From positions 1 to 53,122 of the forward strand of contig JAGWGN010000004.1 in the NCBI GenBank assembly GCA_028867335.1: a DNA stretch of 53,122 nt. Direction: 5' to 3'. The notes under the pieces were generated by a model. The model saw nothing but the letters and a program-made list of their open reading frames with translations. It searched no databases and was not told the DNA's origin. This DNA is from Microcaldota archaeon (GTDB lineage: Archaea > Micrarchaeota > Micrarchaeia > Micrarchaeales > CABMGC01). The position numbers and the translations under genes are program-made. Positions 1 to 53,122 of this stretch are shown one piece after another (position 1 is the stretch's first letter; each line of letters starts with the position of its first letter).

Positions 1-941
1 GGTTCGACATAGTCGAGGCCAAGCATGTTGTAAATTTCCTGCTCGGTCCTGCTCACGATCTTCTTCCCCTTGCTGTCGGATAGCTGGTACTCGTTTAGGC
101 TGTATCCCTTCCGAACTGCGATCTGACGCACCTGGACGCCGTGGTCCTTGCTGCCGGTGAAATACTGCAAAGCGGCGCCGAAGCTGTCCTTCTCGACTAT
201 CCTAAAGTCGCAGCTGATGCCCAGCTTTAGTATGACGGAGATTTTTGTTGGCCCCTTGGCTATTATCCTTTCGACCTCCTTCATCTTCGTTATTATTCCC
301 TCAACTTTTGACGCATCATCAGAGACGACGAGTATGTCTAGATCGCCGACAGTCTCCCTCATCCTCCTTGCTGAGCCTGCGATCACAGCCTGCTCGACCA
401 GTTTTGATGATTTTAGCTGTGCAATGATGCTCTCGGCAACTGGGAGCGCGGTACCAAGTAGCATCCTGCCGCCGCTTTTCTCTAGGAACTCAATCCCCTT
501 TTTTATCGCATCCTCGCTTGTTTGGCCGAATCCCTCCAGATCCCTTATTTTGTGACGCTCAACCGCCTTCTTTAGGTCAGCTAGGTCCTTCACGCCGATT
601 GCCTTGTAGAGCTTGAACGCCTTCCTAGCACCCATCCCCTGCACTTTCGTTATGGCGGTGAAATCGATGGGATATTTTTTCTTGAGCTCAATGTACTTTC
701 GCATCTTCCCGGTTTCGATGAACTCCTTTATCGCGGCCGCGATTCCCTTCCCGATTCCGGGAAGCTCTGTGAGTGCGTCTACTCCTCCCTTTTTGAGTAT
801 GTCATCCACATCCTCCTGCATCGTCTCAAGGGTCTGCGCCGCCTTCCTGTAGGCCCTGACCTCAAAAAATCTATTGTCCGGCTCAAGGTCAAGCATGTCC
901 GCTATCTCCTCGAACATCTCGGCCAGCTTCTTGTTGGACAT
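1..941 (-). CDS. polX: DNA polymerase family X, N-terminal part (cut by window edge)
   Basis: The first 313 residues of a family X DNA polymerase, a gap-filling repair polymerase; the gene runs off the window. The N-terminal third has the helix-hairpin-helix regions of the 8-kDa and fingers domains (LPGIGKGIAAAI, VQGMGARKAF). Around residues 186-205 is the nucleotidyltransferase signature GSARRMRETVGDLDILV with the metal-binding D-x-D. Prokaryotic PolX normally continues into a C-terminal PHP nuclease domain, which lies outside. I read this frame from the sequence. The ATG at 941 follows a TATA-like ATTTATTTG centred about 25 bases upstream, so the mRNA is probably leaderless. Confidence 0.93.
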   Translation of the reverse strand, partial: MSNKKLAEMFEEIADMLDLEPDNRFFEVRAYRKAAQTLETMQEDVDDILKKGGVDALTELPGIGKGIAAAIKEFIETGKMRKYIELKKKYPIDFTAITKVQGMGARKAFKLYKAIGVKDLADLKKAVERHKIRDLEGFGQTSEDAIKKGIEFLEKSGGRMLLGTALPVAESIIAQLKSSKLVEQAVIAGSARRMRETVGDLDILVVSDDASKVEGIITKMKEVERIIAKGPTKISVILKLGISCDFRIVEKDSFGAALQYFTGSKDHGVQVRQIAVRKGYSLNEYQLSDSKGKKIVSRTEQEIYNMLGLDYVE

Positions 942-978
942 TGCTAAAATATCTCAAGAAACAAATAAATAGTGGATT

Positions 979-2040
979 CTACCCCCAGGAGAATTGCTTG
1001 CTCTTGAGCATCCTTGTGACATTTGCATAGAAGGCTTTCCTCGCCGCATCGGGTATTCCGGGAACAGAGTCCTCGTGGGAGTATATTACAGAGACGACAC
1101 CTAGCGGGTATACCATCGTGTTGACAACGCCCTTGTCTCCAGTCCTGCTTATGTACTGTTCGAGGAAATAGTCTCCGAGTTCCCTGAAGTAGTTGGAGTT
1201 TGTAATGTGGTACTTTATCAGATACTGCGACATCCACACCCCGACATCGAATCCCGGGTCTCCCCAAGGCATCCTTGAGTAGTCGATGACGAATATTGAG
1301 TTGTCCTGCTTGAAGAAGACGTTTGCTCCCCAGAAGTCTCCGTGTATTGCGCAGAGCCTCTCAGGCCTTCCCTTGAAGTAGTGCATACCTTCGAGCATCA
1401 GCGCGATGAACTCCCCCTGCTCTGTAGGCCTTAGCACCGGGCTGCTGTCTGGAACCCTCTGAAGGAGCAAAAGAAGATATTCTGGGTGGCCTATTACACT
1501 GCGCAGGTAATCGTTGTAGATTGCGGTAAGAAGTTTCGGATCCTTTGATGCAGGCTTGTTCTTGTGCAGCGAGACGAGAAAGTTGACCACCTTGTCTATC
1601 TCCTGCTTGTCGGTCTCGTCAATTTTGCTTTTTCCCACCTTTTCGTTTAGAAGGTCCATATAGGACTTGCCCTCCCCTCCGTACTCCTGGAGGTGGTAAA
1701 CTTGAGTATTCTCATCTATCTCCGGCAGGAACTCAAACTTGTCATTCTTGATTGCAACGCCTATGGAGTTTGGGTAATTTTCGTGCTTGCTTAGCATTGA
1801 GTGGCTTACAAGCAGCGACATCAGCTTCCTTTCCGGAAACTCGAACCCCATGTCCTCTGAGGTCACCTGCTTTATGAAATAGTTCTCTCCCCCCTTGGTT
1901 GTTATCTTGTACCCGTTGGAGTGGAATCCCGATCCAACCTTGACGATGTCGGTAACCTCAACCTCTCGGTTTAGTTTCTTTGTCAAAAGTTCGGATAGCC
2001 CTGCTTTGTCCATAGTCACCACTGGCCTTTGAATATTCAT
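979..2040 (-). CDS. Phosphotransferase (APH / choline-kinase fold)
   Basis: A 353-residue kinase of the aminoglycoside phosphotransferase superfamily. The catalytic Brenner motif HGDFWGANV is near residue 232, followed by the metal-binding segment IDYSRMPWGDPGFDVG. The N-terminal lobe has the ATP-binding beta strands and a lysine in YFIKQ. Members phosphorylate small hydroxyl compounds such as choline, sugars, homoserine or drugs; the substrate cannot be read here. It lies 23 bases downstream of an inositol-monophosphatase-family gene on the same strand, so the pair may make and break a phosphate ester. An ATG nine codons downstream is an alternative start. Confidence 0.8.
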   Translation of the reverse strand: MNIQRPVVTMDKAGLSELLTKKLNREVEVTDIVKVGSGFHSNGYKITTKGGENYFIKQVTSEDMGFEFPERKLMSLLVSHSMLSKHENYPNSIGVAIKNDKFEFLPEIDENTQVYHLQEYGGEGKSYMDLLNEKVGKSKIDETDKQEIDKVVNFLVSLHKNKPASKDPKLLTAIYNDYLRSVIGHPEYLLLLLQRVPDSSPVLRPTEQGEFIALMLEGMHYFKGRPERLCAIHGDFWGANVFFKQDNSIFVIDYSRMPWGDPGFDVGVWMSQYLIKYHITNSNYFRELGDYFLEQYISRTGDKGVVNTMVYPLGVVSVIYSHEDSVPGIPDAARKAFYANVTRMLKSKQFSWG

Positions 2041-2063
2041 TGTGTCTAAAGGATTTTAAGCGC

Positions 2064-2858
2064 TTATTCTTTGAGTAGGCTGACTAGCTCATCATGAATT
2101 GAGGACCCATTTGACATTATGCATCCTTTTATTGCACCGTCGTACCTCTGCTCATTTCCATAAAGGTCAGTAACCTTTCCGTTTGCCTCCTCTATAATCA
2201 CCTTGAGCGCTGCACTATCGTAGGCCGTGTTTGCCGGGTGGATGTTTGCCACAATGGAGCCGTTTGCCACCAGTGCGCCCATGTATGCGATTGATCCTAG
2301 CTGAAGCAGGTTTGCTCCCGCCTTGTAGAGCTTTTGATAGAGTGGGTTTAGGTCCACCTGCGCGCTTCGCCAGTAACCGATTCCTATCGCAGAGCGCTCA
2401 AGGGTATTCCTTTTGGAAACGCCTATCCTGTTGCCGTTGAGGAATGCTCCCTCATTTATCTCTGCAGAGAAGAGCTGATTCATGTAGGGATGGTTAACTA
2501 CTCCGGTGACCGGAACACCGTCAATTGCAAGCGCCAATGAGAATACCGAAAGAGGTATGCCGTAGATGAAAATATGGGTGCCATCAACAGGATCTACAAC
2601 CCAGGTGTACCTGCTTTTCTTGCTCAGATCGCTTTTCTCTTCGCCTAGTATGTCGTGTTCTGGAAACTCCTTTTTGACGGCCCTTATGACAAGATCATTT
2701 ATATCGGTGTCAGTCTTTGTAACCAAGGTCTTATCTTCTTTCTGCCTTGATTCGACGCCAAATCTTAGTCCTGCGGCAAAATTCTCCTTTATGATATCTC
2801 CTGCCTGCCTTGCCAGATTGATTGCAAACCTTTTTTCTGCGGTCAACTGTGATGCCAT
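2064..2858 (-). CDS. Inositol-monophosphatase-family phosphatase
   Basis: A 264-residue Mg-dependent phosphatase of the IMPase/archaeal FBPase superfamily. It shows the metal ligands GEEKSD near residue 72, the signature DPVDGT near residue 88 and a C-terminal YDSAALKVIIEEANGK in place of the usual WDxAA. Archaeal members act on inositol-1-phosphate, fructose-1,6-bisphosphate or NADP; the substrate cannot be decided from sequence. It is first of two co-directed genes, ahead of the APH-fold kinase. A TATA-like CTTTATATT sits about 35 bases upstream of the ATG. Confidence 0.88.
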   Translation of the reverse strand: MASQLTAEKRFAINLARQAGDIIKENFAAGLRFGVESRQKEDKTLVTKTDTDINDLVIRAVKKEFPEHDILGEEKSDLSKKSRYTWVVDPVDGTHIFIYGIPLSVFSLALAIDGVPVTGVVNHPYMNQLFSAEINEGAFLNGNRIGVSKRNTLERSAIGIGYWRSAQVDLNPLYQKLYKAGANLLQLGSIAYMGALVANGSIVANIHPANTAYDSAALKVIIEEANGKVTDLYGNEQRYDGAIKGCIMSNGSSIHDELVSLLKE

Positions 2859-3029
2859 CCTAACACTAATCTCGGTTTATTCTGGGGGAATATAAAGTTA
2901 ATCCAGTGTTTGTTTTTAACGGATATCTGGAATTTTGGGCAAAAATATGTACCGAAAACTGCTTGGATACGAGGGCAGTCTAATAGAAAAGTATTTTAGC
3001 CTATTTGTCGATAACTAAATGGTATAGGC

Positions 3030-4067
3030 ATGGAGGAATTCGTAAACGCTGCAAACTTTGACATGAATGAGGCAGAGCTTTTCAAGCCTAGAATCGCTGT
3101 TGCAGGAGTCGGAGGAGGAGGAAACAACACCGTACAGAGGCTCAGCACCCTCGACATAAAGGGAGCGCAGCTCTTCGCATTCAACACGGACGGCAAGCAG
3201 CTCCAGACGCTTCACCCGAACATCAAGAAGATCGCACTTGGATATTCACTCACCCACGGACTAGGCGCCGGAGGATTCCCGGAGATGGGAGAGAAGGCCG
3301 CGCAGATGTCAAGGAGCGAGATCGACGTTCTACTCAGAGACACGAACCTACTTTTCCTGACGGCAGGAATGGGAGGGGGAACAGGGACCGGGGCTGCGCC
3401 AGTTGTTGCGCAGATTGCAAAGGAGAACGGGGCAATCGTGGTCGGAATAGTCACAATCCCATTCTCGCTTGAGAGAAGCAGGATGGTCACAGCAAAGAAG
3501 GGGCTCGAGAAGCTAAGGCAGTATGTTGACACGCTTATTGTTATTGATAACCAGAGGCTCGTCACGCTTTACCCGAACCTGCAGATAGAGCAGGCATTCA
3601 AGCTCGCAGATGAGATAACATCAAGGGCAGTGCGGGGAATCACAGAGGCGATAACGCAGCCAAGCATGGTCAATATCGACTATGCGGACGTGAGGACAAT
3701 AATGCAGTCTGGAGGACTCGCGATGATCAGCGTCGGATCGGGACAGGGACCTGACAGGGTCAGTGACGTAGTAAAGAACACACTAAAAAACAAGCTTCTT
3801 GACGTTGAATACGAGGGCGCAACGGGCGTTCTTCTGCACATAACCGGGGGGCCTGACATGACCCTTGGCGAGGCAAACAGGATCGGCGAGCAGCTAACAG
3901 CAAGCGTCTCTCCGAATGCAAGCGTCACATGGGGCGCAAGGCTCGAGAACGACAACCAGGGAAGGATTGACGTGATCGCAATATTCACCGGGGTTTCAAG
4001 TCCGGGAATCTTCGGGGCTGCCCCAAGGGGAGAAGAAGGCTCGGGACTCGGCATTGACATACTCTAA
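3030..4067 (+). CDS. ftsZ: Cell division protein FtsZ
   Basis: A 345-residue tubulin-like GTPase that polymerises into the division ring. It has the N-terminal nucleotide loop GVGGGGNN (residues 26-33), the tubulin signature [10 protein letters not shown] (about 115-124), and the T7-loop region with [11 protein letters not shown]. The C-terminal linker is very short and ends in GLGIDIL, so any tail for membrane anchors is minimal. The length fits a compact archaeal FtsZ1/FtsZ2, not the CetZ branch, which lacks this GTP-loop spelling. An AT-rich TATTTTAG box about 35 bases upstream is the likely promoter. The next gene, a thioredoxin-fold protein, follows after 17 bases. Confidence 0.97.
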
Positions 4068-4084
4068 CTGTTTCTGATGGTAAG

Positions 4085-4735
4085 ATGCCGTTATTGTCCG
4101 AAAAGGATATTTCATACATTAAGGGCACATTCGACAAGAGGCTGCAATCCGATGTTGAGCTGACCCTATTCATCGACAAGGAGGATGAATGCGACTACTG
4201 CCAGAAAACCGCGGAGCTCCTGCGCGAGCTCTCCGCGATAAACCCGAAACTTAAGCTTGAGATAGGCAATATTGCGGCGGACAAGGCAAGGGCGAGGTCT
4301 CTTGGAATCGACAAGGCTCCGGGGCTTCTTGTCTCGACAAAGGAGAGGAAGATGCATGTGTGCTACTTCGGGATACCTGCAGGATACCAGTTCTCCGCGC
4401 TGCTTGATGACATAATAGACATCTCGAATGGAAAGACAAGGCTTGCGCTAAGCACGGTGGAAAAGCTTAGGGCGGTCAAAAAGCCGGTCGAGATAAGCGT
4501 GTTTGTCAGCATCTCCGAGGAACTGTGCGCAGGGGCGGTTAGGATTGCGCACCAGTTCGCGATGGAGAACGAGAAGATCTGGGCAGGGATGATCGACGCG
4601 GAGAAGTTCACCGAGCTTGCGATACACAATGCAGTGACAAAGGTGCCGAAGGTCGTTATAAACGGGATTGTCAACTTTGAGGAGCCGCTGCCGGAGAGCG
4701 AATTTCTAGAATACGTGCTCAGTGTCACAGAATAG
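4085..4735 (+). CDS. Protein disulfide oxidoreductase-like, two thioredoxin folds
   Basis: A 216-residue protein resembling archaeal protein disulfide oxidoreductase, made of two tandem thioredoxin/glutaredoxin folds. The first unit keeps a redox motif CDYC near residues 35-38. The second unit starts near residue 110, and the place where its CxxC should be reads SEELCAGAV, a single cysteine near residue 147. Both units keep the cis-proline region (KAPGLLV, KVPKVVI). In known family members the C-terminal CPYC is normally the better conserved site, so this reversal is odd. Co-directed with ftsZ. Thiol-disulfide exchange in the cytoplasm is the likely role. Confidence 0.72.
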   Translation: MPLLSEKDISYIKGTFDKRLQSDVELTLFIDKEDECDYCQKTAELLRELSAINPKLKLEIGNIAADKARARSLGIDKAPGLLVSTKERKMHVCYFGIPAGYQFSALLDDIIDISNGKTRLALSTVEKLRAVKKPVEISVFVSISEELCAGAVRIAHQFAMENEKIWAGMIDAEKFTELAIHNAVTKVPKVVINGIVNFEEPLPESEFLEYVLSVTE

Positions 4736-4757
4736 TTTCTGTAAGTATCTAATCAAC

Positions 4758-5267
4758 TTAACCTGAAATACAGAAAAGGGATTCAATCGTTTTTTGTTTA
4801 TATCCCAGATTGTTAAGAATTTTGATGGCTTGCTCAGTAAACTTATTCTTTTCTTCAAGGTTAAATCCCTTTGATAAAGGTGAGACTCTTAGAAAAACTT
4901 CCTTGTCACCAAATTTTCCCAGTCCATAATAAACATAAAAAATGTCGTTTAATGATACATCCACACTAATCGAGAGGTTTATTTTTTTAGGGATATTCAA
5001 GGATTCCAAAGTTGAGAAAAGAAATTCAAAATCTCCAGTACCATCGTAGATTACTTCTACATCTTTCCTTGATAGATTCTTCAAGTGTTTTTCTAATGGG
5101 GTAAGAATAGCTTTTGCAAGTTCATCTTTCTCATTTTGAATAATTATCGTGGATCCGATTCTATTGATGGGTATTTTATGATCCCTAAAATTTTGAACTA
5201 TTTCCTTTATTTCATTGTAGCAGTTAAGGTTATCATTCTTTGATAGTTTTACTTTATTTCCCCGCAT
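4758..5267 (-). CDS. Hypothetical AT-rich protein
   Basis: I do not recognise this 169-residue protein. It is lysine-, asparagine- and isoleucine-rich, uses AAA/ATA/TTT codons and is clearly more AT-rich than the genes on both sides, which suggests later acquisition. It looks globular alpha/beta, with no signal peptide, membrane segment or obvious metal site. It lies between the ftsZ pair and rad50, in the same direction as rad50 but about 70 bases beyond that gene's end. Confidence 0.6.
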   Translation of the reverse strand: MRGNKVKLSKNDNLNCYNEIKEIVQNFRDHKIPINRIGSTIIIQNEKDELAKAILTPLEKHLKNLSRKDVEVIYDGTGDFEFLFSTLESLNIPKKINLSISVDVSLNDIFYVYYGLGKFGDKEVFLRVSPLSKGFNLEEKNKFTEQAIKILNNLGYKQKTIESLFCISG

Positions 5268-5338
5268 ATAATCGTAAAGGGAAATTAGATTTAGCCATTT
5301 ATAAACCAGTATCCCATCTTTGTACTTAAAATAAATTG

Positions 5339-7645
5339 CTACTGTTCCTGGACCACTGTGGCCCCGTTCTCCCCCTTGTTTCTTGTGAGAAGGTACGTCT
5401 TTGAGCTTGACGCGTGCCTGAGCTGCTCGTCGTGGGTTATGATGAAGATCTGGTCGATGATCTTCGGGAGGGTCTCGTTGAACACCTTGATGAATCGGCC
5501 CATTCCCTGCGCGTCTATGTTGTGCGTAGGCTCGTCAAGTATTATCCATCTGAGGTTCGGGACCAGCACAAGGGCGAAGGCAACCCTCATCGCAAGGCAG
5601 GCTATGCTCCTCTCGCCGCCGCTTGCGATTCCCTGGACCTCCTCCCATCTCTCTGGCTTTCCGCTTGCGGTTCGGACCATAAGCAGATAATCGTTGCTCC
5701 TCGCATCCAGCATTATGCCAGTGTAATCGTCGTACGGGTAGAGCTCCGGCCAGATGTTCTGCATCACCCCATTGATCGAACCGACGAGCTTTGTTCGCAT
5801 CTGGCGCTGGGTCTCTTCAAGCGCGTTCTTGAACTTGGCAAGGTTGTCGACCGTTGACTTCTTCTGGGTTATCTCGCCAAGTATCCTGTTGATCTGCCTG
5901 ACCTGGTCGTTCTTCTCGTCGATTAGCTTCTGCTTGTCGCTTATGTACCTCTTGTGTGCCTCGACCTCTGAGGACACTTTGGTTGACCTTGAGCTTATCT
6001 CGACAAAGCCCTTCTGCATCGCCTCTACAGCCGCCTCATCCACATTCACGGACTGATGCTCTGCAGACTTCTTGGACGCTTCCGCGTTTAATTCCAGAAT
6101 CTGCTTTCTGTAGTTCTCAAGCCTCTCCACCTTGTCCTTGTTTGTCGAGAGCTCATTGAGCTCTGAATTGGATGATTCGTACGACTTCTTAAGTAATTCA
6201 GCCTCTGACTTTGTCTTTTCGTAAGAGTCCTTTGCGGCAATTGCCTTTTGCTCCGCCTCCCTAAGCTGGGTATCTAGACCCACATACTCCTTGAGCTTCG
6301 CGTTTGCAAGCCTGAGGAGGTCGATTGATTTGGTTATCTTCTCCGTCTCTGACTTCTGGGTTTTAATCTCGGATTCGGTGGACTTTATTCCTGAATCCGC
6401 AGCCGTGAGCGCATTCTTCTTTGCCTCGGTGAGCTTTGCGCGCATCTCCTCGTTGAGCTCCCTCTCGCAGATGGGGCATTTGCTTAGGTGCTTTTCAAGT
6501 TCGGCAATGGATTTTCTGGTTTCCTCCTTCTGCGACTGATATGTGGCGAGCTGTTTCTCCAGATTGTGGAGCGCTTCGGTGGCGGAGTTGAGCTTTCCCT
6601 GCTCAATCTCGATGTTTCTGTCCTTGAATTCGCCCTGCAGCTTGTCTCTTTCAGCGATTCTCTGCTTCGCCAACTTTATGTTTGCCTCGATTTCAGAGAC
6701 TTCCTTGCCCTCTTTTCTCTCCTTGTCGCGGAGCTGCTGGTCTTTTGCCTTTATGTCTGCAAGCTGTCTGTTTATTTCGGAAATCTCCTTGTCGACCTCC
6801 GACTTTGCAGGGAGCTTGAGCTTCTCGAACTTGCCTATCTCTGATGTGAGCAGCTCGATCTTGCTCTTCACCTCTGCCAGCTCCTTTGAGAGCCTTGTCT
6901 TCTTTGTGATAAGCTCTTTTGCGGCCTTGAGGCTTGCCTCTGCCTGCCTTGCCTCCTCGCCTATCTTGAGGTGCTCCTTCTCCAGGGCCTGCCTCTTCTC
7001 CTTTAGGAGGGATATTTCCTCCTCTAGGCCCTTGAGCTCGGAGTTTAGCTTGCTTGAATCGAATGATGCGATTATCTTCTCGTGCTCAGAAATCGTGTCC
7101 TTTATCCTGTTGATCAGGCTTGTGACGTTCTCCTGCGCGGTTGCGAACTTGTCAAGGCCAAGCAGCTCGTCTATCTGGCCCTTGCGGTTTGCAGAGCTGA
7201 GCTCAAGGAAATAGTCGAGCCGGTTCTGCTCAGAGTAGATTGCCCTTGAGAAAAGGTCATAGTCGACCTTGAGTATCCTTGAGATCTCCTCCGTGACCCT
7301 CTGAGGCTGGGACTGCAGGTACTCCCCATCGCGCTCAAGGGTTGCCTTTGTGCCCTCCTTCATCGAGATGTCCCTTTGGACTGTGTAAGACCTCCCGTCA
7401 AGCGTGAATGAGATCCTCACGCTTCCGCTCTCCTGCTGCGTGGGCCTGCTGGTTATCAGGTCATCCACGCTAACTCTCTTGTGGTGAACCCCCGGGAACG
7501 TGCCGAAGAGGCCGTAGGAGATGGCATCCATAATCGAGCTCTTACCCGCGCCCATCATGCCGACGAGCACGTTGGTCCCCCTGCTGAAGCTGAGCTTTGT
7601 GTCCTTGTGGGTCTTCCAGTTGTGGAGCTCGATGGAGGTTATCAT
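5339..7645 (-). CDS. rad50: DNA double-strand break repair ATPase Rad50
   Basis: A 768-residue SMC-like ATPase that tethers DNA ends with Mre11. It has a Walker A GMMGAGKSS (about 29-37) and a Q-loop region, then long coiled coils from about 150 to 650. The coils are interrupted by the zinc hook CPIC near residue 390, which dimerises two coils apex to apex. The ABC signature SGGERS (about 675) and Walker B WIILDEP (about 700) follow. It is short for the family (often 850-1000), mainly from shorter coils. No mre11, herA or nurA gene is next to it. Its ATG overlaps the stop of a 96-residue gene by four bases, implying translational coupling. Confidence 0.95.
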   Translation of the reverse strand: MITSIELHNWKTHKDTKLSFSRGTNVLVGMMGAGKSSIMDAISYGLFGTFPGVHHKRVSVDDLITSRPTQQESGSVRISFTLDGRSYTVQRDISMKEGTKATLERDGEYLQSQPQRVTEEISRILKVDYDLFSRAIYSEQNRLDYFLELSSANRKGQIDELLGLDKFATAQENVTSLINRIKDTISEHEKIIASFDSSKLNSELKGLEEEISLLKEKRQALEKEHLKIGEEARQAEASLKAAKELITKKTRLSKELAEVKSKIELLTSEIGKFEKLKLPAKSEVDKEISEINRQLADIKAKDQQLRDKERKEGKEVSEIEANIKLAKQRIAERDKLQGEFKDRNIEIEQGKLNSATEALHNLEKQLATYQSQKEETRKSIAELEKHLSKCPICERELNEEMRAKLTEAKKNALTAADSGIKSTESEIKTQKSETEKITKSIDLLRLANAKLKEYVGLDTQLREAEQKAIAAKDSYEKTKSEAELLKKSYESSNSELNELSTNKDKVERLENYRKQILELNAEASKKSAEHQSVNVDEAAVEAMQKGFVEISSRSTKVSSEVEAHKRYISDKQKLIDEKNDQVRQINRILGEITQKKSTVDNLAKFKNALEETQRQMRTKLVGSINGVMQNIWPELYPYDDYTGIMLDARSNDYLLMVRTASGKPERWEEVQGIASGGERSIACLAMRVAFALVLVPNLRWIILDEPTHNIDAQGMGRFIKVFNETLPKIIDQIFIITHDEQLRHASSSKTYLLTRNKGENGATVVQEQ

Positions 7646-7932
7646 TCGCTCATCTCTTTGTGTATTTCACGGATTCGACTAATTGTTCGGTTTACTGAGG
7701 AAAGGTAATCATCATTTAGCCTCTTGAGCTCAGCAGCGTAAGTTTCGAATCCTTTCATAACTATTCTATCAAGCTCCTCAAAACTCATCTCCTCGGAGTC
7801 CATTTTCTTCTCTGAAAGGGTTATTCCCCCTATTGACCCCACCAGATTTAGTGCGGCCAATTTTGAGATGTATTCTTTTTCCTCAAAAAGAAGCCGATTT
7901 ACCAGTATTTCAAGCTCGCTTTCCTCCTCCAT
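7642..7932 (-). CDS. Small acidic helical protein coupled to rad50
   Basis: A 96-residue protein I do not recognise. It is acidic and almost all helical, with heptad-like stretches at both ends (ELEILVNRLLFEEKEYISKL and RLNDDYLSSVNRTISRI). Its stop codon overlaps the start of rad50 in ATGA, so the two are very likely co-translated and it may be an accessory factor of Rad50. No enzyme motif is visible. It could equally be an unrelated gene that merely shares the transcript. Confidence 0.7.
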   Translation of the reverse strand: MEEESELEILVNRLLFEEKEYISKLAALNLVGSIGGITLSEKKMDSEEMSFEELDRIVMKGFETYAAELKRLNDDYLSSVNRTISRIREIHKEMSE

Positions 7933-7998
7933 ATGCCCCCTAACAGATTAGTGTATTAAAAATCTTAAACGTATGGATTTTATAGGATTAGTTCTGTG

Positions 7999-8244
7999 TT
8001 ATACGAGGCTTTCCTCCATTACCTCGACTTCCCTTACGCCGTGGACCTTCCTCAGCTGCTCCTCGAGCTTGGAGCTTCCCTGCTCGTCCTCGTAGACGAA
8101 CATTACCTTTAGTATCTTGATTCCAAACGCGATCTCCTCCTCCTGCATCGCCGTTGGCTTTAGCTGCTCGCTTATGTTCTTCTTTGCCTCTGACTCCATT
8201 CCGTCCTCGGCATAGACCTTAAAGAGAACCGCTACCTTTCCCAT
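7999..8244 (-). CDS. ef1b: Translation elongation factor 1-beta (aEF-1B)
   Basis: An 81-residue guanine-nucleotide exchange factor for aEF-1 alpha. It starts MGKVAVLFKVYAEDG and contains the family's EEEIAFGIKILKVMFVYED core, a ferredoxin-like fold. A longer frame runs upstream, but that part encodes the zinc-ribbon protein in another frame. The ATG at 8244 shares a base with that protein's TAA stop, which fixes the start. Length matches archaeal EF-1 beta (about 85-90). Confidence 0.92.
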   Translation of the reverse strand: MGKVAVLFKVYAEDGMESEAKKNISEQLKPTAMQEEEIAFGIKILKVMFVYEDEQGSSKLEEQLRKVHGVREVEVMEESLV

Positions 8245-8402
8245 TACGGTCCCTCGTATTCGCAATCCGCGCACTTGTACTTTATGAAGTTCTCCCTGCA
8301 GTGGTAGCATCGGACAATCACGCTCTTGCCGCAGCTCGGGCACTTGAAGTCGACGTACTTGTCAGTGAGCCTTCCGCACGAGACACATATCTTTCCAGGC
8401 AT
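8244..8402 (-). CDS. Four-CxxC zinc-ribbon microprotein next to EF-1 beta
   Basis: A 52-residue protein with four zinc-binding pairs in order, CVSC, CPSC, CYHC and CADC, giving two zinc ribbons. It begins MPGKICVSCG and ends YEGP. It matches the archaeal predicted RNA-binding zinc-ribbon family (COG2888) that is commonly found next to EF-1 beta and thought to act in translation. It is too short for a 60-residue ORF cut-off and was read directly from the sequence. A TATA-like TTAATATG about 26 bases upstream of the ATG suggests a leaderless two-gene transcript. Confidence 0.9.
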   Translation of the reverse strand: MPGKICVSCGRLTDKYVDFKCPSCGKSVIVRCYHCRENFIKYKCADCEYEGP

Positions 8403-8488
8403 TACTGATATACAATCACCATATTAACTTTCAGAAAAGAAGTTAGTAAGATACATTTAATATACACGATAACATATAAAAAAGCTAT

Positions 8489-8563
8489 GGGTGTGTGGCT
8501 CAACTTGGATAGAGCACTGGCTTGCGGAGCCAGAGGTTGCGGGTTCAAATCCCGTCACACCCG
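8489..8563 (+). tRNA. tRNA-Arg (anticodon GCG)
   Basis: A complete cloverleaf: acceptor stem GGGTGTG with CACACCC, discriminator G, anticodon stem CTGGC with GCCAG, loop TTGCGGA giving anticodon GCG, and a normal T loop TTCAAAT. CCA is not encoded. A TATA-like TTTAATATAC lies about 30 bases upstream. Confidence 0.95.
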
Positions 8564-8651
8564 AATCTGATATCCTATTCAAACTTGGGTTCTGATAGTA
8601 GTGGGGGTGTAGATAACCGCACCGCCATTGGCTGGTTAGAATTTATAGAGG

Positions 8652-9260
8652 TTATTTTAGGGATTCAGTATGAGATTCCCTAAGGCTATGCTTTGCAGCG
8701 TTCCTAAACATCTCCTCCTCGAAATTAGTGCCATCGCTGCTTGCGTACTTGACTTTGATTATTGGAGGGGTATTGGGGTGGAGTAAGATCAATTTGATCA
8801 CGTCTCGGTCCTTGCGGCCGAGGCTGTATTCTCCGACTTCCTCATGGAATATTCTCTCAAGCCAATCCGAAGTCGCATCGGGATTCTTGAGCAGTGCCTG
8901 CAACAAAAGTGAGTCCTTCTGGACCAATAACGACTCGATTGTTGACTGGAAGAATTTCATGTTTTCTCCTCTGAAGAGGATTGGATTTTGGAGGCCGCTA
9001 AACGATACGCTGATGTCCCCGAACTCTATCCTTTTTTTAAGCACATCCCTTGAGATGCATTCGTTCATTACCGCGGAGGACCTCACACTGGGAAATTTAC
9101 ACATTGAAAGCTGATCGAGCTGCCATGACTCCTTTGTTTCCTCAGCAATCCTTGTTAGCGCCCCTATCTGGGAGTCGCTAATCAGTTGGAGAAATCTAGC
9201 GCCCTCAGTTTCTACGGCCGTCTGAGTTCCGTCCTTCTTGTGATAAAGGCTTTGTGCCAC
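8652..9260 (-). CDS. Hypothetical protein with helical-repeat look
   Basis: A 202-residue protein I cannot assign. Two stretches have a similar spacing, ALLKNPDATSDWLERIF near residues 121-137 and LILLHPNTPPIIKVKYA near 156-172. They resemble units of leucine-rich-variant or HEAT-like helical repeats (LL.NP.T....L). The start is a GTG at 9260: a TATA-like CAATAAAAAG lies about 26 bases upstream, so the mRNA is probably leaderless. No catalytic motif, signal or membrane segment is visible. Confidence 0.6.
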   Translation of the reverse strand: MAQSLYHKKDGTQTAVETEGARFLQLISDSQIGALTRIAEETKESWQLDQLSMCKFPSVRSSAVMNECISRDVLKKRIEFGDISVSFSGLQNPILFRGENMKFFQSTIESLLVQKDSLLLQALLKNPDATSDWLERIFHEEVGEYSLGRKDRDVIKLILLHPNTPPIIKVKYASSDGTNFEEEMFRNAAKHSLRESHTESLK

Positions 9261-9365
9261 AACTCCCGATTATCATTGTGAAGCGGTCTTTTTATTGCTA
9301 TTGTATCGGTTTGTAAAAAAGTTTATAGCGTTATAGAACCAATTAACTGTGGAAACAGTGATCTC

Positions 9366-9716
9366 ATGAGCTTCAAGATTCCTTTCTTTAGCAGCATACC
9401 TGTAGAGATAACGCAGATAAACATCGGCTACAACACGACAATGCACAGCATCGGAGGTTTCAAGGCGAAGGGCAAGTTTGTCTACAAGCTCCCTTTCTCA
9501 AACACCGAGACAGTGCCCATGCGCGTGCTCAAGATCGAGATCGACAAGCCGTTTGTTCTAAAGAAGATGAGCCGCAGCCTTCCAGTGGACATAGAGTCAG
9601 GGCAGAAGATGGTCTTTGAGCTCAAGCTCGAGTTCGGCGGAAAATTCGCCTACAGCGGCCCGCTTGGGATAAAGCTGATGGCGCTTCCGATAAGCTCGAC
9701 GCTGACAGGCAAATGA
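9366..9716 (+). CDS. Hypothetical all-beta small protein
   Basis: A 116-residue protein I cannot assign. Alternating hydrophobic strands (VEITQINIGYN, GKFVYKLPFSN, KMVFELKLEFGGKFAYSG) suggest a beta sandwich, perhaps an immunoglobulin-like fold. There is no signal peptide or cysteine. A TATA box AGTTTATAGC lies about 40 bases upstream and a Shine-Dalgarno-like GTGAT lies just before the ATG. It stands alone and ends at a strong hairpin terminator. Confidence 0.6.
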   Translation: MSFKIPFFSSIPVEITQINIGYNTTMHSIGGFKAKGKFVYKLPFSNTETVPMRVLKIEIDKPFVLKKMSRSLPVDIESGQKMVFELKLEFGGKFAYSGPLGIKLMALPISSTLTGK

Positions 9717-9735
9717 TCGATTTTTAGGATTTGTA

Positions 9736-9765
9736 GAAAACCCGCACAGCAAAGTGCGGATTTTC
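9736..9765 (+). terminator. Palindromic hairpin terminator after the beta protein
   Basis: CCGCAC and GTGCGG form six base pairs around the loop AGCAAA. GAAAA and TTTTC extend the stem to eleven pairs with one mismatch. It lies 20 bases past the stop at 9716 in a convergent gap, so it can stop transcription from either side. Confidence 0.65.
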
Positions 9766-9779
9766 GATTAGAATAAAAT

Positions 9780-9793
9780 GGGGCTTGCGCCCC
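9780..9793 (-). terminator. GGGGC/GCCCC hairpin terminator for the repeat protein
   Basis: A five-pair GC stem with loop TTGC lies 10 bases past the stop of the minus-strand repeat protein. On that strand it is followed by a T-rich stretch (ATTTTATTC), as in a hairpin plus U-tract terminator. Confidence 0.6.
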
Positions 9794-9802
9794 GAAATAA
9801 AA

Positions 9803-10027
9803 TTACTTTCGGCCTCTCCTGTTCATCTTCGCTCGAGCGACATATCCGCCCTTGTCGATGAAGTACAGGTATCCTTCTGCCCTGCTTACCTTTTCAGATC
9901 CAACCTTGCCCTTTCTGCCCCTTGAGTTGGTCTTCATTGGTGTCTTCCAAACGTATCCATCCTTTCCGAGGAAATATAGATACCCATCTTCTCTGCTTAT
10001 TTTCTCTTTTCCTACTCGTTCAGCCAT
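9803..10027 (-). CDS. Small basic protein of two tandem repeats
   Basis: A 74-residue basic protein built of two copies of a unit of about 37 residues. Each copy has VGxEKxSRxxGYLYF, a KxGYV turn, and an arginine/lysine-rich end (SRGRKGK, RRGRK). I recall similar repeat proteins in DPANN archaea but know no function. The aromatic strand-turn pattern and basic tails suggest nucleic-acid binding. The frame extends to an upstream ATG at 10060, but a TATA box at 10061-10072 puts transcription start downstream of that codon, so the ATG at 10027 is preferred. Confidence 0.75.
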   Translation of the reverse strand: MAERVGKEKISREDGYLYFLGKDGYVWKTPMKTNSRGRKGKVGSEKVSRAEGYLYFIDKGGYVARAKMNRRGRK

Positions 10028-10195
10028 AATTTCACCCTCGATACTCTCTCGGAAGTACACATTTATATATTTATCGACGAGGATACGTCAGTAATATATA
10101 CTTCGGGGCGTTTTTCGGCGAAAATCCGGCTTTTCCCCCCTCGTTTTAAGAATGGTTTTAAACCTTTAGTGTGAAATCGTATTCAGAATGATTGC

Positions 10196-10930
10196 ATGAT
10201 AGAGATCAAAATTTCAAAGGATGTGAAGTTGAAGGGTTACACGCTTATAGAGGGTTTTCCGGGCGCAGGGCTTGTCGGGCCGATGGCAAACAGCTACATA
10301 ATCGAGAAGCTCGACATGGAGTACATTGGCCACATTGAGTGCGATGTCTTCCCGCCAATCGCGGCAGTGCATGGGGGCGTTGCAATGTTCCCTGTCAGGA
10401 TCTACAGAGACGAGAAGTACAAGCTCGTGGTTATAATCTCTGAGTTCACGATACCTACAGATGTCATCTACCAGCTTGGAAACGAGCTGATAAACTTCAT
10501 CAGAAAGCAGGGGATCTCCCTCGTCGTATCGATTGGGGGAATGCCTACGCCCAAGCCGAGCGGGCTTGCGTACGGGATAGCAACGACAAAGCAGCTAACC
10601 GACAAGCTCAAGAGCGCGAAGATTGCACCAATAAGCGAGGGGGTTGTCGCTGGAGTCAGCGCGCTGCTTCTTGCAAACAGCATGGAGTTTGGTATACCGG
10701 TTATAGACGTACTCGTACAGGTTGATCCAACAGTCATGGACCCTGAGTATGCTGTTGTCGCTATAGAGAATGTGAAGAAGATAATAAACATGAACATAAG
10801 CGTCGAGGAGCTTGACAAGGAGGCGAAGTTAGTCGAGGCAAGAGTGAAGGACATCCTAAAGAAGGCCCGCGACTCGCACGAGTCATACAAGAACGCGGTA
10901 GACGCGACAGGACCATCGATGTACGCTTAG
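10196..10930 (+). CDS. PAC2-family protein (proteasome-assembly-chaperone-like)
   Basis: A 244-residue protein of the archaeal PAC2 family, related to proteasome assembly chaperone 2. Family features are the N-terminal EGFPGAGLVGPMAN, the central SIGGMPTP with a glycine-rich turn, and ISEGVVAGVSALLLANS, followed by a C-terminal helical tail. Archaeal members are thought to help assemble or bind the 20S proteasome, but direct evidence is thin. A TATA box GTTTTAAAC lies about 37 bases upstream. tRNA-Leu follows after eight bases and may share the transcript. Confidence 0.87.
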   Translation: MIEIKISKDVKLKGYTLIEGFPGAGLVGPMANSYIIEKLDMEYIGHIECDVFPPIAAVHGGVAMFPVRIYRDEKYKLVVIISEFTIPTDVIYQLGNELINFIRKQGISLVVSIGGMPTPKPSGLAYGIATTKQLTDKLKSAKIAPISEGVVAGVSALLLANSMEFGIPVIDVLVQVDPTVMDPEYAVVAIENVKKIINMNISVEELDKEAKLVEARVKDILKKARDSHESYKNAVDATGPSMYA

Positions 10931-10938
10931 GATAGGAT

Positions 10939-11042
10939 GCAGGGGTTGCAGAGTCTGGTTTGGCAGTAAGCCACAGAAAAACGCGCAGGACTTAAGATCC
11001 TGTGGCCTAGCGCCTTCGAGAGTTCGAATCTCTCCCCCTGCA
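10939..11042 (+). tRNA. tRNA-Leu (anticodon TAA) with enlarged D arm
   Basis: Acceptor stem GCAGGGG with CCCCTGC, discriminator A, anticodon stem CAGGA with TCCTG and loop CTTAAGA (anticodon TAA). The long variable arm has a GGC/GCC stem and the T loop is a normal TTCGAAT. At 104 bases it is some 16-17 longer than usual for tRNA-Leu. All of the excess is in the D arm (10954-10977), where TGGC-AGTAA-GCCA forms a hairpin flanked by TCTG and CAGA. The D stem is otherwise weak. It may be a short intron or a true D-arm expansion. Confidence 0.85.
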
Positions 11043-11048
11043 CATTCC

Positions 11049-11468
11049 TTACAGCCTCTTCTCCATCCATGTCAGGGTCTTTCCCTTTTTGTAGCCTAGA
11101 TGCGCGAGTATCCTTGCGACATTAGGATTTGTGGCAAGAGAATATACAGATTTTATTCTTCTTCTTTTGAGCCACTGCTCCCTCTTCTTTATCAGCAAAC
11201 CGCCAATTCCCTTACCACGGTATTTCGGAAGCACCACGTTGTAGACAAGGCAGGCGTAATCCGGACCCTCGATGGCGCAGTATGAGAAAGCTATGATCCG
11301 ATCAGCTTCGATTGCAACGAGAAAGATGCCGTTGCGGTTTGCTATTGCGAACTTGAAATCGGTCGGAGTCATGAAGATCTCGTTTTTTGAGACCTTGAGC
11401 TCAGGTGTGGATCTTCCGATCTTGTAGAGCACATTGAAATCTGAAATCTTAGCCTTCCTGATTCGCAT
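11049..11468 (-). CDS. GNAT-family N-acetyltransferase
   Basis: A 139-residue acetyltransferase of the GNAT superfamily. Strand 4 and the acetyl-CoA pyrophosphate loop are clear in YNVVLPKYRGKGIGGLLIKK (about 86-105). The later NPNVARILAHLGYKK matches the usual helix near the cofactor. It transfers an acetyl group from acetyl-CoA to an amine; the substrate is unknown. It sits convergent between tRNA-Leu and tRNA-Thr and ends seven bases from tRNA-Leu. Confidence 0.85.
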   Translation of the reverse strand: MRIRKAKISDFNVLYKIGRSTPELKVSKNEIFMTPTDFKFAIANRNGIFLVAIEADRIIAFSYCAIEGPDYACLVYNVVLPKYRGKGIGGLLIKKREQWLKRRRIKSVYSLATNPNVARILAHLGYKKGKTLTWMEKRL

Positions 11469-11523
11469 AAGGTTATACTGAAATAAGCAGCTATATAAAA
11501 TTGTTTGGACTAAGTAATTCTGC

Positions 11524-11595
11524 GCACCTGTAGCTCAGTGGTAGAGCGCGTGCATGGTAAGCACGAGGTCGCGAGTCCAATTCTCGCCGGGTGCT
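11524..11595 (+). tRNA. tRNA-Thr (anticodon GGT)
   Basis: Acceptor stem GCACCTG with CGGGTGC, D arm with AGTGGTA, anticodon stem CGTGC with GCACG and loop ATGGTAA giving GGT. The G1-C72, C2-G71 pairs fit threonine identity. The T loop is TCCAATT, so position 55 is C instead of the usual T. A T-rich run (TTTCTTTTTTC) right after the gene is the likely terminator. Confidence 0.93.
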
Positions 11596-11617
11596 TTCTT
11601 TTTTCAAAAAATAGTAC

Positions 11618-11642
11618 GGGACTCGACAAATTGCCGAGTCCC
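11618..11642 (-). terminator. GGGACTCG/CGAGTCCC hairpin terminator
   Basis: A perfect eight-base inverted repeat around a nine-base loop lies between tRNA-Thr and the convergent membrane protein gene. Read on the minus strand it is followed closely by a run of six T, so it probably ends the transcript of the gene at 11666-11944. Confidence 0.7.
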
Positions 11643-11665
11643 AACGTCTATAAAAATTAATCAAA

Positions 11666-11944
11666 TTACTTCTTGCCCTTCTTCATCATGCCCTTTGCAA
11701 GATAGAGGACTATTCCAACGACTACGATCCAGACGACCAGGTCAATCACAAGCCCCATCCAGTCTACTGCCCAAGGGCTGTACTGTGGACCCACTGCAAG
11801 CCACCTTATCCATGTCACGGGGAACCCGTACCATGTTGCTCCGATGAGCCCTCCTCCCGGGGTGCTGTTGTAGAGCCCGGTGACAAGGGTTATCACAGCT
11901 CCGCCCACTATAGACTTTACCGCAAACATCTTTGAGATTTCCAT
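11666..11944 (-). CDS. Small membrane protein, two transmembrane segments
   Basis: A 92-residue protein I cannot assign. One hydrophobic segment lies near the N terminus (IVGGAVITLVTGLY) and a stronger one lies near the C terminus (LVIDLVVWIVVVGIVLYLAK). The tail is KGMMKKGKK, predicted to stay in the cytoplasm. The stretch between is tryptophan- and proline-rich and probably lies outside. It is downstream of the DEAD-box helicase on the same strand, 54 bases away. Confidence 0.65.
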   Translation of the reverse strand: MEISKMFAVKSIVGGAVITLVTGLYNSTPGGGLIGATWYGFPVTWIRWLAVGPQYSPWAVDWMGLVIDLVVWIVVVGIVLYLAKGMMKKGKK

Positions 11945-11998
11945 GCTGAGAAGTGGGAAATCTAAGCTTAAAAGGTTTGCTGGGATGCAAAAATGAGA

Positions 11999-13408
11999 TT
12001 ATCTGTGGAAGCTCCTCTTGTAGCGCCTGTTGAATCCGCCGCTTGAGCCGTGGCCCTCGCCCCTCTCGCCTCCGCCTTCCCTATGGCCTCCTCCCTCTCC
12101 GCCCCGCCTTTCAGAGCTTCTGTGGAATCCGCCGCCCCCTGGCCTTCCGAAGCTTCTTCTTGGGCCTCCGGAACTTGGGCCGCCTCTGCTAAAGCCGCCT
12201 CCGCCCCTTCTTCCTCCGAATCTGCCACCTCCTCCGAAGCTTCCCCGGTTAGGGTCGCTGATTGGCAGGTCTAGGTTTCTAAATGGCTCTAGGTTCAGCT
12301 CGATCTTGTCCATCTTTACGTTCGCGTAATCCTGGATGTCTCGCAGCTGCTTTCGCTGCTCGGGGTCTGCGATTGTCAGCGCCCTTCCCTCCTTGCCCAT
12401 CCTTGCGGATCTTCCGACCCTGTGGATGTAGGTTGTTGGCTCGTCTGGAGCGCCGAAGTTTATGATGTCTGTAACGTCATTGATGTCAAGCCCCCTTGCC
12501 GCGACGTTTGTGGCGATAAGGAACTGCGCACCGTTTCTGAAGTTGCCAAGCGATCTCTCCCTCATTGACTGGGTGAGCCCTCCGTGCATTAGTATTGCGT
12601 TGTACTTCTGGCTGAGAAGCACCCTGTGAATTGCATTCGCCTCGTACTTTGTCCTTGAGAAGATTATTCCCTTCTTCGGGGAGTACTCCTTGATGTATGC
12701 GAGAAGCGCCGAGAACTTGAGCCGATTTGGCACGATCGTGTATAGCTGCTTTATCGTGCTGACCGTCCTGTCGTCCTCCTCTCCGACCGTGATCTTGACC
12801 GCCTGTCCGTTTGAGTATCTGTCCCCGATCTTGACTATCTCCCTAGGCATTGTTGCGGAGAACATCATCATCTGCCTCTCCTTTGGAGTCCTTGAGATTA
12901 TGAACTCGACGTCCTCTATGAATCCCATGTCGAGCATCACGTCAGCCTCGTCTAGGACCAAAAACTTGATCTTCTCGAGCTTTAGCGCGCCCCTTTCGAC
13001 CAAGTCGATAATCCTTCCTGGAGTGCCAACCACGATGTTAGTGCCCCTCTTTAGCTCCTGGACCTGCATGTTGATCGATGCGCCCCCGTAGACAATCGTT
13101 GTGTGGACGTGAAGCGGTGCCCCTACCTTTGTCGCGAATGCCGCAACCTGGATCGCAAGCTCCCTTGTAGGGACTACGATCAGCGCCTCGATGTCGTGCG
13201 TGTGCGCGAGCATCTGGAAGATCGGGACCAAGAATCCGCCCGTCTTTCCAGTGCCCGTCTTTGCGCGGGCCACCACGTTCTTGTGGTTGAGCAGCTCAGG
13301 GATTGTTCTTTCCTGGACCTCTGTGGCTGAAATAAATCCAACCCTCTTTAGAGCCTCGATTAGCTCTGGTTTCAAATTCATGTCTTTAAAATCTGTCAAA
13401 ATTAACAC
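11999..13408 (-). CDS. DEAD-box RNA helicase with RGG-rich tail
   Basis: A 469-residue ATP-dependent RNA helicase. In order it shows a Q-motif region, Walker A AKTGTGKT (about 54-61), GTPGR, DEAD (in LDEADVMLD), SAT, and the C-terminal lobe with the arginine-finger motif HRVGRSARMG in place of the common HRIGRTGR. From about residue 390 the tail is almost only glycine, arginine and serine (GGGGRFGGRRGGGG and similar), a low-complexity RNA-binding extension. Roles in ribosome assembly or RNA unfolding are likely. A TATA-like CTATATATC lies about 70 bases upstream, leaving a 5' leader that could be regulatory. Confidence 0.94.
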   Translation of the reverse strand: MLILTDFKDMNLKPELIEALKRVGFISATEVQERTIPELLNHKNVVARAKTGTGKTGGFLVPIFQMLAHTHDIEALIVVPTRELAIQVAAFATKVGAPLHVHTTIVYGGASINMQVQELKRGTNIVVGTPGRIIDLVERGALKLEKIKFLVLDEADVMLDMGFIEDVEFIISRTPKERQMMMFSATMPREIVKIGDRYSNGQAVKITVGEEDDRTVSTIKQLYTIVPNRLKFSALLAYIKEYSPKKGIIFSRTKYEANAIHRVLLSQKYNAILMHGGLTQSMRERSLGNFRNGAQFLIATNVAARGLDINDVTDIINFGAPDEPTTYIHRVGRSARMGKEGRALTIADPEQRKQLRDIQDYANVKMDKIELNLEPFRNLDLPISDPNRGSFGGGGRFGGRRGGGGFSRGGPSSGGPRRSFGRPGGGGFHRSSERRGGEGGGHREGGGERGEGHGSSGGFNRRYKRSFHR

Positions 13409-13532
13409 CGAAAATAAGGAAAATTAGACTTTCGCTTTCCTTGTATACAAAAGCATTGAATCTCATGATATATAGAGCTTTCGTTTCGAGGGCATTTTGT
13501 TCGTTTTGGGCAGAAGCTGGCTCCTTTGATTG

Positions 13533-13584
13533 ACGCACTTTTGCGGCCCAAAATGAGGTGCGTACGCAATTTATTTAGGTGCGC
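13533..13584 (+). promoter_or_regulatory. Promoter of the ABC exporter with three A(A/G)GTGCG motifs
   Basis: A TATA-like ATTTATTTAG (13568-13577) lies about 40 bases before the ABC ATPase start. AGGTGCG occurs at 13556 and again at 13577, 21 bases apart, on either side of the TATA box. An inverted copy (ACGCACTT, 13533-13540) lies further upstream. The spacing of two helical turns suggests an operator. The rest of the 13409-13614 gap is AT-rich and also holds the helicase promoter. Confidence 0.45.
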
Positions 13585-13614
13585 AGGACCAAGTAAGATG
13601 GCAAGGTAGAGTGG

Positions 13615-14604
13615 ATGGAGGAAGTGATAAGCGTTGATGGGCTAGAAAAGAATTTCAAGACCTATGAGAGCCAGAGCGGCAAGGGAATCTTCTTGGCCTC
13701 GCTCAGGAGAAAATACTACACAAAAAAGGCTCTTAGAAAGGTGAGTTTTAAGGTCAAAAAGGGGGAGATGGTGATGCTTCTGGGGGAGAACGGGAGCGGC
13801 AAATCGACGCTGATAAAAATACTTACCGGAATTGTCCATCCCGATGGGGGGGATGCGAAGGTCCTTGGAATGACCCCTTGGGAGAACAGGATAAAGCTTG
13901 CGTGGAACTACGGCATGGTAAGCGGGGCGCACAACCAGCTGTTCTGGAACCTCCCCGCCATAGACACTTTTGAATATATCAGAGGACTCTACGAGATCAA
14001 ACAAGAAGATTTTGACGAAAGGTTGAGCTATTTCATCAATATACTAAATCTGGAGGACGTCTATAGAAAGCAGATTAGAACGCTCTCGCTTGGAGAGAGG
14101 ATGAAATGCAATTTTGTTGCATCGGTACTGCACCTGCCCAAAGTAGTCTTTATGGACGAGGCCACAATAGGGATGGATCTCTCATCAGTAATAAGTTTGA
14201 GGCAGGCACTTTTAGACATGCAGAAAAGGCATGGCACTACGTTCTTCATGACAACCCACATCGTGGATGAGATAAAGGCGCTTGCAGAACACGTGATAAT
14301 AATAGACAAGGGCAGCATTGTCTTTGACGGCTCCAAAAAGGAGCTGCAAAGGTTCTTCGGAAAGAAGAAGTACCTGGAGGTGCACTTTAAGAACAAAATT
14401 GGGAAGGGTGAATATCCCCTTGGCGGAAAGATTGTTGACCAAAATGACACTTATCTGAAGATTGAGATAGACGCGGCCAGGCTGAAAAACAAGCGCACAG
14501 TGGCGCTCCTCAACTCGGAGAATGTTTTTGACTACAACGTTTCAGAAGCAGATATCGGCCACGTTCTTGCGCGATTTTACGGAATGAGAAGGAAGAGGAG
14601 GTAG
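13615..14604 (+). CDS. ABC-2 type exporter, ATP-binding subunit
   Basis: A 329-residue ABC ATPase. Walker A GENGSGKST is near residue 57, signature LSLGERMK near 157, Walker B VVFMDEATIGMD near 178-189, and a switch histidine follows in TTHIVDE. A C-terminal extension of about 90 residues follows the ATPase. The insertion around residues 20-40 before the core is typical of the COG4586-type ATPases that pair with two unlike ABC-2 permeases, as here. Substrate unknown; related systems export lipids, drugs or glycans. The permease genes follow after five bases and one base. Confidence 0.92.
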   Translation: MEEVISVDGLEKNFKTYESQSGKGIFLASLRRKYYTKKALRKVSFKVKKGEMVMLLGENGSGKSTLIKILTGIVHPDGGDAKVLGMTPWENRIKLAWNYGMVSGAHNQLFWNLPAIDTFEYIRGLYEIKQEDFDERLSYFINILNLEDVYRKQIRTLSLGERMKCNFVASVLHLPKVVFMDEATIGMDLSSVISLRQALLDMQKRHGTTFFMTTHIVDEIKALAEHVIIIDKGSIVFDGSKKELQRFFGKKKYLEVHFKNKIGKGEYPLGGKIVDQNDTYLKIEIDAARLKNKRTVALLNSENVFDYNVSEADIGHVLARFYGMRRKRR

Positions 14605-14609
14605 AGGGT

Positions 14610-15416
14610 TTGTTGGCAAGTTTGCATCTGCAAAGGTATGTGGAATATTCAAAGGCACTGATAAAGAGAAGGCTCGCATTCAAAATGAACATGGTTCTAC
14701 TCATGAGCTTCCAGATAATGAGCCCGATAATAATGCTGTTTGTCTGGACGGCGATTTATCTTGCATCTGGAGTCTCAACAATAAGCAATTTTACCCTTTT
14801 GCAGATAGCGACGTACTTCTTTGTGATTGCCGCGCTCAACGCAATGGCGCCGGACATATCCTGGGGGATTCTTGGGGATGTGAGGTCTGGGAACATCTTT
14901 TCCATACTCACCAGGCCACTCAGTTATGTGTGGGTCATCGTATCGGGCGCATTCGCAAACATATTGTTTGATACAATCACTGTTGGAATACCAATCTTAG
15001 TGCTATTGGTGGTATTCGCGCACGTTTCACTCACCTTATCAACTGCGGCCCTCTTTGCGCTTAGCGTACTGGTGATGCTATGCCTGACCATCATGACAGA
15101 ATTCCTAATAGGGTACATAGCGTTCTTCTTCATAGATATAGGAGGGCTACTAAACATCTCAAACTTCGTCATGCAGTTCTTGGGAGGGGGTATGATACCG
15201 CTCAACCTTCTTCCAAGTGGCATCTCTGCAGTCACTAGCGTGCTGCCTTTTCAGTTCATGCTCTACACGCCTGCGGCAATATTCACCGGGGCGGTAAGCA
15301 ATGTGCAGGCGGAGCAGAGCCTGATCTTGGGGGTGCTGTGGCTCGGGATATTCATGGTGCTATGCTATGGCATGTGGTATGCTGCAAAAAGGCATATTGA
15401 CGCTGTTGGTGTTTAA
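14610..15416 (+). CDS. ABC-2 type exporter permease 1
   Basis: A 268-residue integral membrane protein with about six transmembrane segments, in the arrangement of ABC-2 permeases paired with COG4586-like ATPases. A cytoplasmic amphipathic stretch (YVEYSKALIKRRLAFKMN) comes first, then hydrophobic segments and the VRSGNIFSILTRPLSY coupling-helix region. The start is a TTG at 14610 just after the ATPase stop; there is no good in-frame ATG before residue 26. It forms the transport channel with permease 2. Confidence 0.87.
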   Translation: MLASLHLQRYVEYSKALIKRRLAFKMNMVLLMSFQIMSPIIMLFVWTAIYLASGVSTISNFTLLQIATYFFVIAALNAMAPDISWGILGDVRSGNIFSILTRPLSYVWVIVSGAFANILFDTITVGIPILVLLVVFAHVSLTLSTAALFALSVLVMLCLTIMTEFLIGYIAFFFIDIGGLLNISNFVMQFLGGGMIPLNLLPSGISAVTSVLPFQFMLYTPAAIFTGAVSNVQAEQSLILGVLWLGIFMVLCYGMWYAAKRHIDAVGV

Positions 15417-15417
15417 G

Positions 15418-16209
15418 ATGAGCAGCGGAATCAGAAGAACCTTGCATCTGTTTGCCTTGACGCAGGTGTATACTTGGAAATCCTTTATATCCTATAGATT
15501 CCAGTCAGTATTCTGGTTTCTCAGCTCCATCCTGCAGGCCTTGCTGACTTTTGTGTTTGTCAGTGTGATATACCAGGTTTCAACAGGAATCCCCGGATGG
15601 GGCTATCTGCAGATGCTCCTGCTCACTTCGGTAACCATAGTGGTGACCAGCGGGGTGATTTACCTGATGGACATTTACAATATAAGCGAGTCTTTGCTTA
15701 TGGGAAATTTTGACTCGTTCCTTACAAAGCCTATGTCCCCCTATTTCGTTTTCCTCTCTTCTTTCACCGGCACAAGCGCCATAGGGGGAGTTATAACCGG
15801 GATAATATTGTTTGCTTACGCCGCATCCCAGCTTCACTTCGGCGTTCTAAATCTAATAGCGGCCTTCGCCATATTCGCGTTGGGCATTTTGATTGCACTG
15901 ATTTTCGTCATGGTGCTGATAATGGGATCCTATAAGATTTTCAGAGGCGGGGGATGGGTCAACTGGCTCTTCAGCATCCTGGGAAATATCACCAAATATC
16001 CACTGAGTATTTACGGGGTGATAGGTTCCCTATTGATGACGTTTATTATACCGTTGGGCTTCGCCTCATATTATCCCGTTGAGGCGCTGAGCGGAAAAAT
16101 TGGGGCAGAGGGAATAATTGTAATAATCTTGCTTGCAATTGCCATCATCTTTTTGCTCTCCAGAATTTTTGAGTACCTGTTCAAAAGCTACTCGAGCGCG
16201 ATGGGTTAG
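15418..16209 (+). CDS. ABC-2 type exporter permease 2
   Basis: A 263-residue membrane protein with about six transmembrane segments, of the ABC2_membrane_6 type. The coupling region LLMGNFDSFLTKPMSPYFVFL mirrors VRSGNIFSILTRPLSY in permease 1, so the two probably form a heterodimer. The frame extends upstream, but the ATG at 15418, one base after the permease 1 stop, gives the natural start. It ends by a four-base overlap with the convergent gene at 16206. Confidence 0.87.
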   Translation: MSSGIRRTLHLFALTQVYTWKSFISYRFQSVFWFLSSILQALLTFVFVSVIYQVSTGIPGWGYLQMLLLTSVTIVVTSGVIYLMDIYNISESLLMGNFDSFLTKPMSPYFVFLSSFTGTSAIGGVITGIILFAYAASQLHFGVLNLIAAFAIFALGILIALIFVMVLIMGSYKIFRGGGWVNWLFSILGNITKYPLSIYGVIGSLLMTFIIPLGFASYYPVEALSGKIGAEGIIVIILLAIAIIFLLSRIFEYLFKSYSSAMG

Positions 16210-16601
16210 TTTATTCCAGAACTGTTCTTCCTTAGTGGGATGACCTTCACTATTGGGGCTTCTCCTTGCTTAAAGGGATTCGCGCGATAGTATGAGTGCC
16301 TTTTCTCCAAAAGTTTGTAGGCGCGTACAAATTCTTTCCCCTTTTCCAGAAGAGTCGCTCTCCCTTGGATCGTTATTGCCTTTGGCTGCCTTGCGTAGAT
16401 ATCAACAAGAACGGAGATTTTATTGCTGCATAGCAGGTTCTTGTACTTGCGTGTGCCGTAGTCGGTTGCAAAGTAGAGGGTTTTCCCATCGAAAACATGC
16501 ACCACTGTGGTGACTTGGGGCCAGCCCTTCTTTGACACCGTTGCCACCCTCAACTCGTCCTGGCTTTTAAGAAATGCAATCTCCTTTTGACTAAATCTCA
16601 C
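16206..16601 (-). CDS. Pyridoxamine 5'-phosphate oxidase-like flavoprotein
   Basis: A 131-residue split-barrel flavin-binding protein of the PPOX superfamily. The core LRVATVSKKGWPQVTTVVHVFDGKTLYFATD is the standard first half of the barrel (quoted in part: RVATVSKKGWPQVTTV), followed by KYKNLLCSNKISVLVD. Members bind FMN or F420; the substrate is unknown. The start is a GTG at 16601 that overlaps the stop of the DUF192 gene in GTGA. An upstream ATG in the same frame would overlap that gene by 130 bases and is rejected. Confidence 0.8.
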   Translation of the reverse strand: MRFSQKEIAFLKSQDELRVATVSKKGWPQVTTVVHVFDGKTLYFATDYGTRKYKNLLCSNKISVLVDIYARQPKAITIQGRATLLEKGKEFVRAYKLLEKRHSYYRANPFKQGEAPIVKVIPLRKNSSGIN

Positions 16602-17005
16602 CAGATCAAACCACCAATTGAGCTTCCAACCTTTATCCCGAGCCTTGCGGACATGCCTGATTTCAGTTCGAGAACATATTTTGCCCTCGCTTTTGGGCCG
16701 TATGCCTCGCATCCAAACATCCCATTGCAAGGCTGGAGGTTTTTTGCAATGTCGACCACCTTGCCGGCTTCGTCCGCCCAGACTACATCGATCGCAAAGT
16801 TCATGTTGAGCATCCAGATCCTCTGAAATCCGCTTGAACCGAACCTAAATAGCATACCCTCATTCTCTCCCATCTTCTTCCGGTACATCAGGCCGACAAT
16901 TTGCTCTGCAAAATTGTCTGCAAGATCCAGTTTTATCAAGCGCCTGGCGAACCTTACTTTTTTACTCCTGAATCTGAGACTGTGATAGAGGATTTTGGTG
17001 AGCAT
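16598..17005 (-). CDS. DUF192 family protein
   Basis: A 135-residue DUF192 protein. Family features are QIVGLMYRKKMGENEGMLF (about 35-53), IWMLNMNFAIDVVWADEAGKV (quoted in part: MLNMNFAIDVVWADE) and the conserved NLQPC motif followed by a YVLEL strand. Many homologues are secreted and some act in lipid or sugar handling, but the role is not known; no clear signal peptide is present here. It is translationally coupled to the PPOX gene. Confidence 0.82.
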   Translation of the reverse strand: MLTKILYHSLRFRSKKVRFARRLIKLDLADNFAEQIVGLMYRKKMGENEGMLFRFGSSGFQRIWMLNMNFAIDVVWADEAGKVVDIAKNLQPCNGMFGCEAYGPKARAKYVLELKSGMSARLGIKVGSSIGGLIW

Positions 17006-17009
17006 CGGA

Positions 17010-18629
17010 TCATTTCGTTATCGCTTCGCTCTGCTCCCTTAGGAACTGCTGCAGATAGAACCTGCTTCCGGTGCCCTTACCTGTGAGTCCGCTTCCCTTC
17101 CAGCCGACAAATGTGTGCAGCCCCACAATCGCGCCCGTCGTGGCGCTGGTCTCGCGGTTGACATACGCTACCCCCGCCTCGATCTTGGAGAGGAACTCCT
17201 TTATCTCGCTCCTCTTGCCCCCGTAGAACCCGGCAGTCAGTCCGTACTCGACATCGTTTGCCTTTAGCATCACCTCGTCCATCTTCTTGAAGGCCGTGAT
17301 GCAAAGGAACGGAACGAAGAGCTCCTCGTGGAAGAGCTTGTTTGAGTGGTCCAGCTCTGCAAGCGTGGGCTCGACATAGTCCCCCTTGAGCCCGGTCTCG
17401 ACCTGCTTTCCGCCGTATATTATCCTTCCGGACTTGCTCGCCTCGCTGACAGCGTACTTGTACTTCTCAAGAGCGTTCGGGCTGATCAGGGGGCCAACAT
17501 AGAACTCCTTTTTGAGAGGGTCCCCGATCTTAAACGACCTCATCTTCTCGACTAGCTTGCTGATCAGCTCCTCCTTGACAGACTGATGGACGTAAACGCG
17601 CGAGCAGGCGCTGCATTTCTGGCCCGCAAACCCGAATGCCGCGCTTGCGATCCCCGAGGCCGCCTTTTCAAGGTCCGCGCTCTTTGAGACTATCACCGGA
17701 TTCTTTCCGCCCATCTCCACGATGAATGACTTCTGCTGCCCCAGCGAGTAGTTCTTCATTATCATACCAAGCCCTGTGGCCTTAGATCCGGTGTAGGCGA
17801 TCCCCCCGACCTTCTTGCTGATCGCAATCTCGTCCCCGACCTCCGATCCCGGGCCGGTCACATAGTTGAAAACGCCTGGGGGAACTCCCGCCTCCTTGAA
17901 GATCTCGTATATCTTAAGCCCGGTGAGCATCGCGGGATTGTCTGTAGACGAAGGCTTGAACACGACCGTGTTCCCGGTGAGCAGGGCTGCGCTGCTCATC
18001 CCCACCGAGATCGAGATCGGGAAGTTGAATGGGGAGATTATCCCGAATACGCCGTAGGGCTTCATTGCAATCAGCACATTTTCCTCCTGGCCTGGCGCAC
18101 CCTGGAATCCAGCGGACACCTTTGCGCTGCTTGCCGAGAGCCTTGTCTTTCTCAAGTATCCCTTGTTCTTCTCGAGTTCGAGGGAGTAGTAGTTTAGGAA
18201 ATCTATCGCCTCGTCCACCTCGCCGATGGATTCGTACCTTGTCTTCCCGTTCTCGATGCTCAGGATTGCGGCAAGAATGAACTTCTCTCTTGAGAATATC
18301 TTCGCTGCCTCTCGGAATATCCTTGCCCTTTCCTTGTAGTTTGTCTGGCTCCAGCCTTCTAGCGCATTTGATGCGGCGTCGATTGCCTGCTTCGCATTCT
18401 CTCTTGTCCCCCTCTGGAACCTTCCGATTAGAATCGTCCTATCTATAGGTGAATACTCGGGGATCTCCGAGCTTGCGTAGACCTCCTTTCCATCGATGCA
18501 TAGCGGGTGCTTCTTTCCGAGCACATCGCGCTTCGCCTTTGCTACTGCGCCATCAAAAAGGGAATCGAACTCGGCCTCCTTGCCGTGCTCAAGGAACTTC
18601 TTGTAGGTGAATTCGTTTTGAAAATCCAT
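17010..18629 (-). CDS. Aldehyde dehydrogenase, delta-1-pyrroline-5-carboxylate dehydrogenase-like
   Basis: A 539-residue NAD(P)-dependent aldehyde dehydrogenase. It has FNFPISISVG and FKPSSTDNPAM for cofactor binding, the general base glutamate in EMGGKNP near residue 305 and the catalytic cysteine in GQKCSACSR near residue 338. The spelling GFAGQKCSACSRVYV and the C-terminal TGAIVG and LQQFLREQ are typical of P5C dehydrogenase (RocA/PruA). That enzyme oxidises glutamate semialdehyde to glutamate in proline breakdown. No proline dehydrogenase is visible nearby, so the aldehyde source is open. Divergent from amt. Confidence 0.85.
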   Translation of the reverse strand: MDFQNEFTYKKFLEHGKEAEFDSLFDGAVAKAKRDVLGKKHPLCIDGKEVYASSEIPEYSPIDRTILIGRFQRGTRENAKQAIDAASNALEGWSQTNYKERARIFREAAKIFSREKFILAAILSIENGKTRYESIGEVDEAIDFLNYYSLELEKNKGYLRKTRLSASSAKVSAGFQGAPGQEENVLIAMKPYGVFGIISPFNFPISISVGMSSAALLTGNTVVFKPSSTDNPAMLTGLKIYEIFKEAGVPPGVFNYVTGPGSEVGDEIAISKKVGGIAYTGSKATGLGMIMKNYSLGQQKSFIVEMGGKNPVIVSKSADLEKAASGIASAAFGFAGQKCSACSRVYVHQSVKEELISKLVEKMRSFKIGDPLKKEFYVGPLISPNALEKYKYAVSEASKSGRIIYGGKQVETGLKGDYVEPTLAELDHSNKLFHEELFVPFLCITAFKKMDEVMLKANDVEYGLTAGFYGGKRSEIKEFLSKIEAGVAYVNRETSATTGAIVGLHTFVGWKGSGLTGKGTGSRFYLQQFLREQSEAITK

Positions 18630-18704
18630 AATTAGCCCCGCCCTAATATACCATTAAATACTTTTATATCTTCTACTACTACAGGATCTGGAATTGGGGT
18701 ATTC

Positions 18705-19985
18705 ATGTTCTTGCTCGACGCGGCGATAAACAATCTTTGGGTTATTCTTGCCGCTCTGCTTGTTTTTATAATGACGATCGCGGTCGGATTCCTCGAGGTC
18801 GGGGAGTTCGGGGAGAAGTTTGACCGCAGCCTGCTCAAGACCCTGATCATAACCGGCTCTGCGATCTTCTTCATGGCGTTCCTCGGCTTCAACATCGCCT
18901 TTGCGCCTACAATCGGGGGCATCATAGGGAACCCACTCTACAACGGGATCTTCCTTGGGGGATTCGATTCGAACGTGAGCGGCATACTTAACGGCGTATG
19001 GTGGTCGATGAGCAGCACATACTTCAACACGGGCCTCACAACCCCCACATACTTCCTCTTTGAGACCGCCTTCGCTGCAGTCACACTTGCGCTTGTGGGG
19101 TTGATAGTTCTCAGGAAGGTCAGGATGACTGCGTTCTTCCTCTACTCGATTGCATACTTTTTGATAATCTGGGCAATACCTGCCGCATGGATCTGGAACC
19201 CTACCGGATGGCTAGCCGGGATGGGGATGGTCGACTTTGCGGGAGGACTGGTCGTGCACGGGGCCGCTGGAGCTGCGGGTCTTGGGATAATGCTTAGGAT
19301 CTGGCAGGAGGAGAGAAAGAAGGGGCTAAAGAGCAGCCCGCAGGTCGCTATAAACCCAAGCAACGGATGGATGACGCTTGGCCTTCTGCTTTTGTGGGTG
19401 GGATGGTTCGGGTTCAACCCAGGAAGCGTGCTTCAGTTCAACTCTGAGGCGCTTGTGACGGTTATAACGACCTTCCTTGCCGCTGCCGCCGCATGCGGTT
19501 CGACTCTTATCTTCACAAAGTTCATGCTAAAACGAAAGCCACAGCTAGTTGACGGGGTCAATGGTGTGCTGATGGGGCTTATTGTCATTACCCCGGTAGC
19601 TGGACTTGTCAGCATAGGCAGCTCCGCGATACTCGGGCTGCTTGGAGGGCCGATCTTCGTGTGGGGAGAGAAGTTCTTTGCAAAGTTCAAGTGGTTTAGC
19701 GACCCGGCGGGGCTGCTTGCAGGCCACACTGTAGGAGGAATCTTCGGCGTGCTGATGGTCGCCGTGTTTGCGCAGCAGGCTTTTGCGGCAGGATCCGGAT
19801 TCCCAAACCTGACAAACGGGCTGTTATTTGGAGGGGGAATGGCCGCGATAAACCAGCTCTGGGTGCAGATAGTGGGCGTTGTGGCAGTAATGATCACCGT
19901 CTTCCTGCTCTCCTACATTGCCTGCTGGCTCATTGCAAAATGGCTTGGAGGAATAACCAGGAAGGACTACAACAAGGTCGAGTAG
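18705..19985 (+). CDS. amt: Ammonium transporter Amt
   Basis: A 426-residue channel with about eleven transmembrane segments. The Amt signature DFAGGLVVHGAAG carries the first pore histidine near residue 183, and the second is in LAGHTVGG near 339. It moves ammonium into the cell for glutamine/glutamate synthesis. The usual partner glnK, a PII regulator, is not downstream; the next gene is a convergent Lrp-type ligand-binding domain. A TATA-like CTTTTATATC lies about 40 bases upstream. Confidence 0.96.
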   Translation: MFLLDAAINNLWVILAALLVFIMTIAVGFLEVGEFGEKFDRSLLKTLIITGSAIFFMAFLGFNIAFAPTIGGIIGNPLYNGIFLGGFDSNVSGILNGVWWSMSSTYFNTGLTTPTYFLFETAFAAVTLALVGLIVLRKVRMTAFFLYSIAYFLIIWAIPAAWIWNPTGWLAGMGMVDFAGGLVVHGAAGAAGLGIMLRIWQEERKKGLKSSPQVAINPSNGWMTLGLLLLWVGWFGFNPGSVLQFNSEALVTVITTFLAAAAACGSTLIFTKFMLKRKPQLVDGVNGVLMGLIVITPVAGLVSIGSSAILGLLGGPIFVWGEKFFAKFKWFSDPAGLLAGHTVGGIFGVLMVAVFAQQAFAAGSGFPNLTNGLLFGGGMAAINQLWVQIVGVVAVMITVFLLSYIACWLIAKWLGGITRKDYNKVE

Positions 19986-19992
19986 AATCAGA

Positions 19993-20238
19993 TCATCTTT
20001 TCTTATAAAAATGGTGAGCAACTATTACATTTGCCTTTATGCATCTTGTAACCCTTTTCACAGTATACATTATGTTTTGAAGTCCATCTTCAGCAACGGT
20101 TTCAACTGTTGCAACAAACCCAAATTCGCCGCTTGTCAAGAAGACACCCTTGACTCCTTTACATCTAGAAATTGCCTTGGCCATGCTATTGGCATCTGTT
20201 CTATCCCTTGGTTTCAAAAGTAAAAATCCTTTTTCCAT
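19993..20238 (-). CDS. Stand-alone Lrp/AsnC ligand-binding (RAM) domain
   Basis: An 81-residue protein consisting only of the Lrp/AsnC C-terminal effector-binding domain. Hallmarks are the first strand GFLLLKPRDR, ISRCKGVKGVFLTSGEFGFVATVE with the GxxD-like turn, and a final strand KANVIVAHHFY. There is no helix-turn-helix. Such stand-alone domains bind amino acids and can form mixed oligomers with full regulators. It is the left-hand gene of the AT-rich island, 42 bases beyond the NUDIX gene's stop and on the same strand. Confidence 0.8.
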   Translation of the reverse strand: MEKGFLLLKPRDRTDANSMAKAISRCKGVKGVFLTSGEFGFVATVETVAEDGLQNIMYTVKRVTRCIKANVIVAHHFYKKR

Positions 20239-20279
20239 GATATCACATTTACCTAATAAATTTACTGAGATCCTTCTGG

Positions 20280-20723
20280 TTAGCCCCAGAATTCATTCAG
20301 AACAGCATTAACATTATCCGTTATATTATAGTTATTTTTCTCCGCTTTGTTGACCCAGGCAAATGCGTCATGCTCACTCAGCTTAATATTTGAATCTTCA
20401 ACAGTTACTTCAAAATTAAATTGCCTTGTATTTTCGCCTTTTTTTGAGAGATAGTCAAAATTTCCTAAGTGTTTTTTTATTTTAAGAACTTTCATGCCAG
20501 TTTCCTCTAAGATCTCACGGCATAGAGCTTGAGGGAGAGTTTCATTATTCTCAACTTTTCCACTTGGCAACTCGTAAATTCCACCCATAAAATCATTTTT
20601 TGAGCGTCGTAGCAAAAGTGCCTTTCCCTCCTTAGAAACTACTCCCCCAACAACATACCTTGTTACTCCCTCTCCCTTTGCCTTGTCAACCAAGGATTTA
20701 CAAATTTCATCTATCTCGTTCAT
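20280..20723 (-). CDS. NUDIX hydrolase
   Basis: A 147-residue NUDIX protein with the full box G-x5-E-x7-REILEETG (residues about 55-77). It hydrolyses a nucleoside diphosphate linked to some other group, perhaps a sugar nucleotide or oxidised nucleotide. It is AT-rich like the rest of the island. Its ATG overlaps the stop of the aminotransferase gene by four bases, so it is the last coupled member of that operon. The GC content and codon choice differ from those of the second NUDIX gene at 46123. Confidence 0.87.
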   Translation of the reverse strand: MNEIDEICKSLVDKAKGEGVTRYVVGGVVSKEGKALLLRRSKNDFMGGIYELPSGKVENNETLPQALCREILEETGMKVLKIKKHLGNFDYLSKKGENTRQFNFEVTVEDSNIKLSEHDAFAWVNKAEKNNYNITDNVNAVLNEFWG

Positions 20724-21964
20724 AACAATTCCCTATAGTTAATAACAACTTTCTCAATAGTTTTCAGGTATAAATCAACAAAAACCTTGTCTTTTGAATC
20801 TGTCCAAACAGGTAGTTTGATCGTATTGTTGTAAAAGTCTTCTGCCATTGGGAATTGTTCGGGGGAGGGAGCTTTGTAACCATCAAAAAGCTCATTTGGA
20901 TTTTTGAATAGTGGAAGAGCATTCAAGGGGCACGTAGATTTTGGAATGTCTGCCTCACTGCAGCCTTCCGCCTTAAGTGCTTTGTAGAACTTTTCTATTT
21001 CTAATCCCCCAAGTTCCTTAGACTTATACCTAAAAAGATATGCATACCAAGAAGGTTTCTTATAACTTGGAACATCCAATGTTTCAACACCTGCCATATC
21101 CTTTAGGAAATTATTCATCAGATTGGCAAAGATTCTTTTTTGCCTCAGCCATTCATTTAAATGTGGGAATTGCTCATGTATTATTGCAGCTGCTAAAGGA
21201 TGTACTCTTAACTTGAAACCCATACCAGTCACCCCAAACTTGTATAGAGGCGAATCCTTTTCTATTTCTTGCAATGCACGTTTATTATAGTGGCCCAGTA
21301 GGATTGCCTTGTCATACATTTCCTTATCGTCGGTTAAAAATACTCCCCCCTCCCCACCAGTTAATATCTTCTGCCCTTGAAGGCTTGCAGCAGCACTATT
21401 CCCAAAAGATCCTGTCAATTTGCCTTTGAATTCTGCGCCATGAGAATGAGAAAAATCTTCAAATAACATTAAGCCATGCCTTTCCGCAATCTCACATATC
21501 TCATCCATGTCACATGGTATGCCCCACATATGGGTTACTGATATGGCCTTTGTCTTCTTCGTTATTTTCTTTTCTATTGCCTTTGGGTCAATATTTCCTG
21601 TAACAGATTCAGCATCACATAGGATGGGTATAGCCCCAATAAAGAATAAGGGAGTTACTGATGCTGGGAAATTGTAGACAGGAACAATTACCTCATCACC
21701 TTTTTTCAACCCGGCAGAAACAAACATTGTATAAAGAGCCATAGTACCGGAATTGATTAATAACGCATATTTTCTCTTGTAATAATTTGCCAATTGTTTC
21801 TCAACATCATCAATTATCCCAGACTTATCATAAATAGAGATGGTTTTATGGAGTTGCTCCAAAACAGCATTTTCAGTCTCTTTACTTATTACAGGCCACA
21901 TGTAATGGGGTTGTTCTATTTGTATAGCTTTAGGACCTCCAAATATTGCAAGTTTACTGTCCAT
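20720..21964 (-). CDS. DegT/DnrJ/EryC1/StrS-type aminotransferase
   Basis: A 414-residue PLP-dependent aminotransferase of the sugar/cyclitol family. It begins LAIFGGPKAI and has NSGTMALYTMF and EDFSHSHGAEFKG. The PLP lysine is in SLQGQKILTGGEGG near residue 205. The length and N terminus recall members that aminate keto-sugars or scyllo-inosose (NtdA, StsC, AHBA-synthase types), not the shorter WbpE type. Together with the upstream Gfo/Idh dehydrogenase it would oxidise a hydroxyl and then aminate the ketone. The first ten bases overlap the dehydrogenase gene. Strongly AT-rich. Confidence 0.9.
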   Translation of the reverse strand: MDSKLAIFGGPKAIQIEQPHYMWPVISKETENAVLEQLHKTISIYDKSGIIDDVEKQLANYYKRKYALLINSGTMALYTMFVSAGLKKGDEVIVPVYNFPASVTPLFFIGAIPILCDAESVTGNIDPKAIEKKITKKTKAISVTHMWGIPCDMDEICEIAERHGLMLFEDFSHSHGAEFKGKLTGSFGNSAAASLQGQKILTGGEGGVFLTDDKEMYDKAILLGHYNKRALQEIEKDSPLYKFGVTGMGFKLRVHPLAAAIIHEQFPHLNEWLRQKRIFANLMNNFLKDMAGVETLDVPSYKKPSWYAYLFRYKSKELGGLEIEKFYKALKAEGCSEADIPKSTCPLNALPLFKNPNELFDGYKAPSPEQFPMAEDFYNNTIKLPVWTDSKDKVFVDLYLKTIEKVVINYRELL

Positions 21965-22997
21965 TCAACACCTCTTTCACATTCACATACCTGCCCAATA
22001 ATTTCGAATGATAGCAAGCCTCTATAAAAGCCATATTATTTAACTGTGCTTCTACTGAGCAGTGATTTTCACTTTCGCCTCTAACCACTTTGCAAAAATA
22101 TTCTATCTGTGAAGGACCTGATAACAGAGATTCGTTTTCGTGACTTAAAGTTTCAACTAACTGACCGTCATTTTTAAATCTCCTAATCCGATCATTCTCA
22201 ATTTCTATGCGTCCATTCCTACCAACTATCTTAAATTGCTCTGTTTTGGGAGGTATGTATCTTGAAAAACTCAAAATTCCATTTAATTTTCTATCGGTGT
22301 AAGTAAACATTATACTTGCCGTGTCCTCAGCGTCATATTTTGGCATTGCTTTTGCATATGCCGAAAAATCTGCATGCACAAAATCTGGAAGACCAAAATA
22401 CCAGATCAGCAAGTCAATTATGTGATAGCCCATATCGATTATTACGCCACCTCCTGCAGATTCTTTTTTGCCTCGCCACCCCTCTCCTGGATTTTCCACG
22501 AACATACTATATTTTCCTTCTAGATAGAAGGGTTTTCCGATTAGATCAAGTAGATTGAAAAATGCAGAATAAATTGGATTAAACCTACGTTGGAGAGTTA
22601 CCATTAGATGAATCTTGTTTTGTGCCACAATTCGTTTCAATTCAAATGCCTCTTTCAAATTCATCGACAGGGGCTTTTCCTTTAGTATGTGTATGCCTTT
22701 TGAAGCAATTTCGATTATGACGCTCTTATATTCGCAATGTGGCACACAGACTATAGCAAAATCTGGGAGCGTATCTTCCAGCATTTTAGATAAGTTAGTA
22801 TAAATTGGAATTGAAAATTCTAATCCAACAGAGTCCAAATTTCCCTTATTTACATGGTCGCATAGACCAACTAATTCTACATTCTCAGAACTTAAAACAG
22901 CAGGCACATACTCCTTGATTGCTTGGTGTCCTATGCCAACAATTACTGCTTTCAGTTTTCGACCAGTTTTGTTACTCTCATTTTCTTCGCTGACCAT
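21954..22997 (-). CDS. Gfo/Idh/MocA-family oxidoreductase
   Basis: A 347-residue NAD(P)-dependent dehydrogenase. The Rossmann fold starts with AVIVGIGHQAI, the family signature KEKPLSMN is near residue 93, and the C-terminal half has GGGVIIDMGYHIIDLLIWYFG with the catalytic D and H. It oxidises a hydroxyl of a sugar, sugar nucleotide or inositol. I start it at the ATG 22997, preceded by Shine-Dalgarno AGGTGGGG; a GTG at 23006 is the alternative. It is followed at once by the aminotransferase that would use its keto product. AT-rich. Confidence 0.9.
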   Translation of the reverse strand: MVSEENESNKTGRKLKAVIVGIGHQAIKEYVPAVLSSENVELVGLCDHVNKGNLDSVGLEFSIPIYTNLSKMLEDTLPDFAIVCVPHCEYKSVIIEIASKGIHILKEKPLSMNLKEAFELKRIVAQNKIHLMVTLQRRFNPIYSAFFNLLDLIGKPFYLEGKYSMFVENPGEGWRGKKESAGGGVIIDMGYHIIDLLIWYFGLPDFVHADFSAYAKAMPKYDAEDTASIMFTYTDRKLNGILSFSRYIPPKTEQFKIVGRNGRIEIENDRIRRFKNDGQLVETLSHENESLLSGPSQIEYFCKVVRGESENHCSVEAQLNNMAFIEACYHSKLLGRYVNVKEVLNGQ

Positions 22998-23014
22998 ATT
23001 CCCCACCTTTTGAC

Positions 23015-23176
23015 TTAGCTTTCGTATTTTTTGAGTATCTGCTCGATTTCATTCATCAGCGTCTGCAGCCGATCAAAGTCGCTGTAGTTCACAAAGGCAA
23101 AGAGCTTCTGAACCTTGAACCTGAGTCCGCTAAGGTCTGCAATCCGCCTGCGAATATAAGCGTAGTAGTTCATCAT
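23015..23176 (-). CDS. Microprotein B, paralogue of the next gene
   Basis: A 53-residue helical protein, MMNYYAYIRRRIAD at the N terminus and FDRLQTLMNEIEQILKKYES at the C terminus. The C-terminal half matches microprotein A in spacing (D-x2-RL-x2-L-x2-E-x-E-x2-L-x-K). Shine-Dalgarno GGTGAT lies five bases before the ATG, only six bases after the stop of microprotein A, and the Gfo/Idh gene follows at once. It is less AT-rich than the metabolic genes around it. No function recognised; a helical-hairpin binder or toxin/antitoxin-like component is possible. Confidence 0.65.
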   Translation of the reverse strand: MMNYYAYIRRRIADLSGLRFKVQKLFAFVNYSDFDRLQTLMNEIEQILKKYES

Positions 23177-23181
23177 ATCAC

Positions 23182-23337
23182 CTATTTGTGCTTTGAAAGC
23201 AGTATCTCAGCCTCGTCTACCAACTGCTTGAGGCGGTAATAGTCGTTTCTGGGAAGGAAGTCATAGACTTCAGGCAATTTCTGCTTTACCGCAGTGATCT
23301 TATCCAGCATTTCCTTGGTGGTTTCGTAGGGATTCAT
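23182..23337 (-). CDS. Microprotein A, paralogue of the gene downstream
   Basis: A 51-residue helical protein beginning MNPYETTKEMLDKIT and ending YYRLKQLVDEAEILLSKHK. The C-terminal helix aligns with microprotein B. Its ATG overlaps the TGA of the zinc-finger ORF in ATGA and is preceded by the Shine-Dalgarno-like GGTGA, so translation is well supported. Two short helices separated by FLPRND are likely. Function unknown; not seen in any family I know. Confidence 0.65.
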   Translation of the reverse strand: MNPYETTKEMLDKITAVKQKLPEVYDFLPRNDYYRLKQLVDEAEILLSKHK

Positions 23338-23627
23338 ATTGTCACCGAATTTTCAGGTGTTGGAGTTTCAGTTATAGAATATTGGCTTATCATGCTGCAG
23401 AATTGGATATGCCAAAGGAAGTCTGCGGGATCTGGATATGAATTCTGGCATCCCCAACAGTCGTAAGTCTTTTGGGGATTTGTCTTCCTGCCTGGAAAGA
23501 CAAATGAGATGAATTTGGATAGTAGGGGTGGAAGGATATGGGAACCCTGTCTTGTGGGTTTCTTTAGGGAGTAAAGAAAAGTCGTATCGCCAAGCCTTGG
23601 GAAGGCACTGGCTGTCTTGGTCCCCAT
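23334..23627 (-). CDS. Possible C2HC zinc-finger protein (overlaps structured RNA)
   Basis: A 97-residue frame whose C-terminal half has exact C2H2-type spacing with a final cysteine: C-x2-C-x3-Y-x5-F-x2-H-x3-C (YDCWGCQNSY, then DFLWHIQFC). The TGA overlaps the ATG of microprotein A, and GAGG lies just before the ATG, which favours translation. Against it, the first 50 residues look unlike a normal protein and the same DNA folds into six hairpins on this strand, with the ATG inside the first stem. It may be a real coupled gene, a dual-function RNA, or a chance frame. Confidence 0.45.
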   Translation of the reverse strand: MGTKTASAFPRLGDTTFLYSLKKPTRQGSHILPPLLSKFISFVFPGRKTNPQKTYDCWGCQNSYPDPADFLWHIQFCSMISQYSITETPTPENSVTI

Positions 23628-23636
23628 ATTCCTCTA
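23398..23636 (-). ncRNA. Candidate structured RNA or leader with six stems
   Basis: Minus-strand stems, in order. P1 pairs 23619-23632 with 23534-23546 (GGAAUAUGGGGACC with GGUUCCCAUAUCC). P2 at 23589-23612 is GCCA...UGGC plus GCCUU/AAGGC. P3 at 23559-23579 is UUUCUUUA/UAAAGAAA. P4 at 23478-23505 has eleven pairs and one bulge. P5 at 23450-23479 is AUCCCCAA/UUGGGGAU. P6 at 23398-23447 is CAGAAUU/AAUUCUG plus inner pairs. P1 encloses P2 and P3, a three-way junction. One G-U pair in P1 and one in P2 would be A-C on the other strand. A TATA box CTATATAT near 23662 places the 5' end at about 23636, four bases before P1. Confidence 0.55.
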
Positions 23637-23727
23637 ACATATTATGAATTGCCTCTCATATATAGACTATCCAAAATTATATGTTAAATTTTAAATATAA
23701 TCTTTTAAAAAATGAAATATTAGCTTA

Positions 23728-23741
23728 CTATATGTATATAG
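23728..23741. promoter_or_regulatory. Near-palindromic operator candidate between the divergent island genes
   Basis: CTATATGTATATAG is symmetric at 12 of 14 positions. It lies in the very AT-rich 23641-23807 gap, between the minus-strand promoter near 23662 and the start of the duplicated Lrp regulator at 23808. That regulator is the obvious candidate to bind it. AT-rich context makes chance symmetry likely enough to keep this tentative. Confidence 0.3.
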
Positions 23742-23807
23742 CACGCAAAGTTAGGTTTTTATATTCATATTACCTTAGAATTATGTAAAAATTAATAATT
23801 TGATTCT

Positions 23808-24902
23808 ATGAATGAATCGGAAGTGGAAAACAAAATTATAACGCAGCTCAGCATGGACTGTAGAACCAGCGTCGATAAAATGGCGCCTTCTGTTGGACTG
23901 ACAAGGGATCAGGTGTATGGAAGGACAAAGAAGCTCATAGAAAAATATGATGTGCGTTTTGTGCCGCAGATAAGCATCTCGAACCTTCAAAAGTACGAAT
24001 TTTTGGGAATTAGTTGGGGCAAGTCAAAACGTGAGATACTTAGCAAGATCTCAGAAGACAACATCGAGATAGGTTTTGAGGAATATATTGCTCTAATTGA
24101 TTTCAAGGGCGGCGAGCCCAGTGACAAGGAAATACTTGATGCTCTTGGAGATTCCTATATTCCCCAGTATGTGGCAAGGATTTCTGGCCAGCACAACCTA
24201 GTCATATATGCCATCGCAAGGCACTCATCAGATATAACAGAATTTATGTACAAATTCATGAATAAATTAGATAAATTTAATTCAATAGAAAGACTACAAT
24301 TCATATATCCAAGTTTCGGCTTTTTCCCGATAAATAACAAATTAATTGAGCAAATACATATACAACCTAGGTACAAAAAGATGCTACTTTTGTTGAATTC
24401 GAATGCGAAAGCAGAATTTTCCAGTTTGACAAAAGAAATGGGAGGAATCTCAGCAGCAACTGTAGGAGTACTTTATGCAAGGCTAAAGGAAATAGGTTTG
24501 CTTGAAAGACCAACTTTGTATCTAATAAAACCGGAAGAATTGATAATAAAATTATTCATATTCTCAATAGTTGATCGGCAGAAATTTGGAAAAAACAGGG
24601 ATAAATTTCTACTCGATTTTGTTAACGATAAGATTAAAAATTATATCTTTATGGCAACAATAAGAAACCCTGGTGGGGGCATAATTTTTGCTAGGTTTAA
24701 AACTCCCTTAGAAGTCGAAGATTTTAAGAAAAGTTTTAGTAATATAGACTGGGGTATAGAGCTATCTGAATCCACTGTATTACAAAATATATATGGCAAC
24801 TTGGGTGTAAGAAATTTTTTGCCAGAAGAAACAATGCAATACAAAGAATTAGAATCAAAAGGCTTGGTTGGAAAAGTAAATAAATCAAAACCTAAAAAAT
24901 GA
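23808..24902 (+). CDS. Duplicated Lrp/AsnC-type regulator (HTH-RAM-HTH-RAM)
   Basis: A 364-residue regulator that looks like two Lrp units fused head to tail. The first helix-turn-helix is at about 5-45 (IITQLSMDCRTSVDKMAPSV...LTRDQVYGRTKKLIEK) and the first ligand-binding domain at about 55-165. A second winged-helix region follows at about 185-230 (MLLLLNSNAKAEFSSLTKEM, then VLYARLKEIGLLERP) and a second ligand-binding-like domain at about 235-335. It is AT-rich and divergent from the microprotein and amino-sugar operon, so it is the likely local regulator of that operon. Confidence 0.75.
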   Translation: MNESEVENKIITQLSMDCRTSVDKMAPSVGLTRDQVYGRTKKLIEKYDVRFVPQISISNLQKYEFLGISWGKSKREILSKISEDNIEIGFEEYIALIDFKGGEPSDKEILDALGDSYIPQYVARISGQHNLVIYAIARHSSDITEFMYKFMNKLDKFNSIERLQFIYPSFGFFPINNKLIEQIHIQPRYKKMLLLLNSNAKAEFSSLTKEMGGISAATVGVLYARLKEIGLLERPTLYLIKPEELIIKLFIFSIVDRQKFGKNRDKFLLDFVNDKIKNYIFMATIRNPGGGIIFARFKTPLEVEDFKKSFSNIDWGIELSESTVLQNIYGNLGVRNFLPEETMQYKELESKGLVGKVNKSKPKK

Positions 24903-24904
24903 TT

Positions 24905-25036
24905 TCATATCTTTGCAAGTAAATTAAGAAGTTTAGACTTTATCTTTAATTTTCCTCTGTAGTCATCTCTAAACTTGGCATCCGAGTTGATATATGTTAT
25001 CCTAGGGCATTTCCCCCCCGTTTCTGACATAATCAT
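24905..25036 (-). CDS. Possible 43-residue microprotein
   Basis: A frame beginning MIMSETGGKCPRITYINSD and ending SKLLNLLAKI. The stop is three bases from the convergent Lrp-like gene. A TATA-like TTTAAATAATAAA lies about 25 bases upstream of the ATG at 25036, in the leaderless position used by many genes here. The sequence is basic, with a short C-terminal amphipathic helix and one cysteine. No homology is known to me. Confidence 0.35.
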   Translation of the reverse strand: MIMSETGGKCPRITYINSDAKFRDDYRGKLKIKSKLLNLLAKI

Positions 25037-25294
25037 CGTCGTCTGATGTTTATTATTTAAAATTTTCATATCTTTCAACTGTTTACATTTTATGGTTGCA
25101 AATCCTTATTTATAAACCTAATCTACTGCTTTGTATCTAATATCCGATTGTCTCTTATTAACTTTGTCCTTAGAATATTGATTTGGAAAAGGGCTAGGGT
25201 TGTTGGCCCCCACGGCTTACTCTCTAGCTCTCCAAAGAAAGGCTTGGATTCCCTCGACGTAAAGTATTTATTGCTTCTTTGGCAAAGTAAGAGC
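25037..25294. other. Intergenic stretch with an unexplained TATA box
   Basis: The left part holds the promoter of the 43-residue frame. A strong TATA box TTTATAAA at 25108-25117 would start a plus-strand transcript near 25140 but has no gene attached. A frame fused to scpA runs through here by chance. The segment 25185-25225 contains GGGCTAGGG and GGCCCCC, which may pair. I see no tRNA, C/D box RNA or other known feature. Confidence 0.4.
25265..25272 (+). promoter_or_regulatory. TATA box of scpA (leaderless)
   Basis: TATTTATT is centred about 27 bases before the scpA ATG at 25295, so the transcript should begin at the start codon. This rules out the 49-residue N-terminal extension that the open frame would allow. 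Confidence 0.6.
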
Positions 25295-25993
25295 ATGGCG
25301 ACAGGTTCTGCTCTTGAAGTAGAGGCAACGATAGACCCTGCTAACATGAACCTGGAGCAGCTCGTGACCGAGGCCACCTGGAAGGAAGTCCTGATCGATC
25401 TGGCAAGGCGCGAGAAGTTCGACCCCTGGAACGTTGACATCGTGGAGGTTGTCGACAAGTACATTGAGGCGATAAAGGGGATGAAGGTGATGGACCTGAG
25501 AATCCCCGCAAACATAATCCTTGCCGCTGCGATCCTGCTTAGGCTAAAGAGTGAGATGCTCGGCTTTGCAGAAGAGGAGATCGACGAATCTCTTCCGCCT
25601 GAAGAGAGGCCGATGGTGACAGTCGACCAGCTCAGCTTCAGGCTGAGGATCCCGCCGAAGAGGAAGATGACGCTGCCTGAGCTCATAACCGCCCTTGAGG
25701 AGGCGATGAAGCTCAAGGAGATAAAGGAGAACGTCTCGCGTGAGGCGCCGATCCCGATACAGTTAAACATCAACCCGATGGACATAGAGGCGGAGATAGA
25801 AAACGTCTACAAGCTTGTGAAGAAGAGCGTTGACAAATCAAAGATGACCACGTTCTCGATATTATCGCAGGGAAGGGGGCTAGAAGAGGCACTGCTGGGG
25901 GTCTTCATTCCGCTGCTCTTCCTCTCCCACAAAAACAAGATCGTCCTGATACAGGAGAGGTTCTTTGACGAGATAATAGTGGCGCTTGTCTGA
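25295..25993 (+). CDS. scpA: Segregation and condensation protein A (kleisin)
   Basis: A 232-residue ScpA, the kleisin that bridges SMC heads in the condensin complex. The N-terminal domain has WKEVLIDLARREKFDPWNVDI and LRIPANIILAAAILLRLKSEML (quoted parts under 20 each: KFDPWNVDIVEV, AAAILLRLKSEML). The C-terminal winged helix has EALLGVFIPLLFLSHKNKIVLIQ in the usual place. The start at 25295 is set by the TATA box. scpB follows after nine bases; smc is not in the window. Confidence 0.93.
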   Translation: MATGSALEVEATIDPANMNLEQLVTEATWKEVLIDLARREKFDPWNVDIVEVVDKYIEAIKGMKVMDLRIPANIILAAAILLRLKSEMLGFAEEEIDESLPPEERPMVTVDQLSFRLRIPPKRKMTLPELITALEEAMKLKEIKENVSREAPIPIQLNINPMDIEAEIENVYKLVKKSVDKSKMTTFSILSQGRGLEEALLGVFIPLLFLSHKNKIVLIQERFFDEIIVALV

Positions 25994-26002
25994 AGTGATT
26001 GC

Positions 26003-26464
26003 ATGGATGAGCAGATGGACAACAAGAAACTGATTGAGGCGGCACTATTCATGTCGCAGAGCGCTATGGGGGTCAACGAGCTTGTGACTGCGACCGGACT
26101 TATGTCACCTGGCAAGATACACGAGTTGCTCAAAGAATTGATTGCAGAATATAACACGCGAGACACATCGCTGCAGCTAATTGAGATCGGCGGAAAGTAC
26201 ATGTTTGCGCTAAAGGAGCCGTATGCGTCAAAGGTGAGCAACCTTGCGATAGGTCCGGACCTCACGCGTGGGGCGCTAAGGCTTCTTGCATACGTGAACA
26301 AGAATCCGAACGTTCTGCAGAGCGCAGTGGTGAAGATATTCGGCGGATCCACCTACGAATACATGAAGGAGCTTGGAGAGAAGGAGTTTATCGAGACCAA
26401 AAAGAGCGGGAGAAGCAAGAGGATAAACACGACAACCAAGTTCAAGGAGTATTTCAACGTCTAA
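26003..26464 (+). CDS. scpB: Segregation and condensation protein B
   Basis: A 153-residue ScpB, the tandem winged-helix partner that binds ScpA within the SMC complex. It starts with KKLIEAALFMSQSAMGVNEL, then ELIAEYNTRDTSLQLIEIGGKYMFALK, a typical first winged helix. The second contains GALRLLAYVNKNPNVLQSAVVKIFG (quoted parts: RLLAYVNKNPNV). It is shorter than bacterial ScpB, as usual in archaea. Operon with scpA. Confidence 0.9.
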   Translation: MDEQMDNKKLIEAALFMSQSAMGVNELVTATGLMSPGKIHELLKELIAEYNTRDTSLQLIEIGGKYMFALKEPYASKVSNLAIGPDLTRGALRLLAYVNKNPNVLQSAVVKIFGGSTYEYMKELGEKEFIETKKSGRSKRINTTTKFKEYFNV

Positions 26465-26467
26465 ATC

Positions 26468-26950
26468 TCATCTCTTCCTTCTAGGTTTCTTCTTTTGCTC
26501 TGGCTTTGCCTCTACTATCTCTGCCATTCCTATTGCGCACACTGCCATCCCGACAAGCGAGAGAACAAGCACGACTACATCGCTTTGGTGGAACATCTGA
26601 ACGTTAGGGTACATCATCGTATATGAGAGCGTCCCCAAAAGCAGCGAGAGGAATGAGAGGATTCCGAAAATCACTGTTAGGCATGCGCCCAGCTTCTTCT
26701 TAGGGGTGAACCTTGTCAGAAGCGAGAGTATGAGGGTTATTACGCCAAGTGTTAGCGAGAGCTCTGCAACAGGGGTGAGAAATGCGCCCCTCATCTCGCA
26801 GCAGGATGCGTTTCCGATAACGCACAGAAGCGCGCAGACAAGCTGGTGGGAAGTCTGGTATGCGAGGATACCCGAGACAACAAGAATAATGCCCCCGAGT
26901 ATCAGTACGGAGAATCCCCAGTTTCCCTTGTTAGCTGCCATAACCATCAA
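26468..26950 (-). CDS. Four-TM membrane protein, function unknown
   Basis: A 160-residue protein with four hydrophobic segments and a basic cytoplasmic tail (KPEQKKKPRRKR). The first loop contains CALLCVIGNASCC, with cysteines that could be paired outside the membrane. I recognise no family. It is convergent with scpB, three bases apart, and downstream of the cobalamin adenosyltransferase on the same strand. Confidence 0.68.
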   Translation of the reverse strand: MMVMAANKGNWGFSVLILGGIILVVSGILAYQTSHQLVCALLCVIGNASCCEMRGAFLTPVAELSLTLGVITLILSLLTRFTPKKKLGACLTVIFGILSFLSLLLGTLSYTMMYPNVQMFHQSDVVVLVLSLVGMAVCAIGMAEIVEAKPEQKKKPRRKR

Positions 26951-26963
26951 TTAATTGCAAAAA

Positions 26964-27506
26964 TTAATATACGGGATTGTTTTCGCTCACGCCACTCTTG
27001 TGGTTTAGATACAGCGCTGATGCAAAAAGGAAAGATGAAAGCCTGTTTAGGTACGCCAAGACGTCTGGATTGATGTTGTATTTTTGCGAGGCGGATGCAA
27101 CGTGCCTCTCGGCCCTTCTTGCAATTGATCGCGCAAGGTGCAGATGGGAAGCCTCTTCGGAGCCTGCGGGAAGGACAAACTTGGTGAGCTCTGGCATCAT
27201 GCCGCCCATTCTCTGTATTGACTTCTCAAGACGCTCTATCTGCTTCTTCTCCACCTTTGCCTTTGCAAACTCCTTTGTCTCAACCGAGGAGAGAAGCGCG
27301 CCTATGCTGAAGAGCTCGTTTTGTATGGACCTAAGCTCAAGGCGCAGCTCATCGTCCCTTGTATAAAAGAGCGCTACGCCTATTGCGCTGTTTAGCTCGT
27401 CAACATCACCAATCGCCTCGATTAGTATGTCTCCTTTTGGGAGCGATGCGCCACCCATTATGGAAGTCGATCCCTTGTCCCCCTTTCCCGTGTAATATGT
27501 GGTCAT
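26964..27506 (-). CDS. Cob(I)alamin adenosyltransferase, PduO type
   Basis: A 180-residue ATP:cob(I)alamin adenosyltransferase that makes adenosylcobalamin. The N-terminal ATP-binding motif YYTGKGDKGSTSIMGG, DVDELNSAIG, then FVLPAGSEEASHLHLAR and RRAERHV are all family hallmarks. It forms a trimer of helical bundles. Its presence implies that the cell takes up or salvages corrinoids and has at least one B12-dependent enzyme, none of which is in this window. Confidence 0.93.
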   Translation of the reverse strand: MTTYYTGKGDKGSTSIMGGASLPKGDILIEAIGDVDELNSAIGVALFYTRDDELRLELRSIQNELFSIGALLSSVETKEFAKAKVEKKQIERLEKSIQRMGGMMPELTKFVLPAGSEEASHLHLARSIARRAERHVASASQKYNINPDVLAYLNRLSSFLFASALYLNHKSGVSENNPVY

Positions 27507-27566
27507 CGCATCAGATAAGCTGCTTATTTTGTTTATTTATATTTATTTGATTCAATTTAGAAGAGT

Positions 27567-27637
27567 GGGCTCGTGGTCCAGTGGTAAGACGTTACCCTCA
27601 CACGGTAAAGACAGGAGTCCGATTCTCCTCGGGCCCA
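27567..27637 (+). tRNA. tRNA-Val (anticodon CAC)
   Basis: Acceptor stem GGGCTCG with CGGGCCC, discriminator A, anticodon stem TTACC with GGTAA and loop CTCACAC giving CAC. The T stem AGGAG/CTCCT closes the loop TCCGATT, with C at position 55 as in the tRNA-Thr of this window. A TATA-like TATTTATTTG lies about 25-30 bases upstream. Confidence 0.93.
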
Positions 27638-27649
27638 TAGTTGATTCTG

Positions 27650-28438
27650 ATGAGTGAGAGCTATTCTGACGTAAAGAAACTCAACCGCATAAAAAGCCGG
27701 CTTGAGGCACTCTATCCAATTAAAAAACTTAATGAGAAGCTGACAAGGACAGTGAGGGAGTTTGAGAAGTTTGTATTTGTGAGGCACAAACACGAAGACT
27801 GCGACCTTGCAGATTTGATACCAAAAAGTGAGTTGGATTTTTTTCGCAGATTTTTTGCAGGATATGAAACGCTGCTTGAGCAGGAAAAAGCGAAAGACCT
27901 GATTGAACACAGGTGCACTGCAAAGCACTGCCTCTATAAAGACAGGGTCCTTAGTAGAACTTTTAGCTACGCCGAATCGGAAGGAAAAATGGCAGGAATA
28001 AAGAAAACTAGCAAGGTGCTTGTTGTTGGTTCAGGACCTTTTCCGGAAACGGCAATAGGATATGCGCTCGCATTTGGTTGCGAAATTATATGCCTTGAGA
28101 AAAGAGGCCCGTTTGTGAAAAGGTCAAGGAAGGTAGTAGAAAAGCTAGGTCTTGGAAAAAATATATCTATCGTGCATGGTACAACAACAAAGCTGAAGGA
28201 TCTGAAGTTTGACAAGGTATTAGTTACTGCTCTGGCAGTCCCGAAATCCGAGATACTTGGGGACTTGAGAAAATCAAACTGTGACATAATACTAAGGACC
28301 TCTTTCGGCTCAAGCAAATTGGTGTACTCGCCTGTGGATGCGGATGATCTCAAAGATTTTGAGGTAAAGGCGAAATTTGTGAGGCTCGGTAAGAACTTCA
28401 CCTCATCAATACTGGTACGAAAGAAAGGGAGAAATTAA
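27650..28438 (+). CDS. Nicotianamine-synthase-like SAM-dependent enzyme
   Basis: A 262-residue protein. A helical N-terminal domain of about 120 residues precedes a Rossmann-type SAM domain starting VLVVGSGPFPETAIGYAL, close to the GSGPLPLTSI motif of nicotianamine synthases, then EIICLEKRG for the ribose hydroxyls. Nicotianamine synthases join aminobutyrate units from SAM into metal chelators, and archaeal forms make related compounds. A plain methyltransferase is the alternative. The ATG at 27650 is preferred to a TTG nine bases earlier. Somewhat AT-rich. It directly follows tRNA-Val. Confidence 0.6.
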   Translation: MSESYSDVKKLNRIKSRLEALYPIKKLNEKLTRTVREFEKFVFVRHKHEDCDLADLIPKSELDFFRRFFAGYETLLEQEKAKDLIEHRCTAKHCLYKDRVLSRTFSYAESEGKMAGIKKTSKVLVVGSGPFPETAIGYALAFGCEIICLEKRGPFVKRSRKVVEKLGLGKNISIVHGTTTKLKDLKFDKVLVTALAVPKSEILGDLRKSNCDIILRTSFGSSKLVYSPVDADDLKDFEVKAKFVRLGKNFTSSILVRKKGRN

Positions 28439-28440
28439 TT

Positions 28441-29865
28441 CTAAGCCTCTTTGATAATCTGGTACTGCTGGTGCTTGACATGCGTCTTGGGGCCAAGCAC
28501 CTCCTCCGAGAATGTTGATATGACAGCGACCAAGAAGAATGCTAACAGGGCAAAGTAGAAAGAGTATTGGAAAGAGAGTGCACTCCCGAATGCAGCTATG
28601 AAGATTCCCGCGATAGGTGCACCGAGCGCGCTTCCCAGGAACCTAAATACAGCGTTCATTGATGTTGCAAGCCCCGTTGTCCTTCGATCTATGCTAAGTA
28701 TCAGGGAGTTGGTGTTTGGGATGTTTAGCGAGGCAAGGCCTGCTCCGACAATTGCAGTTGATATTATCAGTGTAATCAGATTGGTTGAAAGGGCTGCAAG
28801 CGCAAAGCCAAATATCGACACGCCCGAGCCAATCAGATAAAATGGCTTTGTGCCGTATCTGCTGACCCATCTGCCGACCAGAGGCGCGGTTATCAACATC
28901 ATTATAGCAAACGGAACCATGGAGAGCCCTGTCATGAATATGCTCTCGCCATAGCCCACAGGGACAGCCGACTCGAATTCGTATGCGAAGGTCTGGTATG
29001 CCAGGAAGAATCCCAGACCTATCACAAGGACGATTAGATTCGCATTGAGCACGTTCTTTATTCTAAGCAGTTTGATGTCTAGTATCGCGTGGTCTATCTT
29101 TCTCTCGAATCTGTTAAGCAGCACAAATCCCACCAGTGCGCCTATTATGAGAAACAGTATTATTGGGGAGGTCCAGCCGAGCGTCGCGCCTTCCGATAGC
29201 CCGAAGACAAGCATGGCAAGGAAGACTGCAAGGAAAGACGCACCCACATAGTCGATCTTGACGTTTGGCATTGTGTTCTTCGACTCGCGGATGAACAGGT
29301 AAATGAGTATGGAGAATAGGGCAACGAACGGGACAGCCGTGTGATAGGTTGTCTGCCATCCGAAGTTGTTTGATACAAGTGAGCCCAGAGGCAGGCCGAT
29401 TGCGGCTCCTGCGCCGAACATCGCGCCGACTATTCCAAGGGCCTGTGGGACTTTCTCCCTTGGGAACTGCTCTTGGATCAGGCTTACTGCAAGCGGAAAG
29501 ATTGTGAGCCCGACTCCCTGGATGGTTCTAAGTAACAGAAGCGCAGGGAAGCTTGGGGCAAATCCCGTCATCGCGACGGCGACAGTGTAGATTGCGAGGA
29601 CGCGCACCAGCACCTTCTTCTTGCCGTAGATGTCGCCCAGCTTGCCGACTATCGGATTTAGTGCCACTCCGGAAACAAGGTACATCGAAAGGACAAGGCT
29701 TACCTCCGCGGCGTTGATCCCGAACTGGGCCGAAATGGACGGAAGCGAAGGGATGAGCATCGTCTCTATGTACATGACCATTACTACAAAGAGCGCAAAA
29801 AGCAGAAGCGACCTGGTTGCGTATCGCTTATCGTATGTCTCTTGTTCCATCAGCTCACTCTTCAC
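28441..29865 (-). CDS. MFS drug/multidrug efflux transporter (14-TM type)
   Basis: A 474-residue major facilitator protein with 14 predicted membrane segments, of the DHA2 group. It has the motif A region GKLGDIYGKKKVLV after TM2 and the antiporter motif C region AGAAIGLPLGSLVSN in TM5. It exports drugs or toxic metabolites with proton exchange. Its ATG overlaps the stop of a PadR regulator by four bases, which points to induction by its own substrate. Confidence 0.9.
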   Translation of the reverse strand: MKSELMEQETYDKRYATRSLLLFALFVVMVMYIETMLIPSLPSISAQFGINAAEVSLVLSMYLVSGVALNPIVGKLGDIYGKKKVLVRVLAIYTVAVAMTGFAPSFPALLLLRTIQGVGLTIFPLAVSLIQEQFPREKVPQALGIVGAMFGAGAAIGLPLGSLVSNNFGWQTTYHTAVPFVALFSILIYLFIRESKNTMPNVKIDYVGASFLAVFLAMLVFGLSEGATLGWTSPIILFLIIGALVGFVLLNRFERKIDHAILDIKLLRIKNVLNANLIVLVIGLGFFLAYQTFAYEFESAVPVGYGESIFMTGLSMVPFAIMMLITAPLVGRWVSRYGTKPFYLIGSGVSIFGFALAALSTNLITLIISTAIVGAGLASLNIPNTNSLILSIDRRTTGLATSMNAVFRFLGSALGAPIAGIFIAAFGSALSFQYSFYFALLAFFLVAVISTFSEEVLGPKTHVKHQQYQIIKEA

Positions 29866-30173
29866 TTATTGTCCGCAAAGATGTCGCCGAAGCACCTGCA
29901 GAAATAATCCATGGCGTTCTTCACGCCCTTCTTACCCTTGGGAGTCAAGGAATATATTATTATCTTGCCCTTCTTCTCCCCCTTTATCATTCCGTTGTCC
30001 TTGAGGTCCTTTAGCGCAGGATAGATGGTTCCTGCCTTGGGCTTGTCGCCCCTTCTCTTCTCCAGCTCCTTGGCAAGCTCCTCCCCGTGCATTGGCTTCC
30101 TCGACAAAAGCCAGAGGACCTGGAATGAGAGCATTCCCCGCATGTCGCAGCCGTAGTTTTCCATCCGTTTCAC
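29862..30173 (-). CDS. PadR-family transcriptional regulator
   Basis: A 103-residue PadR winged-helix repressor. The signature is GMLSFQVLWLLSRKPMHGEELAKEL, then KAGTIYPALKDLKDNGMI and a wing GKIIIYSLTPKGKKG. PadR proteins repress efflux pumps and release DNA on binding the drug. The start is a GTG at 30173, about 26 bases from the shared AT-rich promoter core; an ATG at 30164 is possible. It is coupled to the MFS gene. Confidence 0.92.
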   Translation of the reverse strand: MKRMENYGCDMRGMLSFQVLWLLSRKPMHGEELAKELEKRRGDKPKAGTIYPALKDLKDNGMIKGEKKGKIIIYSLTPKGKKGVKNAMDYFCRCFGDIFADNK

Positions 30174-30181
30174 TTGTTATG

Positions 30182-30239
30182 TATAGGACGTGCTATATAT
30201 TTAAATATTTATCCTGCATAACGTATATGATGTCCTATA
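30182..30239. promoter_or_regulatory. Divergent promoter with PadR operator candidate
   Basis: TATAGGACGT (30182-30191) and ATGTCCTATA (30230-30239) form an inverted repeat matching at 9 of 10 positions. Between them is the near-palindromic TATA core ATATTTAAATAT (about 30197-30208), which can serve both directions. Start codons sit about 26 bases from this core on each side. PadR binding to the two half-sites would shut both transcripts. Confidence 0.6.
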
Positions 30240-30406
30240 TTGGCATCATGGTGGATGAAATGTGCGAATGTGGAAATGGAAACGGAATGAGGAACTTCCT
30301 CACAAAGGACGAGAAGCTGGAGATTCTAAAGGAGTACAAGAAGAATCTCGAAAGCGAGGCAAAGGGGGTCGGGGAAAGGATCAAGGAACTCGAGAAGAAT
30401 AACTAA
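30230..30406 (+). CDS. Small coiled-coil protein divergent from padR
   Basis: A 58-residue protein with an N-terminal CxC (MCECGNGNG) and a charged helix FLTKDEKLEILKEYKKNL that continues to KELEKNN. The same helix-type proteins often lie beside PadR or metal-related regulators in archaea, function unknown to me. The ATG at 30230 fits the promoter core at leaderless spacing; ATGs at 30248 and 30260 are alternatives. A longer upstream frame overlaps padR and is rejected. Its stop overlaps the end of the next, convergent gene. Confidence 0.6.
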   Translation: MSYIGIMVDEMCECGNGNGMRNFLTKDEKLEILKEYKKNLESEAKGVGERIKELEKNN

Positions 30407-30798
30407 TCCCTAGTTTTTCTTTTCTTTTTTTCTTTTTTATTTTTGTTTTCCCCAGACGCATTCTTTTTGATTCTGGCCTTCACTAGCTTCTTTATCAGTG
30501 AGATGGGAAGCTTTTTATCGAGAGGGAAGTGAATGGCCGATTTGGTTGTGACATATGTAGCCAGTTCCTTTTTGTGCTCCGCTATGATTGGAGGGCGCAG
30601 ATAAAGCCCGACATGGTTTTTCATAATGGCAAACCAGGCCACCTTGCCCTTGTCATAGCTTGGCATCATGTAGCTTATGCTTTCTACGGCGTCCGGAGCA
30701 GCCGATCTGATTGCCGCCCTGATCTCATTTAGTTTGCCACGCGTATCTTTTGGCGCACTGGCAATGTACGCATCCACCTCTTTCGATACCTTTTTCAT
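30403..30798 (-). CDS. DUF1801 (YdhG-like) protein
   Basis: A 131-residue protein of the DUF1801 family. Typical features are VDAYIASAPKDTRGKLNEIRAAIRSAAPDAVESISY (quoted part: LNEIRAAIRSAAPDA), YMMPSYDKGKVAWFAIMKNHVGLYL and FPLDKKLP. It has a frataxin-like fold in known structures and some members bind iron or act in stress, but the role is unclear. The C terminus is a lysine-rich tail. It shares a transcript direction with the gatCAB-aspS operon, 19 bases after the previous gene. A second DUF1801 gene lies at 50776. Confidence 0.85.
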   Translation of the reverse strand: MKKVSKEVDAYIASAPKDTRGKLNEIRAAIRSAAPDAVESISYMMPSYDKGKVAWFAIMKNHVGLYLRPPIIAEHKKELATYVTTKSAIHFPLDKKLPISLIKKLVKARIKKNASGENKNKKEKKKRKTRD

Positions 30799-30817
30799 TG
30801 AATCCTCCTTTCAATTT

Positions 30818-31243
30818 TCATTTGAGATTGTTAAAGAAGTTGTCGATATGCGCGCATGCCTCCTTTATTGTTGAGTACTCCATCAGTGTTATGTTGGGGT
30901 TTCCCTTTATCATTGCTGATAGCCTCTTTCCCTCCTGAACATGGTAGAGGCAAAGTATAGTCTTCATCAGCTCCTCGGCCTTTGCAATCTCCCAGCCAGT
31001 GCCAAGCGAGGGGATGCTGACATCGGCAACCACGACGTCAGACCGCAGAAGAAAGTTCAGATCCCTGTTGAAAATCTGCTTTTCGTTTAGCCCCTGATCC
31101 TCAAGGGGGATCTTGTTCTTGTCCCCTATGTGCTCCGTGAGCACATTCCCGTGGGCTGATAGGTGCCTTATCACCTTCGCGTAGTCATCAACCTTTTCGC
31201 GGCTTGCGCGGATAGATGCTGCGAAGTAGATATTCATTCTCAA
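30818..31243 (-). CDS. Nucleoside 2-deoxyribosyltransferase-like hydrolase
   Basis: A 141-residue protein of the nucleoside 2-deoxyribosyltransferase/DNPH1 (Rcl) superfamily. The N-terminal IYFAASIRASREKVD and the catalytic stretch DVVVADVSIPSLGTGWEIAKAEEL (quoted part: VSIPSLGTGWEIAKA) match the phosphate-binding and glutamate nucleophile regions. It probably cleaves the glycosidic bond of deoxynucleotides, a house-cleaning role. Its ATG overlaps the stop of aspS by four bases. Confidence 0.87.
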   Translation of the reverse strand: MRMNIYFAASIRASREKVDDYAKVIRHLSAHGNVLTEHIGDKNKIPLEDQGLNEKQIFNRDLNFLLRSDVVVADVSIPSLGTGWEIAKAEELMKTILCLYHVQEGKRLSAMIKGNPNITLMEYSTIKEACAHIDNFFNNLK

Positions 31244-33018
31244 ACCTCTATGTGGCCTATCCCGAAGTCGTCCTTGAGCCTCTTGGGGTCTATCTGGTCG
31301 GGAGATCCGTCGAGGAGCAGCTCTCCTCGCTTGTTCTTTGGGAAGAGTATGAAGTCCCTTATGTTGTTCTCGCCAGATAGCAGTGCGACTATCCTGTCAA
31401 GCCCAAGTCCAATTCCCCCGTGCGGCGGCGCGCCGTAGGATAGCGCCTCGATCAAGAAGCCAAATGAGTTCTCTATGGTCTTATCACTCATCCCCAGTAT
31501 CCTGAGTATCTTTTTCTGGAACTCAGGGTCGATTATCCTGATCGATCCGCTGCCCAGCTCGTACCCGTTTAGCACCAAATCGTACTGCCTGCTCATCACC
31601 TTCTGGGGCTCGCTCTCGAGGAACTTCTCGGTTTCAGGGGTAGGCGCGGTTACCGGATTGTGTGCCGGCTTTAGCTTCTTTGTAACCTCATCCATCTCGA
31701 AGAGCGGCATCTCGTCGACCCACAGGAAGCTGAACTCCGAGCCGTAGATTCCGATATGGTCGGAAATGACTTTCCTGAGCTTCCCGAGCGCATCTAAAAG
31801 CAGTCTCTCCGATAGGTCCGACCCGATTATTATTACATCCCCTTCCTTTGGCGAGAGCTTCTTTAACAGCGCCTTCTCGCTTGGCCTCAGCGAGTCTGCT
31901 ATGCTCTGCGGCTCGCTTCTAATCTCGCCTCCCTTCACATATAGCCAGGTAAGCCCCCTTAGGCCGAAGCTCTTTGCGAGCTCGATCGTCTTTAGCATGT
32001 ATGCCTCGTTTATCTTGCTCTCCTTTCCGTACTTTGAGCCCGCGAATGCTATCGCCTTCACCCTGCCCCCGTTCTCCGCAACTCTCTTTAGGATGTTGTA
32101 GTTGCTCTTGACCGCCTCATCGGTTATGTCGACAAGGAAGTTGTCGTATCTGAGGTCAGGCTTGTCGCTTCCGTACTTATTCATAGCCTCGGCAAACGGG
32201 AGGTGCTTAAATGGAGTCTTTAGGCTCTTGCCAACGGCCTCCTTGAATATCTTCTTGAACATGCCCTCGATCAGCGCCTGTATGTACTTCTCGTCCTTGA
32301 ATGCCATCTCAAGATCAATCTGGGTGAACTCCGGCTGCCTGTCCTCCCTCGGGTCCTCGTCCCTGAAGCACTTCGCAATCTGGAAGTACTTCTCAAGGCC
32401 TGAGACCATGCAGATCTGCTTGTAGAACTGGGGAGACTGCGGCAGGGAGTAGAACTTGCCCCTGTTGAATCGCGATGGGACAAGGAAGGTCCTCGCCCCA
32501 GTCTCGTATGTGTCCTTGATCATAATCGGAGTCTCAAGCTCCATGAACTCGTTGTCCCAGAAATACTCCCTCACTATCTTTGAGATCTTGTCCTTGAGCA
32601 CTATGTGTTTGAGCGCCTGCGGCCTTCTCAGGTCAAGGTATCGGTACTGCAGCCTTATCTCCTCGTTTGCAAGGAACTTCTCCTTCTCCTCGATAAGCTC
32701 GAATGGAGGAAGCTTTGACTTGTTTAGCAGCTTGATTGTGCTGACCAGCACCTCTGTCTTTCCGGTCGGGTTCTTCGTGTCCACCGTCTCCTCATTTCTC
32801 TTGTTTACCTTTCCGGTTATCTCAATGACGTACTCCTTGCCCAGCTTCTCCGCCTCCGACTTCACGTCCCCCTCGAAGACCAGCTGCGTAGCGCCGTGCT
32901 TGTCTGCGATGTCGATGAACAGCTTGCCCCCATGGTCGCGGATGTATCTGCACCAGCCGTGAAGTGTGACCTCCTTGCCGATATGCGCCTCCCTGATCTC
33001 TCCACAGCTAAGTTCCAT
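31240..33018 (-). CDS. aspS: Aspartyl-tRNA synthetase, bacterial type
   Basis: A 592-residue class II synthetase. An N-terminal OB fold binds the anticodon (GWCRYIRDHGGKLFIDI), then come motif 2 FRDEDPREDRQPEFTQIDLE and motif 3 GLGLDRIVALLSG. Between them, at about residues 280-400, lies the GAD insertion found in bacterial AspRS; archaeal AspRS is about 430 residues and lacks it. The gene follows gatC-gatA-gatB by 31 bases, so it probably charges tRNA-Asn as well with Asp, for conversion by GatCAB. A bacterial origin by transfer is inferred. Confidence 0.96.
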   Translation of the reverse strand: MELSCGEIREAHIGKEVTLHGWCRYIRDHGGKLFIDIADKHGATQLVFEGDVKSEAEKLGKEYVIEITGKVNKRNEETVDTKNPTGKTEVLVSTIKLLNKSKLPPFELIEEKEKFLANEEIRLQYRYLDLRRPQALKHIVLKDKISKIVREYFWDNEFMELETPIMIKDTYETGARTFLVPSRFNRGKFYSLPQSPQFYKQICMVSGLEKYFQIAKCFRDEDPREDRQPEFTQIDLEMAFKDEKYIQALIEGMFKKIFKEAVGKSLKTPFKHLPFAEAMNKYGSDKPDLRYDNFLVDITDEAVKSNYNILKRVAENGGRVKAIAFAGSKYGKESKINEAYMLKTIELAKSFGLRGLTWLYVKGGEIRSEPQSIADSLRPSEKALLKKLSPKEGDVIIIGSDLSERLLLDALGKLRKVISDHIGIYGSEFSFLWVDEMPLFEMDEVTKKLKPAHNPVTAPTPETEKFLESEPQKVMSRQYDLVLNGYELGSGSIRIIDPEFQKKILRILGMSDKTIENSFGFLIEALSYGAPPHGGIGLGLDRIVALLSGENNIRDFILFPKNKRGELLLDGSPDQIDPKRLKDDFGIGHIEV

Positions 33019-33049
33019 CTACTTCACGAATTAATCTGGTTTGTCTTAG

Positions 33050-34351
33050 CTAATTTTTAAACCCTTTCTTCAGGACTAGACCAAGCCGCTCGGAGACGAG
33101 CCTTGGGCTTGCATTTAGCTTCTTTGCAACTGCGCCAACTATGAAGTTTAGCGCCTTGGGGTTCTTCTCGTGCTCAAGCATAATCTTAGGGTTAGCGGCG
33201 ATCATCTTGCCTATCTCCTCGTCAATCTCCTCCGATGATACATCAGAGACCGTGACCTTCACATGAGACCCCGATGTGACGTTCTTTATTATCTGGTCGG
33301 TTATCTGATGGCCACTCTTTGAGATCTCAAGAAGCTCGGTGAACTTCTCGTTGCTCAGCTTTATGCTCTCGTAGCGCTTTAGCACCTCGATGACGTTTAT
33401 TATGGACTGTATCGGCCACTTGCCCTGGGAGTGCTGCAGGAGCTCAAGCGCCTTGGAATCGAACTGCACAAGCTCGAGCAGCGTCTTCTTGCTGCATCCG
33501 TACTTCTTTGATATCGCCTCTGCGATTCTGCTTGCGATTATCGGCTCTTCCCTCTCCTTTTCCTCTATTTTGTAAAAGGTAAGGTCTGGCTCGTAGATGA
33601 ATCCGTACTCCTCGTCGCTCTCCTTCTCCCTTGAGGCATCAGTCTTGAGGCTCTTCTCATTGTAGGACCTTGTCTCTGCGACTATCTTCTGCTTTTTGGA
33701 GACGAGCTCCTCCTGCCTCTTTATCTCGTATCTTGCGGCGTCGACGAGGTTTCTTATCCCGGTCACGTTCTTTACCTCAACCCTTGCGTCCGATACCGAG
33801 ATGTTTAGGTCCACCTTGAGCTCCTTCTCTATGTCCACGCCCAGGTAGTAGAGTATGCTCCTTAGTTCGTTTAGAAACTCCCTGAGCTCATCCTCGGATG
33901 CGATGTCGGGCTCTGTGACTATCTCAAGGAGCGGGAGGCCCGACCTGTTGAAATCGACAAGGGTGTAGTTGTCCTCTCGGATTATCTTCGCGGGGTCCTC
34001 CTCGAGCTGTATTCGCCTTATTCTGACCCTCTTCTTCTCCAGGTCGAGATGGCCGTCAACACCGATTGCGTCGTGCAGCTGTGTTATCTGGTAGGATTTT
34101 GGCAGATCCGGATAGAAGTAGACCTTTCTGACGAAGGAGGTTCTGTTTTTTGAGACGCATTTCAGCGCGCTTGCCACATCAAGAGAGTATTCGAGTGCGG
34201 CCTTGTTGAGCATCGGCTTTGAGCCAGGAAATCCGAGGCATATGGGGCAGATTGAGGAGTTTGGCTCCTCAGAAGTCGTGCTGCATGCGCAAAACAATTT
34301 TGACTTTGTCGGAAGTGCAACATGAACTTCTAATCCAATCTTCATAATCAT
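33050..34351 (-). CDS. gatB: Aspartyl/glutamyl-tRNA amidotransferase subunit B
   Basis: A 433-residue GatB, the tRNA-binding kinase subunit of GatCAB that activates the mischarged Asp-tRNA. It starts MIMKIGLEVHVALPTKSKLF with the zinc cysteines CACS and CPICLGFPGS. PDLPKSYQITQ and NRSGLPLLEIVTEPD are family hallmarks. A C-terminal helical YqeY-like tail ends LGLVLKKGF. The ATG at 34351 shares its A with the gatA stop, so I prefer it to an upstream GTG/ATG in frame. Somewhat shorter than bacterial GatB. Confidence 0.95.
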   Translation of the reverse strand: MIMKIGLEVHVALPTKSKLFCACSTTSEEPNSSICPICLGFPGSKPMLNKAALEYSLDVASALKCVSKNRTSFVRKVYFYPDLPKSYQITQLHDAIGVDGHLDLEKKRVRIRRIQLEEDPAKIIREDNYTLVDFNRSGLPLLEIVTEPDIASEDELREFLNELRSILYYLGVDIEKELKVDLNISVSDARVEVKNVTGIRNLVDAARYEIKRQEELVSKKQKIVAETRSYNEKSLKTDASREKESDEEYGFIYEPDLTFYKIEEKEREEPIIASRIAEAISKKYGCSKKTLLELVQFDSKALELLQHSQGKWPIQSIINVIEVLKRYESIKLSNEKFTELLEISKSGHQITDQIIKNVTSGSHVKVTVSDVSSEEIDEEIGKMIAANPKIMLEHEKNPKALNFIVGAVAKKLNASPRLVSERLGLVLKKGFKN

Positions 34352-35688
34352 CACAGGTTGTGCTTGAACTGGTATTCGAATGATTTCTCCCATTCGGAAA
34401 CAAAATCAAGAAGTGCGTAATCGTTGAAATGGGACGTGACAAGCTGTGCCCCAACCGGCATGCCCTTTATGTAGGCGTATGGAAATGAGACGTGCGGAAA
34501 TCCCGAGAGGTTTGGCGGGATGGTGAGGGCATCCATCGCGTATGTCTGCAGGGGCGATAGCTTCCTGGCCTCCTCTATCTTCGGCGCAGTTATCGGCATC
34601 GTCGGGCTTAGGATAAATGAGTCTTTCATCAGGCCAGCGAGCTTGTTTGTGAGGGCTGTTCTAACCTTGAGCGCCTTTGTGTAGTACTTGTCCTTGACGC
34701 TTGCGCCCCTAACAAACGTGCCGAGGACTATCCTTCTCTTTGCCTCGGTGCCGAAACTTTCCCTTGCATTTGTGAAGAACTCGTTGTACTTCTTTGTGAA
34801 GTCCCCGTATTGCATGCCGTACTTGTATCCATCATACTTTGCCAGGTTTGTAGACGCCTCGGACATTGAGATTATGTAATATGCAGGTATTGCCTTGTCT
34901 ATGAAGTCGAAACTCACATGGTTGATTGCGTATCCCTGGTTCTCGAGCCTTGCCAGAAGAACCTGGAATGTGGATTTTATTTCCTCTGATACGCCGTTCA
35001 TCAGCTGGTCTATCACCACGATCTTTTTCTTCTTCAGGGCGCTGACCTTTTTGTCAACGCAGGTGGAGTCGTATCCGTCCCTGCCCTTTATTATCTCGAA
35101 GGTCTCGCGGACCATGGAGCTGCTTCGTGCCATTATCCCAATCTTATCAAGAGAGTTTGCATAGTCTATCAGGCCGTACCTTGAAACCAGCCCGTAGGTT
35201 GGCGTGAATCCAACGACCCCGCAGAAAGAGGCTGGATTTGAGATCGAACCGCCGGTCGATTCCGCGATGGCAACATGGTTCTTCATCACAGAGGCTGCGA
35301 CTGCCGCGCCGCTGCTCGATCCGCCTGCGACGCACTTATCGTCAAATGGATTTTTCGCAACAACATCCGTATTTACGCCAAAACTCCCGAAACCAAACTC
35401 GTCCATCGCGGTCTTGCCAAGAAATCCGAAGCCCTTATTCATCATCCTCTCGACTGAAGTCGCACTAAACGGTGGCAGATACCCCTTGAGTATCTTTGAA
35501 CCCGCCCTTGACTCGAAACCCTTGACGCAGAGGTTGTCCTTTACGCTAAACGGCACGCCTTCTGAGACATTCTCGTTGATGACGGTGAAAAAGCGGAGCT
35601 CATCGTTTAGCTTTGAGAGCTCCCGAAGCAGCTTTGGATAGTTTACCTTCTCTATCTTTTGCTTTTTTGAATCTTTTGCGCCTCCCAT
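34351..35688 (-). CDS. gatA: Aspartyl/glutamyl-tRNA amidotransferase subunit A
   Basis: A 445-residue amidase that releases ammonia from glutamine for GatB. The Ser-cisSer-Lys triad is visible: Lys in PFSVKDNLC, Ser in ESTGGSISNPAS, and the amidase signature GGSSSGAAVA. The start MGGAKDSKKQ at 35688 avoids most overlap with gatC; an upstream frame start at 35721 is possible. It lies between gatC and gatB in one operon. Confidence 0.95.
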   Translation of the reverse strand: MGGAKDSKKQKIEKVNYPKLLRELSKLNDELRFFTVINENVSEGVPFSVKDNLCVKGFESRAGSKILKGYLPPFSATSVERMMNKGFGFLGKTAMDEFGFGSFGVNTDVVAKNPFDDKCVAGGSSSGAAVAASVMKNHVAIAESTGGSISNPASFCGVVGFTPTYGLVSRYGLIDYANSLDKIGIMARSSSMVRETFEIIKGRDGYDSTCVDKKVSALKKKKIVVIDQLMNGVSEEIKSTFQVLLARLENQGYAINHVSFDFIDKAIPAYYIISMSEASTNLAKYDGYKYGMQYGDFTKKYNEFFTNARESFGTEAKRRIVLGTFVRGASVKDKYYTKALKVRTALTNKLAGLMKDSFILSPTMPITAPKIEEARKLSPLQTYAMDALTIPPNLSGFPHVSFPYAYIKGMPVGAQLVTSHFNDYALLDFVSEWEKSFEYQFKHNL

Positions 35689-35698
35689 CAAACCACGA

Positions 35699-35971
35699 TC
35701 ATATTTCAGGGCCCACCACATAGAATCGATAGGTCTTGGTTCCCTTCAAGAGCGCGTCGGGATTCTCAAAGGGCTCGACCTTGTCCTCCCTTAATCTTTC
35801 CTCAACCTCGATCGGATGGTAGGATGGCTCCAATTTTGAGGTATCCACAGACTCAATTGTGCCAAAGTAGGAGAGTATGGAGTCGATGTCCTTCTTTATC
35901 TGCGCCTTCTCCGAATCGCCTAGCTTGAGCCTGCATACGGCGAGAAGCCTGTCGAATTCCGAATCCTGCAT
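35699..35971 (-). CDS. gatC: Aspartyl/glutamyl-tRNA amidotransferase subunit C
   Basis: A 90-residue GatC, the small belt subunit that holds GatA and GatB together. It begins MQDSEFDRLLAVCRLKLGD and contains IDSILSYFGTIESVDTSKLEP, the usual spacing, with a C-terminal RFYVVGPEI. The ATG at 35971 is about 27 bases downstream of a TTTTTAAGC TATA box, so the operon mRNA is leaderless. The longer frame upstream is rejected on this ground. Confidence 0.88.
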   Translation of the reverse strand: MQDSEFDRLLAVCRLKLGDSEKAQIKKDIDSILSYFGTIESVDTSKLEPSYHPIEVEERLREDKVEPFENPDALLKGTKTYRFYVVGPEI

Positions 35972-35991
35972 AAAGCTATTATCCGCTCCAA

Positions 35992-36031
35992 GCTTAAAAA
36001 GGCTTTTCGCTGGGGAACCTTTAAATAATTT
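35992..36031. promoter_or_regulatory. Divergent promoters of the gat operon and the parvulin gene
   Basis: TTTTTAAGC on the minus strand (about 35993-36002) lies 27 bases from the gatC ATG. TTTAAATAAT on the plus strand (36022-36031) lies 26 bases from the parvulin ATG at 36053. Both give leaderless transcripts. Confidence 0.6.
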
Positions 36032-36052
36032 GAATGGACCTAGAAAGAAAGG

Positions 36053-36337
36053 ATGGTTTTCATGGGAAACAAGATACGATGCTCGCACATACTGGTGGAA
36101 AAGCTCTCGCTCGCTGAGGAGATACTAAAGAAGCTAAAGGAGGGTGGCAACTTCTCTGCGCTAGCGGAGCAGTACTCGATTGACGGCTCAAGGAGGCGAG
36201 GAGGGGACCTCGGAGAGTTCGGTAGAGGGATGATGGTCAAGCCGTTTGAGGATGCCGCATTCAAGCTCGAGAAGGGGGGCATATCCGAGATTGTCAAGAC
36301 CCAGTTCGGCTACCACATAATAAAGAGAACCGGCTAA
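36053..36337 (+). CDS. Parvulin-type peptidyl-prolyl isomerase
   Basis: A 94-residue single-domain parvulin with no signal peptide, so cytoplasmic. The family pattern is complete: IRCSHILVEK, FSALAEQYSIDGSRRRGGDLGEFGRG (quoted part: SIDGSRRRGGDLGEFGRG), MVKPFEDAAFKL and VKTQFGYHIIKR. It speeds cis-trans isomerisation of prolyl bonds. The ATG at 36053 fits leaderless spacing. The CYTH gene follows after four bases. Confidence 0.94.
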   Translation: MVFMGNKIRCSHILVEKLSLAEEILKKLKEGGNFSALAEQYSIDGSRRRGGDLGEFGRGMMVKPFEDAAFKLEKGGISEIVKTQFGYHIIKRTG

Positions 36338-36341
36338 TTGC

Positions 36342-36887
36342 ATGAAGGAGATAGAGACCAAGATAGTCGGATTTGACGAGAAGAAGCTTCGCGCTACGCT
36401 CAAGAAGAGGGCAAAATACATCGCAAAGAGGCACTTCAAAAGATACGTTTTTGACATGGTCGAAAAGGGAAACCGCGGCAACTACGACGAGTTTGTGAGG
36501 ATAAGGACTGACGGCAAGGTCTCCACTCTCACATACAAGTTCAGGAAGGGAAAGGGCATCGACAACACCGAGGAGCTCGAGACCCATATAGGTGACTTTG
36601 AGAAGGCCGCGCAGATAATGTCAAAGCTCGGCACATGGTCTGGCAGCTACAGGCAGGAGAACATGGTTGAGATATGGGCCTACAAGGGAACTGAGGTCAC
36701 AATAGCGAGGTGGCCCCTAATCCCAAAATTCGTTGAGGTCGAAGGCAGATCCATAGCGGCAGTAAAAAGGACAATAAAGGAACTTGCGATAGGAGGAAAG
36801 GAGGTGGGGAATCTAAGCTACGCAAAACTCTTCGCTATGTTCGGAAAGAAAGGGAAGGACCAGGGGAATCTTAGGTTCGTGAACTGA
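36342..36887 (+). CDS. CYTH-domain protein
   Basis: A 181-residue CYTH phosphohydrolase/cyclase superfamily member. It begins with the diagnostic EIETKI and has alternating acidic and basic strands of the tunnel fold (FVRIRTDGKVSTLTYKFRKG; VTIARWPLIPKFVEVEGRS). Relatives cleave triphosphates (thiamine triphosphate, tripolyphosphate, RNA 5' triphosphate) or make cAMP. The archaeal substrate is not known. Operon with parvulin; ends two bases from a convergent gene. Confidence 0.88.
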   Translation: MKEIETKIVGFDEKKLRATLKKRAKYIAKRHFKRYVFDMVEKGNRGNYDEFVRIRTDGKVSTLTYKFRKGKGIDNTEELETHIGDFEKAAQIMSKLGTWSGSYRQENMVEIWAYKGTEVTIARWPLIPKFVEVEGRSIAAVKRTIKELAIGGKEVGNLSYAKLFAMFGKKGKDQGNLRFVN

Positions 36888-36888
36888 A

Positions 36889-37569
36889 TCAGAATATCTT
36901 CTTTGCTGAAAGGTCCTTTGTTACCTCCTCCACATCCTTGATGGTGTCCGTGCCGTGCCAATAACACTCGTGGAACTTTATTCCTCCGAGCAGCCTCTGC
37001 TTTGCGAGTTCTGGGAAGGTCTCGGTCTCTATCGAGCCGTTCTTTGGAAGGTACCCGAATACCTTCGGGGTCATCTTGTACACCCCCGAGTTTATCCAGC
37101 AATCCTTTAGAAGCGGCTTCTCGACAAAACTTGTTATCTCTTCGCCGTCCGTGTTTATTATGCCGTATGGGCTTCGAAGCTGCGTGAGTGCTAGGGAGGC
37201 TGCGTTCTTTCCAAGCCTCATCTCCCCCACATTGAGGTTTGTTATGTTGTCCCCGTTAACCATCACGAACTCCTTCTCCCCTTTTAGCAGGTGCTCCACG
37301 TTCTTTAGCGCTCCGCCTGTTCCCAGCGCCTCCTGCTCTATCACGATCTCCGATTCGACGCCGAGCTTATTGCTCTCGAAGAACTTGACTATCTTATCGG
37401 GCAGATATGAAGCGGTGATGATGAAGGAGTCATACCCGTATCTTTTGAGCCAGTTTATCTGCCACTCCATTATCGGCTTCCCACCGACCTGGACGAGCGG
37501 CTTTGGGACCGTGTCGGTGAGCGGCCTGAGCCTCTTTCCGAATCCGCCAGCAAGTATTACAGCTTTCAT
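36889..37569 (-). CDS. Sugar-phosphate nucleotidyltransferase
   Basis: A 226-residue NDP-sugar pyrophosphorylase. It has the signature AVILAGGFGKRLRPLTDTVP, lysine in PKPLVQVGGKPI, GTGGALKN and MVNGDN for substrate and metal. It joins an NTP and a sugar-1-phosphate to an activated sugar; glucose- or mannose-1-phosphate are the commonest substrates. It has only the catalytic domain, with no left-handed beta-helix. It could feed glycosylation, including the amino-sugar route in the island, but is not linked to it. Confidence 0.9.
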   Translation of the reverse strand: MKAVILAGGFGKRLRPLTDTVPKPLVQVGGKPIMEWQINWLKRYGYDSFIITASYLPDKIVKFFESNKLGVESEIVIEQEALGTGGALKNVEHLLKGEKEFVMVNGDNITNLNVGEMRLGKNAASLALTQLRSPYGIINTDGEEITSFVEKPLLKDCWINSGVYKMTPKVFGYLPKNGSIETETFPELAKQRLLGGIKFHECYWHGTDTIKDVEEVTKDLSAKKIF

Positions 37570-37600
37570 GATCTAACCTTTCCAGAACAGATATTTCAAA

Positions 37601-38866
37601 CTAATCCCTAAGCTTCCTCTCCGCCTTTATGACCTTCTTTATCGCACTGACCGTCTCGGCCTTTACGTCCGCAGGATCAACCTTGACTCTCGCCACCCCG
37701 GTGTCGATTGCTGCCTTGGCCACAGCCGCCGCTACGCTTGCGGTAACCTTTGTCGCAAGCTTCTGGTCGAGCATAGATGGAACGATGTAGTCCGGAGATA
37801 GCTTCTTGCCGACCCCCTTTGCTATCGCCCTTGCGGCGGCCACAAGTATCTCGTAGTTTACCTTTCTTGCGTGAGTCTCTAGAAGTCCCCTCATTATTCC
37901 TGGGAATGCGAGAAGGTTGTTTATCTGGTTTGGAAGCTCGCTGCTGCCCGTCCCGATTATGAACGCCCCGTAGGACTTGCCCTCCTCGTATCCCACCTCC
38001 GGAACCGGATTTGTGAGCGCAAAGATTATCGGCTTCTCATTCATTTTTGATATTAGTTCCTTGCCAAAGTGGCCCTTTCCTGAAAGCCCAATCAGAACGT
38101 CTGCGCCAACTACAACTTCCTCAAGGGTTCCCTTAAACTTTTCAGCGTTTGTGAGTGCGGCTATCTCCGCCTTTATGTCGGTCAGATCATCTCTGCCCTC
38201 GTAGATCACACCCTTCGAATCAAATGAGTAGATCCTCTTTACTCCGATGCTGCTAAGAAGCCTAACCGCGCCGACGCCTGCGGAGCCTGTTCCGTTTATT
38301 ACAATCTTCACATTCTTGATGTTCTTTCCGGCAAGCTTTAGCGCGTTCAGAAGCCCTGCAAGTATCACGGTTGCGGTTCCCTGCTGGTCATCGTGAAAAA
38401 CCGGGATGTTTAGCGATGCCGCAAGCCTGTCAACCACGTAGAAGCTCTTAGGGGACTCTATGTCCTCGATGTTTATCCCCCCGAAAGTTGGCTCAATCTG
38501 CTGGACGAACTTCACGATCTCGTCCTCGTTTGTCGTCCTTATCGAAAGCGGTACTGCATCTACTCCTCCGAACCTCTTGAATAGCACAGCCTTCCCCTCC
38601 ATCACTGGGAGTCCTGCCTCGGGACCTATGTTTCCAAGTCCAAGAATCCTGGTGCCATCGGTGACTATCGCTATTGTGTTCGCCTTTGAGGTGTAGTCGT
38701 AGGCCTTGAGCCAGTCCTCCTTTATCTCAAGGCACGGGTAGGCGACGCCAGGGGTGTAGTAGGTTGAGAGGTCCTCCTGGGTCTGGAGAGGGACCTTGCT
38801 TGCAGTCTCGATCTTTCCCTTGTGCCTCTTATGTAACTCTAGTACTTTTTCCTTGTCTGCCATCAA
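37601..38866 (-). CDS. NAD(P)-dependent malic enzyme
   Basis: A 421-residue malic enzyme of the short prokaryotic type, without the phosphotransacetylase domain. Catalytic and metal residues are in YTPGVAYPCLEI, TDGTRILGLGNIGPEAGLPV and NIEDIESP, the NAD(P) fold in VVINGTGSAGVG, and ALTNPVPEV near the C-terminal active-site side. It decarboxylates malate to pyruvate. It diverges from the pyruvate dehydrogenase operon across about 100 bases, so the product is the substrate of the next enzyme complex. Confidence 0.94.
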   Translation of the reverse strand: MMADKEKVLELHKRHKGKIETASKVPLQTQEDLSTYYTPGVAYPCLEIKEDWLKAYDYTSKANTIAIVTDGTRILGLGNIGPEAGLPVMEGKAVLFKRFGGVDAVPLSIRTTNEDEIVKFVQQIEPTFGGINIEDIESPKSFYVVDRLAASLNIPVFHDDQQGTATVILAGLLNALKLAGKNIKNVKIVINGTGSAGVGAVRLLSSIGVKRIYSFDSKGVIYEGRDDLTDIKAEIAALTNAEKFKGTLEEVVVGADVLIGLSGKGHFGKELISKMNEKPIIFALTNPVPEVGYEEGKSYGAFIIGTGSSELPNQINNLLAFPGIMRGLLETHARKVNYEILVAAARAIAKGVGKKLSPDYIVPSMLDQKLATKVTASVAAAVAKAAIDTGVARVKVDPADVKAETVSAIKKVIKAERKLRD

Positions 38867-38940
38867 ACTACCTAAAAACAGGGAATTAAAAATTGAAAGT
38901 CAAGGTATTTATCGCTTTCTTGGAGGATTTTCACACATCT

Positions 38941-38955
38941 AATAAATACCTTTAT
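38941..38955 (+). promoter_or_regulatory. TATA region of the pyruvate dehydrogenase operon
   Basis: AATAAATACCTTTAT lies about 26 bases before the TTG at 38970 used as start of E1 alpha. The remainder of 38867-38969 is AT-rich and also has to hold the promoter of malic enzyme. Confidence 0.5.
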
Positions 38956-38969
38956 GGTGCAACGAATAA

Positions 38970-40070
38970 TTGATACTACCGATATGGTATGGTGCTTTTT
39001 TGATCAAACGAGTTTTCCAGGGTGCTGTGGACAACATCCAGATACTCGATGAGAACGGCGATATAGACGCCTCTCTTTTTCCAAGCGGGCTCGATGACAA
39101 GAAGATCCTTGAGATGTATAGGTACATGTCGTTTGCAAGGGCGCTTGACGCCAAGTGCCTTAGCCTGCAGAGACAGGGGCGCGCAGTCACCTATGCGCCA
39201 CTGATAGGGGAGGAGGCGACACAGGTCGGAAGCGCGATGGCGATGCGGGCAGGAGATCTTTTTGTCCCAAACTTCAGGCAACATGCAGTCTACCTCGTCA
39301 GGGGACTTCCACTCGAGATAATGTTTCTGTACTGGCGTGGCTTTGAGGAGGGAGCCGCAATACCAAAGGAGGTTGGTGGGTTCCCATACATCGTTCCTGT
39401 GTCGAGCCAGATGCCGCACGCCGCAGGGATTGCATTTGCTCAAAAGTACAACAAGAAGGATGTGGCAGTCCTCGCATATGTTGGAGACGGTGGCACATCA
39501 GAGGGTGATTTCTATGAGGCTCTCAACTTCGCAGGCGTATTCAAATTGCCGATGGTCGCGATAATAGAGAACAACCAGTGGGCGATATCGGTCCCGAGGT
39601 CAAAGCAGAGCGCCGCAGAGACTCTCGCGCAGAAGGGATTTGCGGCAGGGATAAGGTGCGTGCAGGTGGACGGGAACGACGTTATTGCTGTCTACAAGGT
39701 CATCAGCGAGGCGATCGCAAATGCGAAGGACGGGCCAACCCTAATTGAGTGCGTCACATACAGGATGAGCATGCACACAACCGCAGACGACCCGACAAAG
39801 TACAGGGATCCGGCAGAGGTGGAGATCTGGAAGGCGAGGGACCCCATAGACAGGGTGAGGAAATACCTCAGCAAGAAGGCCCTCTGGAGCCTCGAGCTCG
39901 AGAAAGCAATGGGGGAGGAGCAGCTCAAGATAATTGATGAGGCGGTCGCAAAGGCGGAGGCGTTCAAGCCTGATCCAAAAAGCATGTTCGAGAACGTGTA
40001 TGGCTACATGCCACAGGTCTTGCAGGACGAGCTTGATGATTCTGTTGCAAATAATTTCTGGCAGGGATGA
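38970..40070 (+). CDS. pdhA: Pyruvate dehydrogenase E1 component, alpha subunit
   Basis: A 366-residue (or slightly shorter) E1 alpha that decarboxylates pyruvate with thiamine diphosphate. LDAKCLSLQRQGRAVTYAP is typical of the pyruvate/branched-chain E1 alpha. The ThDP motif is GDGGTSEGDFYEALNFAG, ending in ENNQWAIS near residue 195. The phosphorylation-loop region YRMSMHTTADDPTKYR is present. The start is a TTG at 38970 or 39000; no in-frame ATG exists before residue 49. A branched-chain 2-oxoacid substrate cannot be excluded. Its end overlaps E1 beta by four bases. Confidence 0.92.
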   Translation: MILPIWYGAFLIKRVFQGAVDNIQILDENGDIDASLFPSGLDDKKILEMYRYMSFARALDAKCLSLQRQGRAVTYAPLIGEEATQVGSAMAMRAGDLFVPNFRQHAVYLVRGLPLEIMFLYWRGFEEGAAIPKEVGGFPYIVPVSSQMPHAAGIAFAQKYNKKDVAVLAYVGDGGTSEGDFYEALNFAGVFKLPMVAIIENNQWAISVPRSKQSAAETLAQKGFAAGIRCVQVDGNDVIAVYKVISEAIANAKDGPTLIECVTYRMSMHTTADDPTKYRDPAEVEIWKARDPIDRVRKYLSKKALWSLELEKAMGEEQLKIIDEAVAKAEAFKPDPKSMFENVYGYMPQVLQDELDDSVANNFWQG

Positions 40071-41038
40071 TTATGAAGGTAAACATGGTTAGCGCGATAA
40101 ACAATGCACTCGACCTAGCCATGGCGGAGAAGGAGGAGGTCGTCCTATTGGGGGAGGACATCGGAAAGGACGGCGGAGTCTTCAGGGCAACCGACGGGCT
40201 CCAGGCAAAGTACGGAGAGGGGAGGGTGATGGACACGCCCCTTGCAGAGTCGGTGATACTCGGGGCCTCAATTGGGATGGCAATGTCCGGGCTGCACCCG
40301 GTTCCTGAGATACAGTTCGCGGGATTCATGCTGATGGGGTTCGGGCAGCTCGCAAACCACGCGGCAAGATACAGGAGTAGGACAAGATCAAAGTTCGAGG
40401 TGCCGATGGTGGTGAGGACTCCGATAAGCGGAGGGGTCAGGACCCTTGAGCACCACTCAGACAGCCCTGAAGCGCTCTACTCCCACCTGGGCGGGCTCAC
40501 GGTTGTAATTCCGGCCACCCCGTACGATGCAAAGGGGCTTATGATAAAGGCGCTGCACATGCGCGATCCGGTCATCTTCCTTGAGCCGACAAAGCTCTAC
40601 AGGCTCTTCAAGCAGGAGATACCGGATGAGATGTATGAGGTTGAGATAGGGAAGGCGAACCTTGTAAAGGAGGGAAATGATCTGACGATCGTGACCTACG
40701 GGACGATGCTTAGCGTTGTGAACGAGGTTGTTGAAAAGAAAAACCTCTCCGCGGACGTTCTTGACCTGAGGACCATAAACCCTCTTGACGAGAAGTCCAT
40801 ACTAGATAGCGTAAAGAAGACGGGCAAGGTTCTCATTGTCCATGAGGCCCCGCTAGGATTCGGGCCTGGAGCGGAGATTGCGGCAAGGATCGCGGAGAAG
40901 GCGATCTTCGAGCTCGACGCCCCGATAATGAGGGTGGGATCAAACAGCTTCCCATACCCGTTCCCAGGATACGAGAATTATTACATACCAAATGCGCTTA
41001 AGGTATCGAAGGCGGTTGACAAGCTGCTTTCCACGTGA
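40067..41038 (+). CDS. pdhB: Pyruvate dehydrogenase E1 component, beta subunit
   Basis: A 323-residue E1 beta, forming the alpha2-beta2 E1. It begins MVSAINNALDLAMAEKEEVVLLGEDIG (quoted part: LLGEDIGKDGG) and has YRSRTRSKFEVPMVVRTP, the histidine region GVRTLEHHSDSPEALYSH (catalytic and subunit-contact), and a transketolase C-terminal domain ending near PFPGYENYYIPNA. The ATG overlaps the alpha stop in ATGA. The E2 gene follows directly. Confidence 0.94.
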   Translation: MIMKVNMVSAINNALDLAMAEKEEVVLLGEDIGKDGGVFRATDGLQAKYGEGRVMDTPLAESVILGASIGMAMSGLHPVPEIQFAGFMLMGFGQLANHAARYRSRTRSKFEVPMVVRTPISGGVRTLEHHSDSPEALYSHLGGLTVVIPATPYDAKGLMIKALHMRDPVIFLEPTKLYRLFKQEIPDEMYEVEIGKANLVKEGNDLTIVTYGTMLSVVNEVVEKKNLSADVLDLRTINPLDEKSILDSVKKTGKVLIVHEAPLGFGPGAEIAARIAEKAIFELDAPIMRVGSNSFPYPFPGYENYYIPNALKVSKAVDKLLST

Positions 41039-41043
41039 TTTTT

Positions 41044-42276
41044 ATGAAAGAGATTAAATTTGTTGATGTCGGGGAGGGGATAACCGAGGGCCATTTGCAG
41101 AAATGGCTGGTCAAGGACGGCGATGCGGTTAAGGAGGATCAGCCCCTCTTCCAGATCGAGACCGACAAGGCGGTGGTGAACATACCCTCACCGATTTCCG
41201 GACGGGTGAGGATAATGGTGAATGAGGATTCAACGGTCCATGTCGGAGATACAATTGCAAGAGTGGGTACTGAAGAGGAGCTCAAGGGAACTGGGGCGAC
41301 TACATCGCCTAAGGCCGAAGCGCAGGCGGCACCAGCAAAGGCTGTTGCCCAGCCAGTTGCGGCGCAGGCGGCAAAGCCAAGAGAGATAATTGCGACTCCA
41401 GCTGTCAGAAAACTTGCGCGGGACATGAAAATCGATCTGAAGGAGATTGTTGGCACCGGACCTGAGGGAAGGATCGTAGAAAATGACATACGGAACATTG
41501 CACACGAGACCTCGATACAGACAAGGCCCGTTCCAAAGTACTCGGAGGTCCTTGAGGCGCAGCACTCGGAAAGCGTCGAAAGGATACCGATGAGCTATAC
41601 GAGAAAGGCTATCGCAAAGAACATGGAGGCCTCCTGGACAATCCCAAGGGCGGTCCACATGGACATAATAGACGCTACAGCGCTCTTTGAGATCGTGCAG
41701 AGGGAAAAGCCAAAGGTGCTCAAGGAGTTCGGGACAAAGCTCACCTTCCTGCCGTACATAATAAAGGCGGTTGTTGCGGCCCTCAAGGAAAAGGAGAACG
41801 AGCGGTTCAATGCGAGCTTTGACCACGAAAAGTTCGAGATTGTCCTAAAGAGATACTACAACATCGGTCTGGCGGCGGAGGCGCCTGACGGGCTCAGGGT
41901 GATCTCGATAAAGGATGCCGACAAGAAGAGCATACTCGAGCTCGCAAAGGAGACTCACGAGCTGGGGGATAAGGTCAGAAACGGCACTATATCGCTTGAG
42001 GAGATGAAGGACAGCACATTCACGATAACAAACATAGGGAGCCTGGGCGGGGGATACCTCTCTGTTCCGATGATAAACTATCCCGAGGTCGCGATACTTG
42101 GAATCCACATGGTGAGGGATGCCGCAATGGTGAAGGACGGAAAGGTGGTCGTCGGAAAGCAGCTGCCGTTCTCGCTCTCATTCGACCACAGGGTGGTCGA
42201 TGGGGCGGAGGCGGTGCACTTCGGCAACGCGCTGATAAAATACCTAGAGGATCCGGACTTTCTTGATATTGTCTAG
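41044..42276 (+). CDS. pdhC: Dihydrolipoamide acyltransferase (E2 of the complex)
   Basis: A 410-residue E2 core. It has one N-terminal lipoyl domain with the lipoylated lysine in IETDKAVVNIPSP near residue 40. An alanine/proline/glutamine-rich linker and a peripheral-subunit-binding domain follow (TPAVRKLARDMKIDLKEIVG, about 120-150). The catalytic domain ends with the active-site motif FDHRVVDGAEAVHFGN. It transfers the acetyl group to CoA. The ATG at 41044 is used; a GTG at 41035 overlapping the E1 beta stop is equally possible. Confidence 0.95.
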   Translation: MKEIKFVDVGEGITEGHLQKWLVKDGDAVKEDQPLFQIETDKAVVNIPSPISGRVRIMVNEDSTVHVGDTIARVGTEEELKGTGATTSPKAEAQAAPAKAVAQPVAAQAAKPREIIATPAVRKLARDMKIDLKEIVGTGPEGRIVENDIRNIAHETSIQTRPVPKYSEVLEAQHSESVERIPMSYTRKAIAKNMEASWTIPRAVHMDIIDATALFEIVQREKPKVLKEFGTKLTFLPYIIKAVVAALKEKENERFNASFDHEKFEIVLKRYYNIGLAAEAPDGLRVISIKDADKKSILELAKETHELGDKVRNGTISLEEMKDSTFTITNIGSLGGGYLSVPMINYPEVAILGIHMVRDAAMVKDGKVVVGKQLPFSLSFDHRVVDGAEAVHFGNALIKYLEDPDFLDIV

Positions 42277-42353
42277 TAGGCAGATCAATAATGTATAATC
42301 TGAGAGCCGCTTTTCGCAAAAAGAAATAAAAACTAAAGCAATCAAGAAAGGGT

Positions 42354-43958
42354 ATGCAACAGCAGACCAAGTATATTTTTGTCACCGGGGGAGTCATGTC
42401 TGGGCTCGGCAAGGGGGTGACCTCGTCTTCCATCGCAAAGCTTCTGCAGATCCACAACAAAAGAGTATCCTGCGTAAAGATCGACCCGTACCTAAACTAC
42501 GATGCGGGGACCATGAATCCCGTGGCGCACGGCGAGGTGTTTGTCACAGAGGACGGCGGAGAGTGCGACATGGACATAGGGAACTATGAGCGATTCCTCA
42601 ACCAGAACGTTACAAAGAGCCACAATATAACCACTGCCCAGGTTTACTCCCAGGTGATTGAGGCTGAGAGGAGGGGGGAGTACCTCGGGGCATGCGTGCA
42701 GATAATCCCGCATGTGACTGATGCGATAAAGGGAAGGATTCGAAAGATCGGGCAGGAGGAGAATCTCGAGATCCTTGTAGTCGAATGCGGCGGCACGGTG
42801 GGGGACATTGAGAGTCTTCCGTTCCTTGAGGCGCTCAGGCAGATCAGGCTCGAGGACGGGGCCGAGAATGTGATGTTTGTGCACGTGACGCTCGCGCCAT
42901 CGCTTGATGTTGTGGGCGAGCAGAAGACAAAGCCGACGCAGCACAGCGTTCAGGAGCTAAGAAGGATAGGGATCCAGCCCGACATGCTGATGGTCAGGTG
43001 CACAAGGCCGCTTGAGGATTCGGTGAGAGAGAAGATATCACACTTCTCAAACATAACCGCAAGGGACGTCTTCTCCTGCCACGATGTCGAATCCATTCTC
43101 GCAGTCCCGAAGGTAATCTACGATCAGGGAATAGTCACCGAGATATTCAGGAAGTTGTCAATGGAGGCGCCACAGGAGGGCGGCGCAAACTGGAAGGAAT
43201 GGGACTTGATTGTCGACTCGTTTAGAAAGAATGGGGAGGAAGTGAAGATTGCAATGGTCGGAAAGTACGTGAAGCTGCCAGACAGCTATGTGAGCGTGAA
43301 TCAGGCGCTCAAGCATGCAGGCGCAAAGCTAGGCAAAAACGTCAAGATAGACTGGATAGACGCGGAGGAACTCAACGGCAATGTGGACTCCTTGTCTAGT
43401 TATGACGGGATAATTGTGCCTGGCGGATTCGGGGAGAGGGGCACCGAGGGGATGATAAAGACCGCAAACTTTGCAAGGGAGAGGAACATACCGTATCTTG
43501 GAATATGCTTTGGTTTCCAGCTTGCGGCGGTAGCATTCGGAAGGTACGTATGCGGGCTTGAGGGGGCGAACTCAAGCGAGATAGACCCTTCGACCCAGAA
43601 CCCGATAATCGATCTGCTCCCTGAGCAAAAGGATGTTAAGAACAAGGGGGGATCGCTCAGACTCGGGTCCCATGAGGTAAATATCGTGGAAAATACGATG
43701 GCATCCAAATTATACAAAAGCAGCAAGATCTCAAGGAGGCATCGGCACAGATACGAGTTCAACCAGAAGTATCTGGAGATGTTTGCTTTAAAGGGGCTTG
43801 TGTTCACAGGCCACAGCGATGGCAAGAAGAGGATGGAGGCGCTTGAGATCCCCTCCCACAAATTCTACCTGGGAATCCAGTTCCACCCTGAGTTCAGCAG
43901 CAGGCCGGGATATCCGGAGGAGTGCTTTGAGGCTTTTGTCCGCGCCTCATCAAGTTAA
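42354..43958 (+). CDS. pyrG: CTP synthase
   Basis: A 534-residue CTP synthase that aminates UTP using glutamine. The synthase domain begins [13 protein letters not shown] and has the [21 protein letters not shown] region (quoted part: [17 protein letters not shown]). The glutamine amidotransferase domain has [12 protein letters not shown], the nucleophile cysteine in GICFGFQ near residue 383 and QFHPEF. A TATA-like AAATAAAAAC is centred 26 bases before the ATG. It separates E2 from E3 of the dehydrogenase complex. Confidence 0.97.
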
Positions 43959-44013
43959 AGTCGCTCTAGCTGATTTTATATAAGTTTATTGCCTAGGGTT
44001 AGTTGATGATTGG

Positions 44014-45384
44014 ATGGTTATGGGTTCCCTGCCAGAGCAGGTTGATTTGGCAGTCATAGGGGGCGGGGTCGGGGGATACGTCGCCGCAATCCGCGCCTCG
44101 CAGCTTGGCCTCAACGTCGCCCTTGTGGAGAAGAACAAGATGGGAGGGCACTGCCTAAACTATGCGTGCATTCCTTCGAAGACGCTGATAAAGATCGCAA
44201 ACACATTCTACGATGCGCAGCACTCCCAGAAATTCGGGATAAGCGTGCAGGGGGCGACTATCGACCCAAAGGTGATGCTCAAGTGGAGGACCGATGTCTC
44301 GGCAAAGCTTGAGAATGGAGTCAATTCGCTATGCAGCCTTAATCAGATCGAGATCGTGAAGGGGACAGGGACGTTCCTAAACTCAACGACCTTGCAACTT
44401 ACAAACGGCACATCGCTTGACTTCAAGAAGGCGCTCATCGCAACAGGATCCGAGCCGACAACGATTCCCGGATTCGAGTTTGCAGGAAATGTGATTGATT
44501 ACAAGCAGGCGCTGAGCCTAGAATTCATACCGAAGAGCATGGTGATAGTCGGGGCAGGATACGTGGCGGTTGAAATCGGAACGCTCTACGCCAAGTTCGG
44601 GACTAAGGTCTCGATAGTCGCGAGGACCGATGTGCTCTCCCGCTTTGACAGGGACGCGGTCTCGCTTGTGAAGGCGAGAATGCAGGAGCTTGGGGTAAAG
44701 ATATACCTCAATGCGACTCCGACATCGCACGACCACAACTCGGTAACGCTTGGAAGCGGGGAGAAACTGGAGGCGGACCTCATAGTTGTTGCAGTCGGAC
44801 TGAGGCCTTACACGATGGGGCTCGGTCTTGAGAACACGAAGGTGAAGATTGACGGCAAGGGATTCGTCCAGGTAGACAACCAAATGAGGACTGCAGACCA
44901 GAATATTTTTGCGATTGGAGACGTTGTGGGGGAGCCGATGCTCGCGCACAAGGCAATGAGGCAGGGCGTCATCGCAGGGGAGGTTGCAGCAGGGCAGAAC
45001 TCATCCTACGACAACATCGTTGTGCCTGCAGTGATATTTTCAGACCCTGAGATTGCAATAGCAGGGACTGTTGAGGAAGGAAAGGGGATAACGGTGACAA
45101 AGTTCCCGCTCAGCGCGCTTGGGAGGTCCGTCGCCCTTGACACCACGCGGGGCTTTGTAAAGATTGCATCTGATGAGCACCAGATGGTGAAGGGAGTTGA
45201 GATAGTATCGGATGAGGCAAGCTCCATGATCTCAGAGGCGGCGCTCGCAATAGAGATGGGGGCCACGCTTGAGGACATCGCATCTACGATACACCCGCAC
45301 CCGACATACAGCGAGGCGATCCAGGAGGCGGCAGAGGCGGCGCTCGGCAGGCCGCTGCATTTCTTCTACCCGAAGAAGAAGTGA
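44014..45384 (+). CDS. lpd: Dihydrolipoamide dehydrogenase (E3)
   Basis: A 456-residue flavoprotein that re-oxidises the lipoyl group. FAD motif GGGVGGYVAAIRA, redox disulfide in GGHCLNYACIPSK (C-x4-C, residues about 46-51), NAD motif GAGYVAVEIG, second FAD motif NIFAIGDVVG, and the interface HPHPTYSEA with the catalytic histidine near residue 430. It completes the complex and is placed after pyrG with its own TATA box TTTTATATAAG about 35 bases upstream. Confidence 0.96.
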   Translation: MVMGSLPEQVDLAVIGGGVGGYVAAIRASQLGLNVALVEKNKMGGHCLNYACIPSKTLIKIANTFYDAQHSQKFGISVQGATIDPKVMLKWRTDVSAKLENGVNSLCSLNQIEIVKGTGTFLNSTTLQLTNGTSLDFKKALIATGSEPTTIPGFEFAGNVIDYKQALSLEFIPKSMVIVGAGYVAVEIGTLYAKFGTKVSIVARTDVLSRFDRDAVSLVKARMQELGVKIYLNATPTSHDHNSVTLGSGEKLEADLIVVAVGLRPYTMGLGLENTKVKIDGKGFVQVDNQMRTADQNIFAIGDVVGEPMLAHKAMRQGVIAGEVAAGQNSSYDNIVVPAVIFSDPEIAIAGTVEEGKGITVTKFPLSALGRSVALDTTRGFVKIASDEHQMVKGVEIVSDEASSMISEAALAIEMGATLEDIASTIHPHPTYSEAIQEAAEAALGRPLHFFYPKKK

Positions 45385-45388
45385 GTGG

Positions 45389-46126
45389 ATGGACTACGAG
45401 AAGGATTTTGAGGAGGGCTACACGGATTCGTCGCTTGGGAAGATTTACTACAGAAGGCACCATGCAAACGGGAAGAAGCTAATATTCCTTCATGGGATAG
45501 GCGGCACGACCAAGGCGTGGGCAAGGTTGATGAGATTCATGCCCGACACGCTCGACATCTCGCTCATCGACCTTTTGGGCCACGGAAAATCCGCGGCACC
45601 CGAGAATGCAAGCTACACGATAAGCGAGCAGGTGCAGGTTCTGCTTGAGTTCGTCTCGGACCAAAACAACGGAAGCAGCTGCATAATCGGCCATTCCTAC
45701 GGAGGATGGATTGCTGCATACTACGCCTCCTACCCCTATCCGGCGCTCAGCTTTGTGCTCGAGGACAGTGCGGGACTTGAGGAAGAGGAGGAGGCGCTTG
45801 CGAAGAAGGATGATGGGGACCACCACAAGGAGAAGTTCATACAGACAATGCTCCTCTACAACAACAATGAGCAGGTAATAAGAAAGATTCTCGAGTCCTC
45901 GCGCATGGAGGAGCTTACGGACGAGAGGCTCTCAATGATAAGGAGGCCGACACTTATAATCTGGGGGGATAAGGACGACACGGTAGATCCGAAATATGCA
46001 GGGATATTCAAGGAGAAGATTAAGAACAGCAGGCTTGAGATAATAGAGGGGGCTGGGCACGACCCGCACTACACTGACGCGGAGAGGTTTGCAAAGATAA
46101 TACTTGACTTCATCAATCAGACGTGA
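45389..46126 (+). CDS. Alpha/beta hydrolase
   Basis: A 245-residue alpha/beta hydrolase. LIFLHGIGGTTKAWARL is the oxyanion-hole region, the nucleophile elbow is GHSYGG near residue 101, the acid is in WGDKDDTVDP and the histidine in GAGHDPHY. The first start in the open frame lies inside lpd and is rejected; the ATG at 45389, just past the lpd stop, is natural. Esterase or thioesterase activity is likely. The lid region is short and rich in glutamate. Coupled to the NUDIX gene downstream by GTGA. Confidence 0.87.
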   Translation: MDYEKDFEEGYTDSSLGKIYYRRHHANGKKLIFLHGIGGTTKAWARLMRFMPDTLDISLIDLLGHGKSAAPENASYTISEQVQVLLEFVSDQNNGSSCIIGHSYGGWIAAYYASYPYPALSFVLEDSAGLEEEEEALAKKDDGDHHKEKFIQTMLLYNNNEQVIRKILESSRMEELTDERLSMIRRPTLIIWGDKDDTVDPKYAGIFKEKIKNSRLEIIEGAGHDPHYTDAERFAKIILDFINQT

Positions 46127-46542
46127 TATTTTTGGGAGGGGAGCAAAACGTTGTAAGGGCTGGCGCGGCTGCGATCATACAGAAAGAGGATGGCAAAATA
46201 CTCCTTGGACGGAGGGGCGTCTTCCCAAAGGGGATATGGGTGTTTCCCGGAGGGGGAATAGAGTATGGGGAGAGCTCGGAGCAGACGGTGGTGAGGGAGA
46301 TACGGGAGGAGATAGGGATTGAGATAAAGCCCGTAAGACTGATCAAGGTCTTCGAGATGATACTACCTAAAATAAACACCCACAGGATAATATTTTTCTA
46401 CCTTGCGGAGCTCATTGGCGGGGAGATTGAACTGACAAGCGATATAGACGAAATCAAATGGGTGCTTCCCAGCGAGGTGCCGGAATTGGAGAATCTTGGG
46501 GACACCGTAATGCCCATCCTAAAAGAAAGCGGACTCATCTGA
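46123..46542 (+). CDS. NUDIX hydrolase
   Basis: A 139-residue NUDIX protein with the complete box GGIEYGESSEQTVVREIREE (preceded by G and followed by IGI) at about residues 44-66. The preceding FPKGIWVFPGG and the later WVLPSEV are typical of MutT/ADP-ribose-type hydrolases. The start is a GTG overlapping the stop of the alpha/beta hydrolase. Lacks the AT bias of the other NUDIX gene at 20280. Substrate not determined. Confidence 0.88.
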   Translation: MIFLGGEQNVVRAGAAAIIQKEDGKILLGRRGVFPKGIWVFPGGGIEYGESSEQTVVREIREEIGIEIKPVRLIKVFEMILPKINTHRIIFFYLAELIGGEIELTSDIDEIKWVLPSEVPELENLGDTVMPILKESGLI

Positions 46543-47284
46543 ACCTTATTTGGGTTTTGTTGCCAGTTTTTGAGTTTTGGTCCTCCGTTCTGAATGTAGA
46601 CTGAAGCATCTTGCTCAATTCCCTGTTTTGCTTCTCGTCAAACTTCCTGACCTCCTCCGTTAGGATTGCCCCGACTTGTATCTTCTCGGAAGCGCCCTTT
46701 GCGATGTTTATTATGTGGGAGTATGTTGTCTCTTCCTTGCACACGTCCATAGGCCTCTTCTCGGCCTTGTTTGCCTTTTCGCACATCCTAATAAAAGCTT
46801 CAGGATCTGCGGAGAACACGAGGCTTATCATCTCGTTTATCTTGTTCCTTGCATCGTCCACGGCCTCCCGGGTAATTCCCTGAGTCACCACGTCGATATT
46901 GACTAGGGTGTGCATTACATTCCAGTCGTAGTTATTGAGGTGCGAGAGGCTCACGCCATCCTTCTTCATGTATCCGAGAACTTTTTTGAAGCCGTCTGCA
47001 GTCTCAATCTTTGCGAGATTCTGCAAGAGCGAATTACCGTTCCCGTTTATTGGGGTTGTGAGTATCGCCTTGTCATGTTCGTAGAATAGATCAAAAATGG
47101 ATGGGCGAGTGGGATGGTCGTATAGTATTGCCTTGTAGGCCAGATTCGCCATTGTTTTTAATGAGGCTGCTTTTTGTTCGGCGCTCTCTCCTTTTACCGA
47201 CGCTAGAAATGAACTGATATGGCCGAGGTCGCCGCGCTTGATGGCGTCCTCTACTAGTTTTAAATTTGACGAGATTTCCGACAT
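46535..47284 (-). CDS. Hypothetical protein, ankyrin-like helical pairs
   Basis: A 249-residue protein I cannot assign. NGNSLLQNLAKIETADGFKK and LNNYDWNVMHTLVNIDVV read like degenerate ankyrin-type units (N-G-N-x-x-L-x-x-L; N-x-x-x-x-x-x-H-x-L). The rest is helical and charged. No signal or membrane segment. It ends by an eight-base overlap with the convergent NUDIX gene. Confidence 0.6.
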   Translation of the reverse strand: MSEISSNLKLVEDAIKRGDLGHISSFLASVKGESAEQKAASLKTMANLAYKAILYDHPTRPSIFDLFYEHDKAILTTPINGNGNSLLQNLAKIETADGFKKVLGYMKKDGVSLSHLNNYDWNVMHTLVNIDVVTQGITREAVDDARNKINEMISLVFSADPEAFIRMCEKANKAEKRPMDVCKEETTYSHIINIAKGASEKIQVGAILTEEVRKFDEKQNRELSKMLQSTFRTEDQNSKTGNKTQIRFR

Positions 47285-47386
47285 TAGGCACTACCAGAAG
47301 CAATTTCGCTTGACATTTTGACGAAATACATATTGATGCTAAGAATAAAAACTTATTGTTACTTTTCGTATTACAAAATAATTAAT

Positions 47387-47905
47387 TCAGGGTCTTTCGA
47401 GCGCCTTTATCTGCTCTATGACGTCCGGAATTACGACTGCGGCCTGTATGTGGACTATGTATTCGTGACTGCCGGCGTAGTCCTTATATTTGCCAAAGAA
47501 TACCAACTCAGAGGAACGCTGTATCTGATCTTCGAAGCGGTGGATGGTTAGCCTATCCCGGGGTAAATCATCATCGCTGACTTGCACTATTTTTGATTCC
47601 TCTCGGGCCAGGCCGAACCTTGCGACTAGGATCTCTACAGGCACCTGATTTTTATCACAGAGGCTTAGAAATCCATCAACTAGCTCCAGATTCCGGCGCC
47701 TGTCAGGCGTAGGCTTTCCGTTTATCATTGTAGTTTCAGGGGGAGTAGCATTGAACCCTATCAACTTTTCCTCTTGCTCTTCTTTCTCCCCTCTTCTCTG
47801 GAAATATATATCCAAATTCACCCCTCCATCCCCGAGCACTGATTCAAAATAGGAAAGCACGTGTTTTGTCTTTGTCCGAGGGACTTCGGCTTGTGCGACT
47901 TCCAT
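47387..47905 (-). CDS. Hypothetical protein
   Basis: A 172-residue protein with no family I recognise. It is mixed alpha/beta and charged, with one cysteine and a C-terminal strand HEYIVHIQAAVVIPDVIEQI. The open frame extends 42 residues further, but a TATA box CTATTTAAAA is centred 26 bases before the ATG at 47905, so I start it there. Stands alone between two unrelated genes. Confidence 0.6.
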   Translation of the reverse strand: MEVAQAEVPRTKTKHVLSYFESVLGDGGVNLDIYFQRRGEKEEQEEKLIGFNATPPETTMINGKPTPDRRRNLELVDGFLSLCDKNQVPVEILVARFGLAREESKIVQVSDDDLPRDRLTIHRFEDQIQRSSELVFFGKYKDYAGSHEYIVHIQAAVVIPDVIEQIKALERP

Positions 47906-48046
47906 GGTTTGAATCCATTTGGGGATTTTAAATAGCTTAACTAGTGTTCGTTTTGCCCATTTCTGCGCGAAAATGGCAGGGAGAGGAAGTGCCCGACCGC
48001 ACGAAAGATTTAATATACCTATTTTATTCATTATTGAGCGATTAGG

Positions 48047-48340
48047 ATGCGACCTTCCAATCTCTACAAGATATCACAGGTAAAGAAGATCATAGAATTT
48101 GTAGCCTACGGCTCGCTTATCCTGGATTTCGCAATAAGCATAGTGACCCTTGTGTCGATAAACACGCACGAGGCGAGTTTGGCCAGTATCCAGCAGTTTT
48201 TGAACGTCGCGCTAAGCGGAGTGATAGTGCTCACCGTAATACTCTTCCTGACTGTGGTGTTCCTCTCCCAATACGACAAGATAATCTACCACTTCGCAAA
48301 GAGCGGGATAACCATAAAGTACAGGAAGAGAAGGGGCTGA
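48047..48340 (+). CDS. Small two-TM membrane protein
   Basis: A 97-residue protein with two membrane helices (FVAYGSLILDFAISIVTLVS and ALSGVIVLTVILFLTVVFL). A basic cytoplasmic C terminus, KYRKRRG, follows. No family recognised. A TATA-like TTTAATATACC lies about 35 bases upstream. It precedes the DUF373 membrane protein and may act with it. Confidence 0.65.
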   Translation: MRPSNLYKISQVKKIIEFVAYGSLILDFAISIVTLVSINTHEASLASIQQFLNVALSGVIVLTVILFLTVVFLSQYDKIIYHFAKSGITIKYRKRRG

Positions 48341-48403
48341 AAGTGCCAGGGGAGCAGTCGAGATAGTTTTAAATATTCCTTTTGGTAAATCATCATTGGT
48401 ACG

Positions 48404-49654
48404 ATGGCTAGGGGGAAGGCTTCTTTGAGGGACAAAAATGAGCGCTTGCTAGTCCTCGCCATAGACATCGACAACGACCTCTTTCGAAAGACGAAGATAA
48501 GCGGACCTGTGCTCGGAAGGGTGCAGAATTTAAACGCCGCAAACCAGCTCATGCTCGCAGATCCCGAGGACACTGACGGGAACACGATGTTCCAGGCGGT
48601 CAAGCTCTATGATGATCTAAAGAAGGATGGATACTCGGTCAATCTGGCCACGATCACCGGGACAGAGACGGAAGGGTACGACGCGGACAGGGAGATCTCA
48701 AGGCAGCTTGAGCTCGTACTGACAAACTACAAGGTGGATGCGTGCGTCTTTGTGACTGACGGGGCAAGCGACAACAGGGTTCTCCCGATAATAGAGTCCA
48801 GAATCAAGATAAACAGCGTAAAGATGGTAAAGATCAAGCAGGCAGAGCAGCTAGAGAACACGTACTTTGTGATCCTCGAGAAGCTCAAGGAGCCCCACTA
48901 CGCAAGGATAGTCTTCGGAATACCTGCGCTTCTTCTGCTTCTCTTTGCAACCAGCCTAACGTTAGGGCTTGGATGGCTGCTTCCAATTGCACTTATCGGA
49001 ATCTACCTGGTCATGAAGGGATTCGGACTTGAGGACATGCTGATAAACTCGTTCAGGGGCTTCGGCTTTAGCATAGAGAGGATCAGCTTCGTCTTCTACC
49101 TCAGCTCCATAATCTTCTTCCTGGCGAACATACTGATCGCCTTCGGGAACTACACCACGCAGGTTGCGCTTGGCTCGGACGCCATAACAACAGCCGCTTA
49201 CACGGTAGAGGGATTCCTCATACTCTTCCCGGTGATGCTCATACTATACCTGCTCGGCAGGATGTTTGAGGCAAAGAACTCCAGATACATCTTCAGGAAC
49301 TTCAAGTACGGCACATATGTCGCTTCGGCGATAATACTCTGGGTGCTCAGCTACGCATTCGTGGCCTGGGTCATAGGGCAGATATACTTCGGGCAGCTGC
49401 TCGGATATGCGGGAGTCGCAATAATAATAGGGATCGCAATGAGCCTAACGACCCACTTCCTTAGGATAAAGGCGATAAGGACAAAGAGGATGAAGGACAA
49501 GGTGGTGGTCAACGAGCTGGGAGCCATGATCGGAAAGGTCTCAGGAATCGACATAAAGAGGGGATCGCTTATAATCAACACGAGCTTTGGAAACCCTGTT
49601 CGATACAGCGTTGACAGGATAGTTGACGTCTCGAACAAGGTAGTGATAAAGTAA
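48404..49654 (+). CDS. DUF373 family membrane protein
   Basis: A 416-residue archaeal DUF373 protein. A cytoplasmic N-terminal domain of about 155 residues starts LLVLAIDIDNDLFRKT and contains AANQLMLADPEDTDGNTMFQ (quoted part: LADPEDTDGN) and VFVTDGASD. About seven membrane segments follow. A small soluble beta domain ends the protein (GKVSGIDIKRGSLIINTSFG). Function unknown in the family. A TATA box TTTTAAATAT lies about 33 bases upstream. Confidence 0.9.
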   Translation: MARGKASLRDKNERLLVLAIDIDNDLFRKTKISGPVLGRVQNLNAANQLMLADPEDTDGNTMFQAVKLYDDLKKDGYSVNLATITGTETEGYDADREISRQLELVLTNYKVDACVFVTDGASDNRVLPIIESRIKINSVKMVKIKQAEQLENTYFVILEKLKEPHYARIVFGIPALLLLLFATSLTLGLGWLLPIALIGIYLVMKGFGLEDMLINSFRGFGFSIERISFVFYLSSIIFFLANILIAFGNYTTQVALGSDAITTAAYTVEGFLILFPVMLILYLLGRMFEAKNSRYIFRNFKYGTYVASAIILWVLSYAFVAWVIGQIYFGQLLGYAGVAIIIGIAMSLTTHFLRIKAIRTKRMKDKVVVNELGAMIGKVSGIDIKRGSLIINTSFGNPVRYSVDRIVDVSNKVVIK

Positions 49655-49663
49655 GGCCAGTCT

Positions 49664-50314
49664 ATGCCTATTCTGCCAATTCCTTTCAAGATTGCATACG
49701 GGGATAGCAACGCATGCTATCCGGCTGCGATGCAGAGCGCACTCGCATATTTTTGTCCAGATAAAGAGTATACGCTTGAGTTCCTAGACAAAACACTAAA
49801 GAGATCCAAAAATAAGTGGACATTCACAACCCAGTTGGCAGCAGCGTTATACGAACTTGGGCTGGAAATAAAGTACTACTCAATTGATTCGCTTTCCACT
49901 ACTGAAAGTAGGGAAGCACTTATTCAATTCTTTAAGGATGTGCACAAAGAGAACTGGAAGAAATACTTGGATCTCGTAGATATTGATTCCGTAGTGGAAT
50001 CTACGCAGAAATGCATGAGATATAACCTGTTTGAAAACAAGAAACTAGAGATCAAGGACCTAGAAGAATACATGGAAAAGGGATTTGCTGTGATGGTGCT
50101 AATAGACCACGCAGTGCTAATGAAAAAGGATGTGGGATATACCGGGCATTTTGTTATTCTTACAGGATTTGACCAGAAAAACTTCTACTATCATGAGAAT
50201 TTTGAGAAGAATGCTCAGGCCAATAAATCAGCTGGAAAAGAAGACTTTTTCGCGGCTTGGAGTGAGGAAAAAACGGGAAGAGACACAGTAGTGGTACTGG
50301 GGAAAAGAAAATAG
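49664..50314 (+). CDS. C39-like (papain-fold) peptidase family protein
   Basis: A 216-residue protein resembling the C39_2 peptidase-like family. A cysteine in SNACYPAAMQSALAYF near residue 18 and a histidine in YTGHFVILTGFDQKNFYYHE near residue 165 are in the positions of the catalytic Cys-His pair, and an Asp follows. It may cleave or bind peptides, or act on an amide bond. No signal peptide. It is more AT-rich than its neighbour, nine bases downstream of the DUF373 gene. Confidence 0.68.
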   Translation: MPILPIPFKIAYGDSNACYPAAMQSALAYFCPDKEYTLEFLDKTLKRSKNKWTFTTQLAAALYELGLEIKYYSIDSLSTTESREALIQFFKDVHKENWKKYLDLVDIDSVVESTQKCMRYNLFENKKLEIKDLEEYMEKGFAVMVLIDHAVLMKKDVGYTGHFVILTGFDQKNFYYHENFEKNAQANKSAGKEDFFAAWSEEKTGRDTVVVLGKRK

Positions 50315-50317
50315 TTG

Positions 50318-50710
50318 TCAGATCATACCGTCAAAGAAATTATCCGTAATCTCATCGGCTGCAACAAATCCTTGTGATCTAAGTTTTTGTTCGGTCAATT
50401 TTGGGGTTAACCTTAACATCATTGCGTTTATCTTGGGTTCGCTAGCCGCAACTATTTCCTTGGCTGCACCCTCAAGCCTCTGCTTTATTGCTGGCGAATC
50501 TCTTATTATAGAAAGCACCTCTCGCCCGTCCTTGCTTAGATGGTTGATTCCCTTTATGTATCCCGGAGCCTGCTCCACTAAACCGTGGGACTGCAAATCC
50601 GCAACAGCTCTCTTAAAAGGCCTCGCAAGGGCCTTCATGCACTGCCTCGACTCCAAGGACTTAAGCATCAGGTAGTGTTTTCCATCGAGCTCGTTTAATT
50701 TTACAACCAT
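50318..50710 (-). CDS. Hypothetical protein, possible winged-helix domain
   Basis: A 130-residue protein. KRAVADLQSHGLVEQAPGY and INHLSKDGREVLSIIRD read like the recognition helix and wing of an archaeal winged-helix domain. The C-terminal half is helical. A DNA-binding role is an inference only. Convergent with the C39-like gene, three bases apart. Confidence 0.6.
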   Translation of the reverse strand: MVVKLNELDGKHYLMLKSLESRQCMKALARPFKRAVADLQSHGLVEQAPGYIKGINHLSKDGREVLSIIRDSPAIKQRLEGAAKEIVAASEPKINAMMLRLTPKLTEQKLRSQGFVAADEITDNFFDGMI

Positions 50711-50775
50711 ACTAACACAATCTGGGTTCTCTTGGGATGTTTAAATATTTTGGCGATTGTTTCGTTTTAGCCCGC

Positions 50776-51216
50776 TCAGCCTACCGCCTTCTTGATTAAT
50801 GCTACGATCTTGGCCTCTTCGACTGCGGTTAGCTTCTTGATCGCAAAGCTGGTTGGCCACATCAAGCCATCGTCTAGGTTCGCCTTGTCGCTGAAACCCA
50901 AGGTGCCGTATCTTGCTTTGAACTTATCGCCAGTCTGAAAGAAACAGACTATCTTATCGCCCTTTGCGTATGCAGGCATCCCATACCAGGTTTTTGGTGA
51001 GAGGGTTGGTGCGTTGGATCTTATTATGGTATGAATTCGCTTTGCGATGGTGCGATCAGGTTCGGACATCTGGGCGATTTTACCCAATACGTCTTTTTCC
51101 CCGTCTGCACTATCGGAATTAAGCTCTTTGAGATACTCTTTCATAGCTGCTACCTCCTCCTTTGTCATCCCCTTCGCCTTCTTCGCGGACTGCTTGCTTG
51201 TCTTTTGGTCTGCCAT
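50776..51216 (-). CDS. DUF1801 (YdhG-like) protein, second copy
   Basis: A 146-residue DUF1801 protein. The N terminus is lysine-rich and the core contains ILGK-type helix [39 protein letters not shown] and [20 protein letters not shown] (parts of the family core). It differs clearly from the copy at 30403 and belongs to the branch with a WYGMPAY motif. Function unclear. It lies directly upstream of, and divergent from, the ribosomal protein operon. Confidence 0.85.
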
Positions 51217-51314
51217 TAAATCGCCATATTAATAATTTTGTAGAAACATTTGATTATATAACCAACCTGAAAAACAGGCGGAGTTTGCTTTGCGGAGGAT
51301 TTTAGAGCAAGCTT

Positions 51315-51337
51315 TAAATACTTGAGTAACTATAAAA
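51315..51337 (+). promoter_or_regulatory. Promoter of the rnp1-ribosomal operon
   Basis: Two TATA-like boxes, TTTAAATA (51313-51320) and TATAAAAA (51331-51338), lie before the rnp1 ATG at 51360. The second is centred 26 bases upstream of the ATG and gives a leaderless mRNA; the first would give a leader of about 15 bases. Confidence 0.55.
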
Positions 51338-51359
51338 ATGTCTATACAGCAATACATGC

Positions 51360-51656
51360 ATGCAGTATAACAACAAGAACATCGTTCTTAGCGAACTCAT
51401 CGGCCTCAAAGCAAAAGTGACAAGGTGCCTGGACAAAAAGCAGGTAGGCTTGCAGGGCTTAATCATTGATGAAACAAAAAACATGTTTTTCCTCGAGACA
51501 AAACATGGAACTAAGAAGGTTGTTAAGAAGTCAGCAACATTCCGGCTATACGCTGGGAACAAATCGTATGTTGTAAAGGGAGAGGAGGTAAACTTCCGAC
51601 CCGAAGATAGGCTGGAAAAGAGCCTGAAGTATTACAAAAGAAGAGAGCTGAAGTGA
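51360..51656 (+). CDS. rnp1: Ribonuclease P protein component 1 (Rpp29/Pop4)
   Basis: A 98-residue archaeal RNase P subunit of the Sm-like barrel type. ELIGLKAKVTRCLDKKQVGL, then GLIIDETKNMFFLETKHGTK, and a C-terminal FRPEDRLEKSLKYYKRRE match the family. It helps RNase P process tRNA 5' ends. It is first in the string of ribosomal protein genes, as in most archaea, but rpl29 and the genes that normally precede it are missing here. Confidence 0.92.
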   Translation: MQYNNKNIVLSELIGLKAKVTRCLDKKQVGLQGLIIDETKNMFFLETKHGTKKVVKKSATFRLYAGNKSYVVKGEEVNFRPEDRLEKSLKYYKRRELK

Positions 51657-51660
51657 TTAA

Positions 51661-51954
51661 TTGGAATGCAACGACCCTAAGTGCGCAATACACGGAGGAC
51701 TAAAGACCCGCGGAGCCGAGTTCACAGGGAAGGTTGTGAGCGACAAGGCGAAGAAGACCGCGATCGTCGAGAGGGATTACACTAGATACATGTACAAGTA
51801 CGAGAGGTACCTCAGAAAGAGGTCGAGGATACCTGCGCACAACCCGGAGTGCATATCCGCAAAGACGGGGGATCTGGTCAAGATCGCTGAGTCCAGGAAG
51901 CTCAGCAAGACGAAGGCATTTGTGATAACTGCGATTGTCAAGAAAGAAGGTTAG
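51661..51954 (+). CDS. rps17: Ribosomal protein uS17
   Basis: A 97-residue archaeal S17, a primary 16S rRNA binding protein. It has the archaeal N terminus CNDPKCAIHGGLKTRGAEF, with GKVVSDKAKKTAIVERDY and HNPECISAKTGDLVKIAESR. A stop lies just upstream in frame, so the TTG at 51661 must be the start. Four bases after rnp1. Confidence 0.96.
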   Translation: MECNDPKCAIHGGLKTRGAEFTGKVVSDKAKKTAIVERDYTRYMYKYERYLRKRSRIPAHNPECISAKTGDLVKIAESRKLSKTKAFVITAIVKKEG

Positions 51955-51957
51955 TGA

Positions 51958-52356
51958 ATGAAGGGCTTATCATCAAGAATATCAAAAACACTCGTTCCAG
52001 GAGCTGTGCTCACCTGCGCTGACAACAGCGGGGCGCTCGAGTTCAGGATGATCCACATCATCGGAAAGGGGGGAAAGCACGGGAGAATGGCAAGCGCAGG
52101 AGTAGGCGATGTCATCTCGGCAAGCGTTAGGAAGGGAAACGCAACATACCTCAAGAAGCCGGTCCGGGTGGTAGTCATAAGGCAGCGAGACGAGATAAGG
52201 AGAAGCGGCAATATGCGCGTTAAGTTCGAGGACAACGCCGGAATTATGATCAACGAGGAAAACCTGCCGATAGGCACAGAGGTCAAGGGGGCCATGGCAA
52301 GGGAAGTAGTCGAGAGATTCGTGAAGGTTGCGGGAATCGCATCCAGAATCGTTTAA
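51958..52356 (+). CDS. rpl14: Ribosomal protein uL14
   Basis: A 132-residue L14 of the archaeal type. LVPGAVLTCADNSGALEFRM and the family signature region ATYLKKPVRVVVIRQRDEIRR (quoted part: KPVRVVVIRQRDE), then RVKFEDNAGIMIN, are diagnostic. It sits on the 50S intersubunit face. The ATG at 51958 lies four bases past the S17 stop. Confidence 0.97.
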   Translation: MKGLSSRISKTLVPGAVLTCADNSGALEFRMIHIIGKGGKHGRMASAGVGDVISASVRKGNATYLKKPVRVVVIRQRDEIRRSGNMRVKFEDNAGIMINEENLPIGTEVKGAMAREVVERFVKVAGIASRIV

Positions 52357-52364
52357 GTGATGTT

Positions 52365-52760
52365 ATGTTCGTACAAAGCAGCAAGCCAAGGAAGCAGCGC
52401 AAGTTCAGGTTCACTGCGCCGCACCACTTCAGGCAGAGGTTCGTCCACGCACACATCTCCAAGGAGCTTGCGACAAAGCTCGGGATAAAGAGGAGGACGA
52501 TCGCGGTCCGAAAGGGGGACACAGTGAAGGTCATGGCAGGTGCGCAGAAGGGCAAGAGTGGAAAGGTGCAGAGCGTGGACATGCTCAAGGGAAGGATTAC
52601 GATCGAGGGAATTGCAAGAAAGAACATGAAGGGCAAGGAAAGGTTCATACCGATCAGCTCATCTAACATTTACCTCATCGAGCTCGACCTAACGGACAAG
52701 CTCAGGGTCGCAAAGATCGATGAGTCAAAGGTTTCCGCAAAGGCGGCGACTACAAAGTGA
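52365..52760 (+). CDS. rpl24: Ribosomal protein uL24
   Basis: A 131-residue L24 with the KOW motif VRKGDTVKVMAGAQKGKSGKV (quoted part: GDTVKVMAGAQKGKSG). The N-terminal extension (PRKQRKFRFTAPHHFRQRF) is typical of archaea and eukaryotes. It is an early 23S rRNA assembly protein. Eight bases after L14. Confidence 0.97.
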   Translation: MFVQSSKPRKQRKFRFTAPHHFRQRFVHAHISKELATKLGIKRRTIAVRKGDTVKVMAGAQKGKSGKVQSVDMLKGRITIEGIARKNMKGKERFIPISSSNIYLIELDLTDKLRVAKIDESKVSAKAATTK

Positions 52761-52764
52761 TAAT

Positions 52765-53122
52765 ATGGCAGGAAAAGGAGGAAGCAAACATCTCAAGAGG
52801 CTCGCAGCGCCAAACTACATGGGGCTGAAGAGGAAAGAGTCAAAGTACATACTCAAGCCAGTTCCAGGAAGGCACACGCTTGAGAGCAGCGTGGCGCTCG
52901 CGACATTCCTAAGAGAGATGATCGGGGTCGCAGGAACAGCGGCAGAGGCAAAGAACGTCATAGTCAACGGAAAGATCGAGATAAACGGAAGGGTCAGAAA
53001 GTCACAGAAGTACCCAATCGGATTCGGGGACATCGTCAAGCTCATACCAAACGACGAGAGCTACCTGATAACCGTAGGAAAGTACGGGGTATTCGAGGCA
53101 AAGAAGCTCGCAAAGGGGGAGC
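52765..53122 (+). CDS. rps4e: Ribosomal protein eS4 (cut by window edge)
   Basis: The first 119 residues of archaeal/eukaryotic-type S4e; the gene continues past the window. MAGKGGSKHLKRLAAPNY is the family N terminus, then KPVPGRHTLESSVALATFLR and an S4 RNA-binding region EAKNVIVNGKIEINGRVRK (about 70-88). Four bases after rpl24, as in the usual archaeal order. Confidence 0.96.
   Translation, partial: MAGKGGSKHLKRLAAPNYMGLKRKESKYILKPVPGRHTLESSVALATFLREMIGVAGTAAEAKNVIVNGKIEINGRVRKSQKYPIGFGDIVKLIPNDESYLITVGKYGVFEAKKLAKGE

Follow-up and report, generated by a model that had tools for sequence, protein, structure and literature searches.

Which part of the 5' end of an archaeal microprotein operon acts as RNA, and what might that RNA do? 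The question arises from a 53,122-nt stretch of a Microcaldota archaeon genome (the window), in which the original prediction described a block of about 240 nt with six stems as one candidate structured RNA. Here, we report that the 5' ~105 nt of the window transcript are a conserved structured leader, probably an undescribed RNA control element.

Leader and zinc-finger gene within the block

We refolded both strands of the block and recovered the named stems on the minus strand at about the predicted coordinates. The minus strand of 23398-23640 reached -69 kcal/mol (z -3.3), with 1 of 200 shuffles equally good, compared with a z of only -1.4 for the plus strand. Together with the G-U pairs in P1 and P2, this bears out the minus strand as the folded one. 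The signal was concentrated in the 5' half, where 111 nt alone gave z -3.9; the 3' 136 nt folded alone gave z -2.2. In the minus-strand fold, P1 joins 23634-23619 with 23546-23532 through 15 pairs with one bulge. A TATA box and a transcript start a few bases ahead of the first stem, which had also been proposed, are plausible from the promoter letters. The features of the locus are listed below.

23532-23636, minus strand: structured leader RNA of ~105 nt, running from the predicted start of transcription through the 3' strand of P1, with outer stem P1 around P2 and P3; supported by fold z, homologues, consensus fold and an independent model
23619-23634, minus strand: 5' strand of P1, GAGGAAUAUGGGGACC
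23532-23546, minus strand: 3' strand of P1, GGUUCCCAUAUCCUU
23589-23612, minus strand: hairpin P2, kept in the C2 copy with one pair changed from G-U to A-U
23559-23579, minus strand: P3, a perfect 8-pair hairpin with a constant loop and a variable stem sequence
23567-23571, minus strand: exposed CUCCC loop of P3
23631-23634, minus strand: Shine-Dalgarno-like GAGG inside the 5' strand of P1
23625-23627, minus strand: AUG inside the 5' strand of P1
23640-23646, minus strand: CATAATA element, recurring at the equivalent place in most related leaders
23655-23666, minus strand: promoter TATA box, placed alike in most other leaders
23334-23627, minus strand: frame of 97 codons, starting in P1 and ending in a zinc finger
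23397-23465, minus strand: zinc finger C-x2-C-x12-H-x3-C, YDCWGCQNSYPDPADFLWHIQFC, homologous to microproteins of paralogous operons
23182-23337, minus strand: gene for a 51-aa microprotein with paralogues
23015-23176, minus strand: gene for a 53-aa microprotein, with one close paralogue per leader in its own genome
22995-23007, minus strand: GGTGGGG-ATG start of a GFO/IDH/MocA gene
23808-24902, plus strand: divergent Lrp/AsnC-like regulator paired with the leader, in a layout equal to that of C2, C60 and C54

The GC-richer block does contrast with AT-rich intergenic DNA, as originally noted, but it is merely the leader plus coding DNA. The 97-codon frame opens with an ATG at 23627 and closes with a stop at 23334-23336; four bases, ATGA, are shared with the start of the 51-aa gene. 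Its finger, YDCWGCQNSYPDPADFLWHIQFC, fits the C2H2/C2HC pattern (C-x2-C-x12-H-x3-C with hydrophobic core positions). Homologues of the finger were found in its own genome (E 2e-11 to 2e-8), matches were present in 10 of 60 genomes, and no Pfam model was found for it at E 1 or better. A protein-coding signal, in the form of these homologues, was present for the 3' half and speaks against the original proposal there.

The stems of the 3' half (23394-23529) were not preserved in paralogues. From its 36 predicted pairs, 16-20 of 33-36 were retained in four codon-aligned homologous zinc-finger genes, about equal to the 38-55% of pairs found in unrelated columns when a structure was slid out of register. 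As only about half of these pairs persist in homologues, chance within a coding sequence is the best account of the 3' stems at 23450-23505. The view that the entire 240-nt block is one structured non-coding RNA can draw on the z of the whole block (-3.3) and on 3' stems that are perfect or nearly so. We consider it extremely improbable, since the 3' half is a zinc finger with homologous genes, its stems are lost in them, and the leader is followed by different coding sequence in other operons (contigs C2, C60 and C54); for the 3' half it is largely refuted. The 3' half (23394-23529) is coding sequence of a C2HC zinc finger and lies outside the RNA. What survives of the six-stem proposal is the 5' ~105 nt, the outer stem and two hairpins, which are conserved.

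A conserved fold ahead of paralogous operons

Three further copies of the leader were found in the window's own genome (G000), on contigs C2, C60 and C54. All four leaders are flanked by a divergent Lrp/AsnC-like regulator on one side and by an operon of ~50-aa microproteins on the other. Over 113 nt, the C2 copy shares 83% identity with the window leader, and it is followed by the 53-aa gene, not the zinc finger; the C60 and C54 leaders hardly resemble the window leader in sequence. P1 enclosing P2 and P3 is the fold of all four (z -3.9, -4.4, -3.6 and -5.3), each exceeding its shuffled controls on the transcribed strand, and the complement strands fold more weakly. The consensus fold of the four copies reached -22.7 kcal/mol (z -14.2), whereas column-shuffled alignments gave -1.5 ± 1.5; on the reverse complement of the alignment z was -4.6, and SCI was 0.59 on the transcribed strand vs. 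0.30 reversed. A model built from C60 and C54 only returned the window leader as its best match in 75 kb (23.4 bits, E 4e-4), with C2 second.

Substitutions between the copies preserve the helices, although four close rows give this observation limited power. Between the window and C2, nearly all changes in P1 and P2 either preserve the pair (G-U to A-U, G-U to G-C, U-A to U-G) or remove both partners, one P1 pair being absent on both sides. The P1 core UGGGGAC:GUYCCC is constant, and its flanks vary in pairs (e.g., A-U to G-C). The P3 loop is CUCCC or UUCCC, a fixed YUCCC predicted to be fully unpaired in all four own-genome copies. Beside this loop, the P3 stem reads UUUA/UAAA or UUCA/UGAA, with a paired change from U-A to C-G; farther out, C-G, A-U, U-A and G-C alternate, and hand alignment of C60 from the loop gives C-G to A-U and U-A to G-C. 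The observed pairing and covariation only mildly exceeded 3'-letter shuffles on the four rows, 15-19 of 500 of which reached them.

The position is equally constant. All four leaders lie before a 53-aa/zinc-finger operon, a leader precedes all four close 53-aa gene copies of this genome, and a model search found no additional leader elsewhere in it. On the evidence of four sequences from one genome, of which two share 83% identity, together with structurally looser leaders of one other species, the fold, the transcribed strand and the position of the leader before its operon are conserved. The proposal of a structured RNA at the 5' end of the microprotein operon was thus upheld by three own-genome copies with an equal fold retained through paired changes.

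The same inverted repeats could be read as DNA operators for the divergent Lrp/AsnC-like regulator. Such a regulator adjoins every own-genome copy, and binding of palindromic DNA is a general trait of Lrp-family proteins. However, the transcribed strand consistently folds better than its complement, P1 and P2 contain G-U pairs, and the arms of P1 lie ~70 nt apart and downstream of the predicted start site, which makes an operator very unlikely.

In a second species of the genus (G003), several operons of this kind occur, and leaders occupy the equivalent place after the promoter. These leaders start with GGUGGGG, and their P1 is closed by other base pairs (differing at positions 5-7); the UGGGG of the P1 5' strand is invariant across 11 leaders. 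The G003 leaders form three sequence classes. The full class A stretch gave z -3.8. In class B, z ranged from -1.6, in one weakly folding leader, to -4.1, with a consensus z of -5.2; class C leaders also fold weakly (z about -1.5 to -2.0). YUCCC is exposed in all of them except L041. Because their interiors differ from those of the window-genome leaders, what they share with these is an overall layout, short of a demonstrated common fold. The promoter pattern ATAATA-N-GTGGGG recovered the known leaders and one extra class C copy (L060); other sites with this pattern were unrelated, including a tRNA-like stretch in G001.

We searched for known families using Rfam 15 (4227 families), taking each family's gathering cut-off as the criterion. 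Neither the region nor nine homologous loci matched any Rfam family at that cut-off, in line with the original impression of an unrecognised RNA; relaxed matches to CRISPR-DR55, SNORA64 and mir-2574 fell far below their own cut-offs. The window's only Rfam matches are three tRNA genes (8489-8563, 11524-11595 and 27567-27637). Model R1 found no leader in 59 other genomes, giving one chance match in G016 without the operon. Run against the genomes of the genus, model R2 passed just the two sequences it was built from, although it recovered the window leader in a smaller search. All leader copies, small in number, come from a single genus. No relatives of the 97-aa and 53-aa proteins were found in a collection of genome contigs, nor of the 53-aa protein in viral contigs. 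PADLOC and NCBIfam returned no defence or named family for the microproteins; the cassette microproteins match no curated family.

The surrounding genes form a multi-copy cassette, located at 19993-24902 in the window, on contigs C2, C60 and C54 of G000, and in G003, with four copies in G000, about eight in G003 and few if any in the remaining species of the genus. Its order is a divergent Lrp/AsnC-like regulator, 51-57-aa and 53-aa microproteins, a C2HC zinc-finger microprotein, a RAM-only Lrp-like protein and variable cargo (GFO/IDH/MocA, DegT and Nudix in the window). Paralogous Lrp-like regulators at L017, L018, L019, L022, L023 and L024 carry an extra N-terminal domain of ~60 aa (...YYLYK...YLGRITDEG...) that the window regulator lacks. 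In the C2 operon, positions 2170-2340 of L004 contain six N flanked by a repeated ~70-base stretch, resembling an assembly join.

Candidate start codon and reading frame within the leader

In the window, the zinc-finger frame has just one start codon of any kind upstream of the finger, the ATG in the outer helix P1. The AUG had an unpaired probability of 0.00-0.03 in all four copies; it is fully paired in P1 in the window and paired in P2 in C60 and C54. The Shine-Dalgarno-like GAGG is also paired up in two copies. The 16S rRNA of this genome (archaeal, match of 1383 bits) ends in GATCACCTC; therefore, the GAGG at 23631-23634, which lies in P1 too, can act as a Shine-Dalgarno sequence.

An ATG near the leader start opens a frame beyond the P1 3' strand in all four copies, vs. 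4-12% of shuffles for each. This observation favors a different view, in which the leader is mainly a short upstream gene for a 33-38-codon leader peptide that in the window is joined to the zinc finger, and the fold is secondary. Three class C leaders, whose first 19 codons differ only synonymously (counted by eye), point the same way. However, the differences between the window and C2 in the aligned first 23 codons all change amino acids, class B leaders contain a 2-nt indel and one class C copy a 1-nt indel within the frame, the class A leader has no ATG at the equivalent place, and the YUCCC loop is preserved across different reading frames. We therefore judge an upstream gene unlikely as the main role. 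Translation beginning at the leader AUG is plausible, whereas selection on the peptide is unproven given the variable residues and the indels that break the frame.

As for a leader-peptide attenuator, we found neither conserved residues or frame nor a shared terminator tract among the leaders. In all four leaders, one frame terminates at the P3 loop with TTY AYT CCC TRA (F-[T/I]-P-stop), and a TTG/ATG lies nine codons before this end (23590-23565 on the minus strand of the window, and the equivalent place in L004, L016 and L022). This Pro-stop resembles TnaC-type stalling peptides and is absent from G003.

Proposed translational gating and relation to known systems

On balance, we consider it somewhat probable that the structured RNA is a cis-acting leader gating translation through its buried start site, with coupled translation of the microproteins. 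The leader would belong to a regulatory cassette comprising the divergent Lrp-like regulator, the leader itself and the microprotein, zinc-finger and RAM genes. P1 (P2 in two copies) would hide the AUG of the frame starting inside the leader and, in two copies, the GAGG as well. We infer that the leader is transcribed and that closed helices keep translation of the leader frame and the coupled downstream microprotein genes low; a ligand, a protein, temperature or a competing RNA segment might open the helices and raise translation. Against gating counts the finding that the downstream ribosome sites in C2, C60 and C54 fall outside the structure.

Since P1 forms the very first part of the predicted transcript, it could alternatively serve as a 5' stability hairpin, or the leader could be processed into a small RNA with trans targets; its exposed YUCCC loop could pair with GGGR sequences. 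With the leader strictly placed before one operon type and no terminator tract common to all leaders at the 3' end of P1, such a role appears highly improbable as a replacement for the translational gate.

An extension of the gate concerns the GGTGGGG-ATG starts, of which the genome has 10, with one per leader operon. Those of the other leader operons lie at C2:9589, C54:49259 and C60:14042, and the gene they start is a RAM gene in C2, C60 and C54 and the GFO/IDH/MocA gene in the window. Their GGGG extends past what the 16S anti-Shine-Dalgarno needs. The P1 5' strand (GUGGGGAC/GGUGGGG) would copy this downstream ribosome-binding site of the same operon; the P1 3' strand could therefore pair with either. 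When the P1 3' strand was compared against the GGUGGGG starts, other starts paired as strongly in 0/64 cases for C54, 1/64 for C60, 4 for the window and 7 for C2; this post hoc pairing is only suggestive, and moderate in the window and C2. The leader could then be a two-state switch whose P1 3' strand (GUYCCCAY) alternates between the leader and the distant GGUGGGG-ATG, one RNA setting cargo translation and being copied along with a mobile-looking microprotein cassette whose cargo genes vary. We hold this version distinctly unlikely.

The gated leader resembles leaders that hide ribosome-binding sites (translational riboswitches, RNA thermometers and ribosomal-protein leaders) in its 5' operon position, in a helix over the start region and in a loop sequence more constant than the stem sequence; it differs in matching none of the 4227 Rfam families and in its very narrow distribution. 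It shares with tna/trp-type leader-peptide attenuators a short frame in a structured leader (the F-[T/I]-P-stop frame at the P3 loop in 4/4), but the peptide is not conserved in G003 and there is no shared terminator. To our knowledge, no leader-peptide attenuator system is established in archaea, and we are aware of few cis-acting structured RNAs described there. In the literature, we found no cis-acting structured RNA reported for such a multi-copy microprotein cassette. If real, the leader would offer a small, testable example of RNA-level control in an archaeon with a small genome, and could serve as a marker when searching for microprotein cassettes.

Comparative genomics of bacteria and archaea has yielded candidate structured RNAs (Weinberg et al. 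2010, PMC2864571) and ribosomal leader candidates (PMC7247131). The evidence here is alike in kind, namely a conserved fold upstream of homologous genes with paired substitutions, but rests on four paralogues in one genome and looser leaders of a second species. The crcB (fluoride) motif is a riboswitch class present in archaea (PMC2864571); the present leader differs from it in having no Rfam match and other genes downstream, and is like it in being a structured RNA in archaeal 5' UTRs.
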